From Eubacteriales bacterium (GTDB lineage Bacteria > Bacillota > Clostridia > Lachnospirales > Lachnospiraceae), in contig JAUNDV010000001.1 of assembly GCA_030525875.1 (NCBI GenBank), positions 62,001 through 126,000 on the forward strand: a stretch of 64,000 nucleotides of DNA. Direction: 5' to 3'. Shown piece after piece: positions 1 to 64,000 of the stretch. The notes under the pieces are model-generated. The model did no database searches. It was given only the letters and a program-made list of their open reading frames with translations, and was not told the origin of the DNA. The position numbers and the translations under genes were made by a program. How positions within the stretch are numbered: position 1 is the first letter of the stretch; each line of letters begins with the position of its first letter.

Positions 1-738
1 GGACAGTGGATAGGAGCTTTGATAGGACTTTACTGTAATTTCAGATACAATCACGAGATAAGCTTAAAACCAAGATATTTTAAGCTTGAGGCAGCTATCG
101 TAAAAGATATTTTTGCAGTTGGCTTCCCTTCAATCATAATGCAGTCAATAGGATCATTTCTTACCTTTGGACTTAATAAGATACTGCTTACATTTTCATC
201 TACAGCAGCAGCTGTATTTGGAGTTTATTTCAAGCTGCAGAGCTTTGTATTCATGCCTATTTTCGGACTTAATAACGGACTCGTACCTATAATAGCTTAC
301 AACTACGGAGCAAAAAAGCCTGACAGAATCAAGAAGACCTTTAGGTATGCAGTTATGTATTCTTTAATGATTATGACAGCAGGATTTTTAGTATTCCTGT
401 TTAAGCCGGAGCTTCTGCTCATGATATTTGATGCATCAGAGGAAATGATCAGGATAGGTAGCGTTGCTCTTCCTGTAATAAGTATGAGCTTTGTTTTTGC
501 TGGTTATGCAATAGTGTGTTCATCAATGTTCCAGGCACTTTCACATGGAGTTCTGAGTCTTGGTATATCAGTTATAAGACAGCTGGTTATACTTCTTCCA
601 GCAGCTTACATTTTCTCTAAGCTTGGAGGACTCAATGCACTTTGGTGGGCCTTCCCATTTGCAGAGGCAGTTTCCTTTGTGATAAGCTTTATACAGGTAA
701 AACGTATTATCAGACATCAGGTTGATAGCCTTAGATAA
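1..738 (+). CDS. MATE family efflux transporter, C-terminal part
   Basis: The reading frame is open from the first base, so the N-terminal part lies outside the window; 245 residues are visible. They form about six hydrophobic segments with the loop pattern of the second half of a MATE/NorM/DinF antiporter, including the 'FGLNNGLVPIIAYNYGA' stretch, which resembles the family's second-lobe entry motif. MATE proteins export cationic or xenobiotic compounds in exchange for Na+ or H+. The substrate cannot be read from sequence. The next gene follows after 89 bp with its own promoter-like element, so this is probably the last gene of its unit. Confidence 0.85.
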   Translation, partial: GQWIGALIGLYCNFRYNHEISLKPRYFKLEAAIVKDIFAVGFPSIIMQSIGSFLTFGLNKILLTFSSTAAAVFGVYFKLQSFVFMPIFGLNNGLVPIIAYNYGAKKPDRIKKTFRYAVMYSLMIMTAGFLVFLFKPELLLMIFDASEEMIRIGSVALPVISMSFVFAGYAIVCSSMFQALSHGVLSLGISVIRQLVILLPAAYIFSKLGGLNALWWAFPFAEAVSFVISFIQVKRIIRHQVDSLR

Positions 739-739
739 G

Positions 740-768
740 TTCCAATAAAGATAGCTTTGTGATATAAT
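740..768 (+). promoter_or_regulatory. Putative sigma-A promoter of the carboxypeptidase gene
   Basis: A perfect TATAAT at 763-768 is preceded at 17 bp by TTCCAA (740-745), a weak -35 element. It lies in the 89-bp gap before the D,D-carboxypeptidase. A second TATAAT at 782-787 is an alternative. Confidence 0.4.
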
Positions 769-827
769 ATTAGTCGTGCTTTATAATATCAAAAACTAGA
801 AAGAGTGAATATAAGAAAAGTTTATCG

Positions 828-2453
828 ATGAAAAGTATGAAAAATATGATAATAAAACTTGCAAGTCTGGTTCTTGCACTGACTTTGATAGTCCCGTCTT
901 TTGCCGGGACTGTTTTTGCTGTTGAATGGCCTGATGAATGCTATGTAGCTTCAGAAGGAGCCTGCGTGATGGATGCAAATTCAGGCGTAGTTCTATATGG
1001 CAAGCAGGAAAATGAGAGCTTTTACCCAGCTTCAATAACAAAGGTAATGACAGCGCTTATAACCCTGGAAAACTGTAAAGATCTTAATGAAATGGTTACA
1101 TTTTCACAGTCAGCAGTTTCTTTTGAAGAGGAAAATTCAACAATTATTGGAGCTTCAGAGGGTGACAGGCTTAGTGTAAAGGACTGTCTGTACAGCCTTC
1201 TGTTCCAGTCTGCAAATGAGGTTGCAAATGCATTGTCAGAGCATGTGGGTGCAAAGCATCCGGAACTTAAATCTGGAAATGAAACAGACAGAGAAGTATT
1301 CGTCAAAATGATGAATATGAAGGCGGAAGAGCTAGGCTGCAAGGGGACACATTTTAATAATCCATCAGGTCTTACAGACAGCAACCACTATACAACGCCT
1401 TATGATATGTGTCTGATACTCGCTGAGGCAATAAAAAATGAAGCTTTTATAGATATTGAAGCGCATACTTACTGGACTCACGCACCTATTAAGAGATATC
1501 CGGATCCGGAAGACCCATGGAATACAGTTTATCCGAAGCATATGATGTTAAAGAGAAATTCTCACCAGTATTACAAGGGAGCTTTTGCTGGTAAAACTGG
1601 TTATACCATGAATGCCGGAAATACACTTGTAACAGCAGCTGAGAGAGATGGGATGGTACTCGTTGCTACAGTTATGAATGCACACAATAACCATTACAAT
1701 GACACAAGAAGACTGTTTGATTTTGGTTTTGATAATTTCAAATCTATACCTGTAAATGATTTTGACAACATGCATGTTATGCTCGAAAAGGATATGAGCA
1801 TAGCTGGAATACCACTTATAGATACAAAGACAATGAGCATAGACAACAGCTACATAACACTTCCAGAGGAAGCTGATGTCTCAGATGTCAGCAAGAAATT
1901 AGAACTACCTGAAAATGGAACAGGCAAAGAGCTTGGCAGGGTTGTGTATAGTTATAACGACAGGGTCGTGGGAAATGCTGATATTAAGATAAAAGAACTT
2001 GGCGATATAAGCGATATGGATAAGGCAGAAGAGGATCCTCTTTTATATAATTACATAGGCAAGGATGAGATGGAAAGTAATGCTATAGAGGAAAATGCTC
2101 CTGTAGAGAATCCGTCCAGCCAGCAGGAAACTTTAGAAAATCAGGCTCAGGGAGAATCAGAAGTTAAAAATGATACAGTGACCAATGAATCTGAAGTAGC
2201 AGAAAAAAAAGACGAAAAGGAAAATATATTTGGAATTCCAAAATTTGCAATGACAATACTTAAGGTCTTTGTTGTGCTGATAGTTATAGCAGCCATTTTG
2301 CTTTTATTTATGTTGCATCAGGAGAAAAAGGAAGCCATTGCGAGAGCCAGAAGAAGACAGCAGAGACTTAAGCATACCAAGGATCTGACAGGTCAGCAAA
2401 ATATCAAGATGGATCTGATGGTTCAGCAAAGATTAAGGAAAAGAAAAAAATAA
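828..2453 (+). CDS. D-alanyl-D-alanine carboxypeptidase (peptidase S11, DacF/PBP5 type)
   Basis: A serine D,D-carboxypeptidase that trims the terminal D-Ala from peptidoglycan stem peptides outside the membrane. All three penicillin-binding motifs are visible: SITK at residues 69-72 (nucleophile S69, base K72), SAN at 128-130 and KTG at 256-258. Residues 1-31 are a signal peptide ending near VFA. After the catalytic and PBP5 C-terminal domains comes an acidic linker of about 60 residues, then a transmembrane helix around 476-497 and a short basic cytoplasmic tail. A full membrane span with a 40-residue Arg/Lys-rich tail, instead of the usual amphipathic anchor, is typical of clostridial DacF-like proteins. 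The start has a poor ribosome binding site; ATG codons 4 and 7 are alternatives. Confidence 0.93.
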   Translation: MKSMKNMIIKLASLVLALTLIVPSFAGTVFAVEWPDECYVASEGACVMDANSGVVLYGKQENESFYPASITKVMTALITLENCKDLNEMVTFSQSAVSFEEENSTIIGASEGDRLSVKDCLYSLLFQSANEVANALSEHVGAKHPELKSGNETDREVFVKMMNMKAEELGCKGTHFNNPSGLTDSNHYTTPYDMCLILAEAIKNEAFIDIEAHTYWTHAPIKRYPDPEDPWNTVYPKHMMLKRNSHQYYKGAFAGKTGYTMNAGNTLVTAAERDGMVLVATVMNAHNNHYNDTRRLFDFGFDNFKSIPVNDFDNMHVMLEKDMSIAGIPLIDTKTMSIDNSYITLPEEADVSDVSKKLELPENGTGKELGRVVYSYNDRVVGNADIKIKELGDISDMDKAEEDPLLYNYIGKDEMESNAIEENAPVENPSSQQETLENQAQGESEVKNDTVTNESEVAEKKDEKENIFGIPKFAMTILKVFVVLIVIAAILLLFMLHQEKKEAIARARRRQQRLKHTKDLTGQQNIKMDLMVQQRLRKRKK

Positions 2454-2510
2454 TTTTATATATAGAACATATTTATATGGTAAAATCCATTTATTATGGA
2501 GAAAATTAGA

Positions 2511-4097
2511 ATGCGAAAATACTCAAAATTTTATAAGCTTGTATGTCTTAATTCACTTATGATAATGGGACTTGCAGCTTGTTCAGGAAAAACAGAAACT
2601 ATAGCGAGCTCATCAGATGAAGAAGAACCGCTTATAGTTATAGAAACAGAAGCTGTGGCTGAAGCAGACGAGATGCCTAAATTAGGCATTGATGGAGCGG
2701 TTCTTCCTACCTTGGAGGATGTGACAACAGCAGAGGATAATTCTGTGCTTGCACCTGCCTACCTTAGGAAGGGAGATCAGCATGCAGTTGTAAAGATGCT
2801 TCAGGAAAGACTTATGGCTCTTGGCTTTATGGACAACGATGAGCCTACGACCTACTATGGAGATGCTACAGCTGAGGCGGTAAGACATTTTCAGAGACAG
2901 AATGATATGACTCAGGACGGAGTCTGTGGTATAGACACCTGGGACAAGCTGTTCTCACCATCTGCATCTTATTACAAGGTTTCAAAGGGAGATGACGGAG
3001 AGGATATTGCAAGAATCCAGCAGAGACTTTATGAATTGGGATATTTAACAGATAATTCTACAACAGGTCATTTTGGAGATTCGACTGAGACGGCAGTTAA
3101 GAGAATGCAGGAGGTCAATGGAATAGGCGTTGACGGAGCTGTTGGCTATGAAACCATAAACCTTTTATATTCAGATGAGGTAAAGGCAAATCTTATAGCC
3201 TTTGGTGAAAAGTCAGAGCTTGTATTAAGTGCGCAGAAGAGACTTAAAGAGCTTGGATATCTAAGAGGAGAGCCTGATGGTAATTTTGGAAGAGAAACGC
3301 AAAATGCCATAAAGGAATTCCAGTCAAGAAATGACCAGATAGTTGATGGTTACCTTGGACCTAGTACAAGAGCAGTGCTCAATTCACCAGATGCGAAGCC
3401 TTTTGGACTTCGTGTGGGAGACAGCTCAGAGAGCGTAAGAATTGCACAGCAGAGACTTAGCCATTATGGATACCTTTCATCAGCAAATGTTACAGGATAT
3501 TATGGTTCAGTTACTGAGGCGGCAGTTAAGCTTTTCCAGAAATATAACAATCTTGCCCAGGACGGAACTGTAGGAATACAGACTATGGCAAAGCTGGAAT
3601 CTTCAAATGCAAAGAAGAAGCCTGCAAATGTTGCAAGACCTTCAGGTTCATCAGGAGGAGGTTCGCAGTCAGGCGGAGGTTCACAGCAGGGAGGACAGAG
3701 TGGAAATGTAGGAAGCGGAGGAGAAACTGTAAGTGGTTCAGCTGCAAAGCTTGTTTCTGTAGCTTCTTCCAAGCTTGGCTGTCCATATGTATGGGGAGCA
3801 AAGGGTCCAAATGCATTTGACTGTTCAGGCTTCGTATACTGGTGTCTTAATAATGCCGGAGTAAGACAGTCATATCTGACCTCTTCAGGATGGAGAAATC
3901 CTGGAAGATATCAAAGAGTTTCAAACTTCAATGATATCAGAGCCGGAGATATAGTCGTAGTTAATGGACACGTAGGAATTGCTGCAGGAAATGGTACTGT
4001 TATTGATGCATCATCTTCAAACGGAAGAGTTGTACACAGACCTCTGTCCAGCTGGTGGAGAAATAACTTTATTGTAGCCTGGAGAATATTTGGTTAA
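2511..4097 (+). CDS. Lipoprotein peptidoglycan hydrolase: four PG-binding repeats plus NlpC/P60
   Basis: A probable D,L-endopeptidase of the cell wall. I choose the start at 2511 because GGAG (2498-2501) sits 9 nt upstream and the protein then begins with a lipoprotein signal whose lipobox is LAAC; an in-frame ATG at 2496 would lie on the ribosome binding site. After an acidic linker there are four PG_binding_1 repeats of about 75 residues each ('RLxxLGYL ... A(V/I)xxFQ ... G'), a Gly/Ser/Gln-rich hinge, and a C-terminal NlpC/P60 domain with nucleophile Cys about 438 (DCSGF) and His about 487 (GHVGI). It lies between a carboxypeptidase and a two-component system, so a common role in wall remodelling is likely. 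Confidence 0.9.
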   Translation: MRKYSKFYKLVCLNSLMIMGLAACSGKTETIASSSDEEEPLIVIETEAVAEADEMPKLGIDGAVLPTLEDVTTAEDNSVLAPAYLRKGDQHAVVKMLQERLMALGFMDNDEPTTYYGDATAEAVRHFQRQNDMTQDGVCGIDTWDKLFSPSASYYKVSKGDDGEDIARIQQRLYELGYLTDNSTTGHFGDSTETAVKRMQEVNGIGVDGAVGYETINLLYSDEVKANLIAFGEKSELVLSAQKRLKELGYLRGEPDGNFGRETQNAIKEFQSRNDQIVDGYLGPSTRAVLNSPDAKPFGLRVGDSSESVRIAQQRLSHYGYLSSANVTGYYGSVTEAAVKLFQKYNNLAQDGTVGIQTMAKLESSNAKKKPANVARPSGSSGGGSQSGGGSQQGGQSGNVGSGGETVSGSAAKLVSVASSKLGCPYVWGAKGPNAFDCSGFVYWCLNNAGVRQSYLTSSGWRNPGRYQRVSNFNDIRAGDIVVVNGHVGIAAGNGTVIDASSSNGRVVHRPLSSWWRNNFIVAWRIFG

Positions 4098-4118
4098 TTA
4101 TCAGGAAAGAGGGATAAA

Positions 4119-4817
4119 ATGCAGAAAATCTTAGTATGCGATGATGAAAAGGAAATAGTTGAGGCTATATCTATATATCTTGAGGGAGAGGGTTACAAAA
4201 TCATCAAAGCCTATGACGGGCTTGAAGCTCTTAAGATACTTGAGGATGAGCAGGTTGATCTTATAATCATGGATGTAATGATGCCAGGACTTGATGGAAT
4301 ACATACAACATTAAAGATAAGAGAGACCTCATCTATTCCTATAATAATCCTTTCAGCAAAATCTGAGGACACAGACAAGATACTTGGATTAAACATAGGT
4401 GCAGATGATTACATTTCAAAGCCATTCAATCCGCTGGAGCTTGTGGCCAGAGTAAAGTCACAGTTAAGAAGATATATCCAGCTTGGCAATATGAATGGAA
4501 GCCAGTCACAGGCAGTTTTTAAGTGCGGTGGTCTTACTATCAACGATGACAACAAGGAAGTTTATGTAGATGGTGAACTTATCAAACTTACACCTATAGA
4601 ATACAATATTCTTTTACTGCTGGTTAAGAATGCCGGAAAGGTATTTTCAATTGATGAGATATATGAGCAGATATGGAATGAGGAAGCTATAGGCGCCGAC
4701 AATACTGTTGCTGTTCATATCAGACATATTAGAGAAAAGATAGAAATCAATCCTAGAGAACCAAGATATCTGAAGGTAGTCTGGGGAGTAGGATATAAGA
4801 TCGAGAAACAGAATTAA
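4119..4817 (+). CDS. OmpR/PhoB-family response regulator
   Basis: A DNA-binding response regulator of 232 residues. The receiver domain (1-115) has the acidic pair at 8-9, phospho-acceptor D52 (IIMDVMMPG) and switch Lys K101 (SKPF). A winged-helix Trans_reg_C domain covers about 130-230. The sequence resembles the VanR-like subgroup. The kinase gene starts 2 nt after its stop, so the two form one transcriptional unit. An AAGAGGGA ribosome binding site precedes the ATG. With wall enzymes directly upstream, envelope stress is a plausible input, but that is inference. Confidence 0.92.
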   Translation: MQKILVCDDEKEIVEAISIYLEGEGYKIIKAYDGLEALKILEDEQVDLIIMDVMMPGLDGIHTTLKIRETSSIPIIILSAKSEDTDKILGLNIGADDYISKPFNPLELVARVKSQLRRYIQLGNMNGSQSQAVFKCGGLTINDDNKEVYVDGELIKLTPIEYNILLLLVKNAGKVFSIDEIYEQIWNEEAIGADNTVAVHIRHIREKIEINPREPRYLKVVWGVGYKIEKQN

Positions 4818-4819
4818 TC

Positions 4820-7135
4820 ATGAAAAAAAGTTTATTAATAATTATACACATATTGTCAGTCCTGCTGTTTTCAGCAGGACTTAGTGTGTTATATACAGGT
4901 TCAAGCATTGGAAATGGAATAGCGTGGATATCTGAGGAAAGCTTTGAAGAGACACCTCAGTTTTCACAATTTGTAGATGAGGATATAAGCAATATAAAGA
5001 AATATGCCGTCCTCAAAGATGCCTTTGAGGACAATGGGGATCTTGCGTATGAAAGAGTTATAGTAAGAGCAGATACAAGCAATGGCATAACTTCATATAC
5101 TCTGAAAAATCTCATAAAAACAGCACAGAATTTTGGCTGTGTACTGGATGAGGATACGCATAAGATAAGCATAGTTCCAAATACAGCGGTTTCATCCTCC
5201 TCGAACTATGAGCTTAAGATAGTAGAAAAGAGATATGATCCTTATTATTACGAAAATCTGCCAGCAGGCCCTGGTCAGGGAATAATGAGCCTTAAGGAGC
5301 TTAGCTTTGAGGTAATGAGCAATCTTGCAGATTACTATGAGCTTAAAGGTAAGTATGAAAGTGAAAATACAAATATGTATTTTACTACCCATTATATGAG
5401 AGATGATGGTGGCTATGCAGATCTTTCTAATACAGAAAAGAGCTATGATGAATTTAGGAAGTTCGGAAAGTACCTTATAGTTGAGGGCAGTGAAAGAAAT
5501 ATAGATACAAATATCAATCCAGCTCCAAAGAATGCGTTTAGCAGCCTTAGTGCCAGAGATTTGTTTTCAGAGGATGAGTATATTTTTGCTCTTGGCATAG
5601 ATACGCATTTTCCTTATAACGACAGATATAGGAAACAGGCAGAAGAATTTGAAGGAAATGTAGGACTTGCATATTTTGGAATATTTATGCTTATAGCAGG
5701 TGGGATAGCCGCAATAATTACTCTGGTATTATTCCTTGCATACGATCCTAAGAAAGAGGAATATGGCAAAACAATCGAGCTTCCGTTTACCAAGATTAGT
5801 TATGAGCTATTTGTAATATTTATTCTTGTAGCTGCAAGCTTAGTCTATATGCTTTGCAAGAACACGGTGTTTAGTGCAGTGAAGATTCTTTCACCAGGTA
5901 AATACTGGGTATACTGGGATCAGCTTATGAAAATGCTCATATACTATTTTTCTGCGGTATATATATTGTTTATAACCATAAGAAGATATGCAAAGGGCTT
6001 TACAGCAGATTCTACTCTTATAGGAAAGATAATAGCTTTAATAGAAGAGTTTTTCGAAAATTCATCATTAACAGCTTCATTATGTATAAAATTCATCGTT
6101 TTTGTAGCCTTCAACTCAGGCTGTGCAGCAGCTATGGTATGGCTTTATGAGCATAGGGTAGAAAATGCGCTGAATCTTATGATATTCGCTGCAATTTTTG
6201 GTGTTTTGGTAATTTCTGACAGTCTGATCTTTGTAAGACAGTTTAGGAGAACAAAACAGAGAGATTTGCTGAAGGCGGCTATAAGCAGAATCTCTACCGG
6301 CGATATAGAATATGAAGTAAATGAGACTGAGTTTTCAGGACATGAACTTGAAATAGCTAAAAGTATCAATCATATATCTGTAGGAATGAGAGCCGCTCTT
6401 AATGAGCAGGTTAAGTCAGAGCGCCTTAAGGCAGACCTGATTACAAATGTGTCACATGATATAAAGACTCCGCTGACATCGATTATTAACTATGTTGACC
6501 TTATAAAGAGAGAAGATATAGATAATGAAAAGGTTAGAAATTATATAGATATACTGGATAGAAAATCTTCAAGGCTTAAAAATCTTACAGAGGATCTTCT
6601 TGAGGCCTCAAAGGCAAGCTCTGGAAATGTTAAGCTGGATATGCAGAAAATAGACCTCGTGGAGCTGGCAATGCAGTCTGGTGCTGAGTTTGAGGATAAA
6701 TTTGCTATAAGAAATCTGGAGCTGTGTATAAATACTCCGGATTATCCTGTATACATATATGCTGATGGAAGACATTTGTGGAGAGTGCTTGAGAATCTCT
6801 ATAATAATGCGGCAAAGTACTCTATGGAAAATACAAGAGTTTACGCAGATGTATATACAAATGATGAGGGACAGAATATATTTACAATTAAGAATATTTC
6901 TCAAAATAAGTTAAATATAAGTCCTGAGGAACTGACTGAAAGATTTGTAAGAGGAGATGTCTCAAGAAGTACGGAAGGATCCGGACTTGGACTGTCCATA
7001 GCAAAAAGCCTTACAAAGCTTATGGGAGGAATGCTTGATATAGAAATAGACGGAGATCTCTATAAGGCAAATATTATATTTTCAAAATACGAAAATGGGT
7101 TAAACATAGAAAGAAAGAAGGAACATAGTATATGA
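4820..7135 (+). CDS. Membrane sensor histidine kinase, multi-TM
   Basis: Partner kinase of the preceding regulator, 771 residues. The N-terminus has a TM helix (4-24), then about 250 extracytoplasmic residues without a domain I recognise. Several further TM helices follow between about 285 and 475, then a HAMP-like linker and HisKA with phospho-acceptor His about 546 in 'VSHDIKTPLTSI'. The C-terminal HATPase has an N-box (NLYNNAAKYS) and G-box (GSGLGLSIAK). It is longer and has more membrane spans than a typical OmpR-paired kinase, so signal sensing probably involves both the outer domain and the membrane bundle. Its stop overlaps the trmB start (ATGA). Confidence 0.9.
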   Translation: MKKSLLIIIHILSVLLFSAGLSVLYTGSSIGNGIAWISEESFEETPQFSQFVDEDISNIKKYAVLKDAFEDNGDLAYERVIVRADTSNGITSYTLKNLIKTAQNFGCVLDEDTHKISIVPNTAVSSSSNYELKIVEKRYDPYYYENLPAGPGQGIMSLKELSFEVMSNLADYYELKGKYESENTNMYFTTHYMRDDGGYADLSNTEKSYDEFRKFGKYLIVEGSERNIDTNINPAPKNAFSSLSARDLFSEDEYIFALGIDTHFPYNDRYRKQAEEFEGNVGLAYFGIFMLIAGGIAAIITLVLFLAYDPKKEEYGKTIELPFTKISYELFVIFILVAASLVYMLCKNTVFSAVKILSPGKYWVYWDQLMKMLIYYFSAVYILFITIRRYAKGFTADSTLIGKIIALIEEFFENSSLTASLCIKFIVFVAFNSGCAAAMVWLYEHRVENALNLMIFAAIFGVLVISDSLIFVRQFRRTKQRDLLKAAISRISTGDIEYEVNETEFSGHELEIAKSINHISVGMRAALNEQVKSERLKADLITNVSHDIKTPLTSIINYVDLIKREDIDNEKVRNYIDILDRKSSRLKNLTEDLLEASKASSGNVKLDMQKIDLVELAMQSGAEFEDKFAIRNLELCINTPDYPVYIYADGRHLWRVLENLYNNAAKYSMENTRVYADVYTNDEGQNIFTIKNISQNKLNISPEELTERFVRGDVSRSTEGSGLGLSIAKSLTKLMGGMLDIEIDGDLYKANIIFSKYENGLNIERKKEHSI

Positions 7136-7806
7136 GAATCAGACATGTAAAGGGTTCAGAGGAGGCAGTAGCTGCAAGTCCTCTTGTAATACAGAAGCCG
7201 GAAGAATTTAAAGGAAAATGGAAGAAAGAAGTATTTAACAATGAAAACGAGATTTTCCTTGAAGTAGGAATGGGGATGGGAACATTTATAAGAACTCATG
7301 CTGAAAACGAACCAGGAATAAATTATATCGGCTTTGAGATAAATACAACTGTATTATTTAAGGCTCTTACAAGATACGAAAAGGAAAGAGTAGAGAAAGA
7401 AAAATCTACAGCACCAGAAGATTGCAATCTTAGATTTATAAGAAGTGATGCCAGACATCTGGAGGAATATTTTGCAAAAGGTGAGGTGGACAAGATATAT
7501 CTTAACTTTTCGGATCCATGGCCAAAGGATAAAAATGCAAATAAGAGACTTACATCTCCTGTATTTTTAAAGCTCTATGACAGCATACTTAAAAAGGATG
7601 GAGTTATTGAGTTTAAGACAGATAACAGAGGACTCTTTGACTATTCTGTAGAAACAATACCTGCTGAGGGCTGGGAAATAACACAGATTACATATGATCT
7701 GCACAATGATGAAAGCATGAATCAGGGAAATATTATGACAGAGTATGAAGCCAAATTTTCAGCTAAAGGAAATCCTATATATAAGCTTATAGCCAGAAGA
7801 AAGTAA
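7132..7806 (+). CDS. trmB: tRNA (guanine-N7-)-methyltransferase TrmB
   Basis: Methylates N7 of G46 in the variable loop of tRNAs using S-adenosylmethionine. The 224-residue protein has the family SAM-binding motif 'EVGMGMGTFI' near 43-52 and the signature 'NFSDPWPK' near 126-133, with the expected length. It is translationally coupled to the kinase through a 4-nt ATGA overlap. A hairpin with a short T-run follows 24 bp after the stop. Confidence 0.94.
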   Translation: MRIRHVKGSEEAVAASPLVIQKPEEFKGKWKKEVFNNENEIFLEVGMGMGTFIRTHAENEPGINYIGFEINTTVLFKALTRYEKERVEKEKSTAPEDCNLRFIRSDARHLEEYFAKGEVDKIYLNFSDPWPKDKNANKRLTSPVFLKLYDSILKKDGVIEFKTDNRGLFDYSVETIPAEGWEITQITYDLHNDESMNQGNIMTEYEAKFSAKGNPIYKLIARRK

Positions 7807-7830
7807 GCATATTTATCAGGTATACAGAAA

Positions 7831-7866
7831 GTGCCGCCGGATCCTTAGGGATTATGGTGGCATTTT
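7831..7866 (+). terminator. Probable terminator after trmB
   Basis: The arms GTGCCGCC (7831-7838) and GGTGGCAT (7855-7862) pair with G-U pairs, an inner ATCC/GGAT extends the helix, and four Ts follow. The U-tract is short, so strength is uncertain. Confidence 0.55.
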
Positions 7867-7925
7867 AAAAATTAATCTGACGGTATAAAACGTTGGGTAT
7901 GCAGAGTGCGTGCGGGAGGCGAAAA

Positions 7926-7976
7926 GTGGTAATAGGCTGTTTACTTCTAATTATTCTGTTATTCTGGATTTTGTGA
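7926..7976 (+). CDS. Possible 16-residue hydrophobic micropeptide
   Basis: A GTG codon lies 6 nt after GGGAGG (7914-7919). It opens a 16-codon frame, MVIGCLLLIILLFWIL, ending at TGA 7974-7976. The peptide is almost entirely hydrophobic, like small membrane peptides and some type I toxins. It lies in the gap between trmB and the tRNAs. No promoter is obvious, and such a short frame can arise by chance, so this is only a candidate. Confidence 0.2.
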   Translation: MVIGCLLLIILLFWIL

Positions 7977-8013
7977 ATTTTGAGAAGTGAATTCAAAATA
8001 ATAAAAAAAACAG

Positions 8014-8042
8014 TTGACATTTTAAAAAGGATAGTTTATTAT
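8014..8042 (+). promoter_or_regulatory. Promoter of tRNA-Lys copy 1
   Basis: Consensus TTGACA (8014-8019), 17-bp spacer, TATTAT (8037-8042). It starts 36 bp upstream of the tRNA 5' end. Confidence 0.8.
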
Positions 8043-8077
8043 AAAATACGTTGCTGGTGAACATCAGTAAGAAATAA

Positions 8078-8150
8078 GCGCCTTTAGCTCAGTTGGTAGA
8101 GCAGTAGACTCTTAATCTATTTGTCCAGGGTTCGAGTCCCTGAAGGCGCA
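8078..8150 (+). tRNA. tRNA-Lys (anticodon CUU), copy 1
   Basis: A 73-nt cloverleaf with acceptor GCGCCTT/AAGGCGC, D-arm GCTC/GAGC, anticodon stem GTAGA/TCTAT and loop CTCTTAA (anticodon CTT, reads AAG). The T-arm is CAGGG/CCCTG with TTCGAGT, and the discriminator is A. CCA is not encoded. An identical copy lies 157 bp downstream. Confidence 0.96.
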
Positions 8151-8153
8151 TTT

Positions 8154-8200
8154 AAAGGCTTTGATTTTATGGTTTAGTTCCATGGATTCAGAGCTTTTTT
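8154..8200 (+). terminator. Terminator of tRNA-Lys copy 1
   Basis: A hairpin with top stem ATGG (8169-8172)/CCAT (8180-8183) and a lower stem around GGCTTTGA/TTCAGAGC, followed by six Ts (8195-8200). It corresponds to the terminator of copy 2. Confidence 0.75.
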
Positions 8201-8250
8201 ATTTTCTAAATTTTGAAGATAGTAAAAACAAGAAAAATTGAAAAAACAGC

Positions 8251-8278
8251 TTGCATTTTTTTAAAAATAGTGTATTAT
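8251..8278 (+). promoter_or_regulatory. Promoter of tRNA-Lys copy 2
   Basis: TTGCAT (8251-8256), 16-bp spacer, TATTAT (8273-8278). The position relative to the tRNA matches copy 1, but the -35 is weaker. Confidence 0.65.
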
Positions 8279-8307
8279 ATTTTGTGTTATACAAATTAAA
8301 GAAACAA

Positions 8308-8380
8308 GCGCCTTTAGCTCAGTTGGTAGAGCAGTAGACTCTTAATCTATTTGTCCAGGGTTCGAGTCCCTGAAGGCGCA
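8308..8380 (+). tRNA. tRNA-Lys (anticodon CUU), copy 2
   Basis: Identical over all 73 nt to the copy at 8078-8150, with its own promoter and terminator. CCA is not encoded. The flanks are similar but diverged, so this is a unit duplication under selection on the mature tRNA. Confidence 0.96.
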
Positions 8381-8384
8381 CTTA

Positions 8385-8430
8385 AAAGTTCTGATTTTGT
8401 GGCTTAGATCCACGGGGTTGGAGCTTTTTT
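8385..8430 (+). terminator. Terminator of tRNA-Lys copy 2
   Basis: A hairpin with top stem GTGG (8399-8402)/CCAC (8410-8413), lower pairing AGTTC/GGAGCT, then six Ts (8425-8430). Base changes relative to copy 1 keep the stem paired. Confidence 0.75.
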
Positions 8431-8496
8431 ATTTTTGTATAAAACTACTTAACAAATTATACAAAGTTTATTAAATTTTTATTTTATTGCAATTAG

Positions 8497-8527
8497 ATAC
8501 TTATAATAGTAAAATTGTTATAAGTAT
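8497..8527. promoter_or_regulatory. Perfect 10-bp inverted repeat upstream of the V-ATPase region
   Basis: ATACTTATAA (8497-8506) and TTATAAGTAT (8518-8527) are exact reverse complements separated by 11 nt. A TATAAT at 8502-8507 lies within the left arm, so the repeat would overlap a -10 element. No T-run follows, which fits an operator better than a terminator. It lies 49 bp before the DUF4145-like gene. Confidence 0.4.
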
Positions 8528-8575
8528 TAAAATATATACTGAGTATTCTATGTCCGAAGACAGGAGGGATTGAGA

Positions 8576-9658
8576 ATGACTGACAATAGAATTGCTGAGA
8601 TAAAGCAAAGAGCGGAAAATGGATTAATGGACGTAGCCAGCCAGATAAGCAGAGGAGATTACTCTCTTGGACTTATCAAGGCAAGACAGGTAATGGAGCA
8701 GGTCGTAAGAGGATATGCTAAAAATTACAAGCTTGAATATACGGATCTTGCGGGAACCATAGAGACCTTATACAAAGCTAATGCAATATCAAATGAAGAC
8801 AGGGAGAGCCTTCATACGATAAGGCAGCTCGGAAATATGGCTGTTCAGGAGTCATATAACGATGCACAGGATGCCGAAAAATCATACTATCTTTTGAAAC
8901 ATGAAATAGAATTGTATTTAACTTTTCTGTTGAGCCTTTTAAATGCTGACAGACCAATTTCAGATGAATTTCTTCCTACTGAGGCTGTAAAAGAACCAAA
9001 GGCCGAGGAGGCGGTGAAAAATACTCAGGAAGCTGTTAAAGAAAGTCCTCTTAGAAAGAGAGAACAGCAGCAGGGAATAGATATTCCGGATCTTGGACAA
9101 AGAGAGAGAAAGAGCTCGGCAAATAGAAATTCTAAGCCAGCCCATACAGCTAATGGAGCTCCTAGAAACAGCCGGAATGACAGAGGAGAGCGAAATAAAA
9201 CAGTAAGAAATGACCAGAGAGGCGGACAGCACAGAGGAAGCAGAAATTCAGGAAGCGGAGTAAATGTTACAGATCTTTTGAAAATTTTAGTTCCAATTTT
9301 TTGCATAATTCTCTTGATTATTTTAATAAATAGTATTATACCTAAAAAACCAAAGGAAACTGAAACTCAGACAACACCTGTTGTAACAACAGAAGCTACT
9401 TTACCAGAAACAAGCGAGCCGGAAACAGAGACAACAGAGCCAGAAACAGAGACAGAGGCAAAGCTCAGATATAAGGTTAGCGCTGATACAGTAAATGCAA
9501 GATATGCTGATAATCAGGACAGGATTTATGAGCAGCTTTCTAAGGGAACCGAGATTGGAGAGGTAGAGGAAATTGAAGGTTCAGACTTTGTAAAGTTTGA
9601 AAGAGATGGAATCACACTTGTAGTTAACAAAAACTATATTGAGCCAATCGAGGAATAA
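8576..9658 (+). CDS. Membrane protein with DUF4145-like N-terminus and C-terminal SH3-like domain
   Basis: I do not recognise a function. The start at ATG 8576 has AGGAGG (8562-8567) 8 nt upstream; an in-frame TTG at 8570 is too close. Residues 1-120 are helical and resemble the DUF4145/HEPN-like fold. A low-complexity linker rich in Arg, Asn and Gly follows (150-220), then one TM helix (about 228-247), a Thr/Glu-rich spacer with 'PETETE' repeats, and a C-terminal domain of about 65 residues resembling a bacterial SH3 domain. The N-terminus should be cytoplasmic and the SH3-like end outside. The first V-ATPase gene follows 20 nt later, so the gene may head that operon. Confidence 0.7.
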   Translation: MTDNRIAEIKQRAENGLMDVASQISRGDYSLGLIKARQVMEQVVRGYAKNYKLEYTDLAGTIETLYKANAISNEDRESLHTIRQLGNMAVQESYNDAQDAEKSYYLLKHEIELYLTFLLSLLNADRPISDEFLPTEAVKEPKAEEAVKNTQEAVKESPLRKREQQQGIDIPDLGQRERKSSANRNSKPAHTANGAPRNSRNDRGERNKTVRNDQRGGQHRGSRNSGSGVNVTDLLKILVPIFCIILLIILINSIIPKKPKETETQTTPVVTTEATLPETSEPETETTEPETETEAKLRYKVSADTVNARYADNQDRIYEQLSKGTEIGEVEEIEGSDFVKFERDGITLVVNKNYIEPIEE

Positions 9659-9678
9659 TACTAAAAAGAGGCGGAACA

Positions 9679-9990
9679 ATGCAGAATCTTATTGACAGAA
9701 TAACAAAGATTGAAGAAGCCACGGAGCTTGTTCAGAACAGTGCGGAGCAGGAAAAGGAAAAGATTGAAGCAGAGATAAAGGCCAGAAAGAAAAAATTTGA
9801 CGAAGATATAGAAAAGGAGACCGAAGAAAGAATCGAAACCATAAGACAGCAGTTTAAAAACCAGGCTGAGCAGAAGCTACATGACCAGAGAGATAGAGCG
9901 AAGCATAAAGAGGAGCTTATGGAGAAGATTTACAATGAAAACCACATTAGATTCAGTGAGAAAATAGTAGAAAGAATAGTAAGAGGTTAA
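9679..9990 (+). CDS. V-type ATP synthase subunit G/H (peripheral stalk)
   Basis: A 103-residue, highly charged heptad-rich coiled coil without membrane segments. That is the size and character of AhaH/NtpF-type stalk subunits, which pair with subunit E to link the catalytic head to subunit I. The identity rests on first position in a complete V-ATPase operon as much as on sequence. The next gene starts after 2 nt. A GAGGCGG ribosome binding site is 4 nt before the ATG. Confidence 0.8.
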   Translation: MQNLIDRITKIEEATELVQNSAEQEKEKIEAEIKARKKKFDEDIEKETEERIETIRQQFKNQAEQKLHDQRDRAKHKEELMEKIYNENHIRFSEKIVERIVRG

Positions 9991-9992
9991 AT

Positions 9993-11000
9993 ATGGGAAG
10001 CGTTATTTTGTATAGCGGAATAGCTGCCAAAATAAGAGCCATGCGAAAGAACCTGCTTACAGAGGATGATTTTAATAAATTATCCCAATGTGGTATTTCT
10101 AAAGAAAAAGCAGAATATCTCAGTACATTTAAGTCCTATGCAAAACTCTTTGAAAACATTGATGTTGAGTCTTTGCATAGGATTAATGTTGAACAGAGAT
10201 TGAATCTTAGCATGTATCAGGATTTTGACAAGCTCTATAAATTTGCGGATATGAAGCAGAAGCAGTTTATGAAGTTGTATTTTTCTCATTTCGGTATCAA
10301 GATGATAAAGTCATGTCTTAGAAACATAAATGGCGGTTATGTAGACCAAGCTGCAATATCTATGTACAAGGACTTTATTCAAAGAAACTATAAATTTGAT
10401 ATAGTTGCACTTTCAGAGAGCCGTAGTCTTGAGGAATTTATAAATGTGCTTAAGAACACTCATTATTATCCTATATTGAAGCATATATATGATCATGGTG
10501 CTACAAATACACTGGATTATGAAATTGCTCTTGATATGAAATATTTCAATTCGATATGGAAGAAAAAGGATAAGGTTCTTGGAAAGAAGGAAGCAGATAT
10601 AATTGCAACCACTCTTGGAAGCCGTATTGATATGATGAATATGAACTGGATATATAGGGCTAAAAAATACTACAATATGGATCCGCATGAGATATATGCG
10701 ATGCTGATACCAGTAAGGTACAGAATATCGGCAGACCTTATGAAGAAAATGGTTGAGGCAGAAAATCTTGAGGCAATGATGGAAGCTGAAAAGGATAATT
10801 TTTATTCTGCAAGGCTTAAGAAGGGATATGAAGAAACCGGAAATCTTGGAGAAGCACAGCAGCTGCTTCTGGACGAAATATATCGGAGAACAGCTGAGAA
10901 GAATCCATATTCTATAGCTCCTATTAATACTTATTTCTTCTTAAAGGAAGAAGAGATAAACCGTATTATAAGGATAATAGAAAGTACACATTATTTGTAA
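9993..11000 (+). CDS. V-type ATP synthase subunit C (V0D/AC39 family)
   Basis: The soluble funnel subunit that connects the central stalk to the membrane rotor ring. The 335-residue all-helical protein has the length and three-fold repeat character of the AC39/NtpC family. It starts 2 nt after the stalk subunit with AGAGG 6-7 nt upstream. The operon order G/H-C-I-K matches other clostridial V-ATPases. Confidence 0.88.
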   Translation: MGSVILYSGIAAKIRAMRKNLLTEDDFNKLSQCGISKEKAEYLSTFKSYAKLFENIDVESLHRINVEQRLNLSMYQDFDKLYKFADMKQKQFMKLYFSHFGIKMIKSCLRNINGGYVDQAAISMYKDFIQRNYKFDIVALSESRSLEEFINVLKNTHYYPILKHIYDHGATNTLDYEIALDMKYFNSIWKKKDKVLGKKEADIIATTLGSRIDMMNMNWIYRAKKYYNMDPHEIYAMLIPVRYRISADLMKKMVEAENLEAMMEAEKDNFYSARLKKGYEETGNLGEAQQLLLDEIYRRTAEKNPYSIAPINTYFFLKEEEINRIIRIIESTHYL

Positions 11001-11036
11001 AAGACTTGAATTTAAATACGACTGGGAGGAAATGCT

Positions 11037-12974
11037 GTGATTGAAAAAATGAGATTTCTGAGCATAACCGGTCAGAAAAATGATATAGACAGAATGGTTG
11101 AAAAATACCTTTCACACTATGAATTTCAGATCGAAAATGCTTTAGAAGAATTAAATTATGCGCAGTCTGCGTCAGCATTTACAGATGAAAATCCGTATAA
11201 GCTGCATTTACAGAAGATAAAGGATATAACAAAAAGCTATAGTCATCTTTTTTTGGCAAAGCCTGACAAGGATGTATCTTTGGAAGAAGCTACACAGATT
11301 GTAGACAATATAGAAAACGATCTTTCTGGATTTTTTGAGCAGAAAAAGAATCTGAAGGAAAAGGAAGCAGATCTTGTTGATGCTTACAATATGATCGAGC
11401 CTTTTATTGGTCTTAATTACGAGGTTCCAAGAATATTGCATTTTAATCATATCAAGTATAGCTTTGGAAGAATGCCGGTAGAGTATTTTCAGAAGTTTAA
11501 CGATTATATATATGAATCTGCTGATGTAATATTAAAGGAATGCGGAAGAGATAAAAATTTCGTTTATTTTGTATATTTTGTTCCTGCAAGGGAAGAGGAC
11601 AGAATAGATGCGATATTTGCATCAATGTACTTTGAAAAGATATTTATACCTGATCAGTACGAAGGAAAGCCAGAAGACGAGATTAACCGTCTGCACGAAA
11701 AAATAAAAAGCGTACAGGCAGAGATATATGAGCTGGACATGAAGATAGCGGAGTATTTTACGGATAATTGTTCGGAAATACTGGCAGCAGAACAGAGACT
11801 TGAAAGATATGCAGAGAATTTTGAAATAAGAAAATATGCTGCATGCATAAAAAATGATATTCACAGCTTTTATATTGTCTGTGGATGGATGACAGACAGA
11901 GATGCAAAGAAGTTCATGAAGGAGGTAAAGGACGACTCAGAAATCTTCGTTGTTTTTGAGAAAGACGATGCCAAACTCAAGTCAGTCCCTCCAACAAAAC
12001 TTAGACATGGATGGTTCTTTAAGCCATTTGAAATGTATATGGAAATGTATGGACTTCCATCATATCATGAAATTGATCCTACTCCTTTGCTTGGTCTTAC
12101 ATATACCATTTTCTTTGGATTTATGTTTGGAGATCTTGGACAGGGAGCTCTGCTTACAATAATAGGAGCTCTTTTATATCACTATAAACATATGAAGCTT
12201 GCCGGAATTATTTCAAGATGTGGAGTCGCATCAATGTTCTTCGGTCTTATGTTTGGATCAGTTTTTGGTTTTGAGGATGTTTTGGAACCACTTTGGCTTA
12301 ACCCTCAAAAGGCTATGACAAATCTTCCATTCATTGGAAAGCTGAATACAGTTTTCGTTGCTGCTATAGCAATAGGAATGGGCATGATACTGCTGTGTAT
12401 GGTTCTGAATATAATAAACGGACTCAGACAAAAAGATAAAGAAAGAGCCATTCTTAGCGCTAACGGAGTTGCAGGCTTTATTTTCTATTTTGCACTTACA
12501 GTAGTTCTTGTTCTTTTTATGACAGGACATAAGCTTCCAGCAGCAGGAGTGATGGCATTATTTTTTGGAATACCACTTTTAATTATTTTCTTTAAGGAAC
12601 CTATTATGAATCTTATTAATAAGAAGTCAGAGGTAATTGAAGGTGGAATGGGAATGTTTCTTACCCAGGGATTCTTTGAATTATTTGAAACCCTGCTTTC
12701 ATATTTTTCAAATACACTTTCATTTGTACGTATAGGTGCATTTGCAGTCAGCCATGCTGCTATGATGGGAGTTGTTATGATGCTTGCAGGAGCGGAAAAT
12801 GGATCAGAGATTAACTGGCTGATAGTAGTATTAGGAAATCTGTTCGTATGTGGAATGGAAGGCCTGATAGTAGGAATACAGGTACTCAGACTTGAATACT
12901 ATGAATTGTTTTCAAGGTTCTATACAGGCGGAGGAAGAGCCTTCGTACCGTATGGAAAAAGAGCAGCTAAGTAA
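11037..12974 (+). CDS. V-type ATP synthase subunit I
   Basis: The membrane stator subunit that carries the ion half-channels. It has 645 residues: a soluble N-terminal half (1-330) with long helical hairpins, then about seven or eight TM helices. These include 'LGLTYTIFFGFMFGDLGQG' and the conserved 'SFVRIGAFAVSHA' segment near the essential arginine. The start is GTG at 11037, placed 7 nt after GGAGG (11025-11029); an ATG at 11032 would run into TGA after two codons. The length agrees with NtpI. Confidence 0.93.
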   Translation: MIEKMRFLSITGQKNDIDRMVEKYLSHYEFQIENALEELNYAQSASAFTDENPYKLHLQKIKDITKSYSHLFLAKPDKDVSLEEATQIVDNIENDLSGFFEQKKNLKEKEADLVDAYNMIEPFIGLNYEVPRILHFNHIKYSFGRMPVEYFQKFNDYIYESADVILKECGRDKNFVYFVYFVPAREEDRIDAIFASMYFEKIFIPDQYEGKPEDEINRLHEKIKSVQAEIYELDMKIAEYFTDNCSEILAAEQRLERYAENFEIRKYAACIKNDIHSFYIVCGWMTDRDAKKFMKEVKDDSEIFVVFEKDDAKLKSVPPTKLRHGWFFKPFEMYMEMYGLPSYHEIDPTPLLGLTYTIFFGFMFGDLGQGALLTIIGALLYHYKHMKLAGIISRCGVASMFFGLMFGSVFGFEDVLEPLWLNPQKAMTNLPFIGKLNTVFVAAIAIGMGMILLCMVLNIINGLRQKDKERAILSANGVAGFIFYFALTVVLVLFMTGHKLPAAGVMALFFGIPLLIIFFKEPIMNLINKKSEVIEGGMGMFLTQGFFELFETLLSYFSNTLSFVRIGAFAVSHAAMMGVVMMLAGAENGSEINWLIVVLGNLFVCGMEGLIVGIQVLRLEYYELFSRFYTGGGRAFVPYGKRAAK

Positions 12975-13001
12975 AATTTACAGACATAAGGAGATAAGAC
13001 A

Positions 13002-13433
13002 ATGACAGTTTTAGTAAAAATTACACTTGCAGCAGCATTAATTTTAAGTATAGCAGTACCATTTGGAGCATTTATTAAGGGTGAAAAAACAAAGGGAAGA
13101 TATAAAAAGGCAATAGCACTTAACTGTGTTATGTTTTTTGGAACAATGATCCTTGCTTCAGGCTTATTTATGTCAGGAAATGCTTATGCTGCAGAAACCG
13201 TAGCAGAGGCAGCACAGAGTGCAACAGGAATGGGATATCTTGCAGCAGCTCTTTCAACAGGACTTGCCTGTGTAGGTGGAGGAATTGCAGTTTCAGCAGC
13301 AGCTTCAGCAGCACTTGGAGCAATTTCTGAGGATGGTTCAATCCTTGGTAAATCACTTATTTTCGTAGGACTTGCAGAGGGTGTATGTCTGTACGGACTT
13401 ATCATTTCTTTCATGATTCTTGGTAAGCTTTGA
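13002..13433 (+). CDS. V-type ATP synthase subunit K (proteolipid rotor)
   Basis: The ring subunit that carries the transported cation. The 143 residues contain four hydrophobic segments (about 5-26, 38-58, 77-105, 117-140). Only the last hairpin has the ion-binding carboxylate, E126 in 'GLAEGVCLYG', and the loop 'GAISEDGS'. The first hairpin has no acidic residue in its helices and ends in an AYA-A pattern that resembles a signal-peptidase site. The protein could therefore be a two-hairpin proteolipid or a single hairpin with an N-terminal extension. Whether it uses Na+ or H+ cannot be settled by eye. Confidence 0.9.
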   Translation: MTVLVKITLAAALILSIAVPFGAFIKGEKTKGRYKKAIALNCVMFFGTMILASGLFMSGNAYAAETVAEAAQSATGMGYLAAALSTGLACVGGGIAVSAAASAALGAISEDGSILGKSLIFVGLAEGVCLYGLIISFMILGKL

Positions 13434-13446
13434 TCGGAGATCAAAA

Positions 13447-13752
13447 ATGAAAATGTATGTTATCTGCGACAATAATGATACCCTTAATGGTATGCGCCTT
13501 GCCGGAATAGAAGGTGAAAAAGCGATGTCAAGGGAAGAATTTGAGGACGCAGCAGAAAGAATAACAAAGGATAAAAGTATAGCAATCCTGATGATAACTG
13601 AGGGATATGGCAGAAAATATCCGGAGCTTGTAAATCGTCTTAAGATGAATAATGAACCACTTGTAATCGAGATTCCGGACAGGCATGGTACAGGCAGACG
13701 TAAGGATTTTATAACTGCCTATATCAATGAAGCTATTGGAGTAAAGCTGTAA
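13447..13752 (+). CDS. V-type ATP synthase subunit F
   Basis: A small central-stalk subunit of 101 residues with the Rossmann-like pattern of NtpG/AtpF ('YVICDNNDTLNGMRLAGIEG' near the start, 'LVIEIPD' near 79-85). The start at 13447 is supported by GGAG 7 nt upstream. A longer frame from 13420 would overlap the proteolipid gene and lacks a ribosome binding site. Confidence 0.88.
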   Translation: MKMYVICDNNDTLNGMRLAGIEGEKAMSREEFEDAAERITKDKSIAILMITEGYGRKYPELVNRLKMNNEPLVIEIPDRHGTGRRKDFITAYINEAIGVKL

Positions 13753-13773
13753 GGAGCGGAGGACAGAATAAAA

Positions 13774-14346
13774 ATGACAACAGAAGAAAAATTAGACCGC
13801 TTTAAGGAAATATGCATAGAAGATGCAAGAGCTCAGCTTAGTAAAGTCGTTACGGATTTTAAAAATGGACTTGAGTCTACATTTTCAGAGCATTGTGAGG
13901 ATGAGAGAAGACGTCAGGAAATGAGAGTCGGTATCGAAACTGAAAAAATAGAGAGAGAAACAAAGAAAGAACTGTCTATGGATCAGTTGAGAATAAAGAG
14001 ACGCGTTTCAAAGAAGCATGAGGAACTTAAAGCTAAGCTGTTTGATGAAGTTTCTGACAAGATTCACGCATTCAGAAAAACTGAGGAATATAAGAAGCTT
14101 ATTGCGAAAGAAATAAATGATATTTTAAGTCTTGCAGGAGAACATCCATGTGATATTTTTCTGGATAAAGAAGACGGTGAGCTGATTGAGCTGTATAAGG
14201 ATAGAGTTAAAGTATCCAATACAGAATTCCTGGGTGGAACCGTAGGTATAATACCTGATAAAAATATTGTTATAGATAATTCATTCAGAACAAAGCTTGA
14301 AGCAGAGAGAAACCGCTTCAGCTTTGAAGATAAGGGGGAGATGTAA
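13774..14346 (+). CDS. V-type ATP synthase subunit E (peripheral stalk)
   Basis: A 190-residue protein with a charged helical N-terminal half and a mixed C-terminal domain, as in NtpE/AhaE. It pairs with the G/H subunit to form the stator stalk. Its stop is immediately followed by the subunit A start with no gap, which indicates translational coupling. A GGAGG lies in front of the ATG. Confidence 0.87.
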   Translation: MTTEEKLDRFKEICIEDARAQLSKVVTDFKNGLESTFSEHCEDERRRQEMRVGIETEKIERETKKELSMDQLRIKRRVSKKHEELKAKLFDEVSDKIHAFRKTEEYKKLIAKEINDILSLAGEHPCDIFLDKEDGELIELYKDRVKVSNTEFLGGTVGIIPDKNIVIDNSFRTKLEAERNRFSFEDKGEM

Positions 14347-16164
14347 ATGGAAGTATTTAATATTGATACTATATTTGAAAGCTCTTCAAAATCTTCAGAA
14401 AATGTAACGGGACTTATTTATGGAATAAATGGTCCAGTTGTTACAATAAATGGAAATCCTGGATTTAAGATGAATGAAAAGGTCTTTGTAGGAAATGACA
14501 GACTTATTGGAGAGGTAATAGGCCTTTCGACTTCAAAGACAACTATAGAAGTCTATGAGGAAACTTCAGGAATAAAGCCGGGAGAAAAGGTTGTTGGAAC
14601 AGGTGCTCCTATATCCTGCCTGCTTGCTCCGGGAATTCTTAATAATATATTTGATGGAATAGAAAGGCCGCTTTCTGAGATCAAAAAGCAGGATGGAGCT
14701 TATATAAGCAGAGGTGTAAGTGTAGATCTTTTAAATAGAGAAAAGAAATGGCAGACACATATGCTTGTCAAGGCAGGAGATCCTGTAGAGGGTGGAAGTA
14801 TAATAGCAGAGGTTCCAGAAACAGGAGCTATTATGCACAGAGTCATGGTTCCACCTTATGTAAGTGGAGAGGTTATAGAGGTCATAGAAGATGGCGAATA
14901 TACCATTGATGAAAAGCTCGTAAAAATCAGAACCCCAAAAGGAGAGATAAAGGAGCTTACAATGTGTCAGGAGTGGCCTATAAGAGTTCCAAGACCTGTT
15001 GCGAAGAAGCATTCTCCTTCAGTTCCACTTATCACTGGACAAAGAATAATAGATACACTGTTCCCTATTGCAAAGGGTGGAACAGCAGCTATTCCTGGAG
15101 GTTTTGGAACAGGAAAGACCATGAGCCAGCATCAGATAGCAAAGTGGTCAGATGCAGATATCATTATCTACATAGGCTGTGGAGAACGTGGAAATGAGAT
15201 GACACAGGTGCTCGAGGAGTTTACAAGTCTTATAGATCCAAAGAGCGGAAGACCACTTATGGACAGAACAGCTCTTATTGCAAATACTTCCAACATGCCG
15301 GTTGCTGCGAGAGAGGCGAGCCTGTATTCAGGACTTACACTTGCAGAGTATTACAGAGACATGGGTTATCATGTAGCTATAATGGCTGACTCTACATCAA
15401 GATGGGCAGAGGCTCTTAGAGAGCTTTCAGGAAGACTTGAGGAAATGCCGGCAGAGGAAGGTTATCCTGCTTATCTGGCTTCCAGACTTGCAGCATTTTA
15501 CGAAAGAGCCGGAATGGTACATAACTTAAATGATACAGAGGGTTCTGTGTCAATAATAGGTGCAGTATCACCTCAGGGTGGAGATTTTTCTGAGCCTGTT
15601 ACACAGAATACAAAGAGATTCGTAAGATGCTTCTGGGCACTTGATAAATCACTTGCTTATGCAAGACATTATCCTGCAATACAGTGGCTTAATTCATATT
15701 CAGATTATACAAGAGATCTGTCAGCCTGGTATACAGACAGCGTAGACAAGCGATTCATGGATTACAGAAACCAGATTTATTCAATACTTACAGAAGAGTC
15801 AAAGCTGATGGATATAGTAAAGCTGATAGGTGCGGATGTACTTCCGGATGATCAGAAGCTTACACTCCTTATTGCAAAGGTAATACGTCTTGGATTTTTA
15901 CAGCAGAATGCATTTCACAAGGAAGATACCTGTGTTCCGCTCACTAAGCAGTTTATGATGATGGATACTATCCTTTATCTTAATAAAATGTGTAAAGCAC
16001 TTGTACAAATGGGAATGCCGGTTTCAGTATTGGAAAAATATGATATTTTCGACAAGCTGATAAACATGAAATATGATATTCCAAACAATAAGCCAGAGCT
16101 TTTTGATGAGTACAAAGAAGCTATAGATGATTTCTATAAGGATGTAGTAAGGACAAACGGTTAA
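14347..16164 (+). CDS. V-type ATP synthase subunit A (catalytic)
   Basis: Catalytic ATP-binding subunit, 605 residues. The P-loop GGFGTGKT is at 251-258 and the family motif '[15 protein letters not shown]' lies near 376-390. A non-homologous insert of about 80 residues upstream of the P-loop distinguishes V/A-type A subunits from F-type beta. The length is typical. In anaerobes this enzyme usually hydrolyses ATP to pump ions, but it could also synthesise ATP. Confidence 0.97.
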
Positions 16165-16175
16165 GGAGGCTTTAA

Positions 16176-17561
16176 ATGGCAATAGAATTTTTAGGACTGC
16201 ATGGAATAAATGGACCGCTTGTAGTTATTGAAGGACTGGAAAATGCAGCCTATGATGAATTGTGTGAGATTGAGGTTGAAGGAGAAAAGAGACTTGGCCG
16301 TATCATAGAGATATACAATGACAAGGCGGTAATTCAGGTATTTGAGGGAACAGAGGGAATGTCTCTTGGAAATGCCCATACCAGACTGACAGGACATCCT
16401 ATGGAGATAGCCGTTTCAGAGAAGATGCTTGGAAGGACCTTCAACGGCGTAGGAGAGCCTACAGACGGACTTGGAGAAATAATTTCAGATATCAGGCTCG
16501 ATGTAAATGGAAAGCCGCTTAATCCTGTATCCAGAGAATATCCTAGAAATTATATAAGAACAGGAATTTCTGCTATAGATGGACTTATGACTCTGATCAG
16601 AGGACAGAAGCTTCCTATATTTTCAGGAAATGGACTTCCACATGACGAGCTTGCAGCACAGATAGTTACACAGTCCTCTCTTGGAGATGAAGATGAAAAT
16701 GAAGAGTTCGCTATAGTATTTGGTGCAATGGGTGTAACTCATGATGTAGCAGAATATTTTAAGAGAACATTTCAGGAAAGCGGTGTTTCAGAGCACGTTG
16801 CAATGTTTGTCAATCTTGCAAACGATCCTGTAGTTGAGAGGCTTATCACACCTAAGGTCGCTCTTACTCTTGCTGAGTACCTTGCCTTCGAAAAGGATAT
16901 GCATATCCTCGTAATACTTACAGATATGACTTCCTATTGTGAGGCGCTTAGAGAGGTTTCCTCATCTAAGGGAGAAATTCCTTCAAGAAAGGGTTATCCA
17001 GGATATATGTACTCAGACCTTGCTTCGATATATGAAAGAGCAGGTATAGTAGCTGGAAGAAAGGGTTCAGTTACACAGATTCCAATACTTACAATGCCTA
17101 ATGATGATGTTACACATCCTATACCAGACCTTACAGGATATATAACTGAGGGACAGATAGTAGTAGACAGAGAGCTTAATGGAAAGGGCGTTTATCCACC
17201 TATAAATATACTTCCTTCACTTTCGAGACTTATGAAGGATGGAATAGGAGCTGGCTTTACCAGAGAGGATCATCAGGATGTAGCAAACCAGCTATTTTCA
17301 TCCTATGCACGTGCAGGAGAGGCAAGAGCGCTTGCTTCAGTTATAGGAGAGGATGAGCTCTCAGACATAGATCAGGCATATCTTAGATTTGGAAATGCTT
17401 TTGAGCATGAATTTGTTGGACAGGATATACATGATAACAGAAATATAGCAAAGACCTTGGATCTTGGATGGAAGCTTCTTAAGCTCCTTCCAAAGTCAGA
17501 GCTAGACCGTATAGATACAAAGATACTTGAAAAGTATTACGATAGGGATATAGAGGTATAA
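16176..17561 (+). CDS. V-type ATP synthase subunit B
   Basis: The non-catalytic partner of subunit A, 461 residues. It aligns with the same fold, but the P-loop is replaced by '[18 protein letters not shown]', as expected for a B subunit. Conserved '[21 protein letters not shown]' pieces are present near 268-288. AAGGAGG precedes the ATG. The gap to subunit A is 11 nt and to subunit D 2 nt. Confidence 0.97.
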
Positions 17562-17563
17562 TT

Positions 17564-18190
17564 ATGAATCCAAACACATTTCCCACAAAGGGAAATCTGA
17601 TCATATGCAAAAATTCCCTAAAGCTTGCGGTTCAAGGCTATGCTCTTATGGATAAGAAAAGAAATATACTTATCAGGGAGCTAAGCGGACTGATTGAAGA
17701 GGCAAAGGATATTCAGTCAGATATCAATGAAACCTATACAGAGGCATATAAAGCGCTGCAGAAAGCCAATATAGAGCTTGGAATAAGCAGAGTTGAGGAA
17801 ATAAGCAATACCATTCCTGTAGATGACAGTATAAAATTAAAATACAGGAGCATAATGGGAACAGATATTCCACTTGTGGAGTCAGAAAAAAGGCAGATAA
17901 AGGCGAGCTATACATTTTACGAAACCAGGGAATCGCTTGATCAGGCAAGAGTTTATTTTGAAAAGGTAAAAGAGCTTACTATCAAGCTTTCAATGGTTGA
18001 GAATTCAGCTTACAGACTTGCTGCCAATATAAGAAAAACACAAAAAAGAGCAAATGCTTTAAAAAATATTACAATACCTGCTTATACAAAGCTGGTAAAG
18101 GACATATCAAACGCACTTGAGGAGAAGGACAGAGAAGAGTTTACCAGACTTAAGGTTATAAAGCGGCAAAAGGAAGGAGAAAAGTATTAA
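17564..18190 (+). CDS. V-type ATP synthase subunit D (central rotor shaft)
   Basis: A 208-residue protein with long N- and C-terminal helices that form the antiparallel coiled-coil rotor axle, as in NtpD ('PTKGNLIICKNSL' at the start, 'RRxNALKNI'-like 'KRANALKNITIP' near 163-174). It completes the V1 sector. The stop codon is directly followed by the next ATG. Confidence 0.93.
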   Translation: MNPNTFPTKGNLIICKNSLKLAVQGYALMDKKRNILIRELSGLIEEAKDIQSDINETYTEAYKALQKANIELGISRVEEISNTIPVDDSIKLKYRSIMGTDIPLVESEKRQIKASYTFYETRESLDQARVYFEKVKELTIKLSMVENSAYRLAANIRKTQKRANALKNITIPAYTKLVKDISNALEEKDREEFTRLKVIKRQKEGEKY

Positions 18191-18814
18191 ATGAAGGTAT
18201 TAATGCTTAATGGCGGACCTCATAAGGATGGCTGCACTAATGCTGCGCTTAATGTGGTTGCCGGGGTACTTAATGATGAGGGAATCGAAACAGAGATACT
18301 TCATGTCGGGGCTACACCTACTCATGGCTGTATGGGATGCGGAGGCTGTGGAAGTACAGGAAAATGCATTCACAATGAAGATATGGTAAATGAAATTCTT
18401 GATAAGCTGGATGATATTGATGGACTGATTGTAGGATCACCAGTTCATTATGCATCAGCTGCAGGTGCAATCTCATGCATTTTGGACAGATTGTTTGTAG
18501 CTGGAAAGAAAAAGCTTCAGTTTAAGCCAGGAGCAGCAGTTGTAAGCTGTAGAAGAGGCGGAGCAAGTGCTACCTTTGACGAGCTTAATAAGTATTTTAC
18601 TATCAATAACATGCCTGTAGTCCCAAGTCTTTATTGGAACAGCGTTCATGGCAATAAGAAAGAGGATGTTCTTAAAGATGAAGAAGGCATGCAGGTTATG
18701 CGCCAGCTTGGAAGGAATATGGCAACCATGTTAAAGTGCTTTGAACTCGGAAAGAATAATGGAATCGGGTTCGGGCTTCCTGAGGATAAGATAAAGACTA
18801 ACTTTATCAGATAA
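18191..18814 (+). CDS. Iron-sulfur flavoprotein / NAD(P)H-dependent FMN reductase family
   Basis: A flavodoxin-fold protein of 207 residues. The FMN phosphate loop is 'NGGPHKDGCTNAAL', and a compact cysteine cluster C47-x2-C50-x2-C53-x5-C59 matches the 4Fe-4S motif of the Isf (iron-sulfur flavoprotein) group, which passes electrons between ferredoxin-like donors and small acceptors. It begins directly after the subunit D stop, so it is co-transcribed with the V-ATPase genes, and a strong terminator follows. A functional link to the ATPase is not established. Confidence 0.85.
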   Translation: MKVLMLNGGPHKDGCTNAALNVVAGVLNDEGIETEILHVGATPTHGCMGCGGCGSTGKCIHNEDMVNEILDKLDDIDGLIVGSPVHYASAAGAISCILDRLFVAGKKKLQFKPGAAVVSCRRGGASATFDELNKYFTINNMPVVPSLYWNSVHGNKKEDVLKDEEGMQVMRQLGRNMATMLKCFELGKNNGIGFGLPEDKIKTNFIR

Positions 18815-18835
18815 GAAAAAATAAAAACTATCAAA

Positions 18836-18867
18836 AACTCTCTAAAAAATATTAGAGAGTTTTTTTG
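18836..18867 (+). terminator. Strong terminator of the V-ATPase operon
   Basis: A perfect 10-bp stem AACTCTCTAA (18836-18845)/TTAGAGAGTT (18852-18861) with a 6-nt loop, followed by a U-tract to 18867. Confidence 0.92.
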
Positions 18868-19139
18868 TGGAAAAAAATGTCAAAAAAAGAATTGACTGTG
18901 GATAAATACTTAGAAAAAGAAAAATATTGACAAATATTAGGAATTTTATTGTTGGCTATTTACCTCAGGGATATATTGACTTGAGGGAGATTTAAGTTTA
19001 TCCTAAATATACTCTAAGAGCGAAACCAATAAGGCAGAGCTCATCAAATTTTTAATTCTATAATTAAAAGTCTAGTTTTGCATTCAGTATTTAATTTCAT
19101 AAACAAATTCAGTAATGCTTAAAATTTCAGGAGGATAAT
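18868..19139 (+). other. Intergenic leader before the Tad pilus locus
   Basis: No open frame of interest. TTGACA at 18927-18932 and TTGACT at 18976-18981 are possible -35 elements, but neither has a convincing -10 at 16-18 bp. A weak inverted repeat CCTCA (18963-18967)/TGAGG (18982-18986) is present. The gap ends in AGGAGG in front of the first Tad gene. Confidence 0.4.
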
Positions 19140-19691
19140 ATGTCATTTCTATTTTCAGAAATAGATAAAAATCCCTTTTATTTTTGTGCTATTTTTCGGG
19201 AGCTTATAGTACTTATGGTGCTTTTTCAGGCAGGAGTATCGGATATTGCTTCTGGAAGGATTCCAAACAATCTGTTGCTTACAGGACTTATATTTTCGAT
19301 TCCTTTCCTAAAACCAGAGGATATTTTGGTAAATGCACTGGGAGGAATTATAGTATTTTGTTTTTTCATTTTTATATGGAGACTGGGATTTATGGGCGGG
19401 GGAGATGTTAAGCTTATAAGCTATCTTACTTTGATAAAGGGGATTGAGGATACTTTATGGATAATATTAATAAGCTTTATTGCAGTAATTATATTAAACA
19501 GCCGGCGTCTCATTTTAAAAGAGAGGCTGTGTAAAAGGTTTAGAAATCTTTTGGATTATATAAAAAAATATGAGAAAGGGGGAGAGAATTATGTTGATAT
19601 AGCAGATAGAAAAAGTGAAGGAATACCTCTTGCTGCTTATATATATTTTTCAGATTTAATAATGCTTTTGTGCTTGAGATTCCAGATTTAA
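19140..19691 (+). CDS. Prepilin peptidase, CpaA/TadV type (A24)
   Basis: Processes Flp-type prepilins at the inner membrane. The 183-residue multi-TM protein has the first catalytic Asp in 'QAGVSDIASGRIPN' (near 36-49) and the second in the GxGD-type motif 'GGGDVKL' (near 84-90). The N-terminal methyltransferase domain of PilD-type enzymes is absent, which fits TadV. AGGAGG lies 6 nt before the ATG. It opens the Tad operon. Confidence 0.88.
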   Translation: MSFLFSEIDKNPFYFCAIFRELIVLMVLFQAGVSDIASGRIPNNLLLTGLIFSIPFLKPEDILVNALGGIIVFCFFIFIWRLGFMGGGDVKLISYLTLIKGIEDTLWIILISFIAVIILNSRRLILKERLCKRFRNLLDYIKKYEKGGENYVDIADRKSEGIPLAAYIYFSDLIMLLCLRFQI

Positions 19692-19715
19692 TAGGATGTT
19701 TGATAAGGAGGGAAA

Positions 19716-20717
19716 ATGGAACAGATAATGGCAGTTTTGACAAAAGAAAAGCTATATTCAGAAAGACTGTGTAAATACCTTAATTTTAAGAGAAGAATGA
19801 ATATGACTGCAGTTAGCTTTGATAATCTGGAGGAATTAAGAGACTTTGAAAAGAGGCATAGGATAAGTGTTATCCTTTCAGATAAAGAAATATATAAGGC
19901 ACAGGAAGCAGATATTGGGAGGGGTTATGGTGATACAGAAAAGGAAGTTTTTTTATTAAGTGAAGATAAAGCTGATAATGGATGCATATATAAATATCAG
20001 CCGGCGGATGATATTTTAAGTGACATTATGCTTAAGACAAAGAATACTGTATTTAGTTCTGTATATTCTTCAATGAAGAGAGAGCCAGTAGTCATAGGTG
20101 TATATTCACCTTCTATTCAAAGTTTTAAGACAGCATTTTCAGTTACTCTTTGCAGGATACTGCAGAAATACAAAAGGACCTTGTATATTAGCTTAGAGGA
20201 ATTTTCTGACGTAATGATGATAAAAGAAAGTGAGGGAAGATACTCCTTATCTGATGCAATGTATCAGTACAGGCAGGGTGAGCTTGATCAAAACAAAATC
20301 CTTTCCATGATAGAGCATTATGAGGATTTTGAATATATACAGCCTATGAAGACAATAGACAGTATAGATATTATGCGGGGTGAGGAATATGTAGAGCTTA
20401 TAGAGTGCATACTTAAGAATTCAGATTATGAAGCTATAGTTGTTGATTTGCCAGTATATCTTGGTATTGCTTCAGACATTATGGATATTTGTACATCAGT
20501 ATATGTGTATATGGGAAAGGATTTTTTAGCAAAATATAAGCTTGATGAGTTTGATAATTATATAGAGAAGTCAGATAAGCTGTTTCTTAGGGAAAAGATA
20601 AAGAAAATTAATCCGCCTGAAGTAATGAGTGTACAGAGGATAAATTATTTTGACAATCTGGTATATGGAGAGCTTGGAGATTATATAAGGGAGAATATAA
20701 GTGAAGTCGTATCATAA
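19716..20717 (+). CDS. TadZ/CpaE-like localisation protein with degenerate P-loop
   Basis: A 333-residue ParA/MinD-like protein: an N-terminal receiver-like part (about 1-110), then an ATPase-like half. The expected deviant Walker A motif is replaced by 'SPSIQSFKTAFSVTL', which keeps a Lys but lacks the glycines, so ATP binding may be lost or altered. Walker B-like 'YEAIVVDLPV' is present. In Tad systems TadZ marks the assembly site at the pole. The assignment relies on fold and on position between TadV and TadA. Confidence 0.75.
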   Translation: MEQIMAVLTKEKLYSERLCKYLNFKRRMNMTAVSFDNLEELRDFEKRHRISVILSDKEIYKAQEADIGRGYGDTEKEVFLLSEDKADNGCIYKYQPADDILSDIMLKTKNTVFSSVYSSMKREPVVIGVYSPSIQSFKTAFSVTLCRILQKYKRTLYISLEEFSDVMMIKESEGRYSLSDAMYQYRQGELDQNKILSMIEHYEDFEYIQPMKTIDSIDIMRGEEYVELIECILKNSDYEAIVVDLPVYLGIASDIMDICTSVYVYMGKDFLAKYKLDEFDNYIEKSDKLFLREKIKKINPPEVMSVQRINYFDNLVYGELGDYIRENISEVVS

Positions 20718-21903
20718 TGATTCAAGACTAAATGAGCTTTATAAGGAGATAAGGGAAGAGCTGCTTTCTGAATTTAGTCAAAAGGGATATTTGAATAATA
20801 GTGAATTATATAATTATATCGATGGGAAAATTCAGAGGATAGAGTCGTTAAATGAAAAAATTTATCTTAGAAACCGCTTATTTAATAGCTTTAGAAAGCT
20901 GGATATACTTCAGGAGCTTTTAGATGATGATGAGATTCAGGAAATAATGGTAAATGGCTGCGATAATATTTTCATAGAAAAAAATGGACAGATAATTAAG
21001 TATGACATTTGCTTTGATGATAATGAGAAGCTTGAGGATATAATACAGCAGATTGTAAGCCGGATAAACAGGAGAGTAAATACTGCTTCCCCTATAGTTG
21101 ATGCCAGACTAGAAGATGGGTCAAGAGTACATGTAGTGCTTCCACCTATTGCCCTAAATGGACCTGTACTTACTATCAGAAAATTCCCTGAACCCATAGA
21201 TATGGAAAAGCTGATTCGATATGAAAGCATAACAGAGGAAGCTGCTTCATTTATGAAGCTTCTGGTTGAAACTGGATATAATATTTTTATTTCAGGGGGA
21301 ACAGGATCAGGTAAGTCTACATTTTTAAATGCACTTTCTGAATTTATACCTTCGGATGAAAGAGTGATAACTATAGAGGATTCCGCTGAGCTTAGGATAA
21401 GACATATTCCAAATCTGGTAAGGCTCGAAACAAGAAATTCAAATGCTGGAGGAGAGGGAGAGATAAGTATGGCTATGCTGATCAAAGCATGTCTTAGAAT
21501 GAGACCAGACAGAATAGTGGTAGGAGAGGTAAGAGGAAAAGAGTGTATGGATATGCTTACAGCAATGAATACAGGACATGACGGCTCTCTTTCTACAGGC
21601 CATGCCAATTCGGTAGAGGATATGCTGTCAAGGCTTGAAACAATGGTGTTGATGGGAGCAGAGCTACCTCTTATAGCTATAAGAGAGCAGATAGCCTCAG
21701 CAATAGATATAATGGTGCATTTGGAAAGAATGCCAGATAAAAGCAGAAAGGTAATGGAGATTGCTGAAGTAAAGTCATGTGAAAATGGAAAAATTCAGCT
21801 TCATAGTTTATTTAAATATGATACGAAGGAAAAAAGGCTTAAAAAGACAGGAGAGCTTACAAGGAGAGAAAAACTCAGCTTTAAATATGCGGAAATGGTT
21901 TAA
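20701..21903 (+). CDS. Tad secretion ATPase TadA/CpaF
   Basis: The type II/IV secretion ATPase that powers Flp pilus assembly, 400 residues. Walker A GGTGSGKST lies near 198-206, a Walker B region follows, and the family pieces 'RMRPDRIVVGEVRG' and 'TGHDGSLSTGHANS' are conserved. The start is GTG at 20701, preceded by AAGGGAG, and overlaps the previous gene by 17 nt. A longer N-terminal helical domain precedes the core, as in CpaF. Confidence 0.94.
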   Translation: MKSYHNDSRLNELYKEIREELLSEFSQKGYLNNSELYNYIDGKIQRIESLNEKIYLRNRLFNSFRKLDILQELLDDDEIQEIMVNGCDNIFIEKNGQIIKYDICFDDNEKLEDIIQQIVSRINRRVNTASPIVDARLEDGSRVHVVLPPIALNGPVLTIRKFPEPIDMEKLIRYESITEEAASFMKLLVETGYNIFISGGTGSGKSTFLNALSEFIPSDERVITIEDSAELRIRHIPNLVRLETRNSNAGGEGEISMAMLIKACLRMRPDRIVVGEVRGKECMDMLTAMNTGHDGSLSTGHANSVEDMLSRLETMVLMGAELPLIAIREQIASAIDIMVHLERMPDKSRKVMEIAEVKSCENGKIQLHSLFKYDTKEKRLKKTGELTRREKLSFKYAEMV

Positions 21904-22639
21904 ATCTTTGATAAGTAGCTTCAATAAAAAAGAAATAATTATTTACACGTTTACTGGGGGAGTACTTGGTTTTTCTATTGGATATGTATTTTATAAGAGC
22001 GTATTTTTTTCATGTCTGCTTATGATACCAGGTATTTATATATATCTTAAATTAAAGCAAAAGGAGCTTTCAGATAAAAGGAAGCTTAAGTTATCAGCAG
22101 AATTCAGGGAGTGTTCTGAAATTCTGAGTAGCTATATAAATGCGGGATATTCCGTTGAAAATGCTTTTCTTATATGTAGCAGAGAGGCAGAGAGGTTATT
22201 TGGAAAAGAAGCAGAGATAAGCATTGGATTTAAGGAAATAGTGGCAGGGATACGCATGAATAAACCTGTAGAGGTTCTTTTGGAAACATTTGCAGAAACA
22301 AGTGGTCTTGCAGAAATAATGAGTCTTGCTGAAGTGTTTTCAATAGCGAAAAGGACAGGTGGCGACCTAAAAGAGATTATCGACAGGACAGTAAATGTGA
22401 TAAGAGAAAAGTCTGAGCTTATGGATGAAATAAGGAATATGACTGCGGCAAAGCGCTACGAACAGAAAATTATGAATATACTTCCCTTTGCTGTAATCAT
22501 CTATATAAATTTAACCCAGTCAGATTTTTTAAATATAATGTATGAACAGGTAGCAGGACGTATTGTTATGAGTATTTGTCTGATAATGTTTATAATCTCT
22601 TATTTTATTTCTAGAAAGATGATGAATATAGAATTGTAA
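21887..22639 (+). CDS. Tad inner-membrane platform protein TadB
   Basis: A type II secretion F-domain protein of 250 residues: two TM segments near the N-terminus, the cytoplasmic F domain ('SAEFRECSEILSSYINAGYS'), and a C-terminal pair of TM helices. I choose ATG 21887, which overlaps tadA by 17 nt. The frame can be extended to 21779, but that would overlap tadA by 125 nt. No good ribosome binding site precedes either start, so translation is probably coupled to tadA. Confidence 0.85.
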   Translation: MRKWFKSLISSFNKKEIIIYTFTGGVLGFSIGYVFYKSVFFSCLLMIPGIYIYLKLKQKELSDKRKLKLSAEFRECSEILSSYINAGYSVENAFLICSREAERLFGKEAEISIGFKEIVAGIRMNKPVEVLLETFAETSGLAEIMSLAEVFSIAKRTGGDLKEIIDRTVNVIREKSELMDEIRNMTAAKRYEQKIMNILPFAVIIYINLTQSDFLNIMYEQVAGRIVMSICLIMFIISYFISRKMMNIEL

Positions 22640-22665
22640 GGATTTTTCGATAAATAGGTTTTTCG

Positions 22666-23895
22666 ATGAATAAAGAATTTAAAAAGGAACATAAGGAAGC
22701 TTTTATATGCATTTGCATTAGTTTGATGGCAGCTGTACTTGTATATATTGCAGGAGGCTCAGAAAAAGTACTAAAGAATGGTTATGAGATAGATAAAGAA
22801 GGCTATGGAGATCAGACAAAGACTTATGATTTAATGGTTGGCTCTGAGAATATTGGAAAAGTTCCAATAAAGCTGGAAATTGATTCAAAAAAATATACGG
22901 AAAATGAAGCTAATCAAAAGATAATAGAGCTGATAGAGGAATTACCTCTAATAATGTGTAATAAAAATAGTAGTCTTGAAAGTGTAAGCTCTGATCTTTA
23001 TCTTCCTACAAAACTAGATAAGTATCCAGGCATAAAGCTTAAGTGGTATCCTGACGATTTGGAAATTATAGCTCAGGATGGAAAGGTAAATAACAAAGGA
23101 ATAGAAGAAAGTATTAGCACGAAAATAAATCTTTATGTAAGTGTTGGTGAGTTAAAAAAACATTTTATATATGATGTTATTGTACATCCTGCCAAGCTTA
23201 GTATGGATGAAGCTTTTATAAGTGAGCTTAGTAAGGCAATAGAGATTAAAAAGGAGGAGTATAAGTTTGGAGATAAAGTAGAACTACCGAGAGAGGTTAA
23301 TGGGAAAGAGGTAAAATATTATGAAAAAGCAGATTATTCGCCAGTTTATATTATTTTATTAGGCTTTTTGGGCGCAGGACTTATACTTCTGAAACCTAAG
23401 GAGGAAATGAAAAAAGAAAAAAAGATGCGTGAAAGAGAACTTATGCTGGATTACTCTGATATGGTTTCAAAGCTGCTTGTATATATAGGAGCTGGATTAA
23501 CACTTAGAAATGCCTGGCTGCGTATAGTACAGGTATATGAAGAAGGAGTAAAAGAAGGAAGGAGGAGAAGATGTTGTTATGAGGAAATGAGTAAGGCAGC
23601 AGAAAGAATAAAGCAGGGGGTACCAGAGGTAAAAGCATACAGAGAGTTTGCTTATTCCTGTGGACTCAGACCATATATGAGACTTTGCAGCTTACTTGAA
23701 CAGAATCTGAAAAATGGGGATAAGATGCTCAAGTCTGCATTGGAACTAGAAATGCAGGATGCTTTCAATGACAGAAAAAATATTGCAAAAAGGCTGGGAG
23801 AGGAAATGAGTACGAAATTACTGTTACCTTTATTTATATCTATGGCAGGAGTAATGATGATAGTTTCAGTGCCAGCACTTATAAGATTAGGATAG
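22666..23895 (+). CDS. TadC-like platform protein with large extracytoplasmic N-terminal domain
   Basis: The last 170 residues form a type II secretion F-type domain with two C-terminal TM helices ('KLLVYIGAGLTLRNAWLRI', 'MAGVMMIVSVPALIRLG'), as in TadC. Unlike a standard TadC of about 300 residues, this protein has 409. TM1 (about 11-29) is followed by about 190 residues before a second TM helix (about 224-241), placing a lysine-rich domain outside the membrane. I do not recognise that domain. The ribosome binding site is weak. Confidence 0.82.
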   Translation: MNKEFKKEHKEAFICICISLMAAVLVYIAGGSEKVLKNGYEIDKEGYGDQTKTYDLMVGSENIGKVPIKLEIDSKKYTENEANQKIIELIEELPLIMCNKNSSLESVSSDLYLPTKLDKYPGIKLKWYPDDLEIIAQDGKVNNKGIEESISTKINLYVSVGELKKHFIYDVIVHPAKLSMDEAFISELSKAIEIKKEEYKFGDKVELPREVNGKEVKYYEKADYSPVYIILLGFLGAGLILLKPKEEMKKEKKMRERELMLDYSDMVSKLLVYIGAGLTLRNAWLRIVQVYEEGVKEGRRRRCCYEEMSKAAERIKQGVPEVKAYREFAYSCGLRPYMRLCSLLEQNLKNGDKMLKSALELEMQDAFNDRKNIAKRLGEEMSTKLLLPLFISMAGVMMIVSVPALIRLG

Positions 23896-23908
23896 AAAAG
23901 AGGGCTTT

Positions 23909-24082
23909 ATGAAAGATTTTATGAACGACTTTATGAATGATGAAAAGGGAATAGGTGTTATAGAGGTTGTACTTATACTGGTGGTATTAATTGGGTTAGT
24001 AACCATATTTAAGAATAAGATCAATACTCTGTTAAACAATATATTCGGAAAGATTATGAGTCTTTCAGAGGAGGTTTATTGA
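23909..24082 (+). CDS. Flp1-like major pilin (57 residues)
   Basis: A small gene with ATG at 23909 and AGAGGG 4-5 nt upstream. The product has a short charged leader 'MKDFMNDFMNDEKG', then 'IGVIEVVLILVVLIGLV', a hydrophobic class IV prepilin stem with the conserved Glu five residues after the expected cleavage site, then an amphipathic tail. This is the Flp1-like pilin pattern of clostridial Tad loci. It is the likely structural pilin, cleaved by the A24 peptidase after the leader Gly. Its TGA overlaps the TTG start of the next gene. Confidence 0.87.
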   Translation: MKDFMNDFMNDEKGIGVIEVVLILVVLIGLVTIFKNKINTLLNNIFGKIMSLSEEVY

Positions 24083-26019
24083 GACGAAAAAAAAGAAGAG
24101 CAGAGGTTAGCCTGTTCTTTGCTGTAATAATGATGTTAGTCTGTGCACTAATTTTTAGTATAGCAGAATCAGCCAGATTACAGTCAGCCAGATTATATAT
24201 GTTAATGGCAGCAAATTCTTCAATACAGTCACTTTTTTCACAGTATCATAGAAAGCTGTGGGATGATTACAGAATACTAGGTTTGGAGCATTATAGTGAC
24301 AGGCAGTTAGAGGATGAATTGCAGGAGTTTATAAAACCATATTTTGAAGTAAAAGATATGTATCCGATGTCTATCAAAAATATTGAGATTTTGGAAAAAG
24401 AGCTTATTACAGACAGGAATGGAGAAGTATTTGAAAAGGAAATATTAGATTATATGAAATATGGACTTATGATTAAGTCTCCACCAAAGGAACTTATAAT
24501 AAAGAGTGCGGATTCATTTAAAGAAGCAGTAAGTACTGAGGCTATAGGAGACAGATATTATAAGGAGCATATAAGGGATGCGATTGTAATTGAAGATATT
24601 ATAGAAAAAATAAAGGACAGGCTAAAAGAGCAAGAGTCAGTTCATAAAGTACTTATAAGGTCTGCCCAGGCTTATGATTTGGAAGGTGTAATATCGTCCA
24701 GCAATAAAATTCAGGAGATTCTTGCAGGTCTGCCAGAGCTTGTAAATGAATATAATAGGGTTTCAGTAACTTATTATGAGAAGCTGTTAGAAACTGAAAG
24801 CCGTATAAATGAGGATTTTAAAAATAATAAGTTCAGCAAAACTGTATATGATTATCTTATAAGTGAGATGAATATATATAAGGACTATTTTGATTCAGAC
24901 GGAAAAAGAAGTAAGGAGATAAATTCATTAAAAGAAAGCTCTGCTCATAATATACAGTACTTAGATCAGCTTATAGAAATGGCTGAGCTTGCCGAGATTG
25001 AAGTTAATGATTATGTCAGCGGGCATGAGGGAGAAGAGCCGGACATAGGAGCTATATGGCAGCCGGTAATAGATGAGTGCATTGCATATAAGGTGTTAAA
25101 ACTTAATGTTATATCAGGAAGTGAGGATAAAGAAAAAAGAAAAAAGTTAGAAAGCATAATGGATATGAGGTCTGATGATCTACTTGAGTTACTACTTCCA
25201 AAAGATATTGATATAAGTAAGCAGATTATAGAGACTAAAGATTTTCCGTCTAAAAGAGTAGAGAAAAATGATTTATCAGGAATAGAAATATTGGATAGGT
25301 TTTATGCTGCAGAGTACATGGAGGCTTTTATGCCCTGCTATACTTATCCGGAAACTGAAAATAAAAATGGTCTAAAATTTCTTTGTTTAGAATATATTTT
25401 AAAAGGAAATGAGAATAATAGAAAGAATCTTCAGGAGATAGTAAAGGAACTCCTTACTTTGAGAACAGGACTAAATTTAATTTATTTATATGGAGATGTT
25501 GAAAAGAAGAGTGAGGCATTTACTTTGGCAATGCAAATCTCAGGAGTAACAGGCTTTGCTCCTTTTACAGGAGTTATAAAGAACCTTATACTTGCTTCCT
25601 GGGCATTTGGGCAGGCTATGTGTGATACAAGAGATCTGCTTGAAGGAAAAGGTGTTCCACTTATGCATAGCAAAGAGGATTTTTATTTAAGTATAAATGA
25701 GATATTTGAAATAGCTAACAAAAATATTCCTGAAACAGAAAATAATACTCAGGGTCTTTTATACAAAGATTACCTGAAGCTTATGCTTATATGTAAATAT
25801 AAAAGTATTTATAGCTATAGGGCGATGGATATGATGCAGCTAAATATAAGGCTGGAACAGGAGGATTTTCTAATAGAGAGATGCTCTAGCAGTATTAAAG
25901 CAGGTTTTAAAGCAAAGGCAGGAAGGGTATTTACAAGGCTTAGACTGTTAGAAAATATCTCAGGAAGAAAGCTGGACAGTCCTTATTCGATATCATTTAC
26001 AGCAACAGAGCATTATTAG
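24079..26019 (+). CDS. DUF5702 family Tad-locus protein
   Basis: A 646-residue protein of unknown function found in clostridial Tad clusters. An N-terminal basic stretch and one hydrophobic segment, 'EVSLFFAVIMMLVCALIFS' (about 9-27), resemble a TadG/pseudopilin anchor. The rest is a long, mostly helical, charged domain that would lie outside the membrane. The start is TTG at 24079, 4 nt after AGGAGG (24069-24074), and overlaps the pilin stop. It is probably a large minor pilin or surface component. Confidence 0.8.
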   Translation: MRRKKRRAEVSLFFAVIMMLVCALIFSIAESARLQSARLYMLMAANSSIQSLFSQYHRKLWDDYRILGLEHYSDRQLEDELQEFIKPYFEVKDMYPMSIKNIEILEKELITDRNGEVFEKEILDYMKYGLMIKSPPKELIIKSADSFKEAVSTEAIGDRYYKEHIRDAIVIEDIIEKIKDRLKEQESVHKVLIRSAQAYDLEGVISSSNKIQEILAGLPELVNEYNRVSVTYYEKLLETESRINEDFKNNKFSKTVYDYLISEMNIYKDYFDSDGKRSKEINSLKESSAHNIQYLDQLIEMAELAEIEVNDYVSGHEGEEPDIGAIWQPVIDECIAYKVLKLNVISGSEDKEKRKKLESIMDMRSDDLLELLLPKDIDISKQIIETKDFPSKRVEKNDLSGIEILDRFYAAEYMEAFMPCYTYPETENKNGLKFLCLEYILKGNENNRKNLQEIVKELLTLRTGLNLIYLYGDVEKKSEAFTLAMQISGVTGFAPFTGVIKNLILASWAFGQAMCDTRDLLEGKGVPLMHSKEDFYLSINEIFEIANKNIPETENNTQGLLYKDYLKLMLICKYKSIYSYRAMDMMQLNIRLEQEDFLIERCSSSIKAGFKAKAGRVFTRLRLLENISGRKLDSPYSISFTATEHY

Positions 26020-26187
26020 TTTAAAGAGTGGAGAACTGCAGACCTTATAGTATTTAAAGGACGATTGAAAATATGATATAGTATCAGGCCATTTCGCATT
26101 TAAATAAAAAATTTCCGGACAGTAAGGGCCTTTGGTTTGATCTATTAATAGAATTTAGAAAAAATAAAATAGAAAGGAGTTTAAGTT
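26020..26187 (+). other. 168-bp non-coding gap inside the Tad locus
   Basis: No open frame. It holds an AGGCC/GGGCCT imperfect inverted repeat and ends in AAAGGAG (26173-26179). No clear promoter or U-tracted hairpin is visible. It could separate two transcripts, or allow differential expression of the pilin half and the TadE half. Confidence 0.35.
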
Positions 26188-27051
26188 ATAAGAAGTAAGA
26201 AATTGTTTACACATAAGGTCTGTGGCTTTGCACTCTTTAGACGAAGAGCAAGTATTACAATAGAGGCTGCTTTATGCATACCACTTATGGCATCTGCCCT
26301 TGTAATGCTGATAATGCCGCTAAAGATATTTGAGGAAAGAAGAAAGCTACAGAATATGCTTGAGCTGGAGGCTGAAAAAATTTCAAATGCTGCGTATATA
26401 AGCAGCTTATCCAAGGAGTTTATAAATCCTGAAACTGATATAGAAGAATATAGAGATGAAATTGATGTGCTTAAAGCTTCAGCAGTTAAAGCAGATGTAT
26501 TGGGAAAAATGAATAAGGATATATTTGATAATATAAGATTTGGCGACAGCACTACTATCCTAGAAGATAGTGATAAAGCTATGATAAGAATTCATATGAA
26601 TTATGAAATAAAAGCAGCGGCAAACTTTTTAGGCTTAAATCGTATAAAGATGAGCTCTGTAGTGAATAGAAGGGCATATATAGGAAGTGAAGGTGGCAGA
26701 GGAAGGGAAAAGTATTTGGGAAAGGAAGAGAATGGCACAGATAAAGAGGACAGGCTTGTATATGTAGGAAGAAACAGGTCAAGATACCATTTAGACCGGA
26801 AATGTCATTATATTTCAAATGATATAAAAGCAATAGATATGGAAGAACTTAAGGCTATAACTAATAATAGTGGAAGTCATTATAAGCCGTGTTCAGCATG
26901 TAAGCCAGATAAAACAGGAATTGTATATTATTTTGAAAATGGGACATCATATCATAGAGATAAATCCTGCAGATCGTTGAATTCTTATGTAGAAGCTGTA
27001 CCTCTTTCAGAGGTAATACATTTAGGTGCTTGTTCTTACTGTGGAAGTTAA
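26188..27051 (+). CDS. TadE-like pseudopilin with tandem Cys/His motifs, probable ATA start
   Basis: A TadE-like membrane pseudopilin ('RRRASITIEAALCIPLMASALVMLI' leader and stem; I avoid longer quotation). After about 150 extracytoplasmic residues the C-terminus has two copies of a metal-site-like motif. The first is Y-H-L-D-R-K-C then C-S-A-C; the second is Y-H-R-D-K-S-C then C-S-Y-C. Both resemble the Ada-type metal-binding domain. The only in-frame codon at proper distance from the ribosome binding site AAAGGAG (26173-26179) is ATA at 26188, giving M-R-S-K-K-L. The first conventional start, TTG 26203, is 23 nt away. Stop TAA at 26182-26184 rules out anything further upstream. Confidence 0.78.
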   Translation: MRSKKLFTHKVCGFALFRRRASITIEAALCIPLMASALVMLIMPLKIFEERRKLQNMLELEAEKISNAAYISSLSKEFINPETDIEEYRDEIDVLKASAVKADVLGKMNKDIFDNIRFGDSTTILEDSDKAMIRIHMNYEIKAAANFLGLNRIKMSSVVNRRAYIGSEGGRGREKYLGKEENGTDKEDRLVYVGRNRSRYHLDRKCHYISNDIKAIDMEELKAITNNSGSHYKPCSACKPDKTGIVYYFENGTSYHRDKSCRSLNSYVEAVPLSEVIHLGACSYCGS

Positions 27052-27053
27052 TA

Positions 27054-27470
27054 ATGAATCAAATAATTAGCAAATTTATTTTTATATTATTCATAGCAAT
27101 TTGTGCAATTCAGGATAAGAAGGAAAGGTCAGTAGAAGATAGGATTTTAGGTGTGATATTAAGTGTAATTTCAAAGAGGACATTTTTGGATATTATTATA
27201 GCTGTTATTCCAGGGGGATTACTCATATTGCTAGCTAAAATAACAGAAGAAGCAATTGGTACTGGAGATGCTTTGTTTTATCTTGTTTCAGCTATGTATA
27301 TGGATGTAGAAGATATTATGGTAATGCTTTTTGTATCGGTATTTATATGTGGTATAGTAGCTCTTTTCTTAGTTGCCCGTCAGGCTATAGCTGTTGAAAA
27401 TAGGAGAGATGTTTCTATTCCATATTTAACGATTATGTTTCCAGTAGTTGTTATAACATTGATTTTGTAG
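27054..27470 (+). CDS. Second A24 prepilin-peptidase-like protein
   Basis: A 138-residue polytopic protein with an Asp after the first helix ('AICAIQDKKERSVEDR') and a GxGD motif ('GTGDALFYL'), so both aspartates of the A24 family are present. It is shorter than the enzyme at 19140 and lacks its cytoplasmic loop. I use ATG 27054, 2 nt after the previous stop; an in-frame start at 27030 overlaps the TadE-like gene. It might process the TadE-like pseudopilins while the first enzyme handles Flp, but this is speculation. Confidence 0.72.
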   Translation: MNQIISKFIFILFIAICAIQDKKERSVEDRILGVILSVISKRTFLDIIIAVIPGGLLILLAKITEEAIGTGDALFYLVSAMYMDVEDIMVMLFVSVFICGIVALFLVARQAIAVENRRDVSIPYLTIMFPVVVITLIL

Positions 27471-27483
27471 GAGGCGGTTTAAT

Positions 27484-27879
27484 CTGGGAAAAAGATATAA
27501 AGTAAGATATAAAGCAAGCTTTACAATAGAGGCAGCAGTAGTTTTTTCAATAGCATTATTATTTATAGCATCATTTTTTGAATCAGCAATGAAGCTACAT
27601 GATATATGCTATGGAAATGCCTCTATAGGAGAAGCTATAGAAAAGATTTCACAGTTTGATGATGATACTATTGATCAAAAAATCCAAAGTATTGAAGAAC
27701 AGCTTACTGATAGAAAAAATGCTTTTTTATCGCAAAAGATGAATATAAAAATTACAAAAGAAAAAAATAGTATCATTGGATATATTGAGGGTAAAGAATA
27801 TAAAAATATTCAGAAGAGAAAATTATATCAGCCGGAAAAAATGCTTAGAAGGCTTACACTTTTTGATAATTTAAAATGA
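27484..27879 (+). CDS. TadE-like pseudopilin, probable CTG start
   Basis: The frame encodes 131 residues with a basic leader and a pseudopilin stem ('KASFTIEAAVVFSIALLF', about 10-27), then a helical domain. Stem and leader match the TadE-like protein at 26188. A start at the first ATG (27589) would delete this membrane stem. The only suitable codon after AGGAGG (27469-27474) is CTG at 27484, 9 nt downstream. I conclude that CTG is the likely start, or that the local base is an error. The stop overlaps the next gene by 4 nt (ATGA). Confidence 0.72.
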   Translation: MGKRYKVRYKASFTIEAAVVFSIALLFIASFFESAMKLHDICYGNASIGEAIEKISQFDDDTIDQKIQSIEEQLTDRKNAFLSQKMNIKITKEKNSIIGYIEGKEYKNIQKRKLYQPEKMLRRLTLFDNLK

Positions 27880-29213
27880 ACAGAATAAAAATAGAAAAAA
27901 TATTAGGAGAAGAATATCTTGTAATTTACTTAGATGAAAATGAGTATAATTATGAAGAACAAATGATAAGAAAGCTTAATAACAGCAATATTTTAAATTG
28001 TAAGCTTGACTATCAGGAAAACAAAAAAAGGCTTTGCTATAACATCAGCGGGATGATTCCGTTAAGCAGATATCTGGAGCTTAATCCACTTAACCTTAAT
28101 GATATTAAAAAATATATTATTCAGCTTAAAAATAGTATAGATTTACTAGAGAGTTATATGCTTAGTGTAGAAAATATATATTTAGGCAGAGATGGAATTT
28201 ATGCAGATAAAGAAACGGGCATGATGAAGTTATGCATATTGCCAAGTAACAAATGTAGTATTTATAAAACAGAATTTATAGAGCTTTTGTTGAGAAATGT
28301 GAATATAGAAGATACAGAGGCAATTCATTTTGCTTTTGAACTATTTAAAATCTCATTGGAAGATGATTTTGAAATAAAAAAAATATTCAAACTGCTTGAG
28401 ACAAAGAATAAAGGCAGATATATAGAAAATAAAAGCATAGTTGATAATGATGAGCTTATAGATATTTTACAAAATAAAAATGAAATAAATTATAGGGGTG
28501 ATAAAGATAAGAATATAATAAATTATAAAGTTACCAGGGATAAAGAGATAACGGATCACAGAACTAATACAAGTAATTCAGTATCAGGTGAAGAGAAAGA
28601 TATTAGAAAGAGTGAGATAAGAACCACAAAAAAGGAAAAATTAAAACTAAAAAGTTTAAAAGAAAGAAAATCGAATAAAAATACAAAGGCGATGGATGTA
28701 AATAGCGTCGTTGTTAAAATATTTGTTTCTTTATCAGTATTATCAGTACTTCTCTTTATTCTGGTTATGCTAAAAGGAAGAGCTGTTTTAAACAGAATAT
28801 TGATTCCTTATTTTGTCCTTTCAATAGCCGTAAGTATTTATCACTTATCAGGATATATTTTTGAGAAAATCAAAAATATAAAATCTGAGAAAAATAAGAA
28901 GATAAATGAATCAGATGAAAAAAATTGCAAGCTTATTCCTAGAAATATTCAAGATGATATTATAGAGATTTCTTACTATCCTTTTGTTATAGGAAGCAGA
29001 GAAGGGATCACAGACTATACCTTGCAAGGGAAGAATATTGAAGCAGTTCATTTGAGGATAGAAGATACAGAGGAGGGGCTTATGTTTACTGATATGAATA
29101 CAGAAAAAGGTACACAGATTGGTTCAGAAAGAATAGCAGGGGGACAGAGTAAAATCGTAAAATCTGATACAGAAATAGTGATAGGAGATCATAAATATAT
29201 ATTACAAAATTAA
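27876..29213 (+). CDS. DUF6382 / FHA domain membrane protein of the Tad locus
   Basis: A 445-residue protein. The N-terminal 170 residues match the DUF6382 type seen next to clostridial Tad genes. A Lys/Asn-rich linker follows, then two TM helices (about 275-295 and 305-325), and a C-terminal FHA-like domain of about 90 residues. FHA domains bind phosphothreonine; here 'IGSREG' and 'AVHLRIEDT' correspond to the ligand loops, though the second is degenerate. Both soluble domains should face the cytoplasm, suggesting a phosphorylation-dependent contact with the assembly machine. It is the last gene of the locus. Confidence 0.8.
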   Translation: MNRIKIEKILGEEYLVIYLDENEYNYEEQMIRKLNNSNILNCKLDYQENKKRLCYNISGMIPLSRYLELNPLNLNDIKKYIIQLKNSIDLLESYMLSVENIYLGRDGIYADKETGMMKLCILPSNKCSIYKTEFIELLLRNVNIEDTEAIHFAFELFKISLEDDFEIKKIFKLLETKNKGRYIENKSIVDNDELIDILQNKNEINYRGDKDKNIINYKVTRDKEITDHRTNTSNSVSGEEKDIRKSEIRTTKKEKLKLKSLKERKSNKNTKAMDVNSVVVKIFVSLSVLSVLLFILVMLKGRAVLNRILIPYFVLSIAVSIYHLSGYIFEKIKNIKSEKNKKINESDEKNCKLIPRNIQDDIIEISYYPFVIGSREGITDYTLQGKNIEAVHLRIEDTEEGLMFTDMNTEKGTQIGSERIAGGQSKIVKSDTEIVIGDHKYILQN

Positions 29214-29225
29214 GTAAAATATATA

Positions 29226-29266
29226 GAGGGCATCACTGTTTCATCTGATGATGTCGTGATACCCTC
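29226..29266. terminator. Bidirectional hairpin between converging FHA and kbl genes
   Basis: GAGGGCATCAC (29226-29236) pairs with GTGATACCCTC (29256-29266) with one mismatch. It sits midway between convergent stops. There is no long U-tract on either side. Confidence 0.6.
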
Positions 29267-29277
29267 TCAAGGAAGTC

Positions 29278-30477
29278 TTAATTAAGACCCATTTCATTTC
29301 TAACTTCTATGAAGCATTTTACAATAAAATCAATATCCTCTTTGGTATGGCTGGCACATACCTGAGTACGGATTCTTGCTTTTCCCTTAGGAACAACAGG
29401 GAAGGAGAAGGCTACGACATATACGCCTTTAGCCATCATACGTTTAGCGAATTCAGCAGCAGTTTTTTCATCGTAAAGCATAACAGGAACGCAAGGATGA
29501 GTTCCAGGTATAATATCAAAACCATTTTCAACTAAGAGTTTACGATAGTAAGCTGTTACTTCCTCAAGGTGGTCTCTAAGAGCGGTACTTTCACTTAACA
29601 TATCCAAGAGCTCAATACTTGCTCCTGCTATGGCTGGTGCTAAGGAATTAGAGAACAGATAAGGACGGCTTCTCTGGCGGAGAAGATCTACGATTTCTTT
29701 TCTTGCAGCTGTATATCCGCCTGATGCACCTCCAAGTGCCTTGCCGAGTGTACCTGTAATGATGTCAACTCTGCCTTCAACTCCATTATATTCAGCTGTT
29801 CCACGTCCATGTGCACCTACGAATCCTACAGCATGACTGTCATCTACCATTACAAGCGCATTGTACTTATCAGCCAGATCACATACTCCCTTAAGATTGC
29901 AGATTATACCATCCATAGAGAAAACACCATCAGTTGCGATGAGCTTTATTCTAGCACCATTTGCATCTGCTTCTTTAAGCTTTTCTTCAAGATCTTCCAT
30001 GCAATTGTTTTTATATCTGTATCTCATGGCCTTGCATAAACGTATGCCATCTATGATGGATGCATGATTGAGTTCGTCACTGATAACGGCATCCTGTTCA
30101 GTAAGGAGTGTTTCGAAGAGACCACCGTTTGCATCAAAACAAGAAGAATAAAGAATTGTATCATCCATTCCAAGAAAGTCTGATATTTTCTTTTCAAGCT
30201 GTTTATGAATATCCTGTGTTCCACAGATGAAACGTACAGAAGCTACACCGTATCCTCTTTCATCATAGGTTCTTTTAGCTGCTTCTATAAGTCTTTTGTT
30301 GTTTCCAAGACCAAGGTAATTATTAGCGCACATATTGAGAACTTCTCTGCCATCTTCAAGGATGACCTTGGAGTCTTGTGCAGAGGCTATAGGTGCTTCA
30401 CCTTTGAAAAGACCTGAAGCTTTAATGTCTTCAACTTCCTTTGTATATATACTTAAAATATCATTTTTGCGTGCCAT
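29278..30477 (-). CDS. kbl: Glycine C-acetyltransferase (2-amino-3-ketobutyrate CoA ligase)
   Basis: Cleaves 2-amino-3-ketobutyrate with CoA to glycine and acetyl-CoA, the second step of threonine catabolism. It is a PLP alpha-oxoamine synthase of 399 residues with Schiff-base Lys K246 in 'GTLGKALGG' and cofactor residues 'DDSHAVGF' near 212-219. The length equals that of E. coli Kbl. It lies 29 bp downstream of tdh on the same strand with its own AAAGGA ribosome binding site, so the two enzymes of the pathway form an operon. Confidence 0.95.
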
Positions 30478-30506
30478 TTTAAATATTTCCTTTCTAATTA
30501 TAAAAT

Positions 30507-31577
30507 TTACTGAGGCTGATACTCTAGCTTATCTAGGTCTTCCCAGTTAAGGATAACCTTTCCAGATTGTCCTGAAATCATGGCATCAAAGCCAGCCTTA
30601 TAGTCCTTTATATTTAATCTGTGAGTTATTATATCTGAAATATCAAGACCAGCCTGAAGCATAGTAGTCATCTTATACCAGGTGTCCCAAACTTTACGTC
30701 CATAGATACCACGGATGTTTAATCCGTTCCAGATAACTGTTTCCCAGTTAATCTGTGCATCTGGTCTCTGAAGTCCCAGAAGGGCTATCTTTCCGCCATG
30801 CTTCATATTGTTTATCATATCGTTGAAGCCGGCAGCAGCACCTGACATTTCCATTCCAACATCAAAGCCTTCGGTCATGCCGATTTCTTTCATTACATCC
30901 TCGAGTTTCTCGTTTGCAAGATTTACTGTTCTGGTCGCTCCAAGCTTCTTTGCCAGATCAAGACGATATTGGTTAAAATCAGTTATGACAACATGTCTTG
31001 CTCCGGAAAATCTTGCGATTGCAGCTGCCATTATTCCTATAGGACCAGCACCCGTGATAAGTACATCTTCACCAAGAACCTCATATGAGAGAGCTGTATG
31101 GGTTGCATTTCCAAATGGATCAAAGATAGCATACATTTCCTCAGGTATTTCAGGCTTGGTTGGCCATACATTTTCTGCTGGAATTACAAGATATTCTGCA
31201 AATGCTCCGTCACGGTTAACACCAACACCCTTGGCATCCTTGCAGTTTTCCTTGTGACCTTCAAGGCAGTTTCTGCATTTTCCGCAGACGATATGACCTT
31301 CTCCGGAAACAAGGTCTCCAATTTTATATCCTTTGACACCTGTACCAACTTCGGCTATTTCTCCAACATATTCATGTCCTGCTGTCTGCCCTACAGCTAT
31401 GGTATGCTGTGCCCATTCATTCCATTGATAGATATGAACGTCAGTTCCACAAATTGCAGTTTTATGAATTTTTATCTTTACATCATTTGTTCCAACCTCG
31501 GGTATAGGAACTCTTTTAAGTGCTAATCCGGGAGCTGCTTCTTCCTTGACGAGTGCCCACATTTTATTATCGTTCAT
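30507..31577 (-). CDS. tdh: L-threonine 3-dehydrogenase
   Basis: A zinc-dependent medium-chain dehydrogenase that oxidises L-threonine to 2-amino-3-ketobutyrate with NAD+. The 356 residues show catalytic zinc ligand C43 and H68/E69 (GHEY), four structural-zinc cysteines C98, C101, C104 and C112, and an NAD-binding '[10 protein letters not shown]' near 177-186. The TDH-specific '[13 protein letters not shown]' motif is present, separating it from sorbitol dehydrogenases. AGGAG is 6 nt before the ATG. Confidence 0.94.
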
Positions 31578-31617
31578 GCTGTTCTCCTATTAAAAATATT
31601 TAGTGAGTTATACCTAA

Positions 31618-31645
31618 ATAATATCGTATTATAGGAAAATTTCAA
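31618..31645 (-). promoter_or_regulatory. Promoter of tdh-kbl
   Basis: Reading on the minus strand, TTGAAA (31645-31640), 16-bp spacer, TATTAT (31623-31618), about 40 bp before the tdh start. Confidence 0.6.
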
Positions 31646-31687
31646 GCAAAAATTTCCGCCAAAGACGAACAAAAAAAGAAAAATGTG

Positions 31688-31716
31688 CATGTCCTAAAGA
31701 CAAGGACGTATGTTTT
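31688..31716 (+). other. Hairpin with T-run upstream of the cysteine desulfidase gene
   Basis: Near CATGTCCT (31689-31696), GTCCT pairs with AGGAC (31703-31707), with a partly paired extension ACGTATG; five Ts follow at 31712-31716. It resembles a small terminator or attenuator reading rightward, but no transcript start to its left is evident. It may also be part of the divergent regulatory region. Confidence 0.3.
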
Positions 31717-31746
31717 TCTGGGAAGGACAAAACTATGCTTATTATG

Positions 31747-31830
31747 TTATAACTTTTCTTTATAGACGATTAAAATAAATGAATTATGCAGAATGCACTA
31801 AAGATATTATATTAGATATATATTACAGAG
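31747..31830. promoter_or_regulatory. Conserved promoter block, copy 1 (putative LysR target)
   Basis: Contains TTATAACTTTT (31747-31757), then 27 bp later AAATGAATTATGCA and the dyad TATGCA-gaa-TGCACT (31785-31799), then an AT-rich TATTATATT stretch. The same elements at the same spacing recur at 35160-35245, in front of the UroD-family gene and next to the LysR gene. This one lies 43-126 bp upstream of the cysteine desulfidase gene. Confidence 0.6.
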
Positions 31831-31872
31831 CGGATTGTATAAAACATTTGTTTTGAAAAGGAGAATTATAAA

Positions 31873-33141
31873 ATGACACAGTATATTTATGATAATTGTA
31901 TTTCTATTCTTAAAGAGGAACTTGTACCTGCAATGGGATGTACAGAGCCAATAGCAATAGCTTATTGTGCAGCAAAGCTTAGGGAAACTCTTGGAGAAGA
32001 GCCTGATAAGGTTACTGTATTAGTGTCTGGAAATATTTTAAAGAATGTTAAATCAGTAGTAGTACCAAATACAGGTGGAAGAAAGGGAATAAAGACAGCT
32101 GTGGCAGCTGGTATCGTAGCAGGAGAAGCGGATAAGGAATTAGAGGTTATAGCAAGCGTACCAGAGGCAAAGCTCCCAGAGATAGAGAAGTATGTAAATA
32201 ACTGTGAAATGGAAGTAAAGTGCCTTGATACACCATGGATGCTTGATATTTTCTTAACTGGATATAAGGGAGAGCATAAGGCAGCTGTAAGAATTTCAAA
32301 CGGACATAAGAACATTGTGTATATAGAAAAGGACGGAGAGGTACTCTTTGAGAAGGAAGCTGAGAATTCAATGGGTGACAGAAAGTCTGATCTTAGTGTA
32401 CTCAGTCTTGACAATATATATGAGTTTGCAGAGACAGTTGATCTTGAGCTTGTAGTGGATGTATTAAAAAGACAGTTAGATTACAATACAGCTATTTCTG
32501 CTGAGGGCTTCAATGGAAATTGGGGTGCTAACATAGGAAAGCTTATGATGGAGATAGGAGAAGGCAGAATAGAGCTTGAAGCAGCTGCATGTGCAGCGGC
32601 AGGAAGCGATGCAAGAATGAGCGGATGTGAGATGCCTGTAATAATCCTTTCAGGTTCGGGAAATCAGGGAATGACTGCTTCACTGCCTGTATATAGATAT
32701 GCAAAGGAGCTTGGTGTAAGCGAAGATAAGATGTATAGAGCTCTTATTATAAGCGACCTTGTTACAGTATTCCAGAAGAGAGGAATAGGGCTCCTTTCAG
32801 CATACTGTGGAGCTGTAAGTGCAGGCGTTGGTGCAGGTGCAGGAATTGCTTATCTTAACGGTGCAGATAAGGAAACAATAGGACATACTATTGAAAATGC
32901 AGTTGCAATTCTTTCAGGAACAATCTGTGATGGAGCAAAGCCTTCATGTGCAGCGAAGATTGCTTCAGCCGTTAATGCAGGAATTCTTGGACACAAGATG
33001 GCAAAGAGTGGAAATAACTTTGGTGCAGGCGAAGGAATTATTGGAAATGATATAGAGGATACAGTTGAAAATGTAGGAATCCTTGCAGCAAAGGGAATGA
33101 AGGAAACAGACAGAGTTATATTGGATATTATGACAAAATAA
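31873..33141 (+). CDS. L-cysteine desulfidase family protein (CyuA/YhaM, UPF0597)
   Basis: Probably breaks L-cysteine down to pyruvate, ammonia and sulfide with a 4Fe-4S cluster; the family also contains serine-dehydratase-like members. The 422 residues include the signature 'PAMGCTEPIAIAY' with cluster-type C23, and conserved cysteines in 'SAYCGAVSAG', 'GTICDG' and 'KPSCAAK' towards the C-terminus. Gly/Ala-rich stretches are typical. AAAGGAG precedes the ATG. Its promoter block is shared with the UroD-like gene. A tRNA-Cys gene is nearby at 36491. Confidence 0.88.
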   Translation: MTQYIYDNCISILKEELVPAMGCTEPIAIAYCAAKLRETLGEEPDKVTVLVSGNILKNVKSVVVPNTGGRKGIKTAVAAGIVAGEADKELEVIASVPEAKLPEIEKYVNNCEMEVKCLDTPWMLDIFLTGYKGEHKAAVRISNGHKNIVYIEKDGEVLFEKEAENSMGDRKSDLSVLSLDNIYEFAETVDLELVVDVLKRQLDYNTAISAEGFNGNWGANIGKLMMEIGEGRIELEAAACAAAGSDARMSGCEMPVIILSGSGNQGMTASLPVYRYAKELGVSEDKMYRALIISDLVTVFQKRGIGLLSAYCGAVSAGVGAGAGIAYLNGADKETIGHTIENAVAILSGTICDGAKPSCAAKIASAVNAGILGHKMAKSGNNFGAGEGIIGNDIEDTVENVGILAAKGMKETDRVILDIMTK

Positions 33142-33224
33142 TTTAATCATAAAATTAACAAGGCTGATCATTAATGAATAAAGCCCCCTAACAGAATTTT
33201 GATTATGATTCTGTATTTATAGAA

Positions 33225-33279
33225 GAGAACCCGGCTATGATAATTCTTAATTAAGAATATATCTAAAAGCCGGGTTCTC
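33225..33279. terminator. Bidirectional terminator-like structure with nested palindrome
   Basis: A perfect 12-bp GC-rich stem GAGAACCCGGCT (33225-33236)/AGCCGGGTTCTC (33268-33279) encloses a perfect 16-nt palindrome ATTCTTAATTAAGAAT (33243-33258). It lies between convergent genes. The U-tracts are poor, so folding strength must do the work. Confidence 0.65.
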
Positions 33280-33352
33280 TTGTGATAAAAAAGAAGTGAT
33301 ATTAAATTAAATATATAGGCTGATTTATATAGGTTAATTATATATAGACTAA

Positions 33353-34111
33353 TTAAATACTTATTCCACCGTCTACCATGCAAATGCTTCCAGTTGTCCA
33401 AAGCGATTTATCAGATAAGAAAAATTCAATTGCTGGAGCAAGATCATTTTTAGCATCTCCTATTCTTCCAAGAGGATAGTTAACGACCTTATCCTCTGAC
33501 CATTTGTCATAGTCTTCCTGAGAGTAATTTCCATTTGCGACATATATATTTGTATAAACAGCTCCAGGATTTATACTGTTAACACGTATATTGTATTTTC
33601 CGAGTTCCTTTGCCATATACTTTGTACAGCTGTCAAGACCAGCCTTACTTGCACAGTAGGCGATTGAGCCACCAGGTCTTTCAGATGCCATTGAAGATAT
33701 ATTCACTATGGAAGCGTTGGTTCCCTTCTTTAGGAGAGGAAGCATGGCTTTTGTAAGAATGAAAACTCCAGTAAGATTTATATCAATGGCTTTTTTCCAG
33801 TCCTCAAGAGACTGATCTTCAATTCCGCCAAATTTAATTATTCCGGCAGCGTTAACAAGCCCGTCAAGATGTCCACATTTTTCATTTATTGCAGAATAAA
33901 TACGTTTTGCATCTTCAACAGAGCTTATATCTCCTTGCAGAAATTCTACATTTTTAGAATGAAGCTTTTTCTTCGCGCTTTCTATAGAGGCTAAGCTTCT
34001 TGAAACAGAAAATACAAAGTAATTTCCGCTTTCGATAAGGTATTCGATTGTTCCAAGCCCTATGCCACTTGTTCCACCACTAACTAAAACGATTTTTTTA
34101 TTTGTATCCAT
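33353..34111 (-). CDS. SDR-family oxidoreductase
   Basis: A classical short-chain dehydrogenase of 252 residues with the NAD(P)-binding motif 'SGGTSGIGLG' (10-19), NAAG (90-93) and catalytic Ser plus 'YCASK' (Tyr and Lys near 152-156). The substrate is unknown; the C-terminus 'TGSICMVDGGISI' is typical of FabG-like and sugar or secondary-alcohol SDRs. It follows the LysR gene by 77 bp on the same strand and may be co-transcribed. The purine-rich ribosome binding site AGGGAAGG is 18 nt before the ATG, farther than usual. Confidence 0.88.
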   Translation of the reverse strand: MDTNKKIVLVSGGTSGIGLGTIEYLIESGNYFVFSVSRSLASIESAKKKLHSKNVEFLQGDISSVEDAKRIYSAINEKCGHLDGLVNAAGIIKFGGIEDQSLEDWKKAIDINLTGVFILTKAMLPLLKKGTNASIVNISSMASERPGGSIAYCASKAGLDSCTKYMAKELGKYNIRVNSINPGAVYTNIYVANGNYSQEDYDKWSEDKVVNYPLGRIGDAKNDLAPAIEFFLSDKSLWTTGSICMVDGGISI

Positions 34112-34188
34112 AATAATTGAGCGATATAGCCTTCCCTTTCATAAAATTAATTTTTAAATATCAAATATTATAACCTGAATATCAAAAC

Positions 34189-35142
34189 TTAAATATTGAT
34201 ATTGTGTTCTTCAAGAAAATTGTCTGCCTGCTGGAGCAGAGTATCTATAACTGTATTTAATACAGGATGTGCAGCTGCCGCTTTATCAGAATAAAAAAGG
34301 CAAAGACTTCCTTTAGTTTTCTGGTCTTTAAAAGGTATGGCAACAAGCTGGTTATCATGATTTTTCTGGTAACGTTCCAAGGCAGGATAATATGATACAG
34401 CATATGCATTATTATGCATTGCAACAGAATCAATTACATTTTGGAGTGTATCTACTTCTATTACATGCTTTTTACCAACATAGTTAATAATATTTGTCAT
34501 AACAGATTCCAAAAAAGCACCTTCTGAACGGACATCTCCAGCGGATACTGGAATCATAAGATTCATGTCCTTTAGTGCATCAAGCGTAATGCTTTTCATT
34601 TTTGCAAGAGGTGAAGCTTTGTTAACAAGACACATATATTCGCCATCCATCAGCTTGATCGGAGGTGTTCCTTGTATATTGGTATAATTTGCCAGCATTT
34701 TATTGTCACATACATCAATTATAAGATTAGGTTCAGATATATCAGAGCTTATATACTGTTCAGGATTAGGTACTGAACGGAAGTTAATCTCCAAATCTGG
34801 GAACAGTCCCTTTATCTGATATATTGCTACCGGAACTATAAAGTCGGAAAATGATACATAGCCGTAAATTTTTATACTTGGAAGTTCAGGTGTATTATGT
34901 ATGTTCAGCCAGCTGTCATATATTTCAACAATCTTTTTGGCATCCTGAAGTATGCGCTTACCATCTTCTGTAAGAGCGATACCAGTTTTCTTTCTAACAA
35001 ACAAAACGAAGCCCAATTCCTCTTCCATTGCATTTAACGCTTTGGTAAGGCAAGGCTGGGTAATAAATAGCTTTTGTGAAGCTTCGTTTATGGATTTTGA
35101 CTCGGATAAGGTAATAAGATATTTTAAAGTGTTGATTTTCAT
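34189..35142 (-). CDS. LysR-family transcriptional regulator
   Basis: A 317-residue LTTR with an N-terminal winged HTH (1-60, 'SINEASQKLFITQPCLTKALNAME') and a periplasmic-binding-protein-like effector domain from about 90. It is divergent from the UroD-family gene, the usual arrangement for an LTTR and its target. The intervening region holds the TATGCA-aaa-TGCATA dyad. The same block occurs before the cysteine desulfidase gene, so the effector may be a thiol or sulfur-related amino acid. That effector is inference. Confidence 0.9.
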   Translation of the reverse strand: MKINTLKYLITLSESKSINEASQKLFITQPCLTKALNAMEEELGFVLFVRKKTGIALTEDGKRILQDAKKIVEIYDSWLNIHNTPELPSIKIYGYVSFSDFIVPVAIYQIKGLFPDLEINFRSVPNPEQYISSDISEPNLIIDVCDNKMLANYTNIQGTPPIKLMDGEYMCLVNKASPLAKMKSITLDALKDMNLMIPVSAGDVRSEGAFLESVMTNIINYVGKKHVIEVDTLQNVIDSVAMHNNAYAVSYYPALERYQKNHDNQLVAIPFKDQKTKGSLCLFYSDKAAAAHPVLNTVIDTLLQQADNFLEEHNINI

Positions 35143-35159
35143 GTAATGATCACCTTTGC

Positions 35160-35245
35160 TTATAACTTTTTATTATTACTATGAAAATATAAATGAATTA
35201 TGCAAAATGCATAAAATATATTATATTTAATATATCAAATATATG
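35160..35245. promoter_or_regulatory. Conserved promoter block, copy 2 (putative LysR target)
   Basis: TTATAACTTTT (35160-35170), then AAATGAATTATGCA and the perfect dyad TATGCA-aaa-TGCATA (35199-35213), then an AT-rich TATTATATT stretch. Spacing between the first element and the dyad is 39 bp, against 38 bp in the copy at 31747. It lies in the intergenic region between the divergent LysR and UroD-family genes. Confidence 0.65.
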
Positions 35246-35338
35246 AGTTTTTGTAAATAATTTGAAGGACATATCCAATATTATAAGAAAAATATAGTTT
35301 CAAATATAAAAATGAAAAATGATTTGAAAGGAGCAGCT

Positions 35339-36334
35339 ATGGAAAGAAGAGAACTTGTACAGAATGTATTTAATGGAAAAGCAGGAGACAGAGTTCCTAT
35401 TGGATTTTGGTGGCATTTCGTAGAGGGATCACGTCATGCAGACGGATTCTATGATAATGACATTGCAGACAGAGTAATTGAAGGTCACAAGGCAATGCTT
35501 AAGAAATTTCAGCCAGATCTTTTAAAGATAATGTCAGACGGATTTTTCTGCCACCCATCAATTATTGAGAATGATGTAAGAAGAGTAGAGGATCTTGGAA
35601 AGATACAGCATATTACAAAGGATCATCCATGGGTTAAGAAGCAGATCAGAGTTATCAATGAAGTACTTGCAGAGACCAATGGAGAAGTGGTTGCAATGTA
35701 TAATATGTTTAGTGCGGTTCAGCAGCTCAGACTCTATATCGAATACATTTTAAATGATAGAGCAGCATATCGTGCACTTATGATCGACCATACAGCAGAA
35801 ACAATGGAAGCCCTCAAAATAGTTGAAGAAGATACAAATATGCTTCTTGATGAGCTTAAGAAAAATACAAAGATCGATGGAATTTATTATAGTGTCCAGA
35901 TGCTTCAGCATGAAGAGGCTGACGAGGAATTCCATAATAAGTGGATCGTTCCAAGTGATCTTGTAACATTAAAGAAAATTAATGAGAACTGGGAATATAA
36001 TATGCTTCATATTTGTGGATATGAGCATTATCATAACAATGTACGTTTCTATACCCAGTATCCATGCAAGGCATATAACTGGGCAACTCATACAGATAAG
36101 ATTGATATGAAGGAAGGAAAGGAAATATTTGAAGGTCACTGCGTATGTGGTGGATTCGATAATAATGCAGGAACACTGATAGAGACAGGAACAATAGAAG
36201 AACTCAAAGCATACACAAAGGAAATAATTGAGCATGCGGGCAGAGAAGGTCTTATAATTGGTGCTGACTGTACAATTCCTCCAACAATAGATGTAGCAAG
36301 ACTTGAAGCTATAAGAGATGCAGGAAGATTATAA
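35339..36334 (+). CDS. UroD/MtaA-family (corrinoid or thiol) methyltransferase-like protein
   Basis: A 331-residue protein of the uroporphyrinogen decarboxylase superfamily. It carries the zinc site of MtaA/CmuA methyltransferases instead of the UroD substrate arginines: H224-x-C226 ('LHICG') and C311 ('GADCTIPP'), 85 residues apart. Such enzymes move methyl groups between a corrinoid protein and a thiol. No corrinoid protein is encoded next to it, so the partner must lie elsewhere or the reaction differs. I choose ATG 35339 because AAAGGAG (35327-35333) sits 5 nt upstream; an earlier in-frame ATG at 35312 has none. Confidence 0.8.
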   Translation: MERRELVQNVFNGKAGDRVPIGFWWHFVEGSRHADGFYDNDIADRVIEGHKAMLKKFQPDLLKIMSDGFFCHPSIIENDVRRVEDLGKIQHITKDHPWVKKQIRVINEVLAETNGEVVAMYNMFSAVQQLRLYIEYILNDRAAYRALMIDHTAETMEALKIVEEDTNMLLDELKKNTKIDGIYYSVQMLQHEEADEEFHNKWIVPSDLVTLKKINENWEYNMLHICGYEHYHNNVRFYTQYPCKAYNWATHTDKIDMKEGKEIFEGHCVCGGFDNNAGTLIETGTIEELKAYTKEIIEHAGREGLIIGADCTIPPTIDVARLEAIRDAGRL

Positions 36335-36366
36335 TTAATAGCTTAATCATATATCATAACCAATTT

Positions 36367-36406
36367 CTGGCTGCTGCCTGTTTTATCAAGGTGGCAGCCA
36401 ATTTTA
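36367..36406 (+). terminator. Terminator after the UroD-family gene
   Basis: TGGCTGC (36368-36374) pairs with GCAGCCA (36394-36400), with partial inner pairing, followed by ATTTTAT. Confidence 0.7.
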
Positions 36407-36438
36407 TAAGATATAGAAGATATTTGCATCAAAAAGGC

Positions 36439-36467
36439 TTGACACACAAATATATATATATTATACT
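36439..36467 (+). promoter_or_regulatory. Promoter of tRNA-Cys
   Basis: Consensus TTGACA (36439-36444), 17-bp spacer, TATACT (36462-36467). Confidence 0.8.
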
Positions 36468-36490
36468 AAACAAGCTTAATTAAATAGCAA

Positions 36491-36561
36491 GGCGCAGTAG
36501 CCAAGCGGTAAGGCGTAGGTCTGCAACACCTTGATCACCGGTTCAAATCCGGTCTGCGCCT
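36491..36561 (+). tRNA. tRNA-Cys (anticodon GCA)
   Basis: A 71-nt cloverleaf with acceptor GGCGCAG/CTGCGCC, anticodon loop CTGCAAC (GCA) and T-arm CCGG/CCGG with TTCAAAT. The discriminator is U, an identity element of tRNA-Cys. CCA is not encoded. Confidence 0.95.
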
Positions 36562-36566
36562 CTATA

Positions 36567-36598
36567 AACCTCGAGAGAATATTCTTTCGGGGTTTTTT
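36567..36598 (+). terminator. Terminator of tRNA-Cys
   Basis: An AACCTCGAGAGAA/TTCTTTCGGGGTT hairpin with G-U pairs, followed by six Ts. Confidence 0.85.
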
Positions 36599-36687
36599 GT
36601 TATGTAAATTTTTGATAATGCATATTATGCACTTTTTCCTAATACACAAACAATTCTATGTGCTATAACTACAGTAAAGGTAGGGCA

Positions 36688-37722
36688 ATGAAAATGAAAA
36701 TAAATAAGATGAAAAATACAGTATTGTTAATATTTGCTTTTATATCTGCTGCATGTTTATGCGGATGCGGAAAAACTCAGTATGCAGATGGTGAAAATAT
36801 ACTTGAGGAGCTTCCAGAAGATAAAAAACTGGTTGTATATACCTCCCACAAAAAAGAAACCTATGAACCTGTGATTTCAGAGTTTGAAGAAAGAACAGGG
36901 ATATGGGTAGATGTTCATACTGGAGGAACGATGGAGCTTATGGAGAAAATAAGTTCTTCAGAAAATGAAGAGGCAGACATTATGTTTGGAGGCGGCGTAG
37001 AAAGCTACGAGGCCTTTAAGGCTTGTTTTGAGGCTTATAGCTGTAAGGAAAAGGATAAGATACAAGAAGAATTTAAAAACACTGAAAATATATGGACAGC
37101 ATTTACAGAGCTGCCAATTGTATTTATATATAATAAAAAGCTTGTATCTGAGGATATGGCTCCTAGAAGCTGGAATGAAATTTTAGAATTAAAGTGGACA
37201 GGTAAGATAGCCTTTGCAGATCCTCTTAATTCTGGAAGCAGCTGTACTGCACTTGAGACAATGCTTAAGGTTACAAATGATAGTGACATAATAGAGAAGT
37301 TCTACAATCAGCTTGCAGGAAGACAAAGTCCGGGATCAGGATATGTAATAGATGAGGTTTCAAAGGGCAGGGCACTTATAGGTATAACGCTTGAAGAAAC
37401 TGCACTTAAGGCTATAGATGCAGGAAAAGACATAGCAATAGTCTATCCTGAGGATGGAACCTCTGCCATACCTGACGGATGTGCAATTGTTAAAAATGCC
37501 CTTCATAAGGAAAATGCAAAACTGTTTATAGACTTTATTATAAGCAGCGATGTACAGAGACTAGCCTCGGAAAATTTATACAGAAGGTCAGTTAGACGAG
37601 ATATTGTAGATGAAAAAGAGAGTATAGATATTATTAATTTTAATATAAAAGAAGCAGTTTACGAGCAGAAGCAGATATTAGAGCTATGGAAAAAGCTTCG
37701 TACTGGAAGGGAGAAGAAGTGA
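36688..37722 (+). CDS. Binding lipoprotein of the Fe3+/AfuA type, likely co-sensor
   Basis: An extracellular solute-binding lipoprotein of 344 residues. The signal peptide ends in a lipobox near residues 20-27 (alternatives AAC or CGC). The mature part is a class II periplasmic-binding fold ('LVVYTSHKKETYEPVISEFE' at its start) related to ferric and sugar-phosphate binders. It is encoded directly before a YesM/YesN two-component pair, with its stop overlapping the kinase start. This resembles PgtC in the phosphoglycerate PgtCBA system, where the binding protein presents ligand to the kinase. I prefer ATG 36688 (AAAGG 7 nt upstream) over 36658. Confidence 0.82.
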   Translation: MKMKINKMKNTVLLIFAFISAACLCGCGKTQYADGENILEELPEDKKLVVYTSHKKETYEPVISEFEERTGIWVDVHTGGTMELMEKISSSENEEADIMFGGGVESYEAFKACFEAYSCKEKDKIQEEFKNTENIWTAFTELPIVFIYNKKLVSEDMAPRSWNEILELKWTGKIAFADPLNSGSSCTALETMLKVTNDSDIIEKFYNQLAGRQSPGSGYVIDEVSKGRALIGITLEETALKAIDAGKDIAIVYPEDGTSAIPDGCAIVKNALHKENAKLFIDFIISSDVQRLASENLYRRSVRRDIVDEKESIDIINFNIKEAVYEQKQILELWKKLRTGREKK

Positions 37723-39464
37723 AATCAGATAAGATTAAGTATTCATTTAGAAAAAAGCTTCTCCTTTGTTTTGTAATTTCATCTGTAATACCCATTGTGC
37801 TTTCCTGCATTTTCCTTATACAAAGTATGAAATTTAAGGTTCAGCTTGACTATACCAGAAGAAATAATGAAATGGTGGCTGTTATTGAAGATAAATTTTC
37901 AGAAACTTTTGCTGAAATCGAGGATATAGCGGGACAGTTTGCGGAAACAGCTTATATAAAAGAAGCGATGGAAAATAGCATCGTAGATAATAAGTATGTA
38001 TACAATAAACTGTACGATTTAAGTTCTGGACTAAGAGATAAAGCTATTTTCAGTATATATTCGGTAGAAGGAAAATGCCTTTATACTACAGGTAATACAG
38101 ATGAAGCAAAAAAACTTCCGAATTACTGCGGTATATTAAAAACCGCAAATACACATAGAGATAGCATGGTGGTAAGGAAGGAGCAGCACTATAGGTCTGA
38201 CGAAACTATCCTCTTGAGATCAGTAAAGGCCATTATAAATGAGCAGGACGAAATAGTTGGATATTTTTCTGCTGCCATGGGAGAAAGAGAATTAGAAAAT
38301 ATATTGAAGGGATGTTATAGCAGTAAGGACAAGCTTTATATTTTCAATGAATTTCTGGAACCTGTATATATGGCAGGGGTGCAGGATGAAGAAAATGTTA
38401 TAACGGAATTAAGGCATAGATATTTTACTGAAAATGATATCAATGGGCCACGTATGAATAAGACTGTAAGTATTGATGCCATAGAGGACTATGGCCTTTA
38501 TGTTTTGCTTGTAAGACCTGAAATATTTACAGGGGATATTACAAAGAGCATGTATATTGTTCTTGTTATTCTTGCTGTATTAAGCTTTATACTGTGTTTT
38601 GTGATAAGCAGCAAAATGAGCAAGAGGCTGTATGAACCGGTTGATATTTTAAACAAGGGAATGAGCAGAGTAAGAGAAGGTGATTTTGATGTAAGGCTGG
38701 TACCGGTAAGCGATGATGAACTAGGACAGCTTACAGATAATTTTAATGATATGGCACAGGATATAAAATCCTACATGGAGGAGCAGGTAAGGCAGCAGAA
38801 AAAGCTTAATGAAACAGAAACTGCCATGATGCAGGCTCAGCTTAATCCGCATTTCCTATACAATACGCTGGATACCATAAAATGGGCAGGTAAGGCCAAT
38901 GGATCAAACGAGGTTGCGATTCTTTCAACGAGACTTGCTAAAATCCTCAGGGTAAGCATATCAGAGGATAAGTTTATAAAACTGGAGGATGAGCTGAAGC
39001 TGGTTGAATATTATGCAGAGATTCAGGAAATCAGGTTTGAAGGACATTTTGTTATAGAGGACAGGATACCAGAGGAAATGAAGTCCTGTTATGTTCCAAA
39101 GCTTGTAATCCAGCCTATAGTCGAAAATTCTGTAATACATGGCTTTAAGGACAGTAACGGTGGAAAAGTTATTATTTCAGGAAGTATAGTTAAGGAAGAT
39201 TGCAAGGAAAAAATGCTTATAAATATTACTGATGATGGATGCGGAATCGATGAAGAGGTAATTGACAGACTTAACGATAAAAACAGCGAAAATATGAGGG
39301 GACACATAGGCTTCTATAATGTAAAGAATATTATAAACTTGAACTATGGAACTGAATATGGTGTTGTAATAGGAAAAAATGAGCCACAAGGAACAAGGGT
39401 TACAATAAGTATGCCAGTAGTAAGGGGAGGTGAAGACCATGTTCAGACTGATAGTAGCAGATGA
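37719..39464 (+). CDS. YesM-type sensor histidine kinase
   Basis: A 581-residue kinase with TM1 (about 13-33), an extracytoplasmic sensing domain of about 240 residues, TM2 (about 277-298), a HAMP domain, a His_kinase domain with acceptor His about 378 in 'LNPHFLYNTLD', and a HATPase domain with 'DDGCGI'. The start is GTG 37719, preceded by AAGGGAG and overlapping the previous stop as GTGA. The longer frame from 37686 overlaps the binding protein by 37 nt. It probably senses the ligand-loaded lipoprotein encoded upstream. Confidence 0.9.
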   Translation: MKSDKIKYSFRKKLLLCFVISSVIPIVLSCIFLIQSMKFKVQLDYTRRNNEMVAVIEDKFSETFAEIEDIAGQFAETAYIKEAMENSIVDNKYVYNKLYDLSSGLRDKAIFSIYSVEGKCLYTTGNTDEAKKLPNYCGILKTANTHRDSMVVRKEQHYRSDETILLRSVKAIINEQDEIVGYFSAAMGERELENILKGCYSSKDKLYIFNEFLEPVYMAGVQDEENVITELRHRYFTENDINGPRMNKTVSIDAIEDYGLYVLLVRPEIFTGDITKSMYIVLVILAVLSFILCFVISSKMSKRLYEPVDILNKGMSRVREGDFDVRLVPVSDDELGQLTDNFNDMAQDIKSYMEEQVRQQKKLNETETAMMQAQLNPHFLYNTLDTIKWAGKANGSNEVAILSTRLAKILRVSISEDKFIKLEDELKLVEYYAEIQEIRFEGHFVIEDRIPEEMKSCYVPKLVIQPIVENSVIHGFKDSNGGKVIISGSIVKEDCKEKMLINITDDGCGIDEEVIDRLNDKNSENMRGHIGFYNVKNIINLNYGTEYGVVIGKNEPQGTRVTISMPVVRGGEDHVQTDSSR

Positions 39465-40251
39465 TGAAAAATTTGTTCGTCAAGGAATAATTCGTGAAAC
39501 AGACTGGAAGGCACTTAATTGTGAGGTTGTTGCAGAAGCTGTTGACGGTCTTGATGCACTTGAAAAGATAAGAAAGTTTAAACCTGATTTTGCTATATGT
39601 GATATAAGGATGCCAAAGCTTAGTGGAATAGAAATGCTGAGGATACTTAGAAATGAAAATAATAAGATTCCTGTTATATTTCTTACCGCATATAATGAAT
39701 TTGACTATGCCGTTTCAGCATTAAAGCTATATGCATCTGATTATATTTTAAAGCCATTTGATGACGGGGAGCTGGAAGAGGCTGTCAAAAAGCTGGAGCT
39801 TAAGCTTGCTGAAAATGAGAAAGAACAAGGCAGGAGTGATAAAGAAAATAACAAACAAATACTTGGCTATGAATATCTTAAGCCAGAGCTTGATAAGTAC
39901 AAGGGCGCCTATACCAGAGAGGCCATAAAGTACATAATAGAACATGTAAATGAAAATGGAATCAGTATTAAACTTATAGCAGACAGTATAGGAATTAGCG
40001 AAGGACATCTGAGCCATATATTTAAAAAGGAAACGGGAGAAACTCTTGCTTCATATATTACTAAATGTAAGATAGATGCAGCAAAGCAAATGCTTGAGGA
40101 TTGCAGATACAAGGTATATGAGGTTGCAGAGCTGGTTGGATATAAGGATATATCTTATTTTTCAAGTACTTTTAAGAAACTTACAGGTATGAGCCCTATT
40201 GAATATCAGGAAAGGACGGTACAGGATAAAAGTACGGAATCATACAATTAA
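39439..40251 (+). CDS. YesN/AraC-type response regulator
   Basis: A 270-residue regulator: receiver domain with phospho-acceptor D55 ('FAICDIRMPK'), a linker, and a C-terminal AraC-type double HTH (about 165-265, 'IADSIGISEGHLSHIFKKE', 'VAELVGYKDISYFSSTFKK'). ATG 39439 follows GGAGG by 8 nt and lies inside the 3' end of the kinase gene, so the pair is coupled. The likely target is the transport operon that begins 148 bp downstream. Confidence 0.92.
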   Translation: MFRLIVADDEKFVRQGIIRETDWKALNCEVVAEAVDGLDALEKIRKFKPDFAICDIRMPKLSGIEMLRILRNENNKIPVIFLTAYNEFDYAVSALKLYASDYILKPFDDGELEEAVKKLELKLAENEKEQGRSDKENNKQILGYEYLKPELDKYKGAYTREAIKYIIEHVNENGISIKLIADSIGISEGHLSHIFKKETGETLASYITKCKIDAAKQMLEDCRYKVYEVAELVGYKDISYFSSTFKKLTGMSPIEYQERTVQDKSTESYN

Positions 40252-40399
40252 ATAAAGAAGAAAATAGAAATTAGCAGAAAAAACAAAGAAATAACAGGTT
40301 TACCCTCTGTTTTGGAAATATATATTTTTATAAAATATATACAACAGATAACGATTAGCGCATAAGATAATGTGCACAATATACAAAAGGAGGGAAACT

Positions 40400-41812
40400 A
40401 TGAAAAAAGGTATAGCATCATTACTGGTTGCTTCTATGCTGGTTATGAGTCTGGGAGCATGTGGAAAGAAAGCAGAGCCTACGGAGTCTTCAGCTCAGGA
40501 TGCTGCAACTAATACAGAAGTAGAGACAGAGGCTAAGGCTGAGGAACCTCAGGGAGAGCTCTCAGAGGTTGATAAGATTATTCTTGAGGCTGAGGGAATG
40601 AGCATGGAAGAGCTTGCAAAGAAGGCAATTGAGGAGTCAAATGGCAAGACCTTCTATGGTGTTGGAAATTCAAGCCGAGGCAAGACTGCACTTCCATTAT
40701 TTATTGAGTATCTTCAGTCAATTGATCCATCCTATAGCATGGAATATGAGTGGCAGCAGCCAAAGAACAATAAGATATTTGAGCAGCTTTCAGCAGACTC
40801 ACTTAAGGATCAGGGAACCTTTGCAATGACTCTTATACAGGACGGAAATCAGATTGAGTCAAAGATGGTGCAGACAGGAATCCTTAAGACCTTTATACCA
40901 AAGGAGTGGGCTGAGGCAAATGGAACATCAGCAGCAGAATATAATGGCTTCTTACCATTACAGACCTTAAATAAGGTATTTATGTATAACACAACAGGAG
41001 ATGTCAGGTTTACAAACTGCTGGGATTTCGTAGCGAAGGATGTACATCCATTATTCATGGACATTGATTCTGAAATCGTAGGAAAGAACTTCTTATACAT
41101 GCTTACAGCTGATAAATATGCAACTTACTTAAAGGATGCCTATGATGCACTTCCAGAGGATAAGAAGGCATATTTCCAGCCAGTAATAGAAGAGGTCAAG
41201 ACAGATGCAGAAGATTTGGGACTTGGAGAAAATGGAGCCTATGCGCTTGCATGGATTAAGCTTTGGGTAGAGAACTACAATGCACAGACAGATGATGGAC
41301 CTATCTGTAATACGCTTGTAACAGATTCAGCAACAGACCAGTCAGGATTGCTTGTTTATTCTAAGCTTCGTTCAGTTGAGGAATCAGCAGGTGTTTCACT
41401 TAATAACATCAATGTAGCTGCATACAATGATGGATATAAGGGAATCGGCGGATATGGCTACTGCCATTACCTCTTTGTAACAGATAATTCACCACTTCCA
41501 TGGACAGCATGTGCATTTATAGCATATATGACATGTACAGAGGATGGTTTCAGTGCATGGGGCAAGGATATGGGCGGATACTCATCTAACCCAGAGGTTG
41601 CAAAGGCTATAGAGGCAACATACCAGCACAGTAAAGGCGGTATGAATGAAGCTGGAGAAGTAGTATTTGATTGTAAGAACGATCGTGGCTATGACTGGTG
41701 GGTAAATGAAGGACAGCTTGTACTTGAGGATCCTGAATATTGCAGTTCAGTTGCATTTACAGTAGGAAGCTGGATCGAAATGCTTACAAAGTATAGTGAT
41801 GCTGCTAAGTAA
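40400..41812 (+). CDS. ABC transporter substrate-binding lipoprotein
   Basis: A 470-residue lipoprotein with lipobox LGAC (Cys about 21) and an acidic linker, then a large binding domain. The mature domain is longer than typical Fe3+-type binders (about 330 residues). It heads a binding protein-permease-ATPase operon and is followed by a stem-loop that probably sets its higher expression. AGGAGGG lies 6 nt before the ATG. The ligand is unknown; the associated HAD phosphatase makes a phosphorylated or phosphonate compound attractive, but this is inference. Confidence 0.85.
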   Translation: MKKGIASLLVASMLVMSLGACGKKAEPTESSAQDAATNTEVETEAKAEEPQGELSEVDKIILEAEGMSMEELAKKAIEESNGKTFYGVGNSSRGKTALPLFIEYLQSIDPSYSMEYEWQQPKNNKIFEQLSADSLKDQGTFAMTLIQDGNQIESKMVQTGILKTFIPKEWAEANGTSAAEYNGFLPLQTLNKVFMYNTTGDVRFTNCWDFVAKDVHPLFMDIDSEIVGKNFLYMLTADKYATYLKDAYDALPEDKKAYFQPVIEEVKTDAEDLGLGENGAYALAWIKLWVENYNAQTDDGPICNTLVTDSATDQSGLLVYSKLRSVEESAGVSLNNINVAAYNDGYKGIGGYGYCHYLFVTDNSPLPWTACAFIAYMTCTEDGFSAWGKDMGGYSSNPEVAKAIEATYQHSKGGMNEAGEVVFDCKNDRGYDWWVNEGQLVLEDPEYCSSVAFTVGSWIEMLTKYSDAAK

Positions 41813-41818
41813 GACTTG

Positions 41819-41858
41819 AATGGGGGTGTCGCAGACAAAATGCGGCACCTCATTTTAT
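41819..41858 (+). terminator. Intercistronic attenuator between binding protein and permease
   Basis: GGTGTCGCA (41825-41833) pairs with TGCGGCACC (41841-41849), outer AATG/CATT extends the helix, and TTTT follows. Position after the binding-protein gene is typical of partial terminators that lower permease and ATPase expression. Confidence 0.7.
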
Positions 41859-41908
41859 CTAAAGCTGTCAGGAAATGACAGTGTGAAATTTGTTGAGGAA
41901 GCTTATTT

Positions 41909-43744
41909 ATGGAACAGGTAAAAATAAAAAACAATAAAAACAATACTGTTTCTTTAAATAAAGTAAGAACATATTTTTCCAAACCGCAGAATATAATTCT
42001 TCTGCTGTTTGGAATCGTTCTTACTTTTACAACCTTTGCTCCGGTAGTAGCAATCGTCAGGGATACCATAATAATACATCCAGGAACCATAGATGCTCAT
42101 CTTACAGGTAAGGTAAGCGGATATACTCTGGTAAACTACATAGATTTGTTTACAAGCCGTCTTGCAAAGGCTAATTTATGGAGACCTCTTTTTAATACGG
42201 TAATGCTTGCCGTACTTACATGTGCAATTTCCATTTCTTATGGTGGTATATTTGCATTTCTTGTAACAAGAACAAACCTCAGATTTAAAAAGTACTTAAG
42301 CTCTATATTTATTTTTCCATATATCATGCCTCAGTGGACCTTGGCTGTAGTATGGCAAAATCTTTTTAACAGTAATACGGTTGTGGGAACATCCAATGGA
42401 CTTTTGGCATCTCTATTTGGAATACTGATGCCGAAGTGGTGGTGTCAGGGTTTGTTTCCGAGTGCTGTAGTGCTGGGACTGCACTATGCTCCGTTTGCAT
42501 ATATTCTGATAGGAGATATTTTCAGAAATATGGATTCAAATCTGGAGGAAGCAGCTACCATACTTAATACGCCAAAATGGAAGATAATGGGAAGAATTAC
42601 ACTTCCAATGGTCAAGCCTGCTATTCTTTCAACCATTTTGCTGGTATTTGGAAGTGCGATGGGAAGCTATCCTGTACCTCATTATCTAGGACTTACGACT
42701 TTGTCCACAAAGTATATTTCACTTAATTCAAAATATACCGGAGAAGCAAGTATACTAGCTATCATAATGATGATCTTTGGTGTACTCATTCTTACAATGA
42801 ACCAGATGAGTCTCAAGAGCAGAAAAAATTATACTACAGTTACAGGTAAGGCTGGTCAGCTGTCGAAGATAAACCTTGGCAGTTTTGGAAGAAGCTTCAT
42901 TGCTGTGATATTTATAATACTTACGTTCTTTACAAGTATTTTCCCTATATTTTCATTTGCACTCGAGACCTTCCTTCCAAATCCGGGAGACTACAGCTTC
43001 CTTTATACGGGAGATATGAGCAATCTCACCACAAAGTGGTGGCTTACAAATGAAAATATTACAGAGATGGGAATGTATGGACAAAAAGGAATACTTTATA
43101 ATGAAACTATTTGGAGTGCCTTTGGAGGAACCATGCTGGTTGCCGTAAGCTGTGCTCTGATAGCAGGAACTATAGGTATGCTCATCGGATATGCAGTGGC
43201 TAAAAATAGGAGAAGCAAATGGGCGAATTATGTTAACAGCGTTGCCTTCCTTCCATATCTTATGCCTTCAATTGCAGTTGGTGCAGCCTTCTTCATACTT
43301 TTCTCTAATGAAAAGGTAAACCTGTTTAATACATATACCTTACTTATCATTACAGGAACTATTAAATATATTCCATTTGCAAGCAGAAGTGCACTTAATT
43401 CCATGCTTCAGCTGAGCAATGAGATAGAGGAATCAGCAATAATACAGGATATTCCATGGTTTAAGAGAATGACAAGGATAATAATACCTATTCAGAAATC
43501 AGCAATAATAAATGGATATATGCTTCCGTTTATGACCTGCCTTAGAGAGCTTTCACTGTTCCTGCTGTTGTGTACCCAGGGATTTATACTTTCAACGACC
43601 TTGGATTACTTTGATGAGATGGGATTGTATGCATTTTCAAGTGCTATAAACCTTATCCTTATCATAACCATACTTGTGTTTAACACAATAGTGAATAAGC
43701 TTACAGGCACCAGTCTTGATGATGGAATAGGATCTGAGGATTAG
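41909..43744 (+). CDS. ABC transporter permease, two fused membrane domains (FbpB/AfuB type)
   Basis: A 611-residue permease with about 12 TM helices. Two copies of the cytoplasmic EAA loop are visible: 'EEAATILNTPKWKIMGRITLP' (about 211-231) and 'EESAIIQDIPWFKRMTRIIIP' (about 510-530). The fused organisation is that of ferric-iron and sugar-phosphate uptake permeases. One copy therefore makes the whole channel. GAGGAAG lies before the ATG and the ATPase gene follows 10 bp after the stop. Confidence 0.92.
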   Translation: MEQVKIKNNKNNTVSLNKVRTYFSKPQNIILLLFGIVLTFTTFAPVVAIVRDTIIIHPGTIDAHLTGKVSGYTLVNYIDLFTSRLAKANLWRPLFNTVMLAVLTCAISISYGGIFAFLVTRTNLRFKKYLSSIFIFPYIMPQWTLAVVWQNLFNSNTVVGTSNGLLASLFGILMPKWWCQGLFPSAVVLGLHYAPFAYILIGDIFRNMDSNLEEAATILNTPKWKIMGRITLPMVKPAILSTILLVFGSAMGSYPVPHYLGLTTLSTKYISLNSKYTGEASILAIIMMIFGVLILTMNQMSLKSRKNYTTVTGKAGQLSKINLGSFGRSFIAVIFIILTFFTSIFPIFSFALETFLPNPGDYSFLYTGDMSNLTTKWWLTNENITEMGMYGQKGILYNETIWSAFGGTMLVAVSCALIAGTIGMLIGYAVAKNRRSKWANYVNSVAFLPYLMPSIAVGAAFFILFSNEKVNLFNTYTLLIITGTIKYIPFASRSALNSMLQLSNEIEESAIIQDIPWFKRMTRIIIPIQKSAIINGYMLPFMTCLRELSLFLLLCTQGFILSTTLDYFDEMGLYAFSSAINLILIITILVFNTIVNKLTGTSLDDGIGSED

Positions 43745-43754
43745 GAGGGATTTT

Positions 43755-45383
43755 ATGCCAAAGATTGTTTTGGAAAATATAACAAAAAGATGGGGTAAGT
43801 TTTACGGAGTAGATAATCTCAGCTTAGTTATAGAGGATAATTCGTTTATTACACTTTTAGGTCCTTCAGGTTGTGGAAAGACTACCATACTAAGAATGAT
43901 AGCAGGACTTGAAACGCCTACGAGTGGAAAAATCAGTATTGGTGACAGAGTTGTATTTGACAGTGAAAATGGCATCAATGTTCCGGCTAATAAGAGAAAT
44001 GTTGGATTTTTGTTTCAAAACTATGCTCTCTGGCCAAACATGACCGTTTATCAGAATATTTCATTTGGATTGAGCAATGTAAAAAAGGAAATGCCTGTAT
44101 ATGATTTTGAAGCGATGAATATTTCTGAGGAAATGAATGCTATCAGGAATCCAAAGAAGCTTTCAGAACTGATAAATGAGAGTAAGGATAGAAATGGAAA
44201 AATAGATGAGGAGAAGGTATATCTTAAAATAATCGATGCCTACACTGTTTCAATATTTACAGCAAAGAAGATATATGGATTTGGAATACATACGGCAGAA
44301 AATCCTGAGAAAAAAGCAGCAGATGTCACGGACGGGCTCAGGTCAAAGCTGGATGGAATTATAAAGGCTCATGAAGCAAAGAATGAAAAGCTTGAGGATA
44401 ACTTTGCAGTATCAGTTGATGGAAAGGTAAAAACAGAGGTAAGAAAGCTTACAAAAGAAGAAATAGATAAAGCAGTAAGAAGAGTTTCAGCTATTGTTAA
44501 AATAGGAATGTTTATGAACAGATATCCTGCGGAGCTTTCAGGAGGACAGCAGCAAAGAGTGGCTATAGCAAGAACTCTGGCGCCTGAGCCATCAGTATTA
44601 TTTATGGATGAACCTCTTTCAAATCTGGATGCAAAGCTTAGACTTGAGATGCGTTATGAGCTTCAGAGACTTCATGTGGAAACCGGCAGTACCTTTGTAT
44701 ATGTAACTCATGACCAGATGGAGGCCATGACTCTTGCAACAAAGATATGTCTTGTTAATAATGGAGTACTTCAGCAGTATGATGCCCCACTTGATGTATA
44801 TAATAAGCCTATAAATACCTTTGCCGCAGATTTTGTAGGAAGTCCTTCTATAAATTTTGTTGAAGCTAAGGGTGTACAAAAGGCTGATGGAAGCTTTGAA
44901 TTTAAAATTTTTGACGAGCTTCCAGTGAGATTTATTCCAGATGCTGATATAAGTGTAGAAAGCTGGAGAGAAAAGACTACAGATGAAATTCTTAAGCATA
45001 ATTCAGAGGTAGTTGAAAAATCTAATAAGGATGAAAACTTTAGGTATCATATAGCGAAGGTAGAGGAAGAGGATTATAGCATTGAGGATGAACCAGAGAT
45101 AACAGACCAGGATTATGTTATAGGAATAAGACCTGAGTTTATTGAGGTATCGGAAAATAAGGGCATGAAGGCTGTTGTATATGGAGCGATGCCTACAGGA
45201 ATGGAATCAACGCTTAAATTCAGAGTTGGTGACTTCCTTATCACAGGAGTTGTTTTCGGAGGAATAACCTATAAGATTGGAACTGAGGTTAATATAGATA
45301 TAACGGGTAAAAATATTCTTCTATTTGACAGAAGAACAGGAAAAATGATCTGTTCAGGAAAGCTTGAACTGGAGCAAAAATAA
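43755..45383 (+). CDS. ABC transporter ATPase with about 120-residue insertion in the helical domain
   Basis: The ATP-binding subunit of the uptake system, 542 residues against about 350 for usual FbpC/PotA-type proteins. Walker A GPSGCGKT (36-43), Q-loop Q88, signature LSGGQ (261-265), Walker B LFMDEP (282-287) and H-loop H319 are intact. Q-loop and signature are 173 residues apart instead of about 50; the extra segment (about 110-235) is helical and charged. That subdomain contacts the permease coupling helices. A C-terminal TOBE region (about 340-540) is also extended by an acidic stretch. Confidence 0.93.
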   Translation: MPKIVLENITKRWGKFYGVDNLSLVIEDNSFITLLGPSGCGKTTILRMIAGLETPTSGKISIGDRVVFDSENGINVPANKRNVGFLFQNYALWPNMTVYQNISFGLSNVKKEMPVYDFEAMNISEEMNAIRNPKKLSELINESKDRNGKIDEEKVYLKIIDAYTVSIFTAKKIYGFGIHTAENPEKKAADVTDGLRSKLDGIIKAHEAKNEKLEDNFAVSVDGKVKTEVRKLTKEEIDKAVRRVSAIVKIGMFMNRYPAELSGGQQQRVAIARTLAPEPSVLFMDEPLSNLDAKLRLEMRYELQRLHVETGSTFVYVTHDQMEAMTLATKICLVNNGVLQQYDAPLDVYNKPINTFAADFVGSPSINFVEAKGVQKADGSFEFKIFDELPVRFIPDADISVESWREKTTDEILKHNSEVVEKSNKDENFRYHIAKVEEEDYSIEDEPEITDQDYVIGIRPEFIEVSENKGMKAVVYGAMPTGMESTLKFRVGDFLITGVVFGGITYKIGTEVNIDITGKNILLFDRRTGKMICSGKLELEQK

Positions 45384-45437
45384 TCACAGTAATGTCTTTA
45401 TTAACTTTACATAAAAACCTAAGGAACGTGTACTCTC

Positions 45438-45466
45438 TTGCAAGGAAAAGTGTATTACGATACAAT
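45438..45466 (+). promoter_or_regulatory. Putative promoter of the HAD gene
   Basis: TTGCAA (45438-45443), 17-bp spacer, TACAAT (45461-45466), 32 bp before the HAD start. The gene could be expressed alone as well as from the transport operon. Confidence 0.55.
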
Positions 45467-45497
45467 AGCTCTAATTATTGAAACCGGGAGCTTTAAT

Positions 45498-46316
45498 ATG
45501 AAATACAAAATACTTACACTTGACTTAGATGGCACACTTACAAATTCAAAAAAGGAAATTACTGAACCTACAAAAAAAGCATTAATTGAGATTCAGGAAC
45601 AGGGCAAAAAGGTTGTACTGGCTAGCGGACGTCCTACTCAGGGAATAATTCCTCTGGCTTGTCAGCTTCATCTTAAGGATTATGGAAGCTATATATTGTC
45701 ATTTAATGGCGGACATATAATTGACTGTCGTACAGGTGAAGTTATATACAATAAGACACTTCCTGAGGACTGTCTGAAGCCTTTGTATGAAATAGTTTCA
45801 CAGTATAGAGATAAGGGCGTTGATATTATCTCATATGGAAATGAAAAGCTTATTTCAGGTATTTGTCCAAATGAATATACAAGACTTGAATCAAAGATAA
45901 ACAATACTCCAATATTTGAATCAAAGAATTTTTTAGAGGATGTTAAAGGTCCACAAAATAAATTCCTTATCACAGGAGAGCCGGAAGTTATTAAAGAAAT
46001 ACAGGAGAAAATGATTAAACATTTTCGTTCTTATCTTAATATATACTGCTCAGAGCCATTTTTCCTCGAAATAATGCCACAGGGCATAGATAAGGCACAT
46101 TCACTGCTTAGACTTTTAAATAGCATTGGGCTTACTGCTGATGAAATGATCTGCTGTGGAGATGGTTACAATGACCTTACCATGATAGAAACAGCAGGAC
46201 TTGGTGTTGCCATGGCAAATGCCCAGCCAGAGGTTCTTGAGAAAGCAGATTACATCACAAAATCTAATGACGAGGATGGAGTGCTTCATGTCATAAACAG
46301 ATTTATGAGAGATTAA
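45498..46316 (+). CDS. HAD-superfamily hydrolase, Cof type
   Basis: A phosphatase of the Cof/YidA class, 272 residues. Nucleophile and acid are in 'LDLDGTL' (D9, D11), with motif IV 'GDGYNDLTM' near 222-230 and a C2B-type cap between. Enzymes of this class dephosphorylate sugar phosphates and cofactors such as PLP or FMN. ATG 45498 has GGGAG 7 nt upstream; an in-frame TTG at 45438 would sit on the promoter. Its location behind the transporter suggests, but does not prove, action on the imported compound. Confidence 0.88.
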   Translation: MKYKILTLDLDGTLTNSKKEITEPTKKALIEIQEQGKKVVLASGRPTQGIIPLACQLHLKDYGSYILSFNGGHIIDCRTGEVIYNKTLPEDCLKPLYEIVSQYRDKGVDIISYGNEKLISGICPNEYTRLESKINNTPIFESKNFLEDVKGPQNKFLITGEPEVIKEIQEKMIKHFRSYLNIYCSEPFFLEIMPQGIDKAHSLLRLLNSIGLTADEMICCGDGYNDLTMIETAGLGVAMANAQPEVLEKADYITKSNDEDGVLHVINRFMRD

Positions 46317-46496
46317 ATGAAGCATTTTCATGAAAAACAAACAAGTACCTCCGAAAATAAGCAAAAAAATATAAGAATATTACCTTGTTGTATATAATCA
46401 AGTATGCTAAAGTATTGATAAAATAGGAAAATATATCTTATTTTGAAACTTACCAATTAATTTTTATAATAAAATGCCTTCGGAGGGATAGGGAAA
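46317..46496 (+). other. Leader region of xpt
   Basis: An AT-rich 180-bp gap. A purine riboswitch core is not present. CCTCCGAA (46348-46355) is exactly complementary to TTCGGAGG (46479-46486), which contains the ribosome binding site of xpt. TATAAT at 46393-46398 is a possible -10 without a clear -35. Confidence 0.35.
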
Positions 46497-47075
46497 ATGA
46501 AACTTTTAAAAGAAAGAATTCAGCAGGATGGTAAAGTAAAGGAAGGAAATATTTTAAAGGTAGACTCATTTTTAAATCATCAGATTGATGTTGAGCTTCT
46601 TGGAGAGATTGCTAAGGAATTTCAGAGAAGATTTGCAGATACCGGAGTAAATAAGATTCTTACTATTGAAGCATCAGGTATCGGCATTGCTGTTGAAGTA
46701 GGAGGAGTTTTTAATGCACCTGTACTTTTTGCCAAGAAGGCAAAGACAAAGAATATAGCGGGAGAGGTATATACTTCAAAGGTTATGTCATATACACATG
46801 GAAGAGAATTTGACATTATCGTATCAAAGGATTTTCTTGGAAAGGATGACAGAGTTCTCATTGTAGACGATTTCCTTGCAAACGGCGCAGCACTTGAAGG
46901 ACTTATTTCACTTGTAGAGGCAGCAGGAGCACATCTTTGTGGCTGTGGTATAGTAATAGAAAAGGGCTTCCAGCCGGGAGGAGAGAATCTCAGAAAGAAG
47001 GGTATTAAGCTTGAATCACTTGCCATAGTTGATGCTATGGATGCAGAAACCGGCGTTATTACCTTTAGAGAATAA
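46497..47075 (+). CDS. xpt: Xanthine phosphoribosyltransferase
   Basis: Salvages xanthine with PRPP to XMP. The 192-residue type I phosphoribosyltransferase has the PRPP-binding loop 'VLIVDDFLANGAAL' (120-133) and the Xpt-typical N-terminus 'MKLLKERIQQDG'. Length and motif match Bacillus Xpt. Ribosome binding site GGAGGG is 8-9 nt upstream. It stands alone; the usual partner pbuX is not adjacent. Confidence 0.94.
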   Translation: MKLLKERIQQDGKVKEGNILKVDSFLNHQIDVELLGEIAKEFQRRFADTGVNKILTIEASGIGIAVEVGGVFNAPVLFAKKAKTKNIAGEVYTSKVMSYTHGREFDIIVSKDFLGKDDRVLIVDDFLANGAALEGLISLVEAAGAHLCGCGIVIEKGFQPGGENLRKKGIKLESLAIVDAMDAETGVITFRE

Positions 47076-47100
47076 AACATTTATTATTTTGTAAGAAAAT

Positions 47101-47138
47101 TAGCACAGACAGCTTAGGCCGTTTGTGCTATTCTTTTA
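47101..47138 (+). terminator. Terminator of xpt
   Basis: TAGCACAGAC (47101-47110) pairs with GTTTGTGCTA (47121-47130), followed by TTCTTTTATT. Confidence 0.8.
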
Positions 47139-47183
47139 TTGTGGATTTATGCGCAAAAATGATATTTTCAAGGGGTCAATACC

Positions 47184-48176
47184 ATGAGAAGATTTATCTT
47201 AACAGCCGTAGCTGTGGCTGCTTCGGCTTTTATTTTACAGACAAATACATATGCTGATGTTATCGATATAAGCGGAGCACCGGGTGAAGCTGTGAGCGAG
47301 TCGGTTTTGGATGTGATGGATAACAGACCTACGCAGATAGTCGAAAATGATAATGCCAATATTGTAAAAGAAAATATTTTGGAGATAGGCAGTGATATTT
47401 TTTCAAATGGAACAATTAGTAATTCTCCTGAGGGCAATTCATATGTAGGCCCGACCTCTGATATAAGTCAGACTGCCCCTGGAAGTATGCATTCAAATGA
47501 TATGGGAACAGAGGTGAGTCTTCCTTTTAAATTAGCTTTACCAAATGTTTCAAATGGCAGCTTTAAGGTGGCTGAGGGAAGTGTACAGCTGAGTGATGGA
47601 AGCTGGGACGTGATAGGCAGGGATAAGATACTTCGAGGTCCTTATTACAGGGTGCTTAGAGAGGTAACAGACAATAATGGTGTTGAATGGTATGTCTGTG
47701 ATATTTCTGCAAGTAGTATAGGCGCTTATAAGACAGCTGATGGAAGTAAGGCCGAAGAGCTGTGGCTTAAGAAATCAGATTGTGCGGAGCTTAGCTCTAT
47801 TTATCTTAATACTACAAATCAGACGAGAATAGATATCGTAATAGCAGCTTTATCCCAGCTTGGAAAGGGATATACTCTTGGTGGCTCGGGAGAAGATAGC
47901 TATGATTGTTCAGGCCTTGTAAATTATGCTTACAAACAGGCTGGTGTCAACATCCCTAGACAGTCCTCAGCAATATGTGCCATGTCTGAACAGATTACTG
48001 TAGACCAGCTTAGACCGGGAGATATATTGGGAAGACCGGGACATGTAGGCATATACATTACAGATGGAATATTTGTACATGCATCAGAAAATTCTACAGG
48101 TGTTGTTTCCGAGTATCTGAATAATTACAATAATGCCATAGGATTTACAAATTATATAAATGCTGTGGGAGACTGA
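47184..48176 (+). CDS. Secreted NlpC/P60 peptidoglycan hydrolase
   Basis: A 330-residue exported protein: signal peptide (1-24, ending TYA), an unstructured Ser/Asn-rich region, an SH3-like middle part (about 125-200), and a C-terminal NlpC/P60 domain with nucleophile C242 (YDCSG), H287 (GHVGI) and H299. It probably cleaves stem-peptide bonds in the wall. It has no lipobox or PG_binding repeats, unlike the hydrolase at 2511. AAGGGG precedes the ATG at a slightly long distance. It is monocistronic. Confidence 0.88.
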   Translation: MRRFILTAVAVAASAFILQTNTYADVIDISGAPGEAVSESVLDVMDNRPTQIVENDNANIVKENILEIGSDIFSNGTISNSPEGNSYVGPTSDISQTAPGSMHSNDMGTEVSLPFKLALPNVSNGSFKVAEGSVQLSDGSWDVIGRDKILRGPYYRVLREVTDNNGVEWYVCDISASSIGAYKTADGSKAEELWLKKSDCAELSSIYLNTTNQTRIDIVIAALSQLGKGYTLGGSGEDSYDCSGLVNYAYKQAGVNIPRQSSAICAMSEQITVDQLRPGDILGRPGHVGIYITDGIFVHASENSTGVVSEYLNNYNNAIGFTNYINAVGD

Positions 48177-48203
48177 CATTTGAAAATAAAATACGAATAA
48201 TAA

Positions 48204-48256
48204 TAAAACATCTGTTTTTAAGAGAATTTAGGTTCATTAAAAAGCAGATGTTTTTA
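48204..48256 (+). terminator. Terminator of the NlpC/P60 gene
   Basis: AAAACATCTG and TTTTTA on the left pair with TAAAAA and CAGATGTTTT on the right around a 17-nt loop, ending in a T-run. Confidence 0.85.
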
Positions 48257-48314
48257 TATTGCGATTGTAGTATAATCACATATCATATAAATAAATTTTA
48301 AGCGAGGTAAGAAA

Positions 48315-48842
48315 ATGTCAGAAGTAAAGCATCCTATAGTAACATTTTTAATGGATGACAAGAGCGTTATAAAGGCTGAACTTTATCCAGAGGTAGCACC
48401 TAATACAGTTAATAATTTCATCAGTCTTATCAACAAGAAATTCTATAATGGAGTTATTTTCCACAGAGTTATCCCAGGCTTTATGATTCAGGGTGGAGAT
48501 CCAAACGGAACAGGTATGGGTGGCCCTGGATATTCTATTAAGGGGGAATTTTCAGGAAATGGCTTCAAGAACGATCTTAAGCATACAGCAGGAGTTCTTT
48601 CTATGGCCAGAACTATGGTTCCTGACAGTGCAGGCTCACAGTTCTTTATCATGCATGAGGATGCGCCACATCTTGATGGACAGTATGCTGCCTTTGGTAA
48701 GGTAATTGAAGGCATGGATGTAGTAGACAGAATCGCAAAGGCTAAGAGAAACTTTAGCGATAAGCCACTTGTAGACATTGTTATGGAGGAAGTAACTGTA
48801 GATACATTTGGAGAAACATATCCAGAGCCTGAAAAGTGTTAA
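48315..48842 (+). CDS. Peptidyl-prolyl cis-trans isomerase, cyclophilin type
   Basis: A 175-residue cytoplasmic cyclophilin that catalyses proline isomerisation. The active-site pieces 'FHRVIPGFMIQGGDP' (about 50-64), 'AGSQFFIMHEDAPHLDG' and 'AFGKV' are all present. There is no signal peptide. GAGGT precedes the ATG; a TATAAT at 48271-48276 is the likely -10. Confidence 0.95.
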   Translation: MSEVKHPIVTFLMDDKSVIKAELYPEVAPNTVNNFISLINKKFYNGVIFHRVIPGFMIQGGDPNGTGMGGPGYSIKGEFSGNGFKNDLKHTAGVLSMARTMVPDSAGSQFFIMHEDAPHLDGQYAAFGKVIEGMDVVDRIAKAKRNFSDKPLVDIVMEEVTVDTFGETYPEPEKC

Positions 48843-48868
48843 TTTATTAAAGTAAATCATATTAAAAA

Positions 48869-48921
48869 TCCCCTCTTTTATATTCTTTCTGTTTTACAGA
48901 TAGTAGTTAAAAGGGGAATTT
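48869..48921. terminator. Bidirectional terminator between cyclophilin and DUF1275 genes
   Basis: AATCCCCTCTTTTA pairs with TAAAAGGGGAATT, with T-runs on both strands outside the stem. It serves the two converging genes. Confidence 0.8.
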
Positions 48922-48935
48922 TTTGCAGTCATAAT

Positions 48936-49607
48936 TTAGTTTGTGATTTTACAGATTTGAAACAATATAAGAAGAATAAATAAAATGAAAATGCAGACCA
49001 GTATTGCCTTTTCCATAAGAAAATGTGTAAAAATGACGCCAGCGACAGCACCTATAGCAAAGAATAATATTATTCCAATGTAGGATATAAATTTTTTGAA
49101 ACTTTCTCTATCCTTATCATAAATAAATTTAAAGAGATTTTCCATGCTGCCTTTTATATTTCCGATACACATGGTAGTAGCTGCATTGATATTAGTAAAA
49201 TGCTGAAAGGCCTCAACCTGAATCGCACAGGAGAGAGAAATTATGCTATTTGCCAAGATATCATATTTTCCAAATGGAATGAAAACATTTACCATCAAAA
49301 GTAACATCTCAATGATAAGAATTTTCTGATGCCAGTGAAAAAGCTTCTTTGTTCCTTCTGAATTAGCTCTTAAAATGCAGGCGATAAGTATTCCGATAGA
49401 GAAGAAGCTTAGAGGAAGAAGATAGTGAAGGATTCCGCCAATATTTCCAGAAAGTGCATTTATGCCAAGCAGAATAAGGTTACCTGTCTGGGCGTTGGCA
49501 AAAACATGCTGTCTTCCTACATAGGAGTAGGCATCCTGAAAGCCGCCTACAAAGCTTAACAAAAAAGCAAATAACATAGTTTCATTTATTTTTGTGGATA
49601 TTTTCAT
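48936..49607 (-). CDS. YoaK/DUF1275 family membrane protein
   Basis: A 223-residue polytopic membrane protein with about six hydrophobic segments. The family-typical opening is 'GGFQDAYSYVGRQHVFANAQTGNL' in part (I see 'GFQDAYSY' and 'ANAQTGNLILLG'). The function of DUF1275 proteins is unknown; transport has been suggested for the family. It is an isolated gene on the minus strand. GGGG lies 8 nt before the ATG. Confidence 0.85.
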   Translation of the reverse strand: MKISTKINETMLFAFLLSFVGGFQDAYSYVGRQHVFANAQTGNLILLGINALSGNIGGILHYLLPLSFFSIGILIACILRANSEGTKKLFHWHQKILIIEMLLLMVNVFIPFGKYDILANSIISLSCAIQVEAFQHFTNINAATTMCIGNIKGSMENLFKFIYDKDRESFKKFISYIGIILFFAIGAVAGVIFTHFLMEKAILVCIFILFILLILFQICKITN

Positions 49608-49754
49608 ATTTTCAGCCCCGAGTTGTTGATAATTTATTTTCCAGTTTTTTATAATAGCACATAATGAAAATATTTAAACTTAAAAATCAAATTGCATGCT
49701 TTATACAGTCTATAATGATATAATAAGAAATACAAAAAGATGAGGAGAAAAGTG

Positions 49755-50702
49755 ATGATGTGGGGAGATAAGCCATACCACAGTCTTGATTATGAATTAA
49801 AGCAAAGATATGGTGGAAAGGTGTATAAGCTTTCTCTTACCTCGGGCTGCAGCTGTCCTAACAGAGATGGGAAAATAGGCACGGGTGGTTGCATTTTTTG
49901 CAGCGAGGGAGGTTCTGGCGATTTTGCAAGCCGCTTCAATCTTGATATTAATAGTCAGATAACGGAAGCTAAATCAAAGGTTAGTTCAAAGTGTGGAAAA
50001 GAGCCAGCTGGATATATTGCATATTTTCAGTCCTATACAAATACATATGGAAATGTAGATTATCTTAGAACTATATTTGAAGAAGCAATGAAACCAGATG
50101 ATATTCTCGGACTTTCAATAGGAACAAGGCCAGACTGTCTTCCGGAGGATATACTGAAAATGCTTTCTGAGCTTAATACTATAAAACCTGTATGGATTGA
50201 ACTGGGATTGCAGACTATACATGAAAAAACAGCAAAGATAATCAATCGTGGATATAAGCTCAAGGTGTTCGAGGATGTATTAAAGAAACTTAAGGAAGAG
50301 GAACTTGAGGTCATAGCTCATGTGATAATTGGCCTTCCGGGAGAGTCAGATAAGGATATAAAGGAAACTATTTCGTATCTTGTAAAGGGGATTGATGGTT
50401 ACAGGATAGATGGAATCAAACTTCATCTTATGCATGTTATGAGAGGTACTGAGCTGGGGAAACGATATGAGCAGGGGACAGCTGATATACATGAATATAG
50501 CCTTGATGAATATGCAGATATGCTGATCGATATCATAGAAATGCTTCCACAGGATATGGTAATACATAGGATTACAGGAGATGCACCAAAGAAGCTGCTG
50601 TTAGAACCTGAATGGAGTGCAGATAAAAAGAGAGTATTAAACACTATACATAAAAGATTTAAAGAAAGGAACAGTTATCAGGGAAAACATTTTCCTAACT
50701 GA
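49755..50702 (+). CDS. Radical SAM protein, YtqA / TIGR01212 type
   Basis: A 315-residue radical SAM enzyme. The cluster ligands follow the family's long spacing, C34-x11-C46-x2-C49 ('CPNRDG' then 'GGCIFC'), as in YtqA/YhcC proteins, which are related to Elp3 but lack the acetyltransferase domain. The substrate is not established; an RNA-modification role is often assumed. ATG 49755 is 7 nt after AGGAG. GTG 49752 and ATG 49740 are alternatives in the same frame. The nitroreductase gene follows after 7 bp. Confidence 0.9.
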   Translation: MMWGDKPYHSLDYELKQRYGGKVYKLSLTSGCSCPNRDGKIGTGGCIFCSEGGSGDFASRFNLDINSQITEAKSKVSSKCGKEPAGYIAYFQSYTNTYGNVDYLRTIFEEAMKPDDILGLSIGTRPDCLPEDILKMLSELNTIKPVWIELGLQTIHEKTAKIINRGYKLKVFEDVLKKLKEEELEVIAHVIIGLPGESDKDIKETISYLVKGIDGYRIDGIKLHLMHVMRGTELGKRYEQGTADIHEYSLDEYADMLIDIIEMLPQDMVIHRITGDAPKKLLLEPEWSADKKRVLNTIHKRFKERNSYQGKHFPN

Positions 50703-50709
50703 AAGAGCA

Positions 50710-51492
50710 ATGAATAGCGTAGAAGAAGTAATAAAAAACAGGGTGTCTTTGAGAAATTATGATGACAGAGATATAAGCAAGGAAGATCTTGATAAGATTC
50801 TGGATGCGGCCATGCTTGCACCAACAGCTGGAAATCAGATGCTGTATTCAATTATTGTAATAAGGGATCAGGAAATGAAGGACAAGCTTTCTGTAAGCTG
50901 CGACAACCAGCCTTTTATTAAGAGCGCCCCAGTGCTTTTGCTTTTTGTAAGTGACCAGTCAAAATGGTTTAATTATTATAAGCTTAACGGAGTGAAAGAG
51001 TTTGCAGACAGGACAGAAGGACTTAGGTGGGAAGAGCCGAATGAGGCAGATCTGATGCTATCTATAGAAGATACTATGATAGCTGCACAAAATGCTGTTA
51101 TTATGGCAGAAAGTCTTGGAATTGGTTCATGCTATATTGGAGATATACTCGAAAAATACGAGTATCACAAAGAGCTTTTTGGACTTCCTGACAATGTCGT
51201 TCCAATTTCTCTTGTTTGCTTTGGATATTATAAGCCGGATGCAAATCGTGTTCACAGAAAACGTTTTGATAAAAAGTATGTTGTTTTTGAGGAAAAATAT
51301 AAAGAGCTCACAGCAGAAGAGCTTACAGATATGTTTAGCGAAAATGCCAGGACCTTTATAAAAACTCCTACACAGACGGCAGATAACTATGCACAGGCAT
51401 TCTACAAGAGAAAGACAGGAGCTGCCTTCTCAAAGGAAATGCATAGATCGGTAAAAGCTATGCTGGAGGGTTACACTAAAAATAATAAATGA
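50710..51492 (+). CDS. Nitroreductase family protein (FMN-dependent)
   Basis: A 260-residue NfsA/FRP-like oxidoreductase. FMN-phosphate residues are in 'NRVSLRNYDDRDI' (near 10-22), 'LAPTAGNQM' follows at 36-44, and the conserved 'AESLGIGSCYIGDI' lies near 136-149. It reduces nitro compounds, quinones or flavins with NAD(P)H. A C-terminal extension of about 60 residues follows the core. It is in an operon with the radical SAM gene and followed by a clear terminator. Confidence 0.9.
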   Translation: MNSVEEVIKNRVSLRNYDDRDISKEDLDKILDAAMLAPTAGNQMLYSIIVIRDQEMKDKLSVSCDNQPFIKSAPVLLLFVSDQSKWFNYYKLNGVKEFADRTEGLRWEEPNEADLMLSIEDTMIAAQNAVIMAESLGIGSCYIGDILEKYEYHKELFGLPDNVVPISLVCFGYYKPDANRVHRKRFDKKYVVFEEKYKELTAEELTDMFSENARTFIKTPTQTADNYAQAFYKRKTGAAFSKEMHRSVKAMLEGYTKNNK

Positions 51493-51524
51493 TTGTCTGT
51501 TTTTTACAAACGAATCAACATTTG

Positions 51525-51556
51525 AAACCTGCTTTACAGCAGGTTTTATATTTTTT
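51525..51556 (+). terminator. Terminator of the radical SAM-nitroreductase operon
   Basis: A perfect stem AAACCTGCT (51525-51533)/AGCAGGTTT (51538-51546) with a 4-nt loop and a T-rich tail. Confidence 0.9.
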
Positions 51557-51659
51557 AGGGCGGCAAAATGAGTTTACAAATACTTTACTTGAAAAATAAT
51601 TAAAATAATATAAGCTTTATATAAAAGCCATATTAAATATTTTCTGTAAAGGGGAAAAA

Positions 51660-52379
51660 ATGGAAAAGATATATGTTATAGAAGACGATGAAAATATAAG
51701 AAATCTTTTGGTTATAGCACTTACAGGATTTAAGTATGAAGCAATTGCTTTTGAAAATGCAGAGGATGCACTAAAAAATATAGAAAAAGACATGCCTGAT
51801 ATGGCTATATTCGATTTAATGCTTCCGGGAATGGATGGAATAACAGCAATAGGAAGAGTTAGAAAGATGCCAAAGCTTGCATCTATACCTATCATGATAC
51901 TTACAGCAAAGGACAAAGAGCTGGACAAGGTAATTGGACTTGATGGTGGCGCTGATGACTATATGGTAAAACCATTTGGTGTGCTGGAACTTGGAGCAAG
52001 AATCAGAAGTCTGCTTAGAAGAGGAAAGAGCGAAAGAAATTTTGAATCTGAGGAGACAAATGCAGAGAGTGATAATTTACAGCATGGAAAGGTGCTTAAA
52101 TATAGAGAGATAGAAATAGATGAAAGAAGGCATGAGGTTCTTGTCAATGGAAAGGCTGTAGAGCTTACAAACAAAGAATATAAGCTATTATGCTATCTTA
52201 TGGAGAGACCGACCTTTGTTGCAACAAGAGATGAACTTCTAAATTCTATCTGGGGCTATGACTATGATGGAGAGTCCAGAACCGTTGATATGCATATAAA
52301 ATCCCTGAGACAAAAAATAGGTGATGATGGAGGAGAGATTATCCAGACTGTAAGGGGAGTAGGATATAAACTAAAATAG
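51660..52379 (+). CDS. PhoB/OmpR-family response regulator
   Basis: A 239-residue regulator: receiver with acidic cluster at 8-10, phospho-acceptor D52 ('AIFDLMLPG') and Lys in 'VKPFG', an acidic linker, then a winged-helix Trans_reg_C domain with the PhoB-like end 'QTVRGVGYKLK'. AAGGGG is 6 nt upstream. It is the first gene of a four-gene run (regulator, kinase, sigma factor, anti-sigma candidate); the kinase starts 1 nt after the stop. Confidence 0.93.
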   Translation: MEKIYVIEDDENIRNLLVIALTGFKYEAIAFENAEDALKNIEKDMPDMAIFDLMLPGMDGITAIGRVRKMPKLASIPIMILTAKDKELDKVIGLDGGADDYMVKPFGVLELGARIRSLLRRGKSERNFESEETNAESDNLQHGKVLKYREIEIDERRHEVLVNGKAVELTNKEYKLLCYLMERPTFVATRDELLNSIWGYDYDGESRTVDMHIKSLRQKIGDDGGEIIQTVRGVGYKLK

Positions 52380-52380
52380 T

Positions 52381-53175
52381 ATGAATGCATTTTTTAAAAA
52401 TAAGTATTTAAGATTTTTAAATATAAAAAAGGCCATACGTGAGATGGATGAGCTTAATGAAAAGCTCATGAGAGAAAGAGAAATAAAGCAGGAATTCTTC
52501 GCAAATGCCAGCCATGAGTTAAAAACTCCAATAACCTCTATAAAAGGTTATGCAGAGCTTTTGGATAGTGGTATGGTCACAGATGAAGAAATGAAAAAGG
52601 ATATGATCAGCAGGATAAAAAAAGAAGCTGACCATATGACAGCTCTCATTTCAGACATATTGGAGGTATCAAAGCTTGAATCCGGAGAAGAAGAGCCGGA
52701 AATCATGTATGTTGATATCAGCCATATGATAAGTGAGCTTATTGAAACCTTCAAGCCAAAGGCAGAAGAAAATAAGGTAAGTATTCACAATTATACTAAG
52801 GAAAATGTTTATATTTATGCAGATTACAGTCATATTGAAGAAATTGCTTCAAATCTTATAAGTAATGCGATAAGATATAACAGAAAGTCTGGAAAAATAT
52901 GGATTAATGCTTATAATGAAGGTAATATGCTCATTTTCAGAGTCAGGGATACAGGAATAGGTATTGCAGATGATGAAAAGGAGAAGATATTTAACAGATT
53001 TTACAGGGTTGATAAAGGCAGGTCTAAGGCAACCGGAGGAACAGGACTGGGACTTTCTATAGTTAAGCATTTGCTGAGCTATTACAATGGAACCATAGAT
53101 GTAAACTCTAAGCAAGGCAGCGGAAGCGAGTTTGTCGTAAGAATTCCATCACATTACAATAAAAAGAAAAATTAA
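52381..53175 (+). CDS. Soluble PhoR-like histidine kinase without sensor or TM domain
   Basis: A 264-residue kinase core: a charged helical N-terminus (1-38), HisKA with acceptor H45 ('NASHELKTPITS'), and HATPase with N-box ('NLISNAIRYN'), 'DTGIGI' and 'GGTGLGLSIVKHLL'. The PhoR relatives it resembles carry TM helices and HAMP/PAS modules before HisKA; none is present here. The frame cannot be extended because the regulator ends 1 nt before. The signal must therefore be cytoplasmic or come from a partner. The sigma-factor gene follows with no gap. Confidence 0.9.
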   Translation: MNAFFKNKYLRFLNIKKAIREMDELNEKLMREREIKQEFFANASHELKTPITSIKGYAELLDSGMVTDEEMKKDMISRIKKEADHMTALISDILEVSKLESGEEEPEIMYVDISHMISELIETFKPKAEENKVSIHNYTKENVYIYADYSHIEEIASNLISNAIRYNRKSGKIWINAYNEGNMLIFRVRDTGIGIADDEKEKIFNRFYRVDKGRSKATGGTGLGLSIVKHLLSYYNGTIDVNSKQGSGSEFVVRIPSHYNKKKN

Positions 53176-53766
53176 GTGAAAGGATTGCACAGGCTCAAAC
53201 GTTTATATAGTAGCAAAGGAAGAGTTTTTCTTAAAATGACGAGGCAGGAGAAGTTAGAATACATTGCATCAGTATATATGAAATCCATGTGGCAGAAGGC
53301 TTATGGGGTTATTTCTGATGCACATGAAGCTGAGGATGTCTGCCAGGAAGCCTTTATTAAAATCATACGTATAATAGATGAAATAGAAGATGTAAGCGAG
53401 CCAAAAACCAGAGCCCTATGCAATATAATAGCGAAGAATACTGCTATAGATTTTGCCAGAAAAAATGGCAGGGCTGCGCCGACAGAAGATATTTATCTGG
53501 ATCTTGAGAGTGAGCCGGAAACCAAGGATACGCCAGAGCAGAATGCCGAGTCTAAGGAAGCTCTTAAAGTCATAGAAGAAGAGATAGAAAAGCTCAATGA
53601 AAGCTATAGAGATGTTATAAAGCTAAGGTGTCTGTATGAGCTGAGCGCCGAACAGACAGCAGAAATACTTGGATGTAATGCAAATACAGTAAATATAAAA
53701 CTGACACGAGCGAGAAAGCAGCTTAAAGAACGACTGCGGCAAAGAGGCTTTGATTTGCAGGAATAA
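53176..53766 (+). CDS. ECF-like RNA polymerase sigma factor
   Basis: A 196-residue group 4 sigma factor. Region 2 ('AEDVCQEAFIKIIR' near 53-66) binds core and -10; region 4 ('LYELSAEQTAEILGCNANTV' near 153-172, then 'RARKQLKERL') recognises -35. There is no extra C-terminal domain. The annotated GTG abuts the kinase stop but has no ribosome binding site. ATG 53236, giving a protein shorter by 20 residues, is an alternative. It probably directs its own operon, with the next gene as its antagonist. Confidence 0.9.
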   Translation: MKGLHRLKRLYSSKGRVFLKMTRQEKLEYIASVYMKSMWQKAYGVISDAHEAEDVCQEAFIKIIRIIDEIEDVSEPKTRALCNIIAKNTAIDFARKNGRAAPTEDIYLDLESEPETKDTPEQNAESKEALKVIEEEIEKLNESYRDVIKLRCLYELSAEQTAEILGCNANTVNIKLTRARKQLKERLRQRGFDLQE

Positions 53767-53804
53767 TATTTTATAGATAAAATCATGAAAGGAGGCCTTG
53801 ATAA

Positions 53805-54737
53805 ATGAGAAAAGAAGATATCCAGACAGGAAAAGAAAATAAAAGAATCTCAGAAGATATGAAGCTTGATGAGCTGATCAAGGCTGCACTTTCTGAGATG
53901 GAAGATCCGGAAGAGGATGTAGAAACCTGTCATGAGTGGTCTGAGGGCTTTGAGGATAAAATCAAGAATCTAATTGCAAATGCAGACAATATTATAAATG
54001 AACATGAAAATGTTGAAATAAATAAAGATGAATACAGTGATTTGATTGATACAGAAATTAAGTCAATAAATGAAAATAAGCCTGTTGAGATATCATTTTG
54101 GAGAAAAAATAAAAAATCGCTGATAAATGCAGCTTCACTACTTATCATTTTTGGTATAGGTGTCTATGGAATGAAGTCTGCCGGTTTATTTGGGACAGCT
54201 GCCAAGAGTGCAGAAGCTGTACCTGAGGTGGCAGCAGAAATTGCAGAGTATGGAGTAAATTCAGAAGCGGACATAGAGCCAAAGGCTACAAATGAGCCGG
54301 AAGCGGTCTCTGCAAACAGAGCAGCAGAGCCAAGACTGAAGGTGGCCACTGCGGAAACAGAGCAGGTGATTGAACCTCAGGTACCTCAGGCGTTTTCAGC
54401 GGCACCTGCAAATATAGCCGAAGATAATAATGTAGCCGCTATATTTGATGAGGTAGAAGCTGTAAGCGGACTCGATTTTGAAGTAGATGAGGAGAGTCTT
54501 AATGCTTCAGAAGTGACTTACGAGGTGCCTGAAAGCGGAGATATAGAGATAAGATATTTTAGTAATAGACTTGGGACTAAAGTTGTGCTTGATATCTGCT
54601 CAGACAAACAGGATACTGCCAAGGAAGATAGCTTTGAAAAGGCAGGAAAGTTTATAAGTATAACATTTGAAAATGAAAATATAGAAGCTTCACTTAAGAA
54701 TGCTGAAATAGAAAAGTGGAAGAGCTTCATTAAATAA
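53805..54737 (+). CDS. Putative membrane anti-sigma factor
   Basis: A 310-residue acidic protein with one TM helix (about 106-126). The first 100 residues are cytoplasmic, helical and charged and contain no zinc-binding anti-sigma motif (H-x3-C-x2-C). The outer part begins with an Ala/Glu/Pro-rich spacer and ends in a folded region of about 80 residues. The role is inferred from position directly after an ECF sigma gene and from the one-TM topology. AAAGGAGG precedes the ATG. Confidence 0.65.
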   Translation: MRKEDIQTGKENKRISEDMKLDELIKAALSEMEDPEEDVETCHEWSEGFEDKIKNLIANADNIINEHENVEINKDEYSDLIDTEIKSINENKPVEISFWRKNKKSLINAASLLIIFGIGVYGMKSAGLFGTAAKSAEAVPEVAAEIAEYGVNSEADIEPKATNEPEAVSANRAAEPRLKVATAETEQVIEPQVPQAFSAAPANIAEDNNVAAIFDEVEAVSGLDFEVDEESLNASEVTYEVPESGDIEIRYFSNRLGTKVVLDICSDKQDTAKEDSFEKAGKFISITFENENIEASLKNAEIEKWKSFIK

Positions 54738-54827
54738 AACGGTATCGCAGGACGTATAAGAGCACTTAAAATCCGCAAAAGGATTGTGTGACAGTATAAG
54801 AGGCCTGGCAATACCGTTTTTATTTTT
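54736..54827. terminator. Branched bidirectional terminator
   Basis: AAAACGGTAT (54736-54745) pairs with ATACCGTTTT (54811-54820), with extra GC pairs inside, and the loop contains a second hairpin ATCC/GGAT (54771-54784). A T-rich tail follows to 54827. It lies between the sigma operon and a converging gene. Confidence 0.75.
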
Positions 54828-55451
54828 TTAATCGATATCTGAATATTTTAGGCCAAGGCTTTCTGCATCATAATCAAGTCCCTTGGTAATATTGAGGAGC
54901 CCTTTTACATATGAAAACATTTCAGCTTCGCCCTCCTCCTTGAGAACATAGAGGGCTTTCTCTAAAACAGCTCTTGTGTCCTTGTTCATTATCAGTCTGT
55001 GTCTGGAATTATAATAATAATTCCATGCATCAGCATTTGTGTATTTTGAACCATTGTAGGCAATACACGCAGCACGTCTGTCACATATCATTTCAGCCAC
55101 ATATCTCATCGGCATTTTACAGCCAATCATTTTTTCAGCTGGATTCAAGGAAAAATCAATCCAATATTCAAAATGATGTTTATTTCGTCCCTTGTGGTGG
55201 AGCCAGGCTCTTGAATAGCCATAGAGTCTGCGTTCGATATTATTAGGGGACATATAACCATTGTAGTACCTGACACTTGGGATAAATTCGGATAAGGAAA
55301 ATTTACTCATATCGTGGAGAAGTCCCTGCTTATAAAGTCCAAGTCTGAAGCACCCCTGTGCCACATAATATTTATGAATGCTGACTGTTTTTATATGTCC
55401 AAAGAAACGTCCTAATATAGATTTATCTGCTTTGTAATCTGGAGACTGCAT
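54828..55451 (-). CDS. DUF5662 family protein
   Basis: A 207-residue protein of unknown function that matches the DUF5662 pattern ('IHKYYVAQGC', 'QGLLHDMSKFS', 'WLHHKGRNKHHFEYW'). The spaced His/Asp residues (H26, HD near 45-46, HH near 84-85) resemble an HD-type metal site, so a phosphohydrolase-like activity is conceivable but unproven. It has no signal or TM segment. It stands alone on the minus strand. Confidence 0.8.
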   Translation of the reverse strand: MQSPDYKADKSILGRFFGHIKTVSIHKYYVAQGCFRLGLYKQGLLHDMSKFSLSEFIPSVRYYNGYMSPNNIERRLYGYSRAWLHHKGRNKHHFEYWIDFSLNPAEKMIGCKMPMRYVAEMICDRRAACIAYNGSKYTNADAWNYYYNSRHRLIMNKDTRAVLEKALYVLKEEGEAEMFSYVKGLLNITKGLDYDAESLGLKYSDID

Positions 55452-55675
55452 AGTCTGAAGCTGTCCTTTCCTGAAAATAAATTAAATATAAATAAGATTA
55501 TATCAGTTTTTTGTCGTTATGCTACAGTCTTAATTACGATTCGTTTTACGCCTTAATGATAAACGAAGGCATTTTCATGTAATAATTGTAGGAAATAGAC
55601 CTTGAAAATAAATACTCTAAATAATAGAATATACTGGATAGGCATCTATCAGAATATTGAATTGAGGGTTTTGAA

Positions 55676-56242
55676 ATGGCAAAGTTATACTTTAGATATG
55701 GTGCAATGGGCTCGTCTAAAACAGCTAATATATTGATGGTAAGATATAATTACCTTGAAAAGGGACTTAATCCCTTGCTCATTAAGCCGGGAATTGATGT
55801 CAGAGATGGGCAGAATATAGTAAAATCGAGAATGGGACTGGATGCGCCATGTGAGCTTTTTGAGAATTTCAGAAAGTTGTCTAAGGAAAAAATCTCAGAA
55901 TACCATGCTATTTTGGTTGATGAAGCGCAGTTTTTAAGTGCAGAGGATGTGGATTATCTTACAGAGATAGTTGATGAGCTTGGTAAGCCGGTGCTTTGCT
56001 ATGGACTCAAGACAGATTTTACAGGTCATCTCTTTGAGGGAAGCAAGAGACTTTTGGAGCTGGCTGATGTAATAGAGGAAGTGCCTACAGTGTGCTGGTG
56101 TGGAAAAAGAGCACATTTTAATGCAAGATTTGATGAAGAGGGAAATGTTCTTCATCATGGAGAGCAGGTTGTGATGGGAGCTAATGAGCAATACACATCA
56201 CTATGCAGAAAACATTATAAAGAAGGGAAAATTAGGCCATAA
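55676..56242 (+). CDS. tdk: Thymidine kinase
   Basis: Phosphorylates thymidine to dTMP in nucleotide salvage. The type II kinase has 188 residues, P-loop GAMGSSKT (9-16), Walker B 'ILVDEAQFL' (near 80-88), lid and thymidine-binding parts, and a zinc-type C-x-C near 141-143 with a later Cys near 182. The length is normal. GAGGG is upstream of the ATG. The neighbour downstream is an unrelated acetyltransferase-like gene. Confidence 0.94.
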   Translation: MAKLYFRYGAMGSSKTANILMVRYNYLEKGLNPLLIKPGIDVRDGQNIVKSRMGLDAPCELFENFRKLSKEKISEYHAILVDEAQFLSAEDVDYLTEIVDELGKPVLCYGLKTDFTGHLFEGSKRLLELADVIEEVPTVCWCGKRAHFNARFDEEGNVLHHGEQVVMGANEQYTSLCRKHYKEGKIRP

Positions 56243-56255
56243 GGGCAAAATAAAT

Positions 56256-57239
56256 ATGTTTGATTTAAATAAAATTAAATTTACACCATATGAAGCAGAG
56301 GATGTAGAAAAACTGAAGGAATACTTTTACATGAGACCTAATAAGTCATGTGACAGTGCACCTCTTGACAGCTTCATTTGGAGAAATTACTACAAGGTAC
56401 AAAAGTGTGTTATAGAAAATGAATGTTGTATGATGATGCTTGAAAAGGAAGAGGGCTACGCAGGCTGTGTGCCTATGTGTGATGAGGCTAAGCTTCCAGA
56501 GTACTTCAAGCTTCAGGAAAAATATTTTAATGAGGTATTAAATTCACCATTTCAGATTTATCTGGCTGATGAAGAAGGCGTTGAAGTGCTTAAAAATGCC
56601 GGTGCACTCGACAACTACGAGGTATCAGAGGAAGAAGATCTCAAAGACTATCTCTATGAGGGAGAAAAGCTGAGGACTCTTGCAGGAAAGAAGCTTTCAA
56701 AGAAGAGAAATCATATAAATAAATTTAAGCAGCTCTATGAAGGCAGATGGGAGTATAGAAGACTTACTAAAGAGGACAAGCTTATAATGCTTGCCATGCT
56801 TACTTCATGGAAGCTTAATAAGGATGAAACAAGTGAGGGAGAAGGCATAAATGAAAATGAAGAAAGCTTTGATGCCATGGAATCACTTGATGCAGAGATC
56901 TTAGGAGTACACGATATTCTTAACAATGATAGTGTTTTTGAGAATGTAAGAGTTGGCGGCATTTTTATAGATGGAGAGCTTAAGGCCTTTAGTATAGGAA
57001 ATTATAATCCAAGGGAAAAGATGGCTATAATAGATATAGAGAAAGCTGATCCTGAAATTCCGGGACTCTATCAGATGATAAACCAGCAGTTTTTGATCAA
57101 TGAATTTCCAGAGGCAGAGCTTGTAAACAGAGAGGATGATGTTGGACTTCAGGGTCTTAGAAAGGCTAAGCTTTCATATTATCCTTCAGGCTATGAGAGA
57201 AAGTATATGCTTAAGCAAAAGGATTTTATTGCAAGATGA
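56256..57239 (+). CDS. DUF2156 family (GNAT-like) protein
   Basis: A 327-residue protein of the DUF2156 group, related to the C-terminal domain of phosphatidylglycerol lysyltransferase and built on a GNAT-like fold. Visible pieces are 'PYEAEDVEKLKEYF' at the start, 'GKKLSKKRNHINKFKQLY' near 149-166, and 'ENVRVGGIFIDGELKAFSIG' in the acceptor half. A standalone member without the membrane flippase domain may acylate a soluble substrate; the substrate is unknown. ATG 56256 has AAGGG upstream; the longer frame from 56184 overlaps tdk. Confidence 0.82.
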   Translation: MFDLNKIKFTPYEAEDVEKLKEYFYMRPNKSCDSAPLDSFIWRNYYKVQKCVIENECCMMMLEKEEGYAGCVPMCDEAKLPEYFKLQEKYFNEVLNSPFQIYLADEEGVEVLKNAGALDNYEVSEEEDLKDYLYEGEKLRTLAGKKLSKKRNHINKFKQLYEGRWEYRRLTKEDKLIMLAMLTSWKLNKDETSEGEGINENEESFDAMESLDAEILGVHDILNNDSVFENVRVGGIFIDGELKAFSIGNYNPREKMAIIDIEKADPEIPGLYQMINQQFLINEFPEAELVNREDDVGLQGLRKAKLSYYPSGYERKYMLKQKDFIAR

Positions 57240-57736
57240 TTAGATTTTTGAATAAAGACGAGTATGGAAGAACCAGAGAACTGTTTAAAGCCTGCTTTAT
57301 GGATGATGAATTTGAGGCAGAGTATTACGCTGAAAATGGAGCAGTGCAGCAGCATAGAATTGCTGTTGTTGAAGAAGATGGAAAGATAATAGCAATGCTT
57401 CACCTTGCACCAATGCAGGCAATATATCCGGATGGACATACGGAAAATACAGAATATATACTGTGTGTTGGAACAGATCCAGAGTTCAGACATAGAGGAT
57501 ATATGGATGAGCTTATGAAATGGACAGAAAAAATGCTCATAGATGAAGGATTTAAGTGGACTTTCCTTGTTGCCGTAAATAAAGATATATATAGACATCT
57601 GGGATATGTATATGACTGGCGTTTTAATAAAGATGAGGCAGAGTTGCTTTTTGCGGATGAAGGACTTACAGACTGCTCAGCAAAGCTTCTTTCTGGGGAA
57701 ACATTTTCAGTGCCAGAGAGACTTAAAAAGCTATAA
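57236..57736 (+). CDS. GNAT-family N-acetyltransferase
   Basis: A 166-residue acetyltransferase with the acetyl-CoA pyrophosphate loop 'VGTDPEFRHRGYMDELM' (near 77-93, R-x-x-G pattern), resembling the Eis/YitI-like subgroup in its N-terminal half. It is coupled to the DUF2156 gene by an ATGA overlap, so two GNAT-fold proteins are made together. The acceptor is unknown. Confidence 0.86.
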   Translation: MIRFLNKDEYGRTRELFKACFMDDEFEAEYYAENGAVQQHRIAVVEEDGKIIAMLHLAPMQAIYPDGHTENTEYILCVGTDPEFRHRGYMDELMKWTEKMLIDEGFKWTFLVAVNKDIYRHLGYVYDWRFNKDEAELLFADEGLTDCSAKLLSGETFSVPERLKKL

Positions 57737-57857
57737 GAAAAGATTTTCGTAAGACAAATATAAAAGCTGGTATAGAAATCACAATATTGCATAACTAATT
57801 TCTTTATTATAAAGGTATTTTCGGCATATTTTTATTTGGGAATAAATTACAGATGGC

Positions 57858-57886
57858 TTGATTAAAAAAAATATTTCTGATATACT
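57858..57886 (+). promoter_or_regulatory. Promoter of rpsF-ssb-rpsR
   Basis: TTGATT (57858-57863), 17-bp spacer, TATACT (57881-57886). The start would fall near 57893 and leave a leader of about 80 nt. Confidence 0.7.
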
Positions 57887-57925
57887 ATTAATCCGTGACA
57901 TATTATATTGACACATAATTATCCT

Positions 57926-57953
57926 TGCTCCTGTGGCTTACAGGGGCCGGAGA
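57926..57953 (+). promoter_or_regulatory. Probable S6:S18 autoregulatory leader hairpin
   Basis: A hairpin with CTC-CTGT on the left and ACAG ... GAG on the right; the extra bases on the 3' side contain GGCCG. A bulged CCG on the 3' side of a short leader stem is the known recognition feature of the S6:S18 complex that represses rpsF operons. It lies directly before the rpsF ribosome binding site. Confidence 0.55.
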
Positions 57954-57973
57954 CCAAAAGGAGGGAAACACAC

Positions 57974-58261
57974 ATGAATAAGTATGAGGTTACAGTTATT
58001 CTTAGTGCGAAGCTCGATGACGAAGCCAGAACTGCGGCTCTTGAGAAGATCAAGGGATACATCACCCGTTACAACGGAACCGTAGGAGAGATTGATGAGT
58101 GGGGCAAGAAGAGACTTGCATATGACATCCAGCATCAGAATGAGGGCTACTACTACATCATCAACTTCGAGGGCGATAAGGAGACACCAAACGAGCTTGA
58201 GTCTCAGATTCGCATAATGGAGCCTGTTCTTAGATACTTAGTTGTTAGAAAAGAAGACTAA
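57974..58261 (+). CDS. rpsF: 30S ribosomal protein S6
   Basis: A 95-residue ribosomal protein with the S6 opening 'MNKYEVTVILSAKL' and the 'GKKRLAYDIQHQNEGYY' region. The start at 57974 follows AAAGGAGGG; an in-frame ATA/TTG extension to 57908 would run through the leader hairpin. It is in the conserved order rpsF-ssb-rpsR. G/C-richer codons than its neighbours fit high expression. Confidence 0.97.
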   Translation: MNKYEVTVILSAKLDDEARTAALEKIKGYITRYNGTVGEIDEWGKKRLAYDIQHQNEGYYYIINFEGDKETPNELESQIRIMEPVLRYLVVRKED

Positions 58262-58279
58262 GAAAGAAAGAGTGATTAT

Positions 58280-58744
58280 ATGAATAAAGTTATCTTAATG
58301 GGCAGATTAACAAGAGATCCGGATATACGTTATACACAGTCTGATCCGGTAATGGCAATAGCAAGATTCACTTTGGCTGTTGACAGAAGACGTTCTTCAC
58401 AGGATGGACAGAGAGAGGCTGATTTTATCAGCTGTGTTTCATTTGGAAGACAGGCAGAATTTGCTGAGAGATACTTACATCAGGGCACTAAGATTGTGGT
58501 TACAGGCCGCATTCAGACAGGCAGCTATACTAACAAGGATGGTAATAAGATCTACACAACAGATGTAATTGTTGAGGATCAGGAGTTTGCTGAATCAAAG
58601 GCAGCTTCAGAGGGAAGAAGTGGAAGCTACAACAACAGTGGTTTTGGCGGATTCGGAGGATCATCAGATATGGGAACATCTGTAGGTGATGGATTTATGA
58701 ACATCCCGGATGGAGTAGAAGACGAGGGATTACCTTTCAACTAA
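58280..58744 (+). CDS. ssb: Single-stranded DNA-binding protein
   Basis: A 154-residue SSB: OB-fold N-terminus ('[19 protein letters not shown]'), a Gly/Ser-rich linker, and the acidic C-terminal tip ending in 'LPFN', the usual protein-docking tail (commonly DDxxPF). It protects ssDNA in replication and repair. It sits between the two ribosomal protein genes, as in most Firmicutes. Confidence 0.97.
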
Positions 58745-58784
58745 TCTATTTCAAAATTTTAAGAATAACAAGGAGGACATACCG

Positions 58785-59057
58785 ATGGCATTTCAGAAGG
58801 CTGAAGGCAAAGAGGCTGGTGCTCGTCCAAAGAGAATGGGCGGATTCCGTAGAAGACGTAAGGTTTGCGTATTCTGCAGCGAGAAGGCAAAGCCAATTGA
58901 TTATAAAGATGTTGCAACATTAAAGAAGTATATCTCTGAGAGAGGAAAGATTCTTCCTAGAAGAATTACAGGAAACTGTGCTAAGCATCAGAGAGAGCTT
59001 ACAGTTGCTATCAAGAGAGCAAGACATCTTGCACTTCTTCCATATACAGTAGAATAA
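58785..59057 (+). CDS. rpsR: 30S ribosomal protein S18
   Basis: A 90-residue ribosomal protein with '[19 protein letters not shown]' and '[19 protein letters not shown]' typical of S18; the C-x2-C pair of zinc-type S18 proteins is present at the first site. AAGGAGG precedes the ATG. Last gene of the operon. Confidence 0.97.
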
Positions 59058-59075
59058 ATAAAAATGTATATAAGC

Positions 59076-59107
59076 TATGGTCCCACATAAAGTGGGGCCA
59101 TATTTTT
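59076..59107 (+). terminator. Terminator of the rpsF operon
   Basis: An 11-bp stem TATGGTCCCAC (59076-59086)/GTGGGGCCATA (59092-59102) with a 5-nt loop, then TTTTT. Confidence 0.92.
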
Positions 59108-59145
59108 AGCTTATAAGACTTTGTAAGATATACCTGTAAATAATT

Positions 59146-59194
59146 AGGACATCGCCTGATCATTTCTTTATGATTTAGCGATGTCCTTTTTTGT
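59146..59194. terminator. Second terminator, facing the NADH oxidase gene
   Basis: A perfect 10-bp stem AGGACATCGC (59146-59155)/GCGATGTCCT (59178-59187) with a 22-nt loop. The T-run is on the plus strand, but the stem lies just beyond the stop of the minus-strand gene, so it may work both ways. Confidence 0.75.
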
Positions 59195-59199
59195 TTTAA

Positions 59200-60528
59200 T
59201 TATTTTGCATTAAGTGCAGCCATTGTAATGTAGTTATATGGCTGGTTGAAATGTGGAAGGAAGAAGATGTCCATGAGTTTCATCTTATCTATTGTAACCT
59301 TTTCCTCAATTGCAAGTGAGAACATATGAATTCCCATTGAAATATCTTCAGCTGATGACATTTGTGCACCAACTATTCTGCGGCTTTCTGTTTCATAAAC
59401 TATACGTATTTTTACCTTTGCATTTTCCTTCATAAATGCAGGTCTCTGGAAGTCCTCATAGTCTGTCCAGCTTACATCTAAGCCGTTCTTTTTAGCGGCC
59501 TTGACAGAAAGTCCGGTTGAAACAAGGTGCTGTCCAAATACAGATATTCCGTTAGAACCTTGAACGCCCTGAGCTTCTACAGGATTGCCTGCTATATTGT
59601 GAGCTGCAACTATACCTGATCTGATAGCATTTGTGGCAAGTGCTATATATGTTTCCTTCTGAAGGGCATTGGAGTAGATAGTAGCGCAGTCTCCGATTGC
59701 ATATACATCAGGATCGCTGGTCTGCTGATGTGAATCTACCTTATATGCACCAGCAGCGCCAAGTTCAAGATGATTTTTGCCGAGGAGATTGTTAGGTCTG
59801 AATCCAATTGCGTTTATTACAAGCTGAACCGGATATGAGCCCTTATCTGTTACAATTCTTTCAACCTTTCCGTTGCCCTCATATGCGGTAACTCTCTCAC
59901 CAAGTCTGAGGTTTACACCATTATCTGAAAGAGCCTTGTCCATATCAGATGAGAACCACTCGTCATAATAGCTTGCAAGTGTAGTTGGCTCAATTTCAAA
60001 AAGGTAAACCTCTTTTCCTCTGCGCTTTGCTGCTTCTGCAATCTCAACTCCGATATATCCAGCACCTATAACTGCTACAGCCTTGACTTCATCTGAAGAA
60101 ATCTGTCTGTCAACTTCCTGTCCATCCTGAAATTTCTTGAGGAAATTAATACCAGGGAGATCATTTCCAGGAAGCTCAGGGTTGATAGGAATAGAACCCG
60201 GTGCAAGTATCAGTTTGTCATAGCTTTCTGAAAATGCATTTCCGTCCTTATCTTCACCGTATACTATCTTATTTTCAAAATCAACCTTGGTTACAGTGGT
60301 CTCCATCATAACCTTAGCGCCCTTCTTTTCAAAGGCTTCTTCATTTGTATAGAATAGCTTCTCATATGAATCGATCTGACGGCCAACCCAGAGAGCAGTT
60401 CCACAGCCGAGATAACTGATATTGGTATTCTTGTCTATCATAACTACTTCGTTGCCAGGGTAGTTATCTAAAAGTGTATTGGCTGCGGCAATTCCGCCAT
60501 GGTTGGTACCTACTATAACTGTTTTCAT
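59200..60528 (-). CDS. NADH oxidase (FAD- and cysteine-dependent)
   Basis: A 442-residue flavoprotein of the NADH oxidase/peroxidase/CoA-disulfide reductase group. The FAD motif is 'VGTNHGGIAAA' with H10, and redox-active C42 is in 'SYLGCGTALWVG'; the same two residues at the same positions act in enterococcal NADH oxidase and peroxidase. The NAD motif 'VIGAGYIGVEIAE' lies near 153-165. It probably reduces O2 to water with NADH, protecting an anaerobe; a peroxidase role is possible. AGGAGG is 8 nt upstream. A Rex-like operator lies in the divergent region. Confidence 0.9.
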   Translation of the reverse strand: MKTVIVGTNHGGIAAANTLLDNYPGNEVVMIDKNTNISYLGCGTALWVGRQIDSYEKLFYTNEEAFEKKGAKVMMETTVTKVDFENKIVYGEDKDGNAFSESYDKLILAPGSIPINPELPGNDLPGINFLKKFQDGQEVDRQISSDEVKAVAVIGAGYIGVEIAEAAKRRGKEVYLFEIEPTTLASYYDEWFSSDMDKALSDNGVNLRLGERVTAYEGNGKVERIVTDKGSYPVQLVINAIGFRPNNLLGKNHLELGAAGAYKVDSHQQTSDPDVYAIGDCATIYSNALQKETYIALATNAIRSGIVAAHNIAGNPVEAQGVQGSNGISVFGQHLVSTGLSVKAAKKNGLDVSWTDYEDFQRPAFMKENAKVKIRIVYETESRRIVGAQMSSAEDISMGIHMFSLAIEEKVTIDKMKLMDIFFLPHFNQPYNYITMAALNAK

Positions 60529-60706
60529 GATTAAAATCCTCCTTGATTATTCTGTAGCTTTGTACATATAAGTAATTATAAAATATTGTGTTATGTATTT
60601 AAAGATTCGAATTTATATATTATAATAAAACTAAATCATATATAAACAATAGGAATTTGTCCTTAGCGATATAATATCCTATTTTGTCAAAGAATGCAAT
60701 CACAAA

Positions 60707-60735
60707 TTGTCAAAAAATGAACAATCATGTAAAAT
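60707..60735 (+). promoter_or_regulatory. Promoter of the HAD gene overlapped by a Rex-like operator
   Basis: TTGTCA (60707-60712), 17-bp spacer, TAAAAT (60730-60735). The sequence TTGTCAAAAAATGAACAA (60707-60724) matches the Rex consensus TTGTTAA-N4-TTAACAA except at two positions. A related half-site TTGTCAAAGAATG begins at 60685. Rex is the NADH/NAD+ sensor of Firmicutes and commonly controls nox genes. Confidence 0.5.
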
Positions 60736-60765
60736 ATAATAAATATCCGTAGGAGAAACGTTAAA

Positions 60766-61554
60766 ATGATAAATAAAAATATAAAATTGGTAGCTTTGGA
60801 TATGGACGGAACTCTTTTAGACAGTCAGAACAGACAGCCTGAGGATTTCGTATCATGGGTCGAGGCACATCAGGATATCCAGACAGTTATAGCAAGCGGG
60901 AGGCAGTATTATACTCTTAAGGAGATGTTTCCATCTATTTTTGATAAATTGATTTTTGCAGCTGAAAATGGTGCTATAGCCTTTAAAAATGATAAAATGC
61001 TTTATAGCAGCGATATAGGTTATGCAGATCTAAAGTGGTGTGTAGATTATTTTGAACAGGATAAAGCTGCACATGTGATTATATGCGGTTCAAAGGCAGC
61101 ATATATGAAGCACAATACAAAGAAGGTTGAAGATGTGTGCGGAATTTATTATAGGAAATTGGAGTTTGTTGATTCGCTTTATGATATTTTGGAAACGGAT
61201 AGCATGATAAAGCTTGCTATTTACTATGAAAATGCAAAAGTCAAAGAGGCCTATGACAAAATTACTGAGCTTCCAAAATCCCTTGAGCTTGTTATTTCAG
61301 GAAAGAACTGGATGGATATTTCCAACAAAGGAGTAAGCAAGGGAACTGCAATAGAGGAGCTTCAGAAGAGCATGGGGATTAAAAGAGAAGAATCGATGGC
61401 ATTTGGAGATTATCTCAATGACTATACGATGTTAAAGAGCTGTGAAGAAAGCTATGCCATGGCTAATGCACAGCCGGAGCTCAAGGAAATAGCAAAATAT
61501 ATAACTTCTTCAAATGACGAAGATGGAGTAATGAAGATACTCAGGCAGCTGTGA
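60766..61554 (+). CDS. HAD-superfamily hydrolase, Cof type
   Basis: A 262-residue phosphatase with 'LDMDGTL' (nucleophile D12, acid D14), 'VIASGRQYY', and motif IV 'FGDYLNDYTML' near 220-230 in which the usual second Gly of GDGxND is Tyr. It is related to the enzyme at 45498 but not closely. It dephosphorylates small metabolites; the substrate is unknown. It diverges from the NADH oxidase gene and shares a possible Rex-regulated region. Confidence 0.87.
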   Translation: MINKNIKLVALDMDGTLLDSQNRQPEDFVSWVEAHQDIQTVIASGRQYYTLKEMFPSIFDKLIFAAENGAIAFKNDKMLYSSDIGYADLKWCVDYFEQDKAAHVIICGSKAAYMKHNTKKVEDVCGIYYRKLEFVDSLYDILETDSMIKLAIYYENAKVKEAYDKITELPKSLELVISGKNWMDISNKGVSKGTAIEELQKSMGIKREESMAFGDYLNDYTMLKSCEESYAMANAQPELKEIAKYITSSNDEDGVMKILRQL

Positions 61555-61637
61555 TATAGAATTTTCATAAAATAAAAACAAAATGTACACAATTTTTTAA
61601 TATCATCTCTTAAGTAATTAAGGAGGATATTGAAAAA

Positions 61638-61883
61638 ATGAGCAAAGAAAAAAACAAATATTCAGATAAGGGTACTTACAAAAGAGATACGATAGCAATG
61701 ATAAGTGTACTTGTTATACTTTTTCTTGCACCAATAGGAATAACTCTTTATGAGGGAAGTAAAAATACAGCTGAAGAAAGTGCAATACAAACTAATATAG
61801 ACGAGGAAGTGCTAGAAGATGTCGGCTTGCTTACACCTTCTAATGCAACACCTTCAGAGATAGACGAAACAGTGGCAGAATAA
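61638..61883 (+). CDS. Small single-TM protein, unknown function
   Basis: An 81-residue protein with a basic cytoplasmic N-terminus (1-17), one TM helix (about 18-38, 'IAMISVLVILFLAPIGITLY'), and an acidic, Thr/Glu-rich outer tail. I do not recognise a family. TAAGGAGG lies before the ATG, so translation is credible. It is 10 bp before truA and may be co-transcribed. Confidence 0.7.
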   Translation: MSKEKNKYSDKGTYKRDTIAMISVLVILFLAPIGITLYEGSKNTAEESAIQTNIDEEVLEDVGLLTPSNATPSEIDETVAE

Positions 61884-61893
61884 GGAAAAAAGG

Positions 61894-62640
61894 ATGAAAA
61901 ATTATCGGTTCATAATAGAATATGATGGAAGCAGATACAACGGATGGCAAAGATTAAAGGAAAACGATAATACCATTCAGGGAAAGCTTGAAAAGGTATT
62001 AAGTCTTATGACAGGCACTGAAGTCAGGATCATAGGTTCTGGAAGGACAGATGCTGGAGTACATGCAAGAGGACAGATTGCAAATGCAGTTATGGATACA
62101 AGGCTTACAACTCAGGAAATAAAAGCCTATATGAACCGATACTTGCCAGATGATATAAGAGTAAATTCTGTAGATATAGTTTCTGACAGGTTTCATTCAA
62201 GATATAATGCCTCAAGGAAAACATATACATATTATATTTCAACTTCTGAAAAGTCATCGGTTTTTAAAAGGAAATACCTTTATAGTTATGGAGAAAAGCT
62301 TGATATAGAAGCTATGAAGGAAGCATCCCGATTTCTTATAGGAGAGCATGATTTTAAAAGCTTTTGCGGAAACAGGCATATGAAGAAATCTACTATAAGA
62401 AATATATATGAAATAGATATTAGATACGATGAAAATGAAGGAGTTGTGAGTATTTCATATACTGGAGATGGATTTTTACAGTATATGATACGTATAATGA
62501 CAGGAACCTTGATTGAAACCGGAAGAGGCGATAGGAAGCCAGAGGATATTGTCCAGATATTAGATAAAAAAGACAGACAATATGCAGGATATACAGTTCC
62601 GCCAGGGGGGCTATTTTTAGAAAAGGTAAGCTTTGATTGA
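61894..62640 (+). CDS. truA: tRNA pseudouridine synthase A
   Basis: Makes pseudouridine at positions 38-40 of the tRNA anticodon stem. The 248 residues include the catalytic Asp D53 in 'GSGRTDAGVHARGQ' and the TruA pieces 'YNASRKTYTYYI' and 'GTLIETGRG'. The length is typical. The end of the gene, including the stop codon, is part of a terminator hairpin. Confidence 0.96.
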   Translation: MKNYRFIIEYDGSRYNGWQRLKENDNTIQGKLEKVLSLMTGTEVRIIGSGRTDAGVHARGQIANAVMDTRLTTQEIKAYMNRYLPDDIRVNSVDIVSDRFHSRYNASRKTYTYYISTSEKSSVFKRKYLYSYGEKLDIEAMKEASRFLIGEHDFKSFCGNRHMKKSTIRNIYEIDIRYDENEGVVSISYTGDGFLQYMIRIMTGTLIETGRGDRKPEDIVQILDKKDRQYAGYTVPPGGLFLEKVSFD

Positions 62641-62653
62641 AGCTTACCTTTTT
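62623..62653. terminator. Terminator overlapping the truA stop codon
   Basis: An 11-bp perfect stem AAGGTAAGCTT (62623-62633)/AAGCTTACCTT (62640-62650) with a 6-nt loop that contains most of the TGA stop, then TTTTT. On the minus strand a T-run also follows, so it can serve the converging PH-domain gene. Confidence 0.88.
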
Positions 62654-62676
62654 AAATACCAGTTTTTAAATAAATT

Positions 62677-63120
62677 TTAGCTGTTAAGTCTTACACAATT
62701 GTCATATGCAAGCTCCTGAAGAATCTTATAAAGCCCCTGAACATTAAAGTTCTTAGGAAATTCAAGAGTATGTGATCCGTATTCTATGCCGTGTGCCTTT
62801 AGATAAGGTGTTTTGATATATGTAAAGGTAATCTCACTGTCATCAAATCCAAATCCAGAAGTTTCCATAGTAACTTCTACTATTGAGTGTAGATTAATAG
62901 ACTCAATTCTTGTCTTTGTTCCGGTAGTGCCCTGTTTATCAGAAAAAATAATTCTTTTATCAGTAAAAATAAGAGCATCTCTAATAAGCTTAAAGCCCAT
63001 AGTTATCTGTTCATTATCCATAAGATACTGACCATATTCTTTTTCTAACGCCTCAACTGACTGTTCACTGTAATTACTTGCTATACCACCCTGTAAAATA
63101 CCCTTCATGCCAAATGCCAT
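62677..63120 (-). CDS. PH-domain (bPH-type) protein
   Basis: A 147-residue soluble protein with the bacterial pleckstrin-homology pattern ('DALIFTDKRIIFSDKQG' near 48-64, 'INLHSIVEVTMETSGFGFDDSEI' further on), known as the bPH/DUF1696 type. The biochemical role of the family is unknown; some members form oligomeric rings. AAGGAGG is 7 nt before the ATG. It is a lone gene. Confidence 0.82.
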   Translation of the reverse strand: MAFGMKGILQGGIASNYSEQSVEALEKEYGQYLMDNEQITMGFKLIRDALIFTDKRIIFSDKQGTTGTKTRIESINLHSIVEVTMETSGFGFDDSEITFTYIKTPYLKAHGIEYGSHTLEFPKNFNVQGLYKILQELAYDNCVRLNS

Positions 63121-63247
63121 AAGCTAACCTCCTTATTTAGTGAAAATACATAAACCATATATATTAGATATTAATATAAGTTACTTGAAATATAACATAT
63201 CCATAGTCTGTTTTCATTATGAAAATTATAAAATATCAACTATAATT

Positions 63248-63301
63248 AAAGTCGTTTGAAAAAGTTGACACTTACGCTGAAAAGTCGCTTGAAAAAGTTG
63301 A
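63248..63301. repeat. Two 21-bp direct repeats upstream of the AAA ATPase gene
   Basis: 63248-63268 and 63281-63301 are identical in 20 of 21 positions (core TTGAAAAAGTTGA, preceded by AAAGTCGT or AAAGTCGC). They are spaced 33 bp start to start, about three helical turns. A TATAAT at 63241-63246 would place both in the 5' leader of the following gene. Confidence 0.8.
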
Positions 63302-63345
63302 AGATTTGAAATATCCTATAGATAAATCAAGGAGGCGGAGAGGCT

Positions 63346-64000
63346 ATGTTAAAAAGGAAAATAGAGCAAAAATTAGTTGAATGGAAAAATTCTGAAAATC
63401 ATAAGCCACTAATTATCAAGGGATGCCGCCAATGCGGTAAAACATTTTCAGTTCTTGATTTTGCTAAAAAGAATTATAAAAATGTTGTATATTTAAATTT
63501 TTTCCAAAATCCTGATTACATATCCATATTTTCAGGTTCCTTGGAAGTGGATAATATTGTAATGATGTTGTCTGCTTTGTTAGGCAGTGAAGCGGTTTTT
63601 GAAAGTGGAAATACAGTCATTATATTGGATGAAATTCAGGAATGCCCAGAAGCAAGAACGGCTTTGAAATTCTTTAGGATTGATGGAAGATATGATGTGA
63701 TAGGAACTGGTTCTTTGCTGGGAGTAAAGGGATATGGCAAGGAACCAAAGTCTATACCAGTAGGATCTGAAACAGTTATTGATATGTATCCTTTGGATTT
63801 TGAAGAATTTTTATGGGCTAATGGGATTAATGAAAATGTAATTAGCATACTTAAACAGTGCTTAGAAAGAGAAGTGCCTGTTCCAGAAGCTCTGCATAAA
63901 CGTATGAAACAGCTTCTTTTACAGTATACTGTAGTTGGTGGTATGCCAGATGCTGTACAGACCTTTATAGATTCTAAGCAAATGGATGAGGTGCTTAAAA
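63346..64000 (+). CDS. ATP-binding protein, AAA_14/DUF4143 type, N-terminal part
   Basis: The gene runs off the end of the window; 218 codons are visible. The P-loop GCRQCGKT (26-33) has the family form, with Walker B 'VIILDEIQEC' near 87-96 and the sensor-like 'YDVIGTGSLLGV'. The following 'VIDMYPLDFEEFLWANG' stretch is the hallmark of AAA_14 proteins that carry a C-terminal DUF4143 domain. Such ATPases occur in variable copy number in anaerobes, and their function is unknown. ATG 63346 has two purine-rich sites (GGAGG, GGAGAGG) upstream. Confidence 0.88.
   Translation, partial: MLKRKIEQKLVEWKNSENHKPLIIKGCRQCGKTFSVLDFAKKNYKNVVYLNFFQNPDYISIFSGSLEVDNIVMMLSALLGSEAVFESGNTVIILDEIQECPEARTALKFFRIDGRYDVIGTGSLLGVKGYGKEPKSIPVGSETVIDMYPLDFEEFLWANGINENVISILKQCLEREVPVPEALHKRMKQLLLQYTVVGGMPDAVQTFIDSKQMDEVLK

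Follow-up and report, generated by a model that had tools for sequence, protein, structure and literature searches.

A two-copy promoter block before a cysteine desulfidase gene and a UroD-family gene suggests a LysR regulon in a probable Lachnospiraceae bacterium

Genes of the locus and the two-copy block

The window, that is, the whole 64-kb stretch of DNA analyzed, carries on its plus strand a gene (31873..33141) for a protein of 422 aa, which family and cluster residues assign to the L-cysteine desulfidases of the CyuA/CdsB type. The protein scored 199.6 bits against the SDH_alpha family (PF03313) and matched 9he0, an L-cysteine desulfidase of solved structure, with an E value of 1.9e-27. 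In that alignment, its Cys312, Cys352, Cys359 and Glu25 (residues numbered by hand, with the 9he0 chain offset by 2) fall on the cluster cysteines of MmCyuA, three in number, and on its Glu25; in the available part of the MmCyuA report, the cluster cysteines are Cys287, 329 and 336, and Glu25 is highly conserved (PMC12647591). The tdh-kbl genes adjoin the desulfidase gene. On the minus strand, an SDR-family oxidoreductase gene (33353..34111; PF13561/PF00106) lies behind a lysR gene (34189..35142). The SDR is 69% identical to the SDR of an Acidaminococcus MAG (L130) and 62% identical to that of L070. The LysR-type regulator (317 aa) has an N-terminal winged helix-turn-helix (PF00126; E 3.5e-15, 56.1 bits vs a cut-off of 26.6), and its putative C-terminal substrate-binding domain scored 21.6 bits on PF03466, below the cut-off of 28.

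Beyond lysR, a UroD-superfamily protein of 331 aa (35339..36334, plus strand) is read from an ATG behind GGAG within an open reading frame that opens at 35312, and it scored 31.5 bits on PF01208 (cut-off 23.9). Its His224-x-Cys226...Cys311 is invariant in 24 aligned sequences, the window protein included, and we infer that these residues are zinc ligands. The protein is probably an S-type methyl/alkyl transferase, and the label of thiol-type methyltransferase given to it in the preliminary description of the locus would fit the invariant His-x-Cys...Cys. A sequence search matched no solved structure, and the MtaA/CmuA family was rejected (TIGR01463, 17.6 bits vs a cut-off of 235.4).

Both plus-strand genes are preceded by a similar block on the same strand: copy A (31747..31822) at the promoter of the desulfidase gene, and copy B (35160..35236) between lysR and the UroD-family gene. 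Local alignment of the copies scored 81, against a maximum of 42 when one side was dinucleotide-shuffled 2,000 times and 46 when both sides were (also 2,000 shuffles); the next-best place for the block in the window scored 43. When the LysR-UroD intergenic region was searched by BLAST against its own genome, the sole strong second match was the desulfidase promoter (82%, E 1.7e-13), and the next match had an E value of 9.8e-4. A composite pattern of the block occurred at two places only, copies A and B, in the 1.83 Mb of that genome (97.75% complete). Left of TTATAAC the identity of the copies drops to 25-30%, so the block is sharply bounded there, at the box described below; right of the -10 element it is 47-60%. 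The similarity is far above chance and confined to a promoter-sized segment. A genome-wide search had been named beforehand as a check on the block, which proved to be no scattered repeat: the 1.83 Mb hold no third comparable copy, and a repeat family was rejected on this ground. A riboswitch, T-box or leader RNA was likewise rejected, as the Rfam thresholds were reached in 28000-40000 only by a tRNA.

A match of 82% over about 75 bp, interrupted only by one gap of 1 bp and one of 2 bp, could also remain from a small and recent neutral duplication of the promoter segment that brought no common regulation. We find this scarcely credible: the box (88%) and the -35 to -10 segment (87%) exceed the spacer (60%) in identity, the similarity ends at the box, and like units with the same spacing lie elsewhere in the genome (C10) and in a distant bacterium.

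Anatomy of the proposed promoter unit

The preliminary description had placed three elements in the same order before the desulfidase gene and between lysR and the UroD-family gene, and the coordinates bear this out. TTATAACTTTT begins at 31747 in copy A and at 35160 in copy B, TATGCA-N3-TGCA at 31785 (+38) and 35199 (+39), and TATTATATT at 31805 and 35219. Overlooked there was a full ATAA-N7-TTAT box that starts within the first element of both copies: ATAACTTTTCTTTAT, with T-N11-A, in copy A (31749..31763, plus strand, centered at -64 from the predicted start) and ATAACTTTTTATTAT in copy B (35162..35176, plus strand, centered at -65), the latter 19 bp from the lysR start codon. By promoter geometry, TATGCA is a predicted weak -35 element (31785..31790 and 35199..35204, plus strand), 17 bp in copy A from a predicted -10 element TATATT (31808..31813; 35222..35227 in copy B, both plus strand), with predicted starts at about 31820 and 35234. 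We read the block as one LysR-type promoter unit, composed of a box at -64/-65, a weak -35, a 17-bp spacer and the -10 TATATT. In the usual LysR arrangement, as given in the available text of PMC4834489, a T-N11-A palindrome at -65 overlaps the promoter of the divergent regulator; the UroD-family gene is a divergent target with such a palindrome (35162-35176) near -65 from its predicted start. A candidate lysR promoter, TTTACA-17-TATATT (35229..35257, minus strand), faces the UroD promoter and was picked by consensus match alone; the region holds 19 such matches vs 21.3 in shuffles. ATAA-N7-TTAT by itself occurs 6 times in the window and was dropped as a target marker because it is too common.

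The dyad TATGCA-N3-TGCA, taken in the preliminary description as part of the regulatory block, is present in both copies and overlaps the -35 in each. Its extended form, however, is perfect only in copy B (TTATGCA-N3-TGCATAA, 35198..35214, plus strand, centered at about -28 from the predicted start) and has 2 mismatches in copy A (TTATGCA-N3-TGCACTA, 31784..31800, plus strand), and its second half is kept in the two window copies only, among the promoters of the window, L130, C10 and C25. Since the dyad covers part of the -35 region in each copy, the placing expected of a repressor operator, some other regulator might act as a repressor on TTATGCA-N3-TGCATAA between -35 and -10; the similarity upstream would then derive from a recent promoter copy. 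Such a repressor seems to us very unlikely: the dyad is lost outside the two copies whereas TTATAAC...TTATRCA is kept with few changes at L130 and C10, and a gene row of the same kind in a congener adjoins a GntR gene and has no such unit.

Searched alone, TATGCA-N3-TGCA gave 16 matches in the own genome, 3 of them within the block. The other 13 are unsupported as extra targets, as 12 overlap open reading frames of at least 100 aa (some at the edge only) and one lies in a non-ORF hairpin. The site C30, whose neighborhood, judging by its translations, resembles selenium/cysteine-lyase genes, touches an open reading frame at its edge only and, as read from the sequence, lies in a short gap between two same-strand genes; it was left aside as a target because the composite pattern, which includes the upstream box, gave no match there.

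Recurrence of the unit and its candidate regulator

The two main elements at a spacing of 38 bp matched the own genome 36 times with up to 3 mismatches. A match without mismatch occurred only at the window UroD promoter, and the sole match with one mismatch fell in the promoter of a third UroD gene (C10); both sites are intergenic and correctly oriented. The A/G choice in this pattern was fixed after the sites had been seen; with strict G, the count for C10 rises to 2 mismatches, which leaves it the sole other match below 3 among the matches listed. When all matches with up to 3 mismatches were counted, the real pattern was no commoner than a reversed control (36 vs 41), and sites with 3 mismatches were taken as noise. 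Thirty of the 36 matches became loci and were examined. Scored out of 18 letters, the window sites reached 18 and 18, C10 16, L130 16 and C25 15; the C25 site, between the divergent genes of a LysR2/UroD2 pair, is a weaker unit of the same geometry (7/5,000 shuffles). In a control set of 152 regions upstream of homologues of UroD or the desulfidase, many from related or duplicate genomes, only those of C10 and C25 exceeded 13/18. Beyond the window, the halves of the box are no longer perfect (right TTTG at L130, left ATTA at C10, ATAG and TCAT at C25).

In the Acidaminococcus MAG L130, a distant genome, an orthologous operon places SDR-LysR divergent from transporter-UroD-desulfidase, with identities to the window proteins of 50% (LysR), 74% (UroD) and 36% (desulfidase). 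The two elements recur there at the same spacing: TTATAACCTTTT and TTATACA lie exactly 38 bp apart and match 16/18 letters (0/20,000 shuffles). All five promoters are alike in geometry, with the box centered at -64 or -65 relative to the predicted start. The congener carries desulfidase-UroD-transporter-SDR on one strand, so that both loci bear out the suggestion that these genes belong together. The transporter at the related loci matched no model above its cut-off. Outside L130 and the own genome, no close LysR match was found in 397 genomes of the family, 391 of the own class or 300 of the class to which the Acidaminococcus genome belongs, taking the best 5 or 7 candidates per genome, and no ortholog was found in the plasmids or viral contigs searched. 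A scan of genome contigs with peptide patterns gave none either, a result that weighs little, since the patterns also missed the L130 LysR in that collection. The predicted footprint rests on few sites because one orthologous locus was found outside the own genome. At the thresholds used, the units are restricted to these genes.

Taken together, the sequence supports well a regulon of the desulfidase and UroD-family genes, and we hold with good confidence that both copies of the block are complete promoter units under LysR regulation, most likely bound by the LysR encoded at 34189-35142. One common regulator for both promoters, most simply this LysR as proposed before, is the best reading, because the unit has LysR-type anatomy with a site in the divergent LysR/UroD intergenic region and because its two elements recur at the same spacing at a distant LysR-bearing operon. 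The paralog LysR2, a second member of this LysR subfamily in the genome, could bind too, and a cross-regulated network of window and C25 genes, in which LysR2 or both proteins act on the site, is an unlikely but not far-fetched alternative. LysR2 is 42% identical to the window LysR, with a similar N-terminal DNA-binding stretch, and has the weaker unit before its divergent UroD2. Moreover, the C10 target, a UroD-transporter pair, has no LysR match in its surrounding 14 kb, so that its control would have to come in trans from either LysR. Against LysR2, its own site scores below those of the window, C10 and L130, and the window LysR has a closer relative in the L130 LysR than in LysR2.

Under control by the window LysR, the protein would bind the ATAA-N7-TTAT box at about -65, contact the region down to -35 and, with an inducer, bring RNA polymerase to a promoter whose -35 (TATGCA) is poor and whose -10 (TATATT), beyond a 17-bp spacer, is good. 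From between the divergent genes it would activate the UroD-family gene rightward and repress the transcript of its own gene and the SDR gene. Through the other copy of the unit, the cysteine desulfidase gene would come under the same control, so that the genes for the desulfidase and the probable thiol-methyl enzyme are probably switched on together, and a third, less exact copy would control the UroD-transporter pair at C10. The regulon thus probably extends beyond the window to this target, which the preliminary description had missed. The SDR gene, which that description assigned to the same response, is linked to the regulon by its place behind lysR and has no copy of the block of its own. 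Induction probably depends on a compound that the pathway consumes or produces, such as cysteine, an S-substituted cysteine or a thiol.

A possible pathway and comparison with known systems

The kind of regulation is ordinary; the interest lies in the pathway and the copied promoter. We tentatively suggest, as a possibility we rate rather low, that a rarely found LysR subfamily governs an undescribed anaerobic pathway of S-substituted cysteine. A corrinoid-free UroD-family zinc enzyme would remove a methyl or larger alkyl group from a substrate imported by a new type of transporter, the desulfidase would take the freed cysteine, and the SDR or alcohol dehydrogenases the carbon fragment, the resident desulfidase gene having been recruited in this lineage by a copy of the LysR promoter cassette. 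The proposed LysR control itself, if true, would provide a testable regulon for H2S-releasing cysteine breakdown, connect that breakdown with an enzyme of the UroD family, the substrate of which would come to light with the inducer of LysR, and offer a compact case of a gene joining a regulon through a copied promoter-operator unit of about 75 bp.

The available texts on known systems describe similar parts. CcpC-citB of Bacillus and Listeria has a LysR-type regulator, with an ATAA/TTAT dyad centered at -66 and a further contact near -27 (PMC8514465), whereas the genes here are sulfur-related and not of the TCA cycle; the window LysR was rejected as CcpC (NF058504, 46.5 bits vs a cut-off of 400). 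CynR-cynTSX of E. coli has a divergent LysR and ATAA-n7-TTAT inverted repeats, the first centered at -66 (PMC5002191), but concerns cyanate genes and has three reported repeats vs one clear box here, and the window LysR scored 44.2 bits on the NCBIfam CynR model (cut-off 277). Type 1 mlp clusters share the UroD superfamily and His-Cys-Cys zinc ligands, and their proteins are read as S- or Se-methyltransferases in the available part of the preprint of Kountz and Balskus (PMC10418091). Unlike them, the seven window proteins of 29278-37722 include no corrinoid protein, Ram protein or second mlp gene; the locus was not assigned to such clusters, which are defined by two or more Mlps with a corrinoid protein and Ram. 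Among the literature matches listed, no title concerned this gene set. CyuR of E. coli is an Lrp-type regulator, in contrast to the LysR-type regulator here, where the gene set also includes a UroD-family protein and an SDR. In the available text on CyuR-cyuPA, an inducible cysteine desulfidase with a dedicated transporter adjoins a threonine/serine fermentation operon (PMC9040844), much as the window desulfidase gene has tdh-kbl for neighbors.

A promoter block present in two copies

The preliminary description had proposed a LysR regulon from a block shared by two promoters, and its positions for both blocks were exact. In local alignment, copy A, before the cysteine desulfidase gene (31747-31822), and copy B, between lysR and the UroD-family gene (35160-35236), paired with a score of 81, against 43 for the runner-up elsewhere in the 64-kb window and shuffle maxima of 42 (one side shuffled; 2,000 dinucleotide shuffles) and 46 (both sides). 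Searches of the own genome (1.83 Mb in 36 contigs, 97.75% complete) gave the desulfidase promoter as the sole strong second match (E 1.7e-13; next E 9.8e-4). The composite block pattern matched there at copies A and B only, and the block is thus not a dispersed repeat, which the preliminary description had named as an outcome that would refute the regulon.

Identity between the copies was 25-30% left of TTATAAC, 88% across the ATAA-N7-TTAT box, 60% in the spacer after it, 87% from TTATGCA through the -10 and 47-60% past the -10. The box, a LysR-type palindrome with T-N11-A, begins within the first element in both copies; the dyad described earlier is perfect in one copy and imperfect in the other. 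Consensus-based prediction placed the same promoter in both (-35 TATGCA, 17-bp spacer, -10 TATATT). Three of the six letters of the predicted -35 agree with TTGACA, a degree of match expected for an activator-dependent promoter. With TATGCA taken as the -35, the box centres lie at -65 and -64 from the predicted starts, near the dyads at -66 of CcpC (ATAA/TTAT boxes; excerpt of PMC8514465) and CynR (ATAA-n7-TTAT; excerpt of PMC5002191). LysR primary sites usually lie at about -65, overlapping the divergent regulator's promoter (excerpt of PMC4834489). A candidate lysR promoter faces the block at 35257-35229 (minus strand) in a consensus scan, the region holding 19 consensus matches versus 21.3 in shuffles, that is, no excess.

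A candidate footprint and its LysR subfamily

We scored a two-element pattern (TTATAAC-type plus TTATRCA-type element, 18 letters). In an Acidaminococcus MAG (locus L130), the stretch between the LysR and transporter genes contains TTATAACCTTTT and, at a spacing of exactly 38 bp, TTATACA. Together they match 16 of 18 letters, a score attained by 0 of 20,000 shuffles; TATACT follows 17 bp downstream of TATACA. Scanning the own genome at 38-bp spacing with up to three mismatches yielded 36 matches, versus 41 for a reversed control pattern, a total that pools all mismatch classes. One match, at the window UroD gene, had no mismatch, and one had a single mismatch, before a third UroD gene (UroD3, on C10; TTATTACTTTT-27-TTATACA); both are intergenic and correctly oriented. 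Two had two mismatches, one inside an ORF and the other with no gene start within 250 bp, and the rest had three. The A-or-G position was chosen after the sites were seen; read strictly as G, C10 has two mismatches and remains, by inspection of the matches listed, the sole other match below three.

A further place in the own genome, C25, scored 15 of 18 (attained by 7 of 5,000 shuffles). Among 152 upstream regions of UroD/desulfidase homologues, some from one organism represented twice, C10 scored 16, C25 15 and the other 150 at most 13, so the site goes with this LysR subfamily and not with UroD genes as such.

By sequence search the subfamily appears to be rarely found. Among 391 genomes of the own class one matched at E 1e-30, namely the own genome, and among 300 of L130's class one matched at E 1e-35, that of L130. 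In the own family, 6 of 397 genomes matched at E 1e-25, five of these at 91-99 bits versus 629 bits for the own genome. Since the first few candidates per genome were scored, and L130 itself escaped a genome-contig scan that used the LysR pair, "rarely found" is the furthest claim.

Gene neighbourhoods

On C25, a paralogous LysR2 and UroD2 stand divergently, and after them come a transporter-like gene and one for an iron alcohol dehydrogenase; on C10, UroD3 precedes a transporter-like gene of the same kind. In a congener (genome G024, locus L070), desulfidase (51%), UroD, transporter and SDR (62%) genes stand in a row on one strand, adjoined by a divergent GntR gene, and the 16-kb stretch gave no match to LysR. 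L130, found by UroD search, has SDR (69%) and LysR (50%) on one side and, divergent from them, transporter, UroD (74%) and desulfidase (36%). These gene orders show that the gene set named in the preliminary description is a real unit.

A desulfidase lay within the fetched stretch at 5 of 80 genome-contig loci (L130 included; two partial, near an edge), a set with many closely related streptococci whose counts are not independent, and at 3 of 20 loci of the own family; most UroD relatives thus have no desulfidase nearby. Neither tdh nor kbl occurred near UroD relatives at these 80 and 20 loci.

At L151, L153, L158, L137, L141 and L152, UroD-family genes, often paired, adjoin DhaK/DhaL-type kinase genes and a LivK-type ABC transporter, with a complete desulfidase also at L151 and L153; DhaK was found at 11 of the 80 loci. 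The grouping may be an undescribed catabolic cluster, a limited literature search having found no description. A membrane-protein-like family of ~390-450 aa also adjoins UroD genes (L039:4684-5868, L069:4318-5574, L070:6185-7366, L130:5610-6953). The L039 and L070 members had no Pfam match, and those of L039, L069 and L130 no NCBIfam match above cut-off; the family is a candidate new transporter type, a role we infer.

The proposed regulon and its genes

The desulfidase (31873-33141; CyuA/CdsB-type, PF03313) has a homologue of solved structure, 9he0. Cys312, Cys352, Cys359 and Glu25 of the desulfidase align with the cluster cysteines and Glu25 of that enzyme, residues named in the excerpt of PMC12647591. 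All 24 sequences of an alignment that includes the UroD-superfamily protein (35339-36334; PF01208) share its H224, C226 and C311. Within the superfamily, S-methyltransferases are recognised by a His-Cys-Cys set (excerpt of PMC10418091), and we call the protein S-type by motif; its score for the MtaA/CmuA family was far under the cut-off. The SDR gene (33353-34111) lies behind lysR on the same strand.

The most economical reading of the shared blocks is one LysR regulon, with orthologous support from one locus outside the own genome. It would comprise UroD1 (the window gene), an autoregulated lysR-SDR and the desulfidase, which a copy of the promoter cassette would have brought in; UroD3-transporter is a probable further member. 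UroD2-transporter-alcohol dehydrogenase would be under LysR2, as a paralogous or overlapping regulator. The window desulfidase resembles the congener's (51%) more than L130's (36%), and UroD, LysR and SDR are close to their L130 counterparts, which suggests, from few sequences, that a resident desulfidase was captured through promoter duplication. That a thiol-type enzyme and a desulfidase occur together leads us to guess at an S-substituted cysteine as the pathway substrate.

The UroD-family gene is followed directly by a tRNA-Cys (GCA) gene (36491-36562), whose place beside a cysteine desulfidase is suggestive, though probably a coincidence. Divergent from the desulfidase are tdh and kbl (29278-31577; threonine dehydrogenase and glycine C-acetyltransferase, above NCBIfam cut-offs), recalling E. 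coli cyuPA next to a threonine/serine fermentation operon (excerpt of PMC9040844). About 40 bp upstream of the tdh start codon, overlapping its predicted -10, a perfect palindrome, ATAATA-TCG-TATTAT (31618-31632), also fits ATAA-N7-TTAT and could be a further operator, for these threonine-breakdown genes, or chance.
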